This document shows, piece after piece, positions 1 to 31,641 of a stretch of 31,641 nucleotides of DNA. The notes under the pieces are model-generated. The model searched no databases, was not told where the DNA came from, and saw only the letters and a list, made by a program, of their open reading frames with translations. The position numbers and the translations under genes are program-made. The stretch is taken from positions 1-31,641 of the IMG/VR virus record IMGVR_UViG_3300044825_001353, one strand, 5' to 3'. Every line of letters begins with the position of its first letter. Position 1 is the first letter of the stretch. The stretch comes from a virus.

Positions 1-456
1 GTCCACGTCACGAAGGAAGAGACCCATCTCTTCCCTCCTGCGTTCCAGGAGACCGCCGACAACCTTGTGGTTTTGATCAAAAATCCAACGACTCATCTCC
101 GTGGTGGCGCTGGCAAAGTCTTCCACTTCAAGGTGATCAATGATGTGGCTGTAGAGGAAGGACTCCCAGCCGACCGAGTGGATGAATGATACCAGGGCTT
201 GGCGCATGTTGTCATCCAGTCCCAAGTTTTGCCTCAGGAGCTGGGCTTCAATGACGTTGATCTCGTGGAAGAGGTACTCAAGAGCTTTCTCTTGGCTGCA
301 ACGCTGGCCTTTCTTGACGGGAGAACCATCGGGGTAGAACTGGGTTCCAAACCCGATGGTGTAGGGCTCTGCGCCAGTGTGCGGATCTGGGTATGCCTTT
401 TCGTTAAACCCTTCGTATTTACGAATTAGGTTAATGGCACGCGAAAAATCCGACAT
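1..456 (-). CDS. Endolysin, T4-type lysozyme (GH24), C-terminus cut by window edge
   Basis: Reading the minus strand from the ATG at 456 gives 152 residues with no stop before the left edge. The start MSDFSRAINLIRKYEGF and the following YPDPHTG...YTIGFGT segment match the phage lysozyme (GH24) active-site layout: E15 as catalytic acid, D24 nine residues later, and T33 in TIGFGT. The E-to-D spacing equals that of T4 lysozyme (E11, D20), while the D-to-T spacing is slightly longer. By family knowledge it cleaves the glycan strand of peptidoglycan for host lysis. The usual length is about 165 residues, so little is missing. No signal peptide is visible, so a holin would be expected, and none is obvious in the window. 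It is the last gene seen of the minus-strand run, consistent with late expression. I am sure of the family. Confidence 0.9.
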   Translation of the reverse strand, partial: MSDFSRAINLIRKYEGFNEKAYPDPHTGAEPYTIGFGTQFYPDGSPVKKGQRCSQEKALEYLFHEINVIEAQLLRQNLGLDDNMRQALVSFIHSVGWESFLYSHIIDHLEVEDFASATTEMSRWIFDQNHKVVGGLLERRREEMGLFLRDVD

Positions 457-492
457 GGAGATAACTATTGTTATCCCCAATATACATAATTT

Positions 493-618
493 TTATTTAC
501 CTTGTCCCCGTAGTTTCTTTTTACCACGTCGTTGAGGACGACTATTTTGTCCTTGTCCAATAGAAGTGGTCTTGGGCTTGCCTTCAACGTGAAGTGTATT
601 TGCTTTGGGTTTTGCCAT
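493..618 (-). CDS. Small basic protein, 41 aa
   Basis: The ORF opens at ATG 618 and ends with TAA at 493-495. The product is 41 residues, rich in Lys, Arg, Gln and Gly, with a strongly basic C-terminal half (RRGKKKLRGQGK). There is no hydrophobic segment and no recognisable domain. It sits in the gap between the conserved basic protein upstream and the lysozyme downstream, in the same orientation and with short spacing, which is the main reason to believe it. A role in binding nucleic acid is possible from composition only. No clear ribosome-binding site precedes the ATG, which keeps confidence moderate. Confidence 0.55.
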   Translation of the reverse strand: MAKPKANTLHVEGKPKTTSIGQGQNSRPQRRGKKKLRGQGK

Positions 619-656
619 GCTGGTAAGGAATCAGCCTATGCAGCTTAGCAAGTAAA

Positions 657-956
657 TCACCATTTGACACGGTCTGCCCACCAAGCGGCAGACATTCTAC
701 CTTTTGCAATATTTTTAGAATGTCGTGCTTTAAAACTTTCCCTACGTTTTCTATAAGCTTCTGATTCACCTTCTTTCTTAGGACTTCCTTGTACGCCCTG
801 CTGCCCAAAACGGATGATTTTTTCTTCGCCTCCTTCGCAAGCCTTGACAACGTGACTCTTGGTTGGATGACCAGGAGTTCTTTGTGGCTTGTTACATGCC
901 ATCTTATCCTTTGCAATTTTTGCTGCTTTTGCAGCTTTCTTTCGTTGTTCAGCCAT
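657..956 (-). CDS. Conserved small basic phage protein, unknown function
   Basis: The product has 99 residues. It has a Lys/Ala-rich first 19 residues, then a compact segment MACNKPQRTP...KSHVVKACEGGEEKIIRFGQQG and a basic tail ending AWWADRVKW. I recognise this pattern (KSHVVKAC, EKIIRFG, ESF/KARH, A.YWA..VKW) as a protein recurrent in cyanophages and related marine phages, without an established function. The ATG at 956 overlaps the stop of the upstream 933-residue gene as TGATG, suggesting translational coupling. A second plausible start is the ATG at 902 (MACNKP), preceded by AAAGGATAAG, a good ribosome-binding site; it would give an 81-residue product corresponding to the conserved part alone. 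An overlapping minus-strand ORF in another frame is treated as a shadow. Confidence 0.75.
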   Translation of the reverse strand: MAEQRKKAAKAAKIAKDKMACNKPQRTPGHPTKSHVVKACEGGEEKIIRFGQQGVQGSPKKEGESEAYRKRRESFKARHSKNIAKGRMSAAWWADRVKW

Positions 957-3757
957 CAACTAAATCCTTTAAAGAGAGATGTGAATTCACCAAGAATCTT
1001 TTGACCAGACTTAGATTTGTAGTCTTCGTCTTCTTTGTCGTCTCCAAATAGTTTAAAATAACTAGGCGCAGGTTGTTCTTTTGTTGTCGTTGATGTGGTT
1101 TTATCACCTTCATCAAAAAGACCCTGAATAGAAACAAGGCTTTCAAAAGGATCCTTGCTAGATAGACCTGAGAACAGGCTACTTGCTTGAAGTCCTTTAC
1201 TTGCTTGTGTTACTAATTCCATTTCGCCACGATCTATGTCAGTCATAAACTGTCCGTAAAACTCATCTTCATTACCTTGGTATCCAGCGTTCTTGAAAAT
1301 CTTGTAAAGAGCTGTCGCATTTGGATCGTCGGTTGGTGCTGCATCCCCAGGGCGCTCAATATATTCAACACCTAAACGCTCTTGAGTTGGTGTTAGTTTC
1401 TTCTCATTTAAGTATTTGATTGATTCTCGAATATCTTTTGCCGCTCCTGTTCTAAAAGCTTCGATAATGTACTGCTTTACTTCGGCAACACCCATATCTT
1501 TTGCGCTTAAACCAAGAGTTTGCAGCAGCTTATCCCACTCTTCCTTTTGCCCTTCAGGACTTACACCCTCAAGTAATTTATCGGCATACTCTTCTGGCGT
1601 TACAAAATTTAAAAATGTAATATCACCAATTTTTAATTTTTCATTGGCAATTTCCGGCAAAATTTTATTCTGGATATACTCATCAGCATCTTTCAAGGTA
1701 ATCAAATCTTTAGCAGGGTCAAAACCAGCGGCAGCTCCCTTAACTTGATAGTGGAGCTTTGCGAACTGATTTTTGTCTGCAGGATTTAATCCATAATAGT
1801 AGGCCCACTGGTTCCAGGTTCTATCAGTACCTGGTACTTTCTCAGTATCACCTTTTGTTTTTGCAAGTTCCCAATCAGCAGCAATCTCCGCCTTCTGCCT
1901 TTGGTATGTCTGGTATTTTGGATCGTCTTCTGTAAAGTTACCCTGTGGATCCCAATAGAAATCAGCATTAAAGTTTAATGGTGCGCTTGCTTTAATACCA
2001 TCGAGATAAGCCTTGGAACGCACATCCGCAACATCTCTCAAGGAATCAAGAGCACTCTGCGTTTGAAAAACGTTCTGTTCGTTTTGCTTTACGTCCATGT
2101 AGCTGACAAACTCACTCATGGATTTTGAGTTATCAAAACGAGGCTTTAAATATCGATCGATATAGTCTTTGGCAAACTTGGCATCAATCTCATAGGTAGA
2201 AGAAGCGTCTAAAGGATCTTCAACAGTAAGGCCCGATTCATAACGTTTAACCAGTTCATCATCAAACCATTTTTGCCAGTTATATACTGCATTGCTTCTA
2301 CTTGGCACGCCAGTTGCGCCAAACAAACTTTTTTCTAGGTTTTTCTGTGTTTTTTCGTTATCGCCCATCCAACCAAAGACGCCACCAACACCAGTGTCAC
2401 CCAGGATCGAGTTAGAAATTGATTCGTTGATTGTCATGATCTCATTGAGTCCTGGCAACCCTTTGTAGAAATCGTATTGCTGTTCTTGTAGTTTTGCTTT
2501 CTGAAGCTGTGCAGCAGCTTGCCTTAACGAATCCTGGGTTAAGGCACCAAACATTTTTTGTTGCTGCTTTTCTTTCTCGCCAAGAACAGTGGATAGCCGT
2601 CCTTCCAATATAGTGGCGCCCTTCGTCATTTTTATCTTGTCACGTAGACGATCTGGAATATAATCTAGTGTTGGCACTGGGAGAGTACCAGCGTTGTACT
2701 CATTTTTTTGATCAGTCGGCAGCGAATTGTACCACTCTTTTAAGACATCAGGATTTTGTGCTTCCGCCCAATCTTTAATGTTATCAAAGCGGTCAGCAAG
2801 TCCCAAGACTTGATCACGATACGTTTGATAATCTGCATCAGTTAAAACTTCTGTATACTTTTCTGTGATGCCTGGACTTTGCGCTGCATTCCCTCGTTCA
2901 CCGGCTGCTTTTCCTTGAGTCGTATAATGCCAATGTAGATAAGAGTCTTTGCTATAACGACCAACAACATCGAGGTCGGGAAGAACATTTTCTCCAACAG
3001 AAACAGCTGTTTGTGCGGTATCCCATTGCTGAGCTGCGTCAGCTCCACCCTTGGTATTAAGTTTGTAGTAATCAACATCGAAGCCTCCTGTAGGAGGTTG
3101 TGCACCCTGTTTAAGCGGATCCCATTTGACCAGCTTGTTTGTTAAGTAATCAGAGTTAAAACTATTAACCGCAGTATCTACATATGTTTTATATTCATCT
3201 TCACTTAATAAGCCTTGGTTTTTTAAATCGGTAAGTCCGGATAAATCTAATGAGTTAAGCGTTGGAGCATACGTACCATCTTTCGCAGCGGCTAACTTAT
3301 TTTTTGTGTTTGAGCTCCAGGTGTTAATGGCGTTGTTTTTATTGTTTAGATTTGCTCCTTGTGTATTTAAATTTGTAGCAGCTGATTGCCGCAAATTATT
3401 CATTTCATTGTTGTATGCATCTACATCCTTAACTGCCTGCTCTTGCAAACCTTTAATAAGCCCTTCAACATGACTAATAAATTGTTTGTTTAAGGTAATT
3501 CCTGGTAGTTGGTCTCCTGCTCCACCTCCTTTGTCGGTAAGCGTGTATTTTGTCCAGCCAGTTCCTGTCTTGGCTGTGTCGCTACTCTCAACAGCTGTAC
3601 CATTACTAACACGTACCCAGAGGTCGCGCGTCTTCGTTACGTTTTGAGTTGTAATATGGGGATAGCTACTAGCAAAATCCCATCCCGTGTAATCGGTTTT
3701 TGCGTTAGTAGGAAGAGAATAAGTCTGCCAACCTTCTTGCGGTGTCCAATAAGCCAT
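956..3757 (-). CDS. Large virion-type protein, 933 aa, unrecognised
   Basis: A single open frame of 933 residues starts at ATG 3757, three bases after the HNH gene ends. The first 75 residues are rich in aromatic, Thr and Ser residues (MAYWTPQEGWQTYSLPTN, later RDLWVRVSNGT), which could be a small beta domain. Residues about 90-160 are Asn/Gln-rich and helical, and much of the rest is charged, probably alpha-helical sequence. The C-terminus is low-complexity (KTTSTTTKEQPAPSYFKLFGDDKEDEDYKSKSG). I see no enzyme motif, no Gly-zipper and no tail-fibre repeat. Size, strand and position between structural genes and the lysozyme suggest a virion component, possibly internal or tail-associated; this is inference from context. 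The gene is certain, the function unknown. Confidence 0.8.
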   Translation of the reverse strand: MAYWTPQEGWQTYSLPTNAKTDYTGWDFASSYPHITTQNVTKTRDLWVRVSNGTAVESSDTAKTGTGWTKYTLTDKGGGAGDQLPGITLNKQFISHVEGLIKGLQEQAVKDVDAYNNEMNNLRQSAATNLNTQGANLNNKNNAINTWSSNTKNKLAAAKDGTYAPTLNSLDLSGLTDLKNQGLLSEDEYKTYVDTAVNSFNSDYLTNKLVKWDPLKQGAQPPTGGFDVDYYKLNTKGGADAAQQWDTAQTAVSVGENVLPDLDVVGRYSKDSYLHWHYTTQGKAAGERGNAAQSPGITEKYTEVLTDADYQTYRDQVLGLADRFDNIKDWAEAQNPDVLKEWYNSLPTDQKNEYNAGTLPVPTLDYIPDRLRDKIKMTKGATILEGRLSTVLGEKEKQQQKMFGALTQDSLRQAAAQLQKAKLQEQQYDFYKGLPGLNEIMTINESISNSILGDTGVGGVFGWMGDNEKTQKNLEKSLFGATGVPSRSNAVYNWQKWFDDELVKRYESGLTVEDPLDASSTYEIDAKFAKDYIDRYLKPRFDNSKSMSEFVSYMDVKQNEQNVFQTQSALDSLRDVADVRSKAYLDGIKASAPLNFNADFYWDPQGNFTEDDPKYQTYQRQKAEIAADWELAKTKGDTEKVPGTDRTWNQWAYYYGLNPADKNQFAKLHYQVKGAAAGFDPAKDLITLKDADEYIQNKILPEIANEKLKIGDITFLNFVTPEEYADKLLEGVSPEGQKEEWDKLLQTLGLSAKDMGVAEVKQYIIEAFRTGAAKDIRESIKYLNEKKLTPTQERLGVEYIERPGDAAPTDDPNATALYKIFKNAGYQGNEDEFYGQFMTDIDRGEMELVTQASKGLQASSLFSGLSSKDPFESLVSIQGLFDEGDKTTSTTTKEQPAPSYFKLFGDDKEDEDYKSKSGQKILGEFTSLFKGFS

Positions 3758-3760
3758 TAC

Positions 3761-4099
3761 TTAGCACTCACCAAAAATAAAAACAGATTCTTGTTTGATC
3801 CAGGCTTCAATCCTATCAAGAGTTGCAGAAGAAAAAAACTCTTGTTTTTGGAACCAGTTCTTCATATCCTCGGATCCTTTATGTGCGTTGCAACGGCGGC
3901 AACAAGGAATTAAATTATGTCGGTTAGACGAGCCAGACTTGAAGCGTGGAATAATATGATCCAGGCTTGTGGCAGCATCTCCACAATAACCACACTTATA
4001 GTCCCAGGCTTGGTATATACTTTCTCTAAAACGTTTCTTGGCAAGTTTAGGTGTTAATTCAACTAGCAGGGCGAGGGGCTCGTGCTCGTTGCAAAACAT
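3761..4099 (-). CDS. HNH endonuclease
   Basis: The product has 112 residues. A zinc-knuckle pair C36-x2-C39 (CGYCG) and C67-x2-C70 brackets the HNH core: D47-H48 in SLDHIIP, N62 in NRHNLIPCC, and the closing CNAHKG with H73. This is the classic small HNH nuclease fold that cuts DNA with a divalent metal. In phages such proteins act either as homing endonucleases or as packaging partners of the terminase. This one is not next to the terminase and lies at the head of a transcription unit, so a free-standing homing nuclease is at least as likely. It starts at ATG 4099, and its stop lies 3 bp before the 933-residue gene, so the two are probably cotranscribed. The family call is secure. Confidence 0.9.
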   Translation of the reverse strand: MFCNEHEPLALLVELTPKLAKKRFRESIYQAWDYKCGYCGDAATSLDHIIPRFKSGSSNRHNLIPCCRRCNAHKGSEDMKNWFQKQEFFSSATLDRIEAWIKQESVFIFGEC

Positions 4100-4145
4100 G
4101 CTCTTCGATTGCCGTTAATTTATTCTAATTTCCCAATACACTTTC

Positions 4146-4208
4146 CACGGTAAGCAAAGAGATTAAAGTTTGCTTAAACCCGTTGACACGGTCTTGACTC
4201 ACGGTAAG
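4146..4208. repeat. Three CACGGT repeats upstream of the HTH gene
   Basis: CACGGTAAG occurs at 4146-4154 and again at 4200-4208, and CACGGTCTT at 4187-4195. They lie in the 135-bp divergent gap between the HNH gene and the helix-turn-helix gene. Two of them flank or overlap the TTGACA and TTGACT elements. They could be operator half-sites for the HTH protein; this is inference. Confidence 0.4.
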
Positions 4209-4214
4209 TTATAT
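4183..4214 (+). promoter_or_regulatory. Possible promoter of the HTH gene
   Basis: A perfect -35 hexamer TTGACA (4183-4188) is followed by TTGACT (4194-4199) and a TTATAT element (4209-4214) that could serve as -10. Spacing from TTGACA is 20 bp, longer than the ideal 17, so the assignment is weak. The leader to the ATG at 4235 would be very short and has no ribosome-binding site. Confidence 0.35.
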
Positions 4215-4234
4215 GAGTAACCACTGCCACACCA

Positions 4235-4453
4235 ATGGCTAAACACCCTGGCTGGGTCTCCGCTCAGCAGATCGAGGAACTCTTGGGTATCGATCGTAAG
4301 ACGCTCTTCCAGTACCGCGACGACGGTACCCTGAAGCTTGGCCCTCACTACGCCGCATTTCCGGAGACCCGTTCCAGGGACAGCTATCGTTGGAATGTGA
4401 CAGCAATCAGGCGACACCTGCAAAAGCAGGGTATGATGCCGGTAGCCGCTTAG
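4235..4453 (+). CDS. Small helix-turn-helix DNA-binding protein (MerR/excisionase-like)
   Basis: The product has 72 residues and is the only plus-strand gene left of 29.9 kb. Residues 8-30 (VSAQQIEELLGIDRKTLFQYRDDG) form a helix-turn-helix of the MerR/excisionase type, and the following segment with PHYAAF and RWNVTAIRRHL resembles the wing and third helix of such winged domains. These proteins either direct recombination (Xis) or act as small repressors. It faces a truncated tyrosine-recombinase-like ORF tail to tail, with 47 bp of overlap, so an ancestral int/xis pair is possible. CACGGT repeats in its own upstream region could be its binding sites. No ribosome-binding site precedes ATG 4235. 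The fold is likely, the role uncertain. Confidence 0.7.
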   Translation: MAKHPGWVSAQQIEELLGIDRKTLFQYRDDGTLKLGPHYAAFPETRSRDSYRWNVTAIRRHLQKQGMMPVAA

Positions 4454-4829
4454 TCTGCCTATAGTGAGTCTTGCGCATTTTATGGGCGAGTACTAGGTCA
4501 GTAATGTTGAGCTCAACATTCTGAAAAGCCATAGCCTCGTACATGGACGAACTGATGGACGGCAAGCAGCTCTGCAAATTACAGGGCTGTTTTTCTTTGA
4601 GGCCAAATAAGAAAACCCACTGTGGATGAAGTGGGCGGACAAGACGCTTTTTACCAGGGACAGAGATGGAAAGATCTGATCTCCAGTCAAGGTCACCTAG
4701 CTCTTCTGGCTTAAGACCATAAGTGGCAACCATGCCATAGAGCCATGCGATGTCTTTTGTTTTACGGCTGGATGCTAAGCGGAAGTACTCATCCACTATC
4801 CGCTGATCCAGGGGCGGTTGGTGAGTCAT
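4407..4829 (-). CDS. Truncated tyrosine-recombinase-like protein
   Basis: The product has 140 residues. The segment IAWLYGMVATYGLKPEELGDLDW (residues 27-49), a strand pair around SISVPGKKRLVRPLHPQW, and a late HKMR (116-119) resemble the first half of a tyrosine-recombinase catalytic domain: box I with the usual G(L)R, the beta-hairpin lysine, and the H-x-x-R of box II. Two oddities stand out: the box-I arginine is lysine (K40), and the protein ends soon after HxxR without the late His/Trp and nucleophilic Tyr. It would therefore be inactive in strand cleavage, either a remnant or a DNA-binding derivative. Its 3' end overlaps the HTH gene on the other strand and contains a T7-like promoter. 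It could also be an unrelated family; the recombinase call is moderate. Confidence 0.5.
   Translation of the reverse strand: MTHQPPLDQRIVDEYFRLASSRKTKDIAWLYGMVATYGLKPEELGDLDWRSDLSISVPGKKRLVRPLHPQWVFLFGLKEKQPCNLQSCLPSISSSMYEAMAFQNVELNITDLVLAHKMRKTHYRQTKRLPASYPAFAGVA
4458..4476 (-). promoter_or_regulatory. T7-type RNA polymerase promoter core
   Basis: The minus strand reads GACTCACTATAGG (4470 down to 4458). This is identical to positions -11 to +2 of the phage T7 consensus, followed by C then AGA, where T7 has GAGA. The upstream TAATA part is not conserved except for one A. Transcription would begin at 4459 and run toward the HNH, 933-residue and lysozyme genes, crossing the HTH gene in antisense. 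It lies within the codons for RKTHYRQ of the recombinase-like ORF, so coincidence cannot be fully excluded. No single-subunit RNA polymerase gene is in the window. Confidence 0.5.
4503..4520. repeat. 18-bp perfect palindrome
   Basis: AATGTTGAG followed directly by CTCAACATT makes a perfect two-fold symmetric site. It lies inside the recombinase-like ORF, about 30 bp upstream of the T7-like promoter on the minus strand. It could be a protein-binding operator or recombination-related site. Confidence 0.5.
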
Positions 4830-4902
4830 GGGTGGTATGAGCTAAGTAACCGCACCATACCGAAAGGTGGGTACCGCTCGCAAGGGGTAAAGGAATCCTT
4901 AA

Positions 4903-4920
4903 TAAGTCCAGGGGGACTTA
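4903..4920 (-). terminator. Hairpin after the 516-residue gene
   Basis: TAAGTCC (4903-4909) and GGACTTA (4914-4920) form a 7-bp stem with a 4-nt loop, placed 20 bp after the end of the minus-strand gene 4940-6490. On the minus strand it is followed by TTAAGGATTCC rather than a long U-run, so termination is likely but unproven. A short AAGGAATCCTT inverted repeat lies beside it. Confidence 0.45.
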
Positions 4921-4939
4921 ATAAAAGTATACAATACTT

Positions 4940-6490
4940 CTAGGGTGTATACTCTTGTCCGTTCTTGTCTAGCATTGTAAAGTTTTGAATTTCAATGCGA
5001 TCAGTTGCAAAGTTAAATAAACGTTGAAGCATTGGAAAGATCATTGGCGATTGACAGTTATAAGGCGGTACATCCATCTTTGATAGCGCTCTTTTTGTTT
5101 CATTAAATTCACGCAGGCTTTGTTGTTCCCTCTGTGCTTTTGCAACAAGCTCTTGTTCCCATGCCGCCATGCTTCCGATGTCAACAGGAAAGTCAGACGG
5201 TTCTGGTGGAAAGACTTGATCTTTAAACTTGATGGCATAGATATGCTTGCAGTACCTAAGCTCGTCTAGTAGCGGTTGCCATGAATCTTCAACTGCTGTA
5301 ATCGTAATTTGTTCAATTGAATCTTTATCGGTAAACTCCGTGATTGATGCGTAATCGTTATAAGCCGGCATGCCATCAGCCCTGGAACCTGTCACAGCCA
5401 TATTTGTCGTACTCCTGGTGTAAGTAGATCCAAACTCCCTGTAAACGCCAGGGTTATCTCGGGTTGATTTTGTACTACCAACAGAACTATCAGTTACTTC
5501 GTAGTCAAGCTCAAAACCTTCTGGAGAAATAACTTCGAGAGCCCTATTTTGATCTACCCGCGTCATCGCATTGTTATCAAGGATTCCGTCTCTTTTTGTT
5601 AATTCAAAACGACCTGGCTTGATACTTGAAAGTCCTGTGCGTGGAAATTGTTTTTTATTGCTTTCACCGGCAGTAGCAGCAAAGGAGTAGTCTCTACGCG
5701 TAAAATCTTGACAGGTACAGCTGTACCTTGAACCAGTAATTAAGTAGCGCCCAGGTGTAAAACCTACAGGAGAAGGTGTTACAAAAACGGCATCTGGAGT
5801 GACCTGCACAGAGCCAGCTTTTTTGAATGTCAAAACACCCGTATTCTGATTGATAGTAACAACAACAGCTTGTACATAGCCATACCTTCTTTGTGTTGCT
5901 GGATTGATTGTGTCTTTATTGATAATGTCCCCATCCACTGCAACAATACGATCTTCAAAAATCTCTGTATTGGCAGGTTTCAAGCCATCAGGTTCTCCTG
6001 GGACTGGAATATAGAAAGGTGCGGGAAGTGGGTTAGAAGGGCTCCAGGTCCCAGCGAGCTTCACATACCAATAGTTTGCATCTTCTGTGACCGATTCAAT
6101 GAATAATTTTTGTGTACTGACGGGATCGGTTAGTTTATCGCACCGTACAGAACCTGCATAACGCCATATAGCCCAATGCATCCCAAGCTCTTTATTGGAT
6201 GTTGGATAACCAACAAAAGCACCTGAAATTACAGGGGAAGGATTGCCGCTTGTTGTGGCGTTTGGAATGTTGTAACGAAATTGATAACTGTAATCGTTGT
6301 TATGTGTTGTTGCTGTTGCAAGTTCATAACCCCTTCTCCAGCGTGACCAGGCTGATTCCCTGTTTATAGTGTACAGAGAATCAGGAACTGATCCGCGAGA
6401 AAACTCGGTCGTTATTGGTTTAACGGCCCTTGGGTCAAAAACGTGAGACGTTTGAAAATTACCAAAAGAGCTTCCACTCTTCTTGGCCAT
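4940..6490 (-). CDS. Tail/virion structural protein candidate, 516 aa
   Basis: The product has 516 residues starting MAKKSGSSFGNFQTSHVFDPRAVKP. The first two thirds are rich in aromatic, Thr, Asn and Pro residues (RRGYELATATTHNNDYSYQFRY and following), typical of beta-rich tail or capsid accessory proteins. A cysteine pair occurs in SRYSCTCQDFTRRDY near residue 255-270; CxC followed by D recalls SWIM-type or disulfide/metal clusters, but the remaining ligands are not evident. The C-terminal quarter is more helical (AAWEQELVAKAQREQQSLREFNE). The gene follows the 259-residue gene by 2 bp and ends at a hairpin, so it closes a transcription unit. Virion function is inferred from composition and context. 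Confidence 0.65.
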   Translation of the reverse strand: MAKKSGSSFGNFQTSHVFDPRAVKPITTEFSRGSVPDSLYTINRESAWSRWRRGYELATATTHNNDYSYQFRYNIPNATTSGNPSPVISGAFVGYPTSNKELGMHWAIWRYAGSVRCDKLTDPVSTQKLFIESVTEDANYWYVKLAGTWSPSNPLPAPFYIPVPGEPDGLKPANTEIFEDRIVAVDGDIINKDTINPATQRRYGYVQAVVVTINQNTGVLTFKKAGSVQVTPDAVFVTPSPVGFTPGRYLITGSRYSCTCQDFTRRDYSFAATAGESNKKQFPRTGLSSIKPGRFELTKRDGILDNNAMTRVDQNRALEVISPEGFELDYEVTDSSVGSTKSTRDNPGVYREFGSTYTRSTTNMAVTGSRADGMPAYNDYASITEFTDKDSIEQITITAVEDSWQPLLDELRYCKHIYAIKFKDQVFPPEPSDFPVDIGSMAAWEQELVAKAQREQQSLREFNETKRALSKMDVPPYNCQSPMIFPMLQRLFNFATDRIEIQNFTMLDKNGQEYTP

Positions 6491-6492
6491 AA

Positions 6493-7272
6493 TTAGAAGA
6501 AGCCGCCTTGCGCAATGACATGTGCCCCTGGAATATAACCAGAGATGTTTGGACCATCTGGGAACACCCCAACGTAAATACGGTCACCCCGCTCCAGGTA
6601 AATACCTTTGTTGCGTAGCGGTGCAGTGGAACCTAAGCCAGTCGTGTTACCTGCCTGTGCAACCGGGGCTGCGAGTTGCGGCATCAAATCAGAGCAGTCA
6701 ACAGTACCGCTGTTTGCTGGGAGAGTCTTTGCAAACAGAACGCGGTAGTCACCAGAAGCAGGGATAGGGACGGTGGTACCACGTGTCTGGTAAAAGACAA
6801 AGGTTACAGCGGGTTGATAACCATAGGCAACACCGTTATAGGCAAAACCGCTAGATGTTCCACCTGAGTAAACCAACGCGGTATTCACGCCGGTAAGCGT
6901 TGTTGCACCAGTGTAAGTGTAATAACCGTAACCGCTGCCAGGAGCAGTGGCTAAGACCCCAGTGGCAGCAATAAACACAACCTGACCACTGACAAGAGAT
7001 ATAACAGTACCAGAAGTCGACGCATTAACGGTGTAATCCGCGCCACGATAGAAGTCATTACGGCTAATGGTAATTGAATCAACTACACCACCATTGTTAT
7101 TGTCTTCTTGCAGGGCGGCATCCATATCGACCAGGATCGATGGAGCTTGGCCGCCCTGTACAAAGAGGGTATTAGTAGTAGAACTGCCAACTGTCTGGGT
7201 CGTTACACGAACTGAATCGAATAACGGCCGATCAATAAGCAAGGGCTGCTTGTTCGTGCTAGTTGATGCCAA
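6493..7272 (-). CDS. Virion structural protein candidate, 259 aa (beta-rich)
   Basis: The product has 259 residues. It is rich in Gly, Thr, Ser, Val and Tyr with almost no Lys, and has alternating hydrophobic patterns (YYTYTGATTLTGVNTALVYSGG) expected of beta-structured capsid or tail surface proteins. The C-terminal segment NKGIYLERGDRIYVGVF...IAQGGFF looks like a compact beta domain of the type used by decoration or tail-wall proteins. It is directly upstream (2 bp) of the 516-residue gene, so they are translated together. Composition resembles the 267-residue protein next to the capsid gene, but I see no clear sequence homology between them. No specific role can be assigned. Confidence 0.65.
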   Translation of the reverse strand: MASTSTNKQPLLIDRPLFDSVRVTTQTVGSSTTNTLFVQGGQAPSILVDMDAALQEDNNNGGVVDSITISRNDFYRGADYTVNASTSGTVISLVSGQVVFIAATGVLATAPGSGYGYYTYTGATTLTGVNTALVYSGGTSSGFAYNGVAYGYQPAVTFVFYQTRGTTVPIPASGDYRVLFAKTLPANSGTVDCSDLMPQLAAPVAQAGNTTGLGSTAPLRNKGIYLERGDRIYVGVFPDGPNISGYIPGAHVIAQGGFF

Positions 7273-7306
7273 GACTCTATTACCTTGTTTTTATCTATTA
7301 TAGATG

Positions 7307-8020
7307 TTATGCGCTAAGAGGGCCAAAAACACGCAAGAAATTAGCGAAAGACGATGTTGGTGTTTCCCTTCGTTTTGGCAACATGGGAATGTCCATTTGT
7401 CTTTCGAGTAGTTCCATGAGTTCCGGATTGTTTTGTCCGGCTAAGGCCGTTGAAAAATCTGTTTGATCTGAAGTGCTTTGTTCGGTTTCAACAGATTGGC
7501 TTTGCGGGCCAAGCTTTTGCCACCACTGTGTTTTAGCTGGTCCTGATTCGCTAAAGAATGTGTTCTCTCTTAGATAAGGGGAGAGTTTTTGTTTTCTAAT
7601 TTCAGCAGGAGGCAAATAGCGAATACCTCCTCCTGTTTGAACTGGAATCAAATTATCAGGGTATTTCATTAATAAACCCTGACCCTGTAAGTAGGAAGTT
7701 GATCTAAAGTCAGTTGCACCACCCAATTGTTGTGCAGTCCTTTGAAGAAGGTTCAAGCCTTCGGGTGAATTGTAAAACTGACGTGCCTGTGCACCACTTT
7801 CCTTTTGTGGTTTTTTAAGAACAGCGTATTGGTTTGGGTTTAATAACCAATTCTGCCAGTTCTTGCCGTAACCAGGGTGATGGTAACGGTTCAGAATAGA
7901 TGCAAAGGTGCCTGGGTTAGCCCCATACTTGGGATCCCTTGCTTCCTGGGTCGCAATACGAGCAGCTGCGTTTAAAAAATCCTGAGGAAAGATCGCAGCA
8001 AGTCCTGCGGGTGATGACAT
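7307..8020 (-). CDS. Possible SleB/lysozyme-like cell-wall hydrolase, virion-associated
   Basis: I chose the ATG at 8020 (MSSPAGLAAIF), five bases after the upstream stop, giving 237 residues. A GTG at 8098 in the same frame would add 26 residues overlapping the previous gene. The segment AARIATQEARDPKYGANPGTFASILNRYH followed by NPNQYAV resembles SleB-like cell-wall hydrolases: a glutamate in an EA(R) context, then ILNR, then an N-x-QY/QF motif. If so, the enzyme would cleave peptidoglycan during DNA entry. The C-terminal 100 residues are Gln/Ser/Pro-rich and probably disordered. The placement in a tail-gene cluster, away from the endolysin, favours a virion-associated hydrolase. The family assignment is tentative. 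Confidence 0.5.
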   Translation of the reverse strand: MSSPAGLAAIFPQDFLNAAARIATQEARDPKYGANPGTFASILNRYHHPGYGKNWQNWLLNPNQYAVLKKPQKESGAQARQFYNSPEGLNLLQRTAQQLGGATDFRSTSYLQGQGLLMKYPDNLIPVQTGGGIRYLPPAEIRKQKLSPYLRENTFFSESGPAKTQWWQKLGPQSQSVETEQSTSDQTDFSTALAGQNNPELMELLERQMDIPMLPKRRETPTSSFANFLRVFGPLSA

Positions 8021-8025
8021 TTTCT

Positions 8026-9465
8026 TTACATCTGTTGGTTTCTGTTCTGGAGTTTCAATAACTCCCGGTAAGCAAGGCCCGGATTCTGTTTCGCCCACTG
8101 CATCAAGGCTTGATCGCTCATCCCGGCAGCGCCTCCAAGATCTCTCAGACGACGCTGAAGCTCTCCACCCTGTTCCATGCTCCTACCCAATTGCTGCTGG
8201 CCCGCATAGAAGGAAGAAAGGGGGACACCTGCAGGAGCAGCATACTGCTGAGCAGCGTTAAGTACGTCTTGAGCGAGTTGGCGGTTTTTGACATTTTGAC
8301 GTTGTGCGGGAGCACCGGCCCCGTTAGACAACACCACCGGTCCGCCAGGTGTGACAGGAGCTGCAGGCGCAGCAGAAACAGCTGGTGCAGCAGGAGCTGC
8401 GGGAGGACGAGAAGGAGGAGTTGTCAATTGTCCGGCTTGCGGCCCAGAATCCACGAAAGGCGGAAGGGTCGGAGCTGGTGGAGGAGTCCCACCAGCGGTA
8501 GTTTGTTGCGCTCCACCAAATAACTTATTGAATGATTCTGGTGATTGGAATCCATAATTCTTGCCCGCCCACATACGTCCTTGTTCATCACGAAGACTTG
8601 CGTCCCCGCCATAAGGCATGTATCTATTTGTAAGATACTCTTTTCCTTTCAGCGTTCCATCCGCAGTTCCTTGTGGGAAAAGCATATCAAATGCTCCGGC
8701 ACCCAATAAACCACCACCAATTGTTGTGGCCATACCAGCGCCACCGGTTAAACCCAAACCTGCTGTAAGCCTGGCTCCCAAACCAACGCCGGGCATTGGG
8801 TTTACAAAATCGATAGCATTAGCCGGGTTTAAAGGATTAAAAAATTTACCAACCTTTCCAAGTGTTGTTGTTGGTGTACCAGTTGCAAAAGGATTGATTT
8901 GGGTTGGTAGTCTACCAAGTAGACCACGGCTTGTATCTACAAGACCTTGCGCGCCGCGCCCTAATTGTTGTCCGAGTTGTCCAAGCTGGCCTCCAAAAGA
9001 AGACGGTGTTAACTTCTCAGCCAGTTGTTGAGGACTTCCCGTAAAACCAGTGGCACGTCTTAATGCGTAATCAATGTTGAATGGTCCGCCCCCTGGTAGC
9101 GAGGTACTAGGAGCAGCAGAGGTTGGAACAGGACGTACGGGAGGAGTTCCAACAACAGGTGCCCTTAATGCGCCAGAGCCCGCGAACGTACCGGCTGGAC
9201 GAGTCGGAGGCTGTGCTGCAGCACGTACAAGAGTTTGTTTGGCTTGTGTTCGAGCTTGTTCTTTTGCCGCGCCAGGGGCCATGTTAGATATATTGCTAAG
9301 GGTATCTAAAAACCCTGTGCGCAAACCGCCCCAGTTTACGTTCTTTGGAATTGCACGAGAAAGAACGTCTCCCGCTGCCTGTTGCAAGAAACGATAATTT
9401 GTTGGATCTGTCAGTTGGCGACCGACAAAGTTATAAAGAAAACCAGCTGGTGACTTAGGGGCCAT
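8026..9465 (-). CDS. Gly/Pro/Ala-rich virion protein, 479 aa
   Basis: The start is ATG 9465, overlapping the upstream stop as TAATG; a TTG nine bases earlier is less likely. The product has 479 residues. The first 60 residues are ordered-looking (FLYNFVGRQLTDPTNYRFLQQAAGDVLSR). A Pro/Thr/Ala linker follows, then a hydrophobic glycine-rich stretch (VGLGARLTAGLGLTGGAGMATTIGGGLLGAGAFDML) able to form one or two membrane-inserting helices, another Pro/Ala linker (TPPSRPPAAPAAPAVSAAPAAP), and a helical C-terminus. Such architecture fits proteins that insert in the host membrane during ejection. No enzymatic motif is visible. The gene is certain; the role is inferred. Confidence 0.65.
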   Translation of the reverse strand: MAPKSPAGFLYNFVGRQLTDPTNYRFLQQAAGDVLSRAIPKNVNWGGLRTGFLDTLSNISNMAPGAAKEQARTQAKQTLVRAAAQPPTRPAGTFAGSGALRAPVVGTPPVRPVPTSAAPSTSLPGGGPFNIDYALRRATGFTGSPQQLAEKLTPSSFGGQLGQLGQQLGRGAQGLVDTSRGLLGRLPTQINPFATGTPTTTLGKVGKFFNPLNPANAIDFVNPMPGVGLGARLTAGLGLTGGAGMATTIGGGLLGAGAFDMLFPQGTADGTLKGKEYLTNRYMPYGGDASLRDEQGRMWAGKNYGFQSPESFNKLFGGAQQTTAGGTPPPAPTLPPFVDSGPQAGQLTTPPSRPPAAPAAPAVSAAPAAPVTPGGPVVLSNGAGAPAQRQNVKNRQLAQDVLNAAQQYAAPAGVPLSSFYAGQQQLGRSMEQGGELQRRLRDLGGAAGMSDQALMQWAKQNPGLAYRELLKLQNRNQQM

Positions 9466-9926
9466 TATCGCCAAACCTCATGTAAATAAAGACGAGAACC
9501 AACAGCAGTGTCGGCGGGGCCAGGTAAAGCCTGGATGAATTCAGCGCCAGAACGTTCGTAACGATACCTGGCTTGGAACGGATCCTTGTAGTTAGGAACG
9601 TAAAGGATGCCGGCTAAACGGTTGGTTTCGTAGAGATAAATCTCATCCCAAACCTTAAGCGCTTCTTTAGCATTACTGGATCGAATCGTACGATCCACGT
9701 CGCCAGCAATACTTTCGAGGCGAGTAGAAGGTGAAGTGGCAACTTCAGTCTTCTTTTCGGCTGTGTCGCAGCGACCAATCTGAATAGCGATCTTGTCGTA
9801 GAAGTACGAATCAGGGATCGTATTCATTGCTTCTTCCAGACGGGCGTAGTCACCCGCTGGCACGGAAACCGTGAAGTAGCCCAGATGATACCGGACTCTA
9901 CTTTTATCAAAGTCGCTGAGCTGCAC
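9465..9926 (-). CDS. Head-tail connector-like protein, 153 aa
   Basis: The product is a compact, mixed alpha/beta protein of 153 residues: MQLSDFDKSRVRYHLGYF, then SVPAGDYARLEEAMNTIPDSYFYDKI, later GDVDRTIRSSNAKEALKVWDE and a C-terminal RYRYERSGAEFIQALPGPADTAVGSRLYL. The length, absence of low complexity and location downstream of the capsid cluster are consistent with a head-completion or adaptor protein between portal and tail. This is a context argument, since I do not see a diagnostic motif. It follows a 39-bp gap after the M23-like gene and is coupled to the next gene by a 1-bp TAATG overlap. Confidence 0.5.
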   Translation of the reverse strand: MQLSDFDKSRVRYHLGYFTVSVPAGDYARLEEAMNTIPDSYFYDKIAIQIGRCDTAEKKTEVATSPSTRLESIAGDVDRTIRSSNAKEALKVWDEIYLYETNRLAGILYVPNYKDPFQARYRYERSGAEFIQALPGPADTAVGSRLYLHEVWR

Positions 9927-9965
9927 AGCTTATTTCCGTATGTTCTCAATTATAAATGTACTGAA

Positions 9966-10634
9966 TTAACCCAAGGGATTTTGCAGGACTCCCATGGGGA
10001 CAGCTTGCATTAATTCCTGGAATTCTGCAAAAGGATCTTTTCTTTCTCTGTTAAGAATCTCATTTAACGATGCACGCTCAAACTGTCTCTCAATATAGTT
10101 TTTTAAAAACTTTTCTTTGTCTGCTGCTTCTTTTGCTAAATCAGCTTCTGATGGAGGAAGGATGGGCGCTGGAGGTGGAGTCCCAGCAACAACATCAGCT
10201 ACCTTGCCGGGGACTGTATGCAATACCTGGAGATCATAAGGATTTCCTTGGGCGTCGGTAACACTAAAAGTACCATAGCCTTGCCCGGGTTTATATGTAC
10301 CATATCCGCGATAAGTAATCGGAGTGCCGGCTTTCATGCCAGCAATATCGATTCCTTTATGAATCTTGCTAGCGCCGGCAACATTAATATTTCTTGGCCC
10401 AAATTCACTGGTGATTGGAAAGTTCCAGTACCAAGCTCCATTACGTTGTTCAACTACCGGTTTATTACCAACAAGAAGATTCTGTAACAGAAATTTTGCA
10501 TTTCTTGGATTGATTGGTTGATCTCTATTGGGTCCAAAACGCGGATACACACGTGGATCAATGTGTACACCCGAAGTTGGGTATATGTCTTTACTAGGGT
10601 CAACTACGTGACCACCAGGAATTAAGCCCGCCAT
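9966..10634 (-). CDS. M23 peptidase-like virion protein, 222 aa
   Basis: Residues 71-140 read NFPITSEFGPRN, then IHKGIDIAG (HxGxD, H92 and D96), GTPITYRGYGTYKPGQGYGT, and YDLQVLHT with H139. This is the order of the peptidase M23 (LytM/lysostaphin) fold: the HxxxD zinc ligands, then a beta segment with GYG, then the final H. The usual H-x-H is reduced to one His (V137 replaces the first), so catalytic activity is uncertain. The family cuts peptidoglycan cross-bridges. In a phage particle it would help penetration, or the domain may have become purely structural. The C-terminal 70 residues are a charged helix. The gene lies just after a strong terminator and so heads its own unit. Confidence 0.6.
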   Translation of the reverse strand: MAGLIPGGHVVDPSKDIYPTSGVHIDPRVYPRFGPNRDQPINPRNAKFLLQNLLVGNKPVVEQRNGAWYWNFPITSEFGPRNINVAGASKIHKGIDIAGMKAGTPITYRGYGTYKPGQGYGTFSVTDAQGNPYDLQVLHTVPGKVADVVAGTPPPAPILPPSEADLAKEAADKEKFLKNYIERQFERASLNEILNRERKDPFAEFQELMQAVPMGVLQNPLG

Positions 10635-10660
10635 ATCTTTTTATTTTTTATTGTAAGACT

Positions 10661-10686
10661 AAAAAACCCCTGGTTTTCCAGGGGTT
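10661..10686 (-). terminator. Rho-independent terminator
   Basis: AACCCCTGG (10665-10673) pairs with CCAGGGGTT (10678-10686) around a 4-nt loop. On the minus strand the 9-bp GC-rich stem is followed directly by six T (complement of 10661-10666). It ends transcription of the capsid cluster after the helix-hairpin-helix gene, 19 bp beyond its stop. Confidence 0.9.
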
Positions 10687-10704
10687 CAATAAGGAGATGA
10701 ATGA

Positions 10705-11133
10705 TCAAACTCTGATCAGGTCAGCCGCCAGTACGGCATCCCAGTCAACTCGCTTGATTTGTTTTAACTGTTCGAGATTGTTGAACCTTTCACCCGATAA
10801 GGACATCTGAAGATCTTTAATCTCTCGGGCTGTTTTCAATCCAATACCTTTAATATGATCAGCGATCATTTGAGCGGTAGCTGAATTGATATTTAAACGG
10901 TTGTCCGGGGGGAAAGTACGTGGCTCTTCCTGCGCAGCTTTATCTTTTACCTGGAGAGTTTTTACCGTTTTAGTGGCATTCTCGTCAGGCGTAAGTTCAG
11001 TCCTGTAAGCGGTATAAAGGCGACCGTCTTGGTCTTCAACCATGTACCAATCGCCGTTATCCCATTCGCTTACAATCTTGACTCTTGCACCCGTTTTTTT
11101 GTGCTGATAAAGCATTGCTGCAGTAGCTGACAT
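10705..11133 (-). CDS. Helix-hairpin-helix (ComEA-like) protein, 142 aa
   Basis: Residues 1-50 form a small beta module (GARVKIVSEWDNGDWYMVEDQDGRLYTAYRTEL) resembling an SH3-like fold. After a charged linker, residues 79-127 carry a helix-hairpin-helix of the ComEA type: RLNINSATAQMIADHIKGIGLKTAREI, with the LNxxxA start and GIG hairpin, then a second helix pair. This motif binds DNA backbones without sequence specificity. In a capsid-gene cluster it may touch the packaged DNA or act at the head completion site. Its start codon is the last base of a 10-bp hairpin, and the gene is followed by a strong terminator, so its expression may be tuned separately from the capsid gene. Confidence 0.75.
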   Translation of the reverse strand: MSATAAMLYQHKKTGARVKIVSEWDNGDWYMVEDQDGRLYTAYRTELTPDENATKTVKTLQVKDKAAQEEPRTFPPDNRLNINSATAQMIADHIKGIGLKTAREIKDLQMSLSGERFNNLEQLKQIKRVDWDAVLAADLIRV

Positions 11134-11157
11134 AAGACCAGTTATTCACTGGTCTTA
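11131..11157 (-). promoter_or_regulatory. Hairpin sequestering the start of the HhH gene
   Basis: TAAGACCAGT (11133-11142) and ACTGGTCTTA (11148-11157) form a perfect 10-bp stem with a 5-nt loop. On the minus strand the 3' arm ends on the A of the ATG at 11133-11131, and no ribosome-binding sequence is exposed. There is no U-run after it, so a translational or RNA-processing role is more likely than termination. Confidence 0.6.
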
Positions 11158-11168
11158 GTTTAACCTAA

Positions 11169-11972
11169 TCAGCTAACAGTGCGGCCCAGGAGGTAACCAT
11201 CGATATCTTCGTAGCCAGGTGCCACGTCAGGTTGGACGTAGCAGCACTCAACCACCAGATAACCAGTACGGCCACCAGTTGCATCACCACTGGAGATGTA
11301 GAAACCACCGGAAGTAGCGGTGCTATTAGCGGTTTCTTTTGCAAACACCTTCAGGGTGGTGGCAGCGGTAGCAGCGTAGTTTACGTTACCGGCGGTCACA
11401 CCAGCGGCGCCAGATGCGATCAGGAACGGATTGGTGCTGTAAGCAGCGGCACCAGCAGCAAAGAAGATCTCGCCAGCTTGGGTGCCAGACACAGTGGAGG
11501 TCAGGTTGGCCTGGATCACACCTTCACCGATACCAGAGGCAGCGGTGGGGCTACCACTGTTGCTGCGACCGAAGGAGATCACGTTGCCGGTGGCGGCATA
11601 GATACCGGAGGCAACACGACCGTCACCCCAGCCAGAAGCAACGGAGATGGTGGCGCGATACACATAAGCAGGCAGGGTGCTGCTACCAGAGATCACCATG
11701 CCGGTGATGTCGGGGCGAGTGTCGTCCTGGCGGTAAGGGGAAGGAACGATCACATCGGCTGCAGCCACAGGACCGCTACCGGAAGTTGCGGTAACAGGCA
11801 CGTAACCACGCTGCTGGAAGTAGCGATAGCCAGGGACAGCCAGCACCGAAGTAGGGCCACCCTTGGAACCATCAACACTACCGCTGTCGTCGGTATCAAT
11901 GTTCTTGTACCAACCGTTCAGAGGCTCTGCCCAGTTACCTGGGTAGATTTTTTTTGCGGACAAATAGGTCAT
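11169..11972 (-). CDS. Capsid-associated/decoration protein candidate, 267 aa
   Basis: The product has 267 residues and is extremely rich in Ala, Gly, Ser, Thr and Val with few charges in the middle (GSPTAASGIGEGVIQANLTSTVSGTQAG and further), suggesting a beta-rich outer protein. The N-terminus (MTYLSAKKIYPGNWAEPLNGWYKNIDTDD) and C-terminus (YLVVECCYVQPDVAPGYEDIDGYLLGR) are more ordered-looking. It begins 35 bp after the major capsid gene, with AGGAAAAG ahead of its ATG at 11972. High expression is suggested by the regular codon choice, like that of the capsid gene. The location directly after the capsid gene is typical of decoration proteins; that function is inferred. Confidence 0.6.
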   Translation of the reverse strand: MTYLSAKKIYPGNWAEPLNGWYKNIDTDDSGSVDGSKGGPTSVLAVPGYRYFQQRGYVPVTATSGSGPVAAADVIVPSPYRQDDTRPDITGMVISGSSTLPAYVYRATISVASGWGDGRVASGIYAATGNVISFGRSNSGSPTAASGIGEGVIQANLTSTVSGTQAGEIFFAAGAAAYSTNPFLIASGAAGVTAGNVNYAATAATTLKVFAKETANSTATSGGFYISSGDATGGRTGYLVVECCYVQPDVAPGYEDIDGYLLGRTVS

Positions 11973-12007
11973 TTATCTTTTCCTATATTTGGATTTATGG
12001 TTTGTTA

Positions 12008-13171
12008 TCAGACAGTGCCGTCATCAGACACGAAGCTGTAAGCGGTAGTCACGAAGTCCTTGTTCAGGATCTCGAAACCAGCGTACAGTTGCCAAATCAG
12101 GATGATGAAACGGCTGAAATCGTCGTTGTTGTTGATAAGAACTTGAGCGTTCGGACCACCGATGCCTACGCCGATCGACTGAGGACCGAAGAAGTAACCT
12201 TGGGCTGCTTCTTGGGCACTGTAGCTGGAGCCACCGTTGAAGGAAGCTTGGACAGTCTTGGTCGGGAAGTTGGTCGACTCGAAGAACTTAACGCCTTCAA
12301 ATTGAACGCCGGTCGGCATCACAGGCTCACCAGCCAGGAAGTAACCCTGACCAGCTTGGGGACCCATGTAGAAGCTGGCGTTGTTAGGCATCATGGGGTT
12401 ACCCATGTACATGCCTTGGCCAGGGTTGCCGCTATAGCGTGCGATCTCACGGAAGTCTGCGTCACGACGCAGGTGCATCATAAAGGTAGGATCGCAGATG
12501 CAACGATACAGACCATCAGCAAAGGTCGGAACGTTACGCTTACGCAGGTCCTTAACAATAGTCAGCAGGTCGGTCTTCACCTGGAACTGCTGAACTTCGT
12601 TGCCGTACTCAGTGGAGGAGTACGAAATACGACCGGAAGAATCTTTGGTCTTACCACCAGCGAAGTAGTAACCGCCTTGGGTGGTGGAAGCAGCGCCGTT
12701 AGCTTCTGCTTTGGCAAGTTCGTCAATGAAGACGCGGTCGCGCCAACGACGATAGTCATCAAGCAGCGTCAGGCTACCGATGGACTGGTGGAACATGTTA
12801 AGGTTGCCCGAGTCCAACAGCAGGCGCTGAGCCGTGATCAGGGTCTCGCGAGCAATCTTGAAGGTCGAAGGCTGGGTCGGATCACCCGGGTCGGCAGGAC
12901 CAGTGTATTCCTTAAGCACCACCAGGACTTTCTCCTTGGTGATGTTACGGCTGTTAGCGGTACCGATGGTTTGGTCGGCAATACGCTCACGGCTGTCCTT
13001 AGTACCAGGGGTACCCCAGAACTTATAGCGGTCTAACTGGACAGTTTGACCAGGCTGACGAGTGAAGTCATGCACGACCACAGGCTCGACTGCCATTTCT
13101 GCGATATACGCAGGATGGGGCCGATACAGCTCGGCGCCCAAAATCTTTGGAAAGTCGTTATCAATGAACAC
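12008..13171 (-). CDS. Major capsid protein (HK97 fold, N4 gp56-like)
   Basis: The product has 387 residues. It starts at GTG 13171 with a GGAGG ribosome-binding site ten bases upstream. The N-terminal GQTVQLDRYKFW...RERIADQTIG, the helical middle with LLDDYRRWRDRVFIDELAK, and the segment LYRCICDPTFMMHLRRDADFREIARY followed by FEGVKFFES fit the N4-gp56/HK97 class of capsid proteins: N-arm, spine helix, then the P-domain strands. Position after portal and scaffold candidates supports this. It should form the icosahedral shell. The long leader with two hairpins (13219-13278) implies a separately processed or regulated transcript. A 360-codon open frame on the opposite strand is a compositional shadow. 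Confidence 0.85.
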   Translation of the reverse strand: MFIDNDFPKILGAELYRPHPAYIAEMAVEPVVVHDFTRQPGQTVQLDRYKFWGTPGTKDSRERIADQTIGTANSRNITKEKVLVVLKEYTGPADPGDPTQPSTFKIARETLITAQRLLLDSGNLNMFHQSIGSLTLLDDYRRWRDRVFIDELAKAEANGAASTTQGGYYFAGGKTKDSSGRISYSSTEYGNEVQQFQVKTDLLTIVKDLRKRNVPTFADGLYRCICDPTFMMHLRRDADFREIARYSGNPGQGMYMGNPMMPNNASFYMGPQAGQGYFLAGEPVMPTGVQFEGVKFFESTNFPTKTVQASFNGGSSYSAQEAAQGYFFGPQSIGVGIGGPNAQVLINNNDDFSRFIILIWQLYAGFEILNKDFVTTAYSFVSDDGTV

Positions 13172-13218
13172 CTTGGTTTATCCTCCAGTGTCGATGTTTT
13201 TTATCGGGTGAAAGATTC

Positions 13219-13278
13219 AGACATGATTATGTCTTATCTAACACAAATTTTAGCAGTGCGTAATTTATTTATTACGCA
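13219..13278 (-). promoter_or_regulatory. Two hairpins in the capsid gene leader
   Basis: In the 100-bp gap before the capsid gene, TGCGTAAT (13257-13264) pairs with ATTACGCA (13271-13278), and AGACAT (13219-13224) pairs with ATGTCT (13229-13234). The first hairpin overlaps the stop codon of the upstream gene. Neither has a U-run. They are candidates for mRNA processing or stability elements, as found ahead of capsid genes in other phages. Confidence 0.5.
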
Positions 13279-13913
13279 TATCGCGTCGTCGGAATACCAG
13301 AACGAGCGGCAAGCATATTGCCAGAACCGTAACCCTCGGGATCCATACCTTGTTGTGCAACCATTTGCATGGCCTCATCCTGATTTAAACCAGGAATACC
13401 AACAAGTTGACCAAGGCTAGCGACACCACCACCAAGCATGCCGCCCGCTGCACCGGCCGCGGTTAAACCAAGCGGAATGCCGGCGGCGTTAATCAACCCT
13501 TGTGTGTTACGTAGACTTGTTTTAAGCTGTTGGCGTAGTTGTTCAGGATCTGCACCTTCACGTGCAGCCTGGCGCATAAAGTCACGAACGTTTTCAGCAA
13601 CAGCAATATCTTGTGGAGACATTGTCGCACGATGTGCAACTGAACCAGGATTATTCATGACTGTTGTCCCAAGATCACGCATTGCCTTTATGGCTTTTCC
13701 GCGTAAACCAGGGATCTTAGAACCCATTACAGCACCTAAGCCACCGGCGCCTAAAGCTTCTAATGCTAAACGCCCAGGACCTTCTTCCTGTGCTTCACCG
13801 GAAACTACATTACCTAATGTAGCAAGGCCAGCGGCACCAAGGCCGCCAGCCACTGCGGAAGCAACGGGATTCCTGCTGATTGCGTTTGCGTATTTACCAG
13901 CAAGTTTAATCAT
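13272..13913 (-). CDS. Glycine-zipper membrane-active protein, 213 aa
   Basis: The product has 213 residues. Two hydrophobic glycine/alanine stretches stand out: residues about 15-40 (NPVASAVAGGLGAAGLATLGNVV) with a continuation near 52-66 (ALGAGGLGAVMGS), and residues about 143-173 (GIPLGLTAAGAAGGMLGGGVASLGQLVG). Between them is a charged helical part (ENVRDFMRQAAREGADPEQLRQQLKTSLRN). Such paired glycine zippers are common in membrane-inserting or internal virion proteins. It lies between the scaffold-like gene (3-bp gap) and the capsid gene. It could be a minor capsid or ejected protein; the function is unknown. Confidence 0.65.
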   Translation of the reverse strand: MIKLAGKYANAISRNPVASAVAGGLGAAGLATLGNVVSGEAQEEGPGRLALEALGAGGLGAVMGSKIPGLRGKAIKAMRDLGTTVMNNPGSVAHRATMSPQDIAVAENVRDFMRQAAREGADPEQLRQQLKTSLRNTQGLINAAGIPLGLTAAGAAGGMLGGGVASLGQLVGIPGLNQDEAMQMVAQQGMDPEGYGSGNMLAARSGIPTTRYA

Positions 13914-13916
13914 TGC

Positions 13917-14885
13917 TTACTCCATCACAAATAGTTTGTTTGCAACGACTTGAGGCTGAGCCTGGTTCAGAAGACGCCAGGCGTTAGAAGGATCAACATC
14001 CATTTGTTGCTTGAAGCTGCCCCAGAAATTCTCGGGCTGCTGAGGAGCAGAAGCAGAAGGAGGTGCAGGGAACTGGCCCAGCATCGGATTCACGGCTTCA
14101 GTGCGGTAGCCAGGGGTTTCAAGTTCGGCCTCACTTTCGTACACGGGGTACGGACCTTCAGGACCAAAGAACTTGAGGGTGTAATCACTGAGAACATCAG
14201 GGTTCGTCAGGATTTCGTTGTAAGCCAGGTTCTCTTGGTGCTCATTGACCGCAAATTCGGCATAGCCTTCGATCAGACCTTTAGCTTGGGTGCCCCAGGC
14301 AACAGCGCTATCCAGCATGCCTTCCAGTTGGAGAGCATAGTTATTGAGGATGGCGGGTGCTTCAACGCCGTACGCGCTTACCACGTGGCGGGTTTCTGGG
14401 CTCCACTGGAGCAGATCCGCTACGTCCCCCAAGGATTGAACCGAGAAGGTTTGGGAAGAGCTGGGCGAGTATGTCTGGTTGGCTTGCCAAGTCTGCGGAG
14501 CCGATTGTGGCGTAACTTGGGGCACCGGCTGGCCGTAATTGGCCGGGGCGTACTGTGTCGTCGGAGCTGACGGTTGACCCTGGAACGGGGATTGAACTGG
14601 TGCGCTCAGCAGGTTCACCACCTTGTTGAACGCCGACTCCCATGGGTTGCCCTGACTCTCCGATGGGGATTGGGGGGCGTACTGAGACGGGGCGGATTGG
14701 TAACTGGGGGCCGCCTGAGGTACCGCTTGGGGGTAGCTGGTACCCACCTGATACTGGACCGGAGCTGCCACTGGAGCCTGGGCTGCTGGTGCTGCCTGGT
14801 AACTGGGCACCACGTAGCTGCTGGGAGCCACCGCTGCCGGAGTCGGGCTCGTCTGTGGGATCGATTGGACGGTAGCGTCCTGCAT
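13917..14885 (-). CDS. Scaffold-like protein, 322 aa, first half encoded inside the portal gene
   Basis: The start at ATG 14885 is supported by a strong ribosome-binding site, AAAGGAG, seven bases upstream, located within the portal coding sequence. The first 145 residues are Gln/Pro/Ser/Ala-rich and disordered. From about residue 146 on the protein looks helical (SLGDVADLLQWSPETRHVVSAYG, and later a long helix LEGMLDSAVAWGTQAKGLIEGYAEFAVNEHQ), and it ends with a short basic/hydrophobic tail. Position between portal and capsid genes, acidic helical body and disordered half all fit a scaffolding protein, though no family motif is diagnostic. It overlaps the portal gene by 524 bp in a different frame, which is unusually long. 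Confidence 0.65.
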   Translation of the reverse strand: MQDATVQSIPQTSPTPAAVAPSSYVVPSYQAAPAAQAPVAAPVQYQVGTSYPQAVPQAAPSYQSAPSQYAPQSPSESQGNPWESAFNKVVNLLSAPVQSPFQGQPSAPTTQYAPANYGQPVPQVTPQSAPQTWQANQTYSPSSSQTFSVQSLGDVADLLQWSPETRHVVSAYGVEAPAILNNYALQLEGMLDSAVAWGTQAKGLIEGYAEFAVNEHQENLAYNEILTNPDVLSDYTLKFFGPEGPYPVYESEAELETPGYRTEAVNPMLGQFPAPPSASAPQQPENFWGSFKQQMDVDPSNAWRLLNQAQPQVVANKLFVME

Positions 14886-16632
14886 AACTCATCTCCTTTT
14901 GTAGAGCTTCTAATGTTCGATACAGATATGGAGTTAAGTCCAATCTTGGGTCCGCAGCCATCGGAAGATCCGGTGCTTGCGGGTGGGGAGTCTGCATCAT
15001 TCCCCCCACTAACCTGGCAAATGCAGAGTATGCACCCTGTAATTCATTCACCATCCTGAATGGGAACCCAGATAACATCTCGGCCCGCTCCTCATCCGTC
15101 TTAGACGGGAAGAGGTATTTCAATGCTTCAATGCTATCAACACCTAATTCTTGCAGATTTCGTACAACAATTGAGTTGTTGAGAATATCTTGGGTTGAGT
15201 CCTCATAAACAGGACCCAACCAACGCCATAGAACGGTGACATCTCCATCGGGAATAAGACCCATGACCCCTGGTGGAATCATCTGAGTCTCGATACATGC
15301 CATCATAATCTTTTTGAGTTTATCGTTATACATTTTCATCGCTTCTTGATAGGCACCTTCTTCTTCCGGAGCAGCATTGGGGCTTAGTGCCACGGGCTTC
15401 TCAAGTCCTGCTGCGGCCGCAAGAGTTGACTTAAACAGTTGTTCTTCTTGGTAAATAATCAGCTCTAAACAACGACAAATACCATGAGTATAAATTGCAT
15501 TTGCTTTCTTCTTGGACGTAGCAGATACACGACCGAATAGGGATTTATACTCAGTTGCGGTTACGCCAGCAGAAATAGAAAGTTCATCAACGCCACCAAG
15601 GGCAGTACGAATCTCTTCCCTGTATTGACGCGCAAATGCGTTTTGGTCACCAGTGATGGCATCTGGGACAATGTAACCAACACGATCGTTTGGTTCCAGG
15701 TTTGCAATCACGCGTGGAACACGAATCTGACCATCAATGCCACGGCTGACTGGATCAGCCTTGAACATTGAACGGCTCAAAGGAGAGGGGCTTGTGAAGC
15801 CAGAGTTTGCAGCAATGGATGGACGCTGAATTGTCATGTCCCCACCAGCTTCCATCAAGTCGGTCTTTGGACGAGAAGACAGCAGTGTCGGGTTACCAAA
15901 GAAAGTGATATTTTTACGCATGGTACGCATCAAATCATCATGCGTACAAATGTGATTTGCCATGGCATCGAATTCACCGATACCTTCTGTAGAGAAACCT
16001 TGTGGATTATTTAGAATCTCAACGCAAGGAATAAAGCCAAGACTATTAGTTAATTGTTTGGTGTTACCTGTTAACGCATACGTCGGCATATCAAAATTCA
16101 TTTCCGAATCGGAGTGCGTTTCTTCGATTTCGGTTGGTTTAATGGCTAAGCGTATATAGCGTTTAGCGCCAGGGTTGTAAGTACTTTGCGTACCGGTAAT
16201 ACTCGTTGTATTAATTTGATCGCCAAATCCGTTACCACGACGCACCTTGTAGCTGTAGATGATTACAACTTCATCAAGCTCGCCATCAACGTTGTAATAA
16301 GTACGATATTCATGCTCACGAAAGTAGTAGAGACGATAGTTGTTTTTGGTAGGACGGATATAAAAAAGACCTTTGCCATCGCACAAGAAATACTCCCAGA
16401 TCGAATCCAGGCGCGTATCCATCTTGTTGTACTTCATCACACGATCAAGGAAGTCCTTGCGCTGTGCACCGAAGTTATCTTGGGATGGAAAAAACTCAAC
16501 TCCTTGGCGAATACCAAAGAGTTTCATCTGCGCAATATGAGACGCAACAATGCCCGTATCAACAACAATATTGCTGTCCTTATCCAGGTAAGCGTTGATG
16601 ATTTCTTGAAGACGGGCTTTAGCGTCGGCCAT
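14362..16632 (-). CDS. Portal protein with long disordered C-terminal extension
   Basis: The product has 756 residues, starting at ATG 16632 with AAGGTG upstream. Residues 1-580 show portal-type features: N-terminal helices, a beta region with YRLYYFREHEYRTYYNVDG, PCVEILNNPQG..EGIGEFD, and a long helical stem/crown from MRTMRKNITFFGNP through TATEYKSLFGRVSATSKKKANAIY and DVTVLWRWLGP. Residues 583-756 are Gly/Ser/Pro-rich (GSTSSPGSSGSSGPVSGG) and end in a basic PRGKRVRR. This last part overlaps the scaffold-like gene. The portal forms the dodecameric ring for DNA passage at one capsid vertex and partners with the terminase encoded just upstream. The call rests on overall pattern and position. 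Confidence 0.85.
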   Translation of the reverse strand: MADAKARLQEIINAYLDKDSNIVVDTGIVASHIAQMKLFGIRQGVEFFPSQDNFGAQRKDFLDRVMKYNKMDTRLDSIWEYFLCDGKGLFYIRPTKNNYRLYYFREHEYRTYYNVDGELDEVVIIYSYKVRRGNGFGDQINTTSITGTQSTYNPGAKRYIRLAIKPTEIEETHSDSEMNFDMPTYALTGNTKQLTNSLGFIPCVEILNNPQGFSTEGIGEFDAMANHICTHDDLMRTMRKNITFFGNPTLLSSRPKTDLMEAGGDMTIQRPSIAANSGFTSPSPLSRSMFKADPVSRGIDGQIRVPRVIANLEPNDRVGYIVPDAITGDQNAFARQYREEIRTALGGVDELSISAGVTATEYKSLFGRVSATSKKKANAIYTHGICRCLELIIYQEEQLFKSTLAAAAGLEKPVALSPNAAPEEEGAYQEAMKMYNDKLKKIMMACIETQMIPPGVMGLIPDGDVTVLWRWLGPVYEDSTQDILNNSIVVRNLQELGVDSIEALKYLFPSKTDEERAEMLSGFPFRMVNELQGAYSAFARLVGGMMQTPHPQAPDLPMAADPRLDLTPYLYRTLEALQKEMSYAGRYRPIDPTDEPDSGSGGSQQLRGAQLPGSTSSPGSSGSSGPVSGGYQLPPSGTSGGPQLPIRPVSVRPPIPIGESGQPMGVGVQQGGEPAERTSSIPVPGSTVSSDDTVRPGQLRPAGAPSYATIGSADLASQPDILAQLFPNLLGSILGGRSGSAPVEPRNPPRGKRVRR

Positions 16633-16675
16633 TATTCACCTTGTACGTTAACCAAATACTAGCAGTTTTAAAAAG

Positions 16676-17089
16676 TTAAATTGCTCCTGTACCCATTTCG
16701 CCATAAAGTCCTGGACCTTGACGATTTCCAAAGTAAGGACCCAGGCCTGGTCCTACATATCCTCTTGGATCAAAAAGGCCGGTCCAACGATTATTGCGTA
16801 ACGGGTTTTGTTTACTGTTTTGCGCGTAATTACCAGGATCGTAGGGCAAGAATTGTGTATCTCCTCGGAAACGCACATCTCCCGGGATATCACTCATGCC
16901 CCCTGGTCGGTTACCAAGGAGTTGTTTTAAAGTCTGTTTAGGTTGGGCTTGTGCAAGTAGTTGAATACCCGGTTGCTCGCCATAGTAAGGCAAAGTCATT
17001 ATCGGTGGCTGACCACCTCGATAAACAAGGTCACTTAACCCTGCATTATTACCTGGTGCGCCAGGGACATTACTTATGCTGTAGCGCAT
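16676..17089 (-). CDS. Unknown Gly/Pro-rich protein, 137 aa
   Basis: The product has 137 residues and is rich in Gly, Pro, Asn, Gln and Arg with many aromatic residues (LPYYGEQPGIQLLAQAQPKQ; RGYVGPGLGPYFGNRQGPGLYG). It has no hydrophobic segment and no recognisable fold, and is probably largely disordered. It sits between the AbrB-like gene and the portal gene, on the same strand, with short gaps on both sides. It could be a capsid-interior or portal-associated accessory factor. I do not recognise it. Confidence 0.6.
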   Translation of the reverse strand: MRYSISNVPGAPGNNAGLSDLVYRGGQPPIMTLPYYGEQPGIQLLAQAQPKQTLKQLLGNRPGGMSDIPGDVRFRGDTQFLPYDPGNYAQNSKQNPLRNNRWTGLFDPRGYVGPGLGPYFGNRQGPGLYGEMGTGAI

Positions 17090-17115
17090 GTATTTGTTAT
17101 CTCAATCCGTTTATT

Positions 17116-17298
17116 CTACTCTTCTATAACCTCGTATCCTGCCGCGTCGTTCACCTTAGTGATAATGATGCCAGTACCACGGACATCCCAGTTAAGTACG
17201 TCTCCTTCCTCCCAGCCCAGCTCTTCGGTGACCTCATCTGGAAAGACAATGTATTGATCTCCGTTTTCGTCCTCCTGGACCTCAAGGATGTAACTCAT
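17116..17298 (-). CDS. AbrB/MazE-like DNA-binding domain protein, 60 aa
   Basis: The product has 60 residues and consists entirely of one AbrB/SpoVT-type swapped-hairpin domain: a first strand (YILEVQEDENGDQYIVFPDEV), then the helix EELGWEEGDVLNW, then the closing strand IIITKV. The IVFPDEV...LGW.EGD pattern is diagnostic. Such domains bind DNA as dimers, as antitoxins or transition regulators. The ATG overlaps the stop of the upstream coiled-coil gene as ATGA, so it is translationally coupled. Placement inside the packaging operon suggests a phage regulator or a structural reuse of the fold, not a toxin-antitoxin pair, since no toxin gene adjoins it. Confidence 0.75.
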   Translation of the reverse strand: MSYILEVQEDENGDQYIVFPDEVTEELGWEEGDVLNWDVRGTGIIITKVNDAAGYEVIEE

Positions 17299-17591
17299 TT
17301 TGACTCAAGCAATATCTCAACTAGCTTATCAAGCTTTGCATTGATCTGATTAAAGTTATCATGCATCTGTTGGATTTCTCTTAGGAAGTCAACCTTAAGA
17401 ACGTATTCCAAAGGTAAGCGTTTTAAATCTTCTTCCAAAACGTCAATCCTACGCTTTTGTGAGCCGATGTAATTAAAGGCTTGCTGGATTTGGTCGTTTT
17501 GTCGTCCCAGGATTTTACCTGCAACCCAACCGCCCCCAGTAACAGCAGATACAACGGCCGTGAGACCGATAGCAATGTATTCTGGACCCAC
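17295..17591 (-). CDS. Membrane-anchored coiled-coil protein, 98 aa
   Basis: The product has 98 residues. Residues about 4-27 (EYIAIGLTAVVSAVTGGGWVAGKI) form a single glycine-containing transmembrane helix. The rest is coiled coil: RQNDQIQQAFNYIGSQKRRIDVLEEDLKRLPLEYVLKVDFLREIQQMHDNFNQINAKLDKLVEILL, with heptad hydrophobics. Proteins of this form recur in cyanophages and cyanobacteria without a settled function. A holin or spanin role is conceivable from size and topology, but the location between terminase and AbrB genes, far from the lysozyme, does not support it strongly. It overlaps the next gene by 4 bp. Confidence 0.7.
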   Translation of the reverse strand: MGPEYIAIGLTAVVSAVTGGGWVAGKILGRQNDQIQQAFNYIGSQKRRIDVLEEDLKRLPLEYVLKVDFLREIQQMHDNFNQINAKLDKLVEILLESK

Positions 17592-17623
17592 GACTTGAAT
17601 AAGCTTTTTTCTAATTTTAAGAT

Positions 17624-19150
17624 TTAGTAATCAAGTTGCAACTTACCTTTGCGCATTAATCCGTTAATCATCCAAACAAGAGCGTCGACACAGTCATCGT
17701 GACTGCTAACACCAAAGTTAGTCAGTTCTTCAAACATGGCGGTGAAGTTGCGATAGCGATTGAAGATGATCTTACGGTCCTCAAACAATCCCATACAACC
17801 ACGGAAACGTGCCAACTTATCGGCACGGAATCCTTTGACAGGATGCCAATTCAAGTTATAAAGATTCTCATTGTTAAGACATACCCGCTTGAAATCAGCT
17901 TCCAGAGAAGCCTGGTACTGAACAGCTTCTGAATAAATATCACACGTGGAATAAGTTGGGACGTACTTACCATTTTCATCACGGCCAAGAATAGACCAAT
18001 CATTAAGAAGTTCTTTAAGTGCATCGAGCTTCTCAAGGTTGCCCATCACGCGAAGACGCCGATAATCAATAACATGAATCTGATCGCCAATGCGGCCACC
18101 TAGAACCATGACTGTGTAATCATTCTTTTCTTTTGTTCCAGCAGATAGATCCACTCCAATAGCAAGCGTGTCAAACTCAGTTGCAATCTCAGCTTTGACA
18201 ATCAGTTCAGGCGCAAGCGATAGCTCGTTCTGCCTGATGACCTGGTTCATGTACTGAAAAGAGAAAGCAATAGGTGCTTGCCTTTTCTTTTCCTTCAAGT
18301 AATCCAACGACCACATCTCTGGCCAGTACGACTTCTCATCTCCTGTTTTTGGGTCTTGCAAGATTGCAGATAGAACAATCTGTAACCAGTTGTTTTGTGT
18401 GTTGAAGGTTGTGGAATGAATGTCATCATGTCTAAAGCGCGTACCAAGGCAGATGGCCCTGGCACCTTCAAACATAGTTGGTGCGATCACGGCATTCCAG
18501 TTGTCCTGCATCTGCTTCCGGATGTCAGGGTTGGAGATGTCTGCAGCAGACTTAATAGCGTCATCAATGATGACCAGATGAGAACGCTTGGAAGTCACTG
18601 AGCCCTTGAGACCTGCGGCACAGAGCGTGAACTGTTCTTCACCTGTGGTATCAATGCCCGCAAACTTGTGGTCAATGGACCAGTACTCATTACTGGTGAC
18701 GTTTTTTAAAAGACGTACGGTCGGAAAAACTTCTTGATATCGCTTGCTTTCAATGATGCGTTTGATGGTTGCTGACTTGGAACGTGCAATATCAACGGTG
18801 TAAGACAAATACAGAATCTGCAGCGGTTTCTTGGCACGTGTGTGAATGCCAATCGCCCATGCTGTAAACAGACCAAGGACCGTACTTTTCGCGGATCCCC
18901 TGGGTGCCAGGAGGTCAACGTTTGGGCCAGCAATTTTTAGAAGGCAACTACTATCTTCACCCGTCACAAAGTGACGATGCCATTCTCTATGATGCTGAGC
19001 CGGAGGTTTATCAGCTACATATTCACAAAAGAAACCGAAATCTTCCCGGGCTTTTTCCAGAGATTCAAGATTTCGTGGAACACGAATCTGTTGCCTACGT
19101 GCAGCAGCTTGCGCGTTACGCCGATATGCAAGATGTTGATATGCGGGCAC
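17624..19150 (-). CDS. terL: Terminase large subunit
   Basis: The product has 508 residues. The ATPase half has Walker A LAPRGSAKST (81-90), an adenine/coupling-type segment QILYLSYTVD, Walker B HLVIIDDAI with the acidic pair D196-D197, and the coupling motif GTR (236-238). The nuclease half is RNase-H-like: IGVDLSAG with the first catalytic Asp, a middle acidic TCDIYSEAV, and the closing HDDCVDALVW. This motor cuts concatemeric DNA and pumps it into the head through the portal encoded about 1 kb downstream. The start appears to be GTG 19150; no ribosome-binding site precedes it, so translation may depend on coupling. Family assignment is secure. Confidence 0.95.
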   Translation of the reverse strand: MPAYQHLAYRRNAQAAARRQQIRVPRNLESLEKAREDFGFFCEYVADKPPAQHHREWHRHFVTGEDSSCLLKIAGPNVDLLAPRGSAKSTVLGLFTAWAIGIHTRAKKPLQILYLSYTVDIARSKSATIKRIIESKRYQEVFPTVRLLKNVTSNEYWSIDHKFAGIDTTGEEQFTLCAAGLKGSVTSKRSHLVIIDDAIKSAADISNPDIRKQMQDNWNAVIAPTMFEGARAICLGTRFRHDDIHSTTFNTQNNWLQIVLSAILQDPKTGDEKSYWPEMWSLDYLKEKKRQAPIAFSFQYMNQVIRQNELSLAPELIVKAEIATEFDTLAIGVDLSAGTKEKNDYTVMVLGGRIGDQIHVIDYRRLRVMGNLEKLDALKELLNDWSILGRDENGKYVPTYSTCDIYSEAVQYQASLEADFKRVCLNNENLYNLNWHPVKGFRADKLARFRGCMGLFEDRKIIFNRYRNFTAMFEELTNFGVSSHDDCVDALVWMINGLMRKGKLQLDY

Positions 19151-19180
19151 GTTAGGTATTGTTCAGTGTATTACTGAATA

Positions 19181-19540
19181 CTACCTCATTCGCCGTCTTT
19201 GTTGCTCTTCTTTTGTTCCTTGTACTTCCGAGCTTTCTCCAGGGCGGCCTTGCGTTTCTCCTTGTCCGACATCTCGCTGCCGTCCGGATTCTTGGCTTCC
19301 TTCTTTTTGAAATGCTCCAGGAGTTCTGGAGGCATTTTGTTCTTGCTCATTTTGCTTGCTGTTGCGAATAGCGTTTAAAACTTCAGCGCCTTCCGCTGCA
19401 GGTGATTCACCACCAATGGGTGCACCCTGTAAACGACGAAGACCGCCAAAACGATTCTTCTGAAGCTGCTGAACAACGTTCATCAATCCGCCAGCAAGCC
19501 TGGCGTCAGGAGCAGATTGAGCTTGTGGTGCTGGATTCAT
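19181..19540 (-). CDS. Gln/Gly-rich small protein, 119 aa, overlaps another ORF
   Basis: The product has 119 residues. The first half (ARLAGGLMNVVQQLQKNRFGGLRRLQGAPIGG) is plausible, amphipathic sequence. The second half (QKEGSQESGRQRDVGQGETQGRPGESSEVQ) is low-complexity and coincides with the nested 54-residue ORF, so its composition may be a by-product of that other frame. It fills the gap between the terminase-small-subunit candidate and the large terminase, on the same strand. No ribosome-binding site is visible. Function unknown; the N-terminal half is likely real. Confidence 0.5.
   Translation of the reverse strand: MNPAPQAQSAPDARLAGGLMNVVQQLQKNRFGGLRRLQGAPIGGESPAAEGAEVLNAIRNSKQNEQEQNASRTPGAFQKEGSQESGRQRDVGQGETQGRPGESSEVQGTKEEQQRRRMR
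19186..19350 (-). CDS. Small charged protein, 54 aa, nested in another ORF
   Basis: The frame opens at ATG 19350 and ends with TGA at 19186-19188: MSKNKMPPELLEHFKKKEAK, then EMSDKEKRKAALEKARKYKE and a charged end. The highly regular Lys/Glu helical pattern and the MPPELLEHFKKK start resemble small proteins that accompany structural genes in cyanophages. It lies wholly within the 3' half of the 19181-19540 ORF in another frame, both ending within 5 bp of each other. No ribosome-binding site is evident. I consider it more protein-like than the overlapping sequence in this stretch. Confidence 0.6.
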   Translation of the reverse strand: MSKNKMPPELLEHFKKKEAKNPDGSEMSDKEKRKAALEKARKYKEQKKSNKDGE

Positions 19541-19554
19541 GAATCTATTTTAAA

Positions 19555-20175
19555 TCAACTCTCTTCATACTGCATCTTTGCCCAGATACTCATCGATGCT
19601 TCTTCCAGGGGGATCTCAATGGGATCATCTTTAAAGATGACCATTAACTCACGAATGGCTCGATCAGCTCCAGCCATCAACAAACCCTTGCGGTCGCGGC
19701 TGGATGTGAATTGTTCAATCTGAGCAATGGTGCCGCGTAACTCTTTTTGCATACCTGCGATGCGTGCAACGCCAGCATCACGTTTTACAACACCGTTATC
19801 AACGTCGTCACGTAGTTTGCGGATATCTTCTTGCATCTCCTCGATTTCGTAGAGGAGTTTTTTACGGTGATCAGGTTTTGGATAGTGGCTTTTAACCCAC
19901 TGCTCGCATGGAACAATGCTACCCTTATAGCCAAGGAATCTGGCATAAAGGTAGCATTCAATAACTGAGAACGTTTCGCTTGCAAAACTAATGAACGCAT
20001 CTTGTTCAGCAGAATCGAGGTTATCAACCCACTGATCAAACAGTTCAATATCGATAAGCTCGTTGCGCCTGACCGTAGTCTCTGGCTTCGTCAGCTTGCT
20101 TGAACTCCTGTCCTTGGGAGGCAGAGGTTCGTTGCTCTTCTGCGCCCTTACCGATGGTTTTGCGTTCTTGTTCAC
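19555..20175 (-). CDS. Terminase small subunit candidate, 206 aa
   Basis: The start is GTG 20175, supported by AGAGGA seven bases before it. The N-terminal 35 residues are basic and disordered. An acidic helical domain follows (ELFDQWVDNLDSAEQDAFISFASETFSVIECYLYARFLGYKG). Next comes a long coiled coil (DHRKKLLYEIEEMQEDIRKLRDDVDNGVVKRDAGVARIAGMQKELRGTIAQIEQF) and a C-terminal helix set with DRKGLLMAGADRAIRELMVIF. A DNA-binding head plus a coiled-coil oligomerisation stalk, located one gene upstream of the large terminase, fits small terminase subunits, which recognise the packaging site. No specific family motif is seen, so this remains a candidate. It overlaps the preceding gene by 131 bp. 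Confidence 0.5.
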   Translation of the reverse strand: MNKNAKPSVRAQKSNEPLPPKDRSSSKLTKPETTVRRNELIDIELFDQWVDNLDSAEQDAFISFASETFSVIECYLYARFLGYKGSIVPCEQWVKSHYPKPDHRKKLLYEIEEMQEDIRKLRDDVDNGVVKRDAGVARIAGMQKELRGTIAQIEQFTSSRDRKGLLMAGADRAIRELMVIFKDDPIEIPLEEASMSIWAKMQYEES

Positions 20176-20293
20176 CAGTGTCCTCTAATTTCTTCTTGGA
20201 GAAACTATAAGCCACTTCCGCAGCTTGCTTGTATTTATCTAGGTCAAACCAATCATCTGTATTGGTCTGACCCGCAGGCACGCTGCTGGCCAT
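20045..20293 (-). CDS. Small protein with SSVPxGQ N-terminal motif (copy 2), 82 aa
   Basis: The start is ATG 20293, with a perfect AAGGAGGT ribosome-binding site at 20301-20308, seven bases away. The N-terminus ASSVPAGQTNTDDWFDLDKYKQ is clearly related to that of the preceding small gene. The remainder (SFSKKKLEDTGEQERKTIGKGAEEQRTSASQGQEFKQADEARDYGQAQRAYRY) is charged and helical or disordered and differs from the other copy. It overlaps the following terminase-small-subunit candidate by 131 bp in another frame. The strong ribosome-binding site makes the gene convincing. Function unknown; the shared N-terminus may be an interaction tag. Confidence 0.8.
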   Translation of the reverse strand: MASSVPAGQTNTDDWFDLDKYKQAAEVAYSFSKKKLEDTGEQERKTIGKGAEEQRTSASQGQEFKQADEARDYGQAQRAYRY

Positions 20294-20314
20294 GGCTTAT
20301 ACCTCCTTATGAGA

Positions 20315-20494
20315 TCAGAAGTTGCTCATCATACTGGCAAGACCCTGTGCAAAGACATTGCGACGGCCTTCCAGGGATTCTTGGCGCTTTTGACGGCCTT
20401 TGGAGCCTTCTAAACGATCGAGAAGTTGCTGGAACTTATCGATATCAAAATAATCTTCGGTGCCGGATTGGCCGGTGGGTACGGAGCTGGACAT
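20315..20494 (-). CDS. Small protein with SSVPxGQ N-terminal motif (copy 1), 59 aa
   Basis: ATG 20494 to TGA 20315 encodes 59 residues starting SSSVPTGQSGTEDYFDIDKFQQ, followed by a basic helical part (LLDRLEGSKGRQKRQESLEGRRNVF) and a hydrophobic end (AQGLASMMSNF). Its first 22 residues align without gaps to those of the next gene (82 residues), at S-S-V-P-x-G-Q-x-x-T-(D/E)-D-(W/Y)-F-D-x-D-K, so the two arose by duplication. Only the N-terminal part is conserved between them. It is too short for many gene finders. No function is known. Confidence 0.75.
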   Translation of the reverse strand: MSSSVPTGQSGTEDYFDIDKFQQLLDRLEGSKGRQKRQESLEGRRNVFAQGLASMMSNF

Positions 20495-20532
20495 GTAAAT
20501 AACACTTGGTTATGTATCTATTTTAAACAGTA

Positions 20533-21225
20533 TTAACCAAATACAGAGCCAAGTAAACCATACATAGAACCAGCTAGCTGCATTTTGCCAATACTTTTAT
20601 CTGCAGCAGTTCTTTGCTTCATGGATTCCAGGCTGTATCTACCTGTTGTCTCAGCTACATCACGTGATGCTTGGGCCTCGATACCAGCAACTTTTTCAAG
20701 TCCTGCATTGATAATTGGCTGCAAGTCAAGCTTGCCCTTGACTTCAATGTTGGCAACAGCCTGGCGCCACTCAGACTCTTTATCGGCACCGTATTTAACG
20801 CCTTCCAGACCCAGGCTAGACGCATACTTTTGAGCGTCAGCATAAGCTTTGGCAACTTCTTTATCTGCATCAGCACGAATACCAGCAGAACTGACGGCAG
20901 CATTAGCACCAATCTGCGCTGCATTCTGGGACCACTGACCTTGAATATTGGCGAGATTTTCTTGGCCTGTCTGAAGGGTTTGGAAAATACTTGCTACGTC
21001 AGTGGGATTCCAAGTATTTGATGTACCCGAAGAAGAACTGGGTGGTCCCTGAGAAGCGGCAGCGGCGGCTGCAGCCTGATGTGCGGCTACACCAGTTGGA
21101 GACCAATTACTAACAACATTTCTGGCTCCAGCGCCACTTAAACCTGTTTTATTAGCAATGTAAGAAGCCGAATAACCTTTTCCCGCTAATTCACGTGCTT
21201 GCTCTCTTGGATCTTTTGCAGGCAT
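20533..21225 (-). CDS. HTH-like N-terminus plus Ala-rich helical virion protein, 230 aa
   Basis: The product has 230 residues. Residues 3-40 (AKDPREQARELAGKGYSASYIANKTGLSGAGARNVV) look like a small helix-turn-helix. An Ala/Ser/Pro linker follows, then a long Ala/Gln-rich helical region (ENLANIQGQWSQNAAQIGANAAVSSAGIRADADKEVAKAYADAQKYA and further). The end is short and hydrophobic (MQLAGSMYGLLGSVFG). The combination suggests a DNA-contacting internal virion protein or assembly factor. It is separated by only 5 bp from the gene before it. I do not recognise a family. Confidence 0.65.
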   Translation of the reverse strand: MPAKDPREQARELAGKGYSASYIANKTGLSGAGARNVVSNWSPTGVAAHQAAAAAAASQGPPSSSSGTSNTWNPTDVASIFQTLQTGQENLANIQGQWSQNAAQIGANAAVSSAGIRADADKEVAKAYADAQKYASSLGLEGVKYGADKESEWRQAVANIEVKGKLDLQPIINAGLEKVAGIEAQASRDVAETTGRYSLESMKQRTAADKSIGKMQLAGSMYGLLGSVFG

Positions 21226-21230
21226 TTTTG

Positions 21231-21914
21231 TTACGCTCCGTATTGATAGGTGATTGGCTGAATGGCGGTAGGGCCAGGTACTTTGGCAATAGTCGGATAA
21301 CGGTTTGTTAAACGACCACTTGCATCACGCTCTGGAGTTCCAAAGATATTAGAAAGCATTTCCTGCTGTGATGTCATGACCTTACCAGAGGAAATCAGGT
21401 CTTGTTTCAACATATCCCCAAACGCCAATGGACTTCTGATACCACGGGCTTTTGCTTGTCCGGCAAAAGCGTTGTATTCATCACCAGTAAAACCTAAGCC
21501 TTGTTGCCCATAAATAGATTTAGCAATATCAGCATAGGCGTCACTACTGTAGTCAATTGGTTTTTTGTAGCTTTTTTTCAACCTGTTCAACGCAAATTCG
21601 GGGTTGGAATAAATATCTTTTTGTGATTCTAGCCAGGCTTCTGCGGCGCCCCTATTACCGCTTTGTGCCAGGCTTTTATACTTGGCAAGTGCAGCAGCCT
21701 TTGTTGCTTTACTCGCTTGTACACGGTCTAAAGCATAGTTTCCAAGCTGTTCTTCAAGCTCTGTTGGCACATAGTCTTGAGGTCCGCCACCAGTAAGTCC
21801 ACCAGTGACTAAGCCACCAATGCCACCAATAATGGAACCGACAGGACCAAAAACAGAACCGGTTGCCGCTCCTGATAGCCCACCTCCAAAAGCACCTCCG
21901 ATATCAAAAGCCAT
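21231..21914 (-). CDS. Glycine-zipper virion protein, 227 aa
   Basis: The product has 227 residues. The first 45 are almost entirely a glycine-zipper hydrophobic segment (IGGAFGGGLSGAATGSVFGPVGSIIGGIGGLVTGGLTGGG), able to insert in membranes. The rest is soluble and helical (LEEQLGNYALDRVQASKATKAAALAKYKSLAQSG; QKDIYSNPEFALNRLKKSYKKP). An N-terminal zipper of this form is common in phage proteins that enter the host envelope with the DNA. It lies in a same-strand block of similar proteins. A role as ejection protein is inferred. Confidence 0.65.
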   Translation of the reverse strand: MAFDIGGAFGGGLSGAATGSVFGPVGSIIGGIGGLVTGGLTGGGPQDYVPTELEEQLGNYALDRVQASKATKAAALAKYKSLAQSGNRGAAEAWLESQKDIYSNPEFALNRLKKSYKKPIDYSSDAYADIAKSIYGQQGLGFTGDEYNAFAGQAKARGIRSPLAFGDMLKQDLISSGKVMTSQQEMLSNIFGTPERDASGRLTNRYPTIAKVPGPTAIQPITYQYGA

Positions 21915-21959
21915 CTATTTAATAAACCTATTATGTCTTATTTTAACTGATTTGATTTA

Positions 21960-22337
21960 TCAAGAAACAAAAGAACCGTAACGACCGGCAAGCCCAGGAT
22001 TTTTTAGGCTGTCATACAATTCATTTTGCCGAAGAAAAGGATCATTTGCCTTAAATTTATTACCCCATTGCGCAGCGCGCATCTGCCTTTCAAAGTCAGA
22101 TTCAGCGGCATGGTAATCACGACCTGTACCAATGTCACCAAAGATGCCAGCGGTTCGCTGTGCTTGGTTCATGGATTCAGTTGTATTACGCATCCCCATC
22201 ATGCCAAGACCCATGTTGGCAAAATTTAATATGCCACTAAGCTGGCCCATGTTGAAACCTTGCGGAGCACCAGTGGCTGAACCAGTGGTTGCCATGTTGT
22301 AGATTTCGGAGCCAACGGGATAAGGAATTTGTGCCAT
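21960..22337 (-). CDS. Small Met/Gly-rich virion-type protein, 125 aa
   Basis: The product has 125 residues. It starts MAQIPYPVGSEIYNM, similar in its first residues to the next upstream protein (MAQLPFGLGS). A short hydrophobic Met/Gly stretch follows (ILNFANMGLGMMGM), then a charged helix (TESMNQAQRTAGIFGDIGTGRDYHAAESDFERQMRAA). It starts eight bases after the preceding stop. No known domain. Context suggests a minor virion component. Confidence 0.6.
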   Translation of the reverse strand: MAQIPYPVGSEIYNMATTGSATGAPQGFNMGQLSGILNFANMGLGMMGMRNTTESMNQAQRTAGIFGDIGTGRDYHAAESDFERQMRAAQWGNKFKANDPFLRQNELYDSLKNPGLAGRYGSFVS

Positions 22338-22345
22338 GATGTTAC

Positions 22346-22825
22346 CTAAGCGAGGAAGTTGTACTGACGGGCGACTTGTGCAGGACGCCCTTGCGTACCT
22401 TCACGAATCAAGTTAAACGTTGGCTCAGCAAAAGTAAATTTCTGAGCCATGGCATCTTGCCATCTCTTGGGAAGTTCGATGAAACCTTTGAACAAATGTG
22501 CCTGCATCGCGCGTTGCTGAGCGGCATCAGCAATACGATTCATGGTACCTTCGTAGATACGAGAACGCTCTGAAATGACCCGTGGATCATTTTCAAAAAG
22601 ATCGCGTGCTACTTGGATTGCTAACGCTTTATTATAACGGCTAACATCTTCTTCCTCTTTGCCGTCTTTAGTTTTATTTTTACCAAACAGATCTTGCAAA
22701 AACGGAGTGCTATAGATCTCGCGCAAAATATCGGTTTGACCAGCAATAGGGATTGCAGTTGTTGTTTGTTCTGGTGGGAATTGTGGTCCAAAAACTGATC
22801 CAAGACCAAAAGGAAGTTGTGCCAT
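22346..22825 (-). CDS. Virion-type protein, 159 aa
   Basis: The start is ATG 22825, preceded by TAAGGAGGG at ideal distance, one of the strongest ribosome-binding sites in this block. The N-terminus MAQLPFGLGSVFGPQFPPEQ is followed by helical sequence (DILREIYSTPFLQDLFG; YNKALAIQVARDLFENDPRVISERSRIYEGTMNRIADAAQQRAM) and a C-terminal segment ending QVARQYNFLA. No transmembrane helix and no motif. It lies 11 bp from the preceding gene. Unknown function, well-supported gene. Confidence 0.7.
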   Translation of the reverse strand: MAQLPFGLGSVFGPQFPPEQTTTAIPIAGQTDILREIYSTPFLQDLFGKNKTKDGKEEEDVSRYNKALAIQVARDLFENDPRVISERSRIYEGTMNRIADAAQQRAMQAHLFKGFIELPKRWQDAMAQKFTFAEPTFNLIREGTQGRPAQVARQYNFLA

Positions 22826-22836
22826 TATTACCCTCC

Positions 22837-23829
22837 TTAGAAACTAATACTAGGAGCTTGGAGCACTGAATTGGCGTAAGGCGCAGCTTGCAAAGCTGTT
22901 CTTAAGTTAAGTCCTTGCTCTTCTTGGCTGCCAATGGCAAGCTTGCCTGCCGTTGCAACGGTACCAAGCATTGCATAATTTTGGCCCATGGTGGCAATCA
23001 AAGCTTGTTGACGCACAAGCTCATTGCGTTTTGCACGTTCAACCAAAGGCATCATGCGCTGTGTATTTTGGAAATCAAGATCTGCCGCATCACGAGCGAG
23101 TTGTTGTTGAGTTTGGATATAAAGTTGTGCAGTACGGGCATCCATACCAGCAAGTGCTTCTGCAACTTTTTCGGTTTGTGCGATCTGTTCAGACAGACTG
23201 CCTTCTTTACCCGCAGTTGGTTCACCTTTACCAATGCCAAAAGGCAGCTTACCGCTCACCTTAGCTTTCTCTGCTAAATCACCAGCGCCGGTGCCGGTAG
23301 CTGCAGCAAATGCGGGCAGAGCGTAACCAGCGGCTTTGAGAAGAGGATTTTTACTACTGCGTAAACCGCCCGTCAATGCAGCCGTAACACCGCCTGTTAC
23401 CAAACCTCCGGCAGTTCCAGCGGCAGCCGACAGTGGACGGCCTTCAAGCATTTCTTGTACACCAAACAATGCCGTAGGAACAGCGAGTGCGCCGCCCATA
23501 AGATTGCGTCGATCAAAGATGGCGTTACGTACTTGGCCCGCACCATTCGGCGCACTAGCACCACCACCGCCACCAACTGCAACCGTACCGGAAGAACCAG
23601 GTGCACTCGCAGGAACAGCCTGTTCACCGCCAGAAAAATACTGACTTAAGCCACTTAAAGCATTAGAAAGAAAATCTTGTGCTTTTCTGGTATCGTCCCT
23701 GAAAGAACGCCGTCTTTGTGCAGGTGCAGGTTGAGGCGACGAAGCTGTTTGCTGTCCACCCCCAGGACTTGAAGTTCTTCCTACAGGGTTTCCCTGCGCG
23801 TCATAAATAATGTCGCCAACCGTAAACAT
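22837..23829 (-). CDS. Glycine-zipper internal virion protein candidate, 330 aa
   Basis: The product has 330 residues. The N-terminal 20 residues are a small beta unit (FTVGDIIYDAQGNPVGR), then a Ser/Pro/Gln linker, an Arg-rich stretch and a Gly-rich segment. Three hydrophobic Gly/Ala segments follow (LMGGALAVPTALFGV; AAAGTAGGLVTGGVTAALTGG; LLKAAGYALPAFAAATGTG). A helical C-terminal half has AQLYIQTQQQLARDAADLDFQNTQRMMPLVERAKRNELVRQQALIA. Multiple potential membrane segments in a soluble framework suit a protein released into the host envelope. Unknown family; context-based inference. Confidence 0.65.
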   Translation of the reverse strand: MFTVGDIIYDAQGNPVGRTSSPGGGQQTASSPQPAPAQRRRSFRDDTRKAQDFLSNALSGLSQYFSGGEQAVPASAPGSSGTVAVGGGGGASAPNGAGQVRNAIFDRRNLMGGALAVPTALFGVQEMLEGRPLSAAAGTAGGLVTGGVTAALTGGLRSSKNPLLKAAGYALPAFAAATGTGAGDLAEKAKVSGKLPFGIGKGEPTAGKEGSLSEQIAQTEKVAEALAGMDARTAQLYIQTQQQLARDAADLDFQNTQRMMPLVERAKRNELVRQQALIATMGQNYAMLGTVATAGKLAIGSQEEQGLNLRTALQAAPYANSVLQAPSISF

Positions 23830-23866
23830 ATCTAAACGTTATAAGGTTCTTATAAAGTAAATTCTA

Positions 23867-24880
23867 TCACTGCACTTCTTCTGCATATTGCTCGAGAGTT
23901 GGTAGTTGTGGTCTATTGCCACGTGCAATCATCTCATTAATTGCAGTTCCTGTTAATGCACCAGCGGCAGCACCTGCAACTGCGCCAGCAAATCCACGTC
24001 TTGCCAAGCCTTTTGTAAAACCAGACGTGGTTTTCATTGTTGCGACATCGTCAGCAAGGCCAGGAATTCCTTGTTGAACAACAACAGACTTACCTGTTTT
24101 TGGAGCACGTAAAGCAAGAGATGCACCGGCAAGACCACCGAGTGCTGTCGCGGCAGATGCAATATTGACTGGATAACCAAGCATCCTCAGCTCTGGGACA
24201 CCCTCTAAGTTTTCTGAAGTGTATTTAACAATCCCAAACAGACCTTTATCTTGGTAGTAGTTACGCATGAAATTAGCGTAACGCTCTGGCGTCAAATCGG
24301 GAATATCTTCTTTTGCGGTTTCATACTTGAGTGGTCGGCCTTGGCGCTGAAGGAAGAAACGTTCAAAAAGTTCTTGCGCAGGTTGTTCGGTTTCACGACG
24401 GTCTTCTGAGCCTTCTTCTGCATACGACTGAGCATAACCCTTGGGCCTGAACATTTCTCCGACATTGGTGATGTCGTAAGTACCAGCAAGGGCGGTAGCT
24501 GGTAAAGTGATGCCCAAAGCAATCAGACCTGTTTTTTGTTTTCCTAATTCTTTATAGGCTTCAGGACCAACAGCTGACTCAAGGGTTTTATCAACAGTTT
24601 TATCAAGAATCGCTAAAGGATGGTTATAGCGCCAGTAAATGCCACGCGTCCCATCGTTGGCAATATCAGTAAGAAGACGTGCACCAAAAGCACCTGCCGC
24701 TTGTACAGGTGTCTCACGCAGAGAAACACCAAGATCTTTTAACTCCTTGTGGTACTTACCACGGAGATTTAAAGCGGTTGGATAAATTTCATCTGCACGC
24801 CGAGTAGCCTCTGCGCTTTTGGCAGCACCAACGGCAAGGTTGGTGCCTAAATTATTAAGGAACGTTTGAAACTGATTCAT
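23867..24880 (-). CDS. Hydrophobic-segment virion protein, 337 aa
   Basis: I chose ATG 24880 (MNQFQTFLNN), preceded by AGGTG six bases upstream; an in-frame GTG at 24889 would overlap the previous stop. Soluble helical parts alternate with three hydrophobic segments: LIALGITLPATALAGTYDI, ASAATALGGLAGASLAL, and GFAGAVAGAAAGALTGTAI near the C-terminus. A charged middle (GSEDRRETEQPAQELFERFFLQRQGR) precedes a conserved-looking LTPERYANFMRNYYQDKGLFG. No enzyme motif. It belongs with its neighbours to the putative internal/ejection set. Confidence 0.65.
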   Translation of the reverse strand: MNQFQTFLNNLGTNLAVGAAKSAEATRRADEIYPTALNLRGKYHKELKDLGVSLRETPVQAAGAFGARLLTDIANDGTRGIYWRYNHPLAILDKTVDKTLESAVGPEAYKELGKQKTGLIALGITLPATALAGTYDITNVGEMFRPKGYAQSYAEEGSEDRRETEQPAQELFERFFLQRQGRPLKYETAKEDIPDLTPERYANFMRNYYQDKGLFGIVKYTSENLEGVPELRMLGYPVNIASAATALGGLAGASLALRAPKTGKSVVVQQGIPGLADDVATMKTTSGFTKGLARRGFAGAVAGAAAGALTGTAINEMIARGNRPQLPTLEQYAEEVQ

Positions 24881-24881
24881 T

Positions 24882-25493
24882 TTAGACACCTACAATGGAT
24901 GCCATGTCCCGCTGGACGTTAGCTAAATTAAACTGATCAGGGCGATATAGCTCTTCACGCATAGCAGCGGACATCGGCAGTGTCCGTTCCAAACCCTGCA
25001 TTTGGAACATTGTATTAGGTGAATAAGCGTTCCTTACCGTTGCACGATTACTTTCAACCTGTTCCAGTCGTTTTGCCAATGCTTCATTCAAAAGATCACG
25101 CTGCAAATTTTGTTGTAAGATCTGTTGAGATTGAAGGACATCAGTAGAAGTCGTTCCACCACCCATCAACTTATCAGCAATAGTCGGTGTTAAGAAAAGG
25201 GAAGCTGCAAAGTTAACGGGCATTTCTAACCGACTGCTACCAGGTTGAAGTGTTTCTTCTCCTGTTTTTGTATTAATCATGCGCATCGGTGCTTTGGGCC
25301 GTAAAGCACGCAAGCCTGTCAATGCAGTGCCAGAGACACCTGCATCGATCAGTCCATAGAGAGCGGCATCTTTAGGTGATGCGCCTCCCATTAATGCCAG
25401 GCCACCTGTTAAACCCGCGCTCATCAAGGTGCCTGGTAAAACATCTTTAGCAGCATTAAGTAAACCTTGAAAAAGATCGCTTCTACCGGCCAT
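24882..25493 (-). CDS. Virion-type protein with hydrophobic N-terminus, 203 aa
   Basis: I chose ATG 25493; a GTG three bases earlier is possible. Residues about 15-60 form a hydrophobic Gly/Ala/Leu region (VLPGTLMSAGLTGGLALMGGASPKDAALYGLIDAGVSGTALTG). A basic Arg/Pro section follows, then a Gln-rich coiled-coil-like part (DVLQSQQILQQNLQRDLLNEALAKRLEQVESNRATVRNAY). The layout resembles that of the next two genes, suggesting a common role. Only 1 bp separates its stop from the next ATG. Confidence 0.65.
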   Translation of the reverse strand: MAGRSDLFQGLLNAAKDVLPGTLMSAGLTGGLALMGGASPKDAALYGLIDAGVSGTALTGLRALRPKAPMRMINTKTGEETLQPGSSRLEMPVNFAASLFLTPTIADKLMGGGTTSTDVLQSQQILQQNLQRDLLNEALAKRLEQVESNRATVRNAYSPNTMFQMQGLERTLPMSAAMREELYRPDQFNLANVQRDMASIVGV

Positions 25494-25520
25494 CACACTG
25501 TTTTTCTTTTATTATAAATG

Positions 25521-26093
25521 TTACGTTTTTGGCTCTTCATTATTCTTTTTAAACGTTTCTTTTGAATCTTCCTTGTCTCCTTTGAGGAGTTGGGCGACCG
25601 ACAGATTACCTTCTGCTTCGTTTTCTGCTTTGTTTTCTGCGGTTGCCATCAGATAACCCTTTGGATCCGGGTTGGAAGCACGTGGCATTGGATTGCTAAT
25701 ACGATCGTCTGGTTTGAGAGTAGGACTGAGAGCATACATATCTCTCCAGATTTCATTAAAGCCAGGTTGTTCTTCAGGGCGTTGTTTTGTTAACGCACGT
25801 CCAACATTAAAGTCGTAATCTTCTCTACGATTAAATCGGCCAATACCAGCAAAAACTTCTAGGTTTTGGGCGTCATCACCAACGTATTGAAGACCCGGGT
25901 TAAAACGCAGTTTACGCGTTTGAATACGACGCAGAAGGTCTGCGCTATCAAAGCGGTTTGGGGTCCAGGGGGCTGTGCCACTGTCTGCTTTAGCAGAAAA
26001 AAGATCATCAAAATTTAATTGACGCTTTTTAGCAAATACATCTTTGGTGTAATCAATGTATCTGCCAAGCTCAAGGCGATGATCTTTTGCCAT
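25521..26093 (-). CDS. Unknown soluble protein, 190 aa
   Basis: The product has 190 residues, charged and without hydrophobic segments: KDHRLELGRYIDYTKDVFAKKRQLNFDDLFSAKAD, RRIQTRKLRFNPGLQYVGDD, and an acidic/Lys-rich tail ending NNEEPKT. The middle (FAGIGRFNRREDYDFNVGRALTKQRPEEQPGFNEIWRDM) looks folded. Its ATG overlaps the upstream stop as TGATG. It could be an assembly or interior protein. I do not recognise it. Confidence 0.6.
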   Translation of the reverse strand: MAKDHRLELGRYIDYTKDVFAKKRQLNFDDLFSAKADSGTAPWTPNRFDSADLLRRIQTRKLRFNPGLQYVGDDAQNLEVFAGIGRFNRREDYDFNVGRALTKQRPEEQPGFNEIWRDMYALSPTLKPDDRISNPMPRASNPDPKGYLMATAENKAENEAEGNLSVAQLLKGDKEDSKETFKKNNEEPKT

Positions 26094-26320
26094 CAGTCTT
26101 CTGATTTACTACTATCTTTTTTCTTTTTTAACCCTACCAGAGTTTGACGTAACCGTGCTTGTTTTACGGTCTTTTCATCATACTTCTCAGGATTAGCAAG
26201 AACGTTTGCCTGGAGCTGTGCAGAAGTGATTCCTTTTTTCTTGGCTTTGGCAGTGAAGGCACCCTCCTTCATGTCCATGCCTTGAATCCACTTCTTGTCT
26301 TTCTTCTTTTTCTCAGCCAT
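26093..26320 (-). CDS. Small Lys-rich phage protein, 75 aa
   Basis: The product has 75 residues with about one third Lys/Arg, opening KKKKDKKWIQGMDMKEGAFTAKAKKKGITSAQLQANV and closing with a basic stretch. The W-I-x-x-M-D-M-K-x-G-A-(L/F) motif followed by a helical domain and a basic tail is one I know from small proteins found beside structural genes in many phages; their function is not established. High charge suggests contact with packaged DNA. It is coupled to the next gene by TGATG and starts 2 bp after the large gene upstream. Confidence 0.7.
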   Translation of the reverse strand: MAEKKKKDKKWIQGMDMKEGAFTAKAKKKGITSAQLQANVLANPEKYDEKTVKQARLRQTLVGLKKKKDSSKSED

Positions 26321-26322
26321 GA

Positions 26323-29300
26323 TTAACGACGACGAGCAGCACGCATCAATTGTTGAATCATCCCTTCAGAAGGTGCCTGGTAGGGACGAAGCGCATTTTG
26401 ACCTACTCCCTTGAGTTTAACACCAGCAATTGAAGCAGGTCCTTCCATACGTGCAGCAGCTGCAGAGATGTAGTTACCAAGGTGACGTGCAACTGCATCA
26501 TTACGTGCTTGGATCGGATCAACGGCTTCTGGTATCGCAGAAGGACGACGTGCGTATCCAGCGGTTTCTGTGTTTCCGGCAAGGCCTAAACCTTGTGTAC
26601 CAAGACCCATGCGAGGGCCTTGCATCGGTGGTTGAGAAGGACCGTAAACAGAAGGTTCTGGAGTTGCGTTTGGAATTCTGCTTTGTGGTGTCGGTACGTT
26701 TTGTGCAGTAGGACCAGGTTGTTGTCCTCGTTTGTAAGCAGCTTGTGCCATTAATTGGTTACCTGCTTGTTGTAACTGTGATCCAGTTGCACCATAGCGT
26801 TCAATCGTTTCAGATTCAGTTAATGCGCCAAGGCCTGCAGGAATAGAGCCAAGACCTGCACCCATTTGTTGTGCACCACGTACCATGCGCCCACCAGGAG
26901 TCGCTTCCGCTGCCGCTGCAAGCCGGTAACGATTGTACTCTTGTAATTCAGCAGTCGGTGACGTACGTACAGAAAGACGGCTACCGCCTTTGGGATAATT
27001 ACCTTCCAGGACATTACCAATAGGACCAGCAGCAAAACGAGCAGGGCCAGTGAAAGAAGATGTCATCGGCTCTTGCATCAACTCACCAAACTCATTGTAG
27101 TAAAAACCAGGTTTTGCACTACGCTGAGTAGGCAAAATATTGGGCTGACCTGCTTGACGAGACGAAAGCCTCATGTAAGGTCCAGAGACATCTTCTCCTT
27201 CTGAAACCAAAGTGATACCGGTTAGTTCTGCGATATTGATGGCGTCTTGGTTTTCAAGCTTAAGAGTATCTACAAGGCGTTTTGCAGGGAAAGACTGCGT
27301 CTTATCTCCCAGCCTGTAGATTACGTTCCCATCTTGCCGCGTAACTTGAGCGCCTTGTTTTACTAAGTTGCGCAATTGAGAAGAAACAGCACCACCATAA
27401 GAAGGCTCTAAGCGGGTGTAGTAACCAGAACGCACTGCTTCATCCACTTCTTGCAAACCCTCTCTTTGAGGACGTTGCATGATATCTGGGAGTGGCTGCC
27501 CAGTCAGCATCTTCTCTGGTGAAGCAAGCTGCGGTTTAGCAGCAACAATTACACCAGACTTGTCGAATTGGGGTAAGTAACCTGCGGTTAATTGCGAAGC
27601 ACGTTTAGCCGCTTCTTCAGGTTTAAATCCACGTTGCTGGAAAGAAGACTCAAGAGCTCCTGTTAATAGTCTTTGAGCCTCAATAATATTAGTACGGCGT
27701 TGATCTTCTCCTTTAAATTCTGACTTGCCTCGTTTCTGTGGGCCGGTATAGGGTAATTTTTCTCCATTGATACCGACTAAGAAGCCTTTCTGTGGTGTTT
27801 CATAAGAAACACCGGAAAGCATGTTGATAAATTGCCTACGCGACTCGTCAAATTCATCGTAGGGTTTTTGAGACATGATTGGCGTATCGCCAACTGTGTC
27901 CTTTAAAACCAAATCAACTTTTCTGTTGATCATCTCATAGTCGTCACCGTAGGTATCTTTGATAGTTTGTACAGCGTTTTGAAGTGATGTGCCAGGAGCA
28001 ACCTTAAGAATTGCAGCCGCACGTTGTGAAATAGGAGAATCTAAGCGGATTTGAAAGTTGACCAGTTGTGCCGTGGTTTTACCAGTATCTGGATCAACTG
28101 TTAGGCGAGTACGCTGAAGAGGTGCATGAACAACTTCAGTAGTTTTAAATTGCCCTATAACACCAGGAGCAATTTCATTCTCGGTAATGGTGTCTATAGC
28201 TAAGGGGACTGTATCAACAATTAAACCAGTCTCAGCACCCTTATAACGCGTGGGTTGCTGCCTAGTTTGCCCAACCAAGGCATTTAAATTCATGTATGAG
28301 GGAAAACCAACAAGTTGTCCCTCTTTTTTACCGTCCTTACGTCGCATTCCCGCATAAACTTCCGGTTGATAAACAGGAAGGTATGCACGCTCTTTTGGCT
28401 GCGCTCCACCAGCACGCTCTGCTTCAAAGTATTTACCAATAGTGCCTGTGTATTCTTGTTGTTCACCAAGGCGAGCACGTGCTTCTTCGCCACGAACTGG
28501 TTTGATTGTTGTGATGTACTGTGGAATATCACCAACTTCAGATGCATAAATCTCTTGAAGGGCCTCAGAAGTTGCTTTGTCCCAGCCAGAAAACGCCTGC
28601 GCATTATTATTTGCAGACTGTTGGTTTTCTGGAAGTTGATAATTTAAAAGGCCCGCTTCTTTGCGTTTAGCATAATCTTTCATCGTATGCGGCAACTCTG
28701 TGGAGCGACGCTCCCAGTAATTAGCCATTGCATCAACATATGCAGGGTTCAAAACTTGTTTTGTTTCTGCGGTAGCGCCACCGATTGGTTCGTCCAATAA
28801 AGAGGTATTAGGCAAACGACCTTTACGTGCTAAATCAAGAGCAGCAACACCGGCCTCACCAGTTACGCCTTGACTAGCAGTTTTAAGTTGATTAAGACGA
28901 TATAGTGCACCTTGCCTTTGGCCCGGAGTTAAGTCAGGATCATCAAGAACACCTTGAATCTGACGATCCACCATCTCTGGATCAATCTGCGCATAAGCAG
29001 AGAATGTTTCACGCAATGGTGAAGACAAACCACGAACAGTGCCTTGAGCCATTTGAGAAGCACGCTCAGCTGCTTCCAGAGGATCAATGTCTTGCTTACG
29101 GAAATCACGCTCTAATTCAGACTTTAAAATCTTTTGTAAAGATGAAGGGAAATTAACTGGGCCACCAGGAGTTTGGCTAGATCTTAAACTTTGATTCCAG
29201 GCGGCCTTGGGGGAAACTACTGCATTCTTAAGAAGAGCTTGTTCGGCTTCCAGGCGAGTGGTGATACGATCCTCTCGAATAGCGCGACGATCGACAGGCA

Positions 29301-29835
29301 GTACACTGCCAGGGGCATAAATACGTTCTTCTTGTGGAATAGAAGTTGATTCATCCATCTTGGTAACATTGCGCTGTCTTTCTTCAACACGACGACGCAA
29401 GAATTGTTGAGGACCGGAATCAACCGTTTCATTCTGTTGATCAACAACATCAGGAGTTTGCATATCCTGAATATCAGTTAGATCAGGCTGACGAGATGGA
29501 GGTGGAGTTGTATCACGTACACGCGAACGTGCAGCAGTGTCAAGATCTGTGGTAATAACAGCCGATCTACCAGATTGCTCTGGAAGATCAGTAGCACCAC
29601 GTTGTTTTAAATACTTACGCACGCCATATACCCCACCGGCACCGGCGGCAGCAGCTAAACCAATTCCAATGCCAATCGAAAGGGGATCGACGCCCTGATC
29701 TTCTTGGCTTTTGAGCTGATTACGGCGAAATTCGAGAACTTGTGGCGCTAACTCCGCCCTTTCTTCCGGATCTTCTGGGTATGGAGTACCAGTGGCACGG
29801 CTGTATGCGGCAAAATCAGCAGGAGATAACGCCAT
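26323..29835 (-). CDS. Very large virion protein candidate, 1170 aa, with N-terminal membrane segment
   Basis: The product has 1170 residues from ATG 29835 and is the first gene of the minus-strand run. Residues 51-71 are a hydrophobic Gly/Ala helix (PLSIGIGIGLAAAAGAGGVYG) followed by basic RKYLKQRG. The body alternates charged helical sequence with Gln/Arg/Pro-rich linkers. Recurrent helical stretches include EAAERASQMAQGTVRGLS and EEAAKRASQLTAGYLPQ, two related segments near residues 260 and 765 that suggest an internal duplication. The C-terminal 200 residues are Pro/Gln/Gly-rich. Size, anchor and location match internal ejection proteins such as those at the start of podovirus virion clusters. 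No lytic transglycosylase motif is visible, so the assignment is by context. Confidence 0.65.
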   Translation of the reverse strand: MALSPADFAAYSRATGTPYPEDPEERAELAPQVLEFRRNQLKSQEDQGVDPLSIGIGIGLAAAAGAGGVYGVRKYLKQRGATDLPEQSGRSAVITTDLDTAARSRVRDTTPPPSRQPDLTDIQDMQTPDVVDQQNETVDSGPQQFLRRRVEERQRNVTKMDESTSIPQEERIYAPGSVLPVDRRAIREDRITTRLEAEQALLKNAVVSPKAAWNQSLRSSQTPGGPVNFPSSLQKILKSELERDFRKQDIDPLEAAERASQMAQGTVRGLSSPLRETFSAYAQIDPEMVDRQIQGVLDDPDLTPGQRQGALYRLNQLKTASQGVTGEAGVAALDLARKGRLPNTSLLDEPIGGATAETKQVLNPAYVDAMANYWERRSTELPHTMKDYAKRKEAGLLNYQLPENQQSANNNAQAFSGWDKATSEALQEIYASEVGDIPQYITTIKPVRGEEARARLGEQQEYTGTIGKYFEAERAGGAQPKERAYLPVYQPEVYAGMRRKDGKKEGQLVGFPSYMNLNALVGQTRQQPTRYKGAETGLIVDTVPLAIDTITENEIAPGVIGQFKTTEVVHAPLQRTRLTVDPDTGKTTAQLVNFQIRLDSPISQRAAAILKVAPGTSLQNAVQTIKDTYGDDYEMINRKVDLVLKDTVGDTPIMSQKPYDEFDESRRQFINMLSGVSYETPQKGFLVGINGEKLPYTGPQKRGKSEFKGEDQRRTNIIEAQRLLTGALESSFQQRGFKPEEAAKRASQLTAGYLPQFDKSGVIVAAKPQLASPEKMLTGQPLPDIMQRPQREGLQEVDEAVRSGYYTRLEPSYGGAVSSQLRNLVKQGAQVTRQDGNVIYRLGDKTQSFPAKRLVDTLKLENQDAINIAELTGITLVSEGEDVSGPYMRLSSRQAGQPNILPTQRSAKPGFYYNEFGELMQEPMTSSFTGPARFAAGPIGNVLEGNYPKGGSRLSVRTSPTAELQEYNRYRLAAAAEATPGGRMVRGAQQMGAGLGSIPAGLGALTESETIERYGATGSQLQQAGNQLMAQAAYKRGQQPGPTAQNVPTPQSRIPNATPEPSVYGPSQPPMQGPRMGLGTQGLGLAGNTETAGYARRPSAIPEAVDPIQARNDAVARHLGNYISAAAARMEGPASIAGVKLKGVGQNALRPYQAPSEGMIQQLMRAARRR

Positions 29836-29956
29836 TTGGAACTTATGAGCTATAGATGTCTTGTTATTTGTATTTTAACGGGGATAATTTAGAAAAAAAC
29901 AGTGTACGTTAGACTATTACCAAGAAAGTAAGTAAAGTTTTTAGGAAACTACGGAC
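29836..29956. promoter_or_regulatory. Divergent control region between the two transcription directions
   Basis: This 121-bp AT-rich gap lies where transcription switches from minus (1170-residue gene) to plus (69-residue gene). It should hold promoters for both directions. I find no convincing -35/-10 pair; a TAAAAT on the minus strand near 29873 is a weak -10 candidate. AGGA precedes the plus-strand ATG by ten bases. Confidence 0.4.
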
Positions 29957-30166
29957 ATGCACCCTAAAGACCGCATGGAAAAAGCAATTGCACTGGAAGC
30001 AATTGCTGATGTAGCTGAAAAGATGGAAAAGTCGGGTGCCAGTGGTATGGATGTTGCGGCATTTACGTCTGGTGCACGGCAAAAACTAGCGCAAGAACGA
30101 CCAGATCCCGAGAAATATGCAAAAGCAGCTACGTCTGCAGTGAAGTGGGCGCGTACAAACATGTAA
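29957..30166 (+). CDS. Small helical protein, 69 aa
   Basis: The product has 69 residues and is strongly helical and charged: MHPKDRMEKAIALEAIADVAEKMEKSGASGMDVAAFTSGARQKLAQERPDPEKYAKAATSAVKWARTNM. It resembles a small three-helix bundle with no cysteine and no membrane segment. It starts 14 bases after an AGGA and is followed after 30 bp by a strong terminator, so it is a single-gene unit divergent from the virion operon. A regulatory or host-takeover role is possible but only a guess. Confidence 0.7.
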   Translation: MHPKDRMEKAIALEAIADVAEKMEKSGASGMDVAAFTSGARQKLAQERPDPEKYAKAATSAVKWARTNM

Positions 30167-30172
30167 GAACAG

Positions 30173-30190
30173 ACGTTAAGTAAATAACGT
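30173..30190. repeat. ACGTTA inverted repeat
   Basis: ACGTTA (30173-30178) and TAACGT (30185-30190) face each other across 6 bp, just before the terminator. The same ACGTTA core recurs in the plus-strand intergenic regions near 29908, 30442, 30939 and 31259, so it might be a binding motif. Confidence 0.35.
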
Positions 30191-30195
30191 ACACA

Positions 30196-30221
30196 GCCGG
30201 GGATAAAACCCCGGCATTTTT
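30196..30221 (+). terminator. Rho-independent terminator
   Basis: GCCGGGG (30196-30202) pairs with CCCCGGC (30209-30215) around a 6-nt loop, followed by ATTTTT. A 7-bp all-GC stem and a T-run on the plus strand make it a typical terminator for the 69-residue gene. Confidence 0.9.
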
Positions 30222-30466
30222 GTCTGTAAATTTGGGCAAAACCCCTGCAACACCTACAAATTTTAGGTGTTATGTACGCTGTGATACCAAAAAACGGCCC
30301 TATAGAGGTCAAAAAAGGGAAAAAATTTTACTGACGCTTCTCCAGTACCCTATGCGTAATGAATTGCGTATAGAAAAAAAGAAAGGGGTGATGGGTTGAA
30401 TTTATTATCGGGGGCTGCGCATCCGTAACAACGCAGGCAAACGTTATTGAATTGGAGTTTAGTTCC
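30222..30466 (+). promoter_or_regulatory. Intergenic control region with inverted repeats
   Basis: No gene is seen here. AACACCTA (30249-30256) and TAGGTGTT (30264-30271) form a perfect 8-bp stem. CTATGCGTAAT and ATTGCGTATAG (30350-30373) form an 11-bp stem if two G-U pairs are allowed. CTGCG (30415-30419) pairs with CGCAG (30432-30436) just ahead of the next gene. CCCTATAGAG near 30297-30306 is a weak T7-like core. The stretch 30309-30330 is A-rich. It likely carries the promoter of the next gene. Confidence 0.45.
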
Positions 30467-30745
30467 ATGGCAACAGTAGTGCAGACGATCAGCAACGCTG
30501 AGATGATCACACGTCTTGGTCATGCGGCAGGAATGCTGCGTTACCACAAGAAGGTTGTGATGAAGCCTGGCGTTCTCCGCGCTAGCGGATGGACGCCGAG
30601 TGATGTCATCAAGTTTCTGTTGGATGAGCTTTATGCAATGGAAGCGATTGTTGACGAAGGCTTTGGTGATGAAGTGATTTGGAAGGTGTGGATCACACGC
30701 CGACCCGAAGATCACTGCTTCGTTATTGAAGCTAGCAGCCGCTGA
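30467..30745 (+). CDS. Unknown small protein, 92 aa
   Basis: I chose ATG 30467, with GGAG at 30453-30456; an in-frame TTG at 30452 would add five residues. The product looks like a folded alpha/beta protein: ISNAEMITRLGHAAGMLRYHKKVVMKPGVLRASGWTPSDVIKFLLDELYAMEAIVDEGFGDEVIWKVWITRR, ending with strand residues HCFVIEAS. No domain is recognised. The gene is flanked by terminators on both sides and thus expressed alone. Confidence 0.7.
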   Translation: MATVVQTISNAEMITRLGHAAGMLRYHKKVVMKPGVLRASGWTPSDVIKFLLDELYAMEAIVDEGFGDEVIWKVWITRRPEDHCFVIEASSR

Positions 30746-30757
30746 GTGTTATCTCTT

Positions 30758-30780
30758 CCCCTGGTGAGAGCCAGGGGTTT
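30758..30780 (+). terminator. Terminator hairpin
   Basis: CCCCTGG (30758-30764) pairs with CCAGGGG (30771-30777) across 6 nt, then TTT. The U-run is short, so termination may be partial. It is 13 bp after the stop of the 92-residue gene. Confidence 0.7.
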
Positions 30781-30805
30781 ACATAGCCCTCAATCCCTGT
30801 TTTTT

Positions 30806-30821
30806 GATACGAATTCGTATC
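30806..30821. repeat. 16-bp perfect palindrome
   Basis: GATACGAA followed by TTCGTATC is a perfect two-fold symmetric site, directly followed by an alternating CGCGCGCG tract. It lies in a gene-free stretch upstream of the DnaA-like boxes. It could be an operator or part of an origin. Confidence 0.6.
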
Positions 30822-30889
30822 GCGCGCGACCTGGATTAGGCTCTGCTACAGGGCTGGCCTTACAGAACAGTTGCTTGGAATACCGTAGG

Positions 30890-30922
30890 TTTTCCACAGC
30901 TTTTCCACAGGCCTGTGGAAAA
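30890..30922. other. Cluster of three DnaA-like boxes, possible replication origin
   Basis: TTTTCCACA occurs at 30890-30898 and 30901-30909 and inverted (TGTGGAAAA) at 30914-30922. The last two make a 22-bp perfect palindrome (TTTTCCACAGG and its complement). The first two are 11 bp apart, about one helical turn. TTTTCCACA is the form of the DnaA box described in Synechococcus. Together with the nearby 16-bp palindrome this suggests an origin or a DnaA-responsive control site. Confidence 0.55.
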
Positions 30923-30926
30923 CTCT

Positions 30927-31013
30927 CGTCAAGCTGGACGTTAAACGTAGCAGACATATTCCTGAGGTGAGCTTAGGCCCTTGGCATCCACAATCCAGTG
31001 GTGTAAGCCCAAG
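30927..31013 (+). promoter_or_regulatory. Structured leader, copy A
   Basis: A 32-nt block (30927-30958, identical to 31248-31279) is followed by hairpin CCTGAG/CTTAGG (30961-30966, 30972-30977), then a two-part hairpin: outer CTTGG/CCAAG (30980-30984, 31009-31013) and inner CCAC/GTGG (30988-30991, 30998-31001) with loop AATCCA and internal loop CAT/TGTAAGC. It ends 18 nt before the next ATG. The same architecture with different stem bases appears in copy B. Confidence 0.65.
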
Positions 31014-31031
31014 TTACTGGTGGAGGACACC

Positions 31032-31202
31032 ATGGCTAAAGCTCATTGGGACAATGCCGAGGTTATCGAAGCTCTGCGGAGCAAGGAGCCAGGGGTTGCC
31101 CAACCTCAACCAGCGTTAGATCTTCTGGCTCAAGCCAAGAAGTTACAGCGTTGGGAAATCGAGATGCTTGTAGACGCACTACAAGATTATCTCGAGAACT
31201 GA
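31032..31202 (+). CDS. Small protein after leader A, 56 aa
   Basis: ATG 31032 follows GGAGG (31022-31026) at five bases. The product is 56 residues, helical and acidic/basic mixed: AKAHWDNAEVIEALRSKEPG, a Gln/Pro hinge, then ALDLLAQAKKLQRWEIEMLVDALQDYLEN. No membrane segment or motif. An earlier in-frame ATG at 30987 lies in the structured leader and has no ribosome-binding site. The shared leader with the next gene suggests both respond to the same signal. Confidence 0.7.
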   Translation: MAKAHWDNAEVIEALRSKEPGVAQPQPALDLLAQAKKLQRWEIEMLVDALQDYLEN

Positions 31203-31217
31203 TCCGTTAAAGCGGGT

Positions 31218-31238
31218 TGGGAGGTGCAAACCCTCCCA
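31218..31238 (+). terminator. Hairpin after the 56-residue gene
   Basis: TGGGAGG (31218-31224) pairs with CCTCCCA (31232-31238) around a 7-nt loop. No clear U-run follows (CAGTTATT), so it may be a weak terminator or an RNA-stability hairpin separating the two leader-gene units. Confidence 0.5.
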
Positions 31239-31247
31239 CAGTTATTA

Positions 31248-31341
31248 CGTCAAGCTGGACGTTAAACGTAGCAGACATAGTCTCAGGTGTTGACTGAGAT
31301 GAACTACTTGGCATCTGCAATCCCGCAGTGTAAGTCCAAGT
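31248..31341 (+). promoter_or_regulatory. Structured leader, copy B
   Basis: It begins with the same 32-nt block as copy A. Hairpin TCTCAG/CTGAGA (31281-31286, 31294-31299) and a two-part hairpin follow: outer ACTTGG/CCAAGT (31306-31311, 31336-31341) and inner CTGC/GCAG (31315-31318, 31325-31328), with loop AATCCC and internal loop CAT/TGTAAGT. Stem bases differ from copy A by compensating changes while loops are kept. The leader ends 15 nt before ATG 31357. Confidence 0.65.
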
Positions 31342-31356
31342 GTACCCAGGAGAATC

Positions 31357-31641
31357 ATGGGAGTTCGTCTCTACCCCAACACCACGGACGCCGCCAAGCT
31401 GGAGAAGCTTGCAGGTGTACCACGGGGCACGATGGCTCAGCTCGAAATCCTTCAGGAGGCCGAGCGGCTATATCGTGCTGCGCATCCAGAGGCAGATGAG
31501 CATGAAGTTGGTTACAGCTTCTATTGCATCGCCAAAGGATCCGACGTGGCAACACTTGACAGTTTCCTATCCGAAGGCTGGGGCAAGTTCCAGAGTGCAG
31601 GTCTTCTTCCTGAAGAAGATATGTATCTGGGCAACGCACCA
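31357..31641 (+). CDS. Protein after leader B, partial, at least 95 aa
   Basis: ATG 31357 follows AGGAG (31348-31352) at four bases. The frame stays open to the right edge, giving 95 residues: MGVRLYPNTTDAAKLEKLAG, then VPRGTMAQLEILQEAERLYRAAHPEADEHEVGYSFYCIAKGSD and SFLSEGWGKFQSAGLLP. The mix of helices and a WGKF turn indicates a folded protein. I recognise no domain; the VPRGT start of the second helix has a slight helix-turn-helix look but not enough to call. Complete length is unknown. Confidence 0.75.
   Translation, partial: MGVRLYPNTTDAAKLEKLAGVPRGTMAQLEILQEAERLYRAAHPEADEHEVGYSFYCIAKGSDVATLDSFLSEGWGKFQSAGLLPEEDMYLGNAP

Follow-up and report, generated by a model that had tools for sequence, protein, structure and literature searches.

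The window and its two leaders

The window, that is, the whole stretch of DNA analysed here, is the 31,641-nt (31.6 kb) IMG/VR virus record IMGVR_UViG_3300044825_001353, and its sequence marks it as part of the genome of a freshwater cyanophage akin to Synechococcus phage S-EIV1. Its relatives lie on IMG/VR contigs, the longest of about 84 kb, and the sequence match to S-EIV1 covers part of an intergenic element at 31198-31248 of the window. At the right end of the window, two small genes on the plus strand are each preceded by a leader (leader 1, 30927-31035; leader 2, 31248-31359), and in both leaders a common block, a variable hairpin named P1 and a core hairpin follow one another in the same order. 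The annotated parts are as follows:

30927..30951, + strand: M2 pseudoknot copy 1 (the common block), CGTC-AA-GCTG-GACG-TTAAACG-TAGC; S1/S2 covariation in relatives
30961..30977, + strand: P1 hairpin copy 1, CCTGAG/CTTAGG; hairpin kept in relatives, sequence variable
30980..31013, + strand: M1 core hairpin copy 1, CTTGG-CA-T-CCAC..GTGG-T-GTAAG-C-CCAAG; covariance model E 3.2e-11
31032..31202, + strand: small gene after copy 1, MAKAHWDNAEV..., 56 aa, Shine-Dalgarno GGAGG
31248..31272, + strand: M2 pseudoknot copy 2
31280..31300, + strand: P1 hairpin copy 2, GTCTCAG/CTGAGAT; hairpin kept in relatives
31306..31341, + strand: M1 core hairpin copy 2, ACTTGG-CA-T-CTGC..GCAG-T-GTAAG-T-CCAAGT; covariance model E 2.1e-12
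31357..31641, + strand: gene after copy 2, MGVRLYPNT..., running off the window, Shine-Dalgarno AGGAG

The first-pass annotation had described a duplicated 5′ leader with covarying hairpins, and both leaders lie where it had placed them, aligning over 115 columns at a mean identity of 83% with the block perfectly conserved. Over about 31 nt the two copies of the block do not differ at all, and the window contains just these two, where 0 are expected from shuffles (up to three mismatches allowed). Moreover, the loop AATCC, the internal loop CAT/TGTAAG and the compensatory changes of the core hairpin are all as described. The paired changes read in P1 are borne out in so far as a hairpin of different sequence is formed in every relative; the pair-by-pair reading is inexact, because the P1 hairpins of the two copies differ in length. 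As for the block, its identity is real, and beyond being a plain sequence block it is also able to form an H-type pseudoknot (CGUC/GACG and GCUG/UAGC). The single-sequence fold energy of the two leaders does not reach significance (z about 0 and −0.6) and is therefore uninformative, so that the significance of the folds comes from the comparison among relatives. Ten IMG/VR contigs contain the same core hairpin, most of them with the block too, and in contig L014 the ortholog of the MGVRLYPNT... gene has the same leader as window copy 2. A coding explanation of the leaders was rejected: the core lies 19 nt from the ATG in one and 17 nt in the other, so that the reading frame is not kept between them, and the changes are compensatory. 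Since the block fits the M2 pseudoknot at 30927-30951 and 31248-31272, each leader consists of M2, P1 and M1. That is to say, each is best read as a tandem composite of two general modules (M2 and M1) and P1 that has been duplicated, and the fold is not specific to the duplication.

Other elements were observed nearby. Past the first gene's stop, the interval 31200-31246 contains GATCCGTYAAAGCGGG, a covarying hairpin GGGAGG-TGCAAAC-CCTCCC with a loop like the T loop of tRNA, and CAGTTATT; this element also exists in S-EIV1 (43450-43500, minus strand) and in other relatives, with stems that have changed and are still paired. At 30410-30437, GGGGGCTGCGCATCCGNNNAACGCAGG may be a third leader fold, M3; relatives have it preserved before the next gene, and in S-EIV1 the candidate is followed by a G-free leader. 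Just upstream of leader 1, at 30891-30923, TTTTCCACAGCTTTTCCACAGGCCTGTGGAAAA repeats a TTTTCCACAG box in direct and in inverted orientation, possibly in relation to replication or protein binding.

The M1 core hairpin

M1 has the layout outer helix-GG-CA-inner helix-GUAAG-Y-CC, which takes the form CTTGG-CA-helix-GUAAG-Y-CCAAG in the relatives of the window. A structural scan found about 40 copies in 11 records, located before different small genes, and a relaxed pattern gave several copies in most full phage records (at least eight in G002), with far fewer for the same pattern read backwards as a control. The covariance model, built partly from the window copies, whose cores score E 2e-12 and 3e-11, detects 74 copies in one locus set (A4) and 202 in another (A5). 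In A4, 98.5% of helix cells are paired against 80.9% after shuffling, and in A5 99.0% against 87.6%, with 68 double-changed cells against 15 and 66 against 9.6, respectively; both alignments are fitted to the model and hold related, non-independent sequences, and slid controls fall to about 50% or less. The claim of a conserved RNA fold under selection is thus strongly supported, further copies with covariation having been found.

The inner helices contain 2 to about 12 pairs, and inner helix plus loop span 10 to about 50 nt. GNRA and UNCG tetraloops are over-represented among the loops, which indicates a fold at the RNA level. In the core, unpaired positions are conserved, as is an asymmetric internal loop. 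Four tRNA-linked copies have T and A in place of the core C and G (GGTA..GTAAATCC), a joint change that would agree with pairing of C and G within the core, while a stricter scan found the core C-G alone.

An element working in DNA, namely a hairpin promoter, a cruciform or a mobile palindrome of the REP or IS kind, would agree with the few G-U pairs in the inner helices (15/578) and with the constant distance to the start codon. Such an element is very improbable given the tetraloops and the variable inner helix and loop; moreover, the copies in one genome are not sequence copies of each other, which speaks against a REP- or IS-like repeat. A DNA promoter is further opposed by the occurrence of the elements both in phages that encode an RNA polymerase and in phages that do not, two types that P-SSP7 and P-SSM2 presumably represent between them.

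The M2 pseudoknot

M2 was first found at genes that have G-free leaders but lack M1. It is an H-type pseudoknot, CGUC-N(1-2)-S2-GACG-UUAAAC-S2′, composed in detail of S1 (A)CGUC, C, S2 UNNNCA, U, S1′ GACG(U), UAAAC and S2′ UGNNNA. In stem S2, the letters of which were left free in the scan, 364/384 cells are paired against 270 after shuffling, and stem S1 occurs as the complementary pairs CGTC/GACG, GGAC/GTCC, TGTC/GACA, AGTC/GACT, GGTC/GACC and AGAC/GTCT. When the pseudoknot is written out in an alignment of 22 sequences, picked by a scan that itself requires pairing, 96.4% is paired against 78.2% after shuffling. M2-like pseudoknots of other sequence (ATCGT-CC-GCCG-GNC-ACGAT-TAAAC-CGGC) were also observed in the noncoding arrays that follow M1 in L047, L112 and L115.

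Distribution and novelty

Both elements occur in many copies per phage genome (about 10 or more). One M1 subtype was found in at least 120 IMG/VR stretches and another in 44, and one M2 subtype likewise in at least 120. In 257 Gb from 85,000 bacterial and archaeal genomes, the strict M1 pattern gave two matches, about the estimated chance level, both in Clostridia-related MAGs; by this comparison the distribution of M1 is restricted to phages. S-EIV1 contains four M1 by the covariance model, two of them weak, and about seven M2, that is, about 11 copies together. The named phages tested besides S-EIV1 have at most single weak copies: P-SSP7 and P-SSM2 have one M1 each (E 0.0019 and 0.03), each convincing by sequence, S-CRM01 has only a weak match (E 0.29), and in the other cyanophages tested with the M1 model none was found. 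The capsid protein of one group of carriers (group B) is 64% identical to its counterpart in Synechococcus phage S-CBWM1. From this S-CBWM1-like capsid and the copies in S-EIV1, P-SSP7 and P-SSM2, it follows that the known carriers are, as far as can be assigned, phages of picocyanobacteria; some contigs (e.g., L083) are without assignment.

With the covariance models of Rfam 15 at the gathering cut-off, tRNAs were the only matches and neither M1 nor M2 matched any family. Permissive Rfam scans of the window at 29900-31641 and of 12 loci likewise gave no plausible match at the elements, BLAST of the element against named phages returned nothing useful because it is too short and variable, and a search of the open-access literature yielded no description of either motif. 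M1 and M2 are therefore apparently two undescribed RNA folds.

Position between genes and before tRNAs

M1 and M2 usually start 3-7 nt past a stop codon and leave about 20-30 nt to the following start codon. Counted over upstream gene families whose stop lies no more than 14 nt away, the distance from stop to element is 5 nt for M2 in 69/97 and 3-4 nt for M1 in 62/101; this closeness may be due to compaction alone. The spacing to the next ATG is nearly fixed, with a median of 33 nt for M1 and 26 nt for M2. The elements are not readthrough or frameshift signals, as the frames 0/1/2 of the next ATG are random (M1 24/24/32, M2 23/30/34) and TAA, TGA and TAG are all used. Intrinsic terminators were rejected as well, C/A-rich leaders standing behind the elements and a T tract only behind the P-SSP7 copy.

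The leaders after the elements contain 0.85 G per 22 nt against 4.1 for other genes, and in the last 20 nt of the leader G amounts to 2-5% against 17-24%. A Shine-Dalgarno sequence precedes 1/48 M1-associated genes against 104/654 others, the starts being simple ORF calls. The exceptions are the two window genes and the capsid-gene group B, which carry one, so that the G-free leader is not universal.

Some copies have no gene behind them. In group D and in P-SSM2, M1 leads into structured noncoding RNA instead of an ORF, and the P-SSP7 copy has no ORF close behind. In group D (L045, L050, L060, L069, L095 and L125), M1 heads noncoding regions of 300-400 nt with tandem GC-rich hairpin modules, CAGACGGYRGCAC-GGAG..CTCC-CTGCYRTCCTC. 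In P-SSM2 (NC_006883, 56626-56930; L181), it opens a structured noncoding region of about 230 nt without a match in Rfam, which has a terminator-like hairpin and a T run at its 3′ end. In the late region of S-EIV1 (KJ410740, 65597-65713; L005, 25597-25713), an unannotated 38-aa ORF, MILCRNFVRRLTAKLSLVVALQSVFVPGLKADSNWVGE, was observed behind M1, and it is conserved in many relatives.

M1 also adjoins tRNA genes. In 36/47 distinct phage tRNA-Leu(UAA) genes it lies within a few nucleotides upstream of the 5′ end, and one tRNA-Asn in an unrelated contig has it just upstream too. Behind the tRNA-Leu(UAA) there is in turn usually a G-free leader and then an ATG. The tRNA-Leu-linked M1 overlaps the 3′ end of the upstream ORF, and its helix covaries nonetheless. 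A weak tmRNA match was observed in L251 (100-224, minus strand; 37 bits against a cut-off of 47 bits, 125 nt only), which could be a reduced tmRNA; the phage contig in question also contains tandem M2.

The main rival explanation arises from these leaders. As a docking or standby site, the fold and the open leader would recruit the 30S subunit, probably via ribosomal protein S1, and so replace the Shine-Dalgarno sequence. Docking is the reading that fits best the G-free leaders and the lack of Shine-Dalgarno sequences at M1-associated genes, and it agrees with the fixed spacing from fold to ATG. It also has precedents: the tisB pseudoknot and its single-stranded standby site are needed for S1/30S binding (PMC7708055), and translation of cyanobacterial rbcS is reported to require S1 and not the Shine-Dalgarno sequence (Mutsuda and Sugiura 2006, as cited in PMC6847405). 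Docking is nevertheless somewhat less likely than the boundary reading given below, as there is nothing to translate where M1 stands directly 5′ of tRNA genes, no ORF follows at short distance in group D, P-SSP7 and P-SSM2, and the copies of group B and the window have a Shine-Dalgarno sequence.

Exchange of M1 and M2 and the proposed function

In total, 362 distinct M1/M2-gene pairs were collected, forming 32 multi-member families, and in 12 of these 32 families M1 and M2 replace each other, for example before proteins that are 91.6% identical over 95 residues. Exchange before the same genes suggests a common way of marking or launching individual messages.

Two folds before the same genes could also be two aptamer classes for one ligand, as with the SAM or preQ1 classes, and the conserved unpaired core of M1 would suit an aptamer. 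This metabolite riboswitch, which the first-pass annotation had offered among its options, finds no support, because the downstream genes are unrelated, M1 adjoins a tRNA gene and the two folds swap before orthologous genes. With about 10 or more copies per genome, no expression platform and no match in Rfam, it is the least probable of the readings considered.

The fold at the RNA level, the position at a boundary, the exchangeability and the open, G-poor leader downstream are all apparent from comparison among relatives. The preferred reading, to which a probability of roughly 0.42 is given, is that M1 and M2 serve cyanophage polycistronic RNA as interchangeable elements at the boundaries of its cistrons, read by a host factor and followed by an open leader. 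First of all, M1 or M2 would fold in the short stretch that separates a stop codon from the RNA unit after it. Both folds would then be recognised by a host factor that binds or processes RNA and that cuts at, stops at or protects the boundary, by which the downstream unit, either an mRNA with an unstructured leader of 20-30 nt or a tRNA, would become a defined and stable RNA. Finally, the open leader would permit initiation independent of the Shine-Dalgarno sequence, a mode known for cyanobacterial ribosomes. The one observation that points to a host factor is the spread of the elements across phage families, and the factor could also be encoded by the phage. The fold stands right behind the stop and at the 5′ boundary of the next unit. 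A boundary element fits mRNA, tRNA and noncoding contexts alike; against it count the Shine-Dalgarno sequences in group B and the window, the structured noncoding RNA in place of an ORF in group D and P-SSM2, and the chance that compaction alone brings the elements close to stop codons. The window leaders would be a duplicated tandem form, M2-P1-M1, of the boundary module. In a wider and tentative form, at somewhat less than even odds, M1, M2 and perhaps M3 and tRNA could be unrelated, equivalent and swappable intercistronic modules read by the host, which provide each gene with its own 5′ boundary and a start free of the Shine-Dalgarno sequence.

Comparison with known systems

Structures between cistrons of polycistronic RNA are known from phages and organelles, namely the RNase III processing hairpins of early T7 RNA and tRNA punctuation. 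M1 and M2 share this intercistronic place; unlike the T7 hairpins, they have helices that look too short for RNase III, and a conserved core loop.

The translational operator of gene 32 in T4, T2 and RB69 is similar in having a 5′ H-type pseudoknot and, from there to the start codon, an unstructured leader, at an early gene of a lytic phage (PMC535899, PMC3014915), and the M2 pseudoknot with its G-depleted leader was found to have this architecture. Accordingly, M1 and M2 could be operators at which a phage-encoded RNA-binding repressor or coordinator, e.g., phage SSB, first binds before it spreads cooperatively over the leader, as in T4. Among the genes with an element is that of SSB, preceded by M2 in S-EIV1 and by M1 in other phages. 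However, the T4 operator serves one gene per phage, whereas dozens of unrelated genes carry M1 or M2, which are not restricted to SSB. The loop and stem sequences of the operator are unlike those of M2, which moreover exchanges with the unrelated fold M1, and the leaders of M1 and M2 are C/A-rich and lack UUAAA repeats. A phage operator is thus improbable, all the more as M1 is shared by T7-like, T4-like and S-EIV1-like phages and also precedes tRNAs, and a common phage factor among the carriers was not identified.

The tisB standby site likewise combines a fold with a single-stranded region upstream of the start codon, but it belongs to one E. coli gene, acts about 100 nt from its RBS, shares no conserved sequence with M1 and M2 and has no tRNA context. 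The manA, wcaG and PhotoRC-II motifs of Rfam are structured RNAs in the 5′ UTRs of marine metagenome and cyanophage genes (PMC2864571); compared with these fellow cyanophage motifs, M1 and M2 are smaller, have far more copies per genome and no match in Rfam, and are not tied to metabolic genes. The STAXI motif consists of small pseudoknots near SSB genes, whose UUCG loops were taken as a sign of RNA (PMC2864571). It resembles M1 and M2 in both respects, the tetraloops included, but it is formed of tandem repeats in other lineages, and M1 and M2 lack a match in Rfam.

Implications

The exchange of unrelated folds before near-identical genes makes their common function directly testable, and the isolate S-EIV1, with about 11 copies, allows this to be done in a laboratory host. 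If the boundary reading is true, it would show by what means the individual genes of a long cyanophage transcript receive boundaries of their own, and how messages without a Shine-Dalgarno sequence may obtain ribosomes, which is a poorly understood part of cyanobacterial translation.
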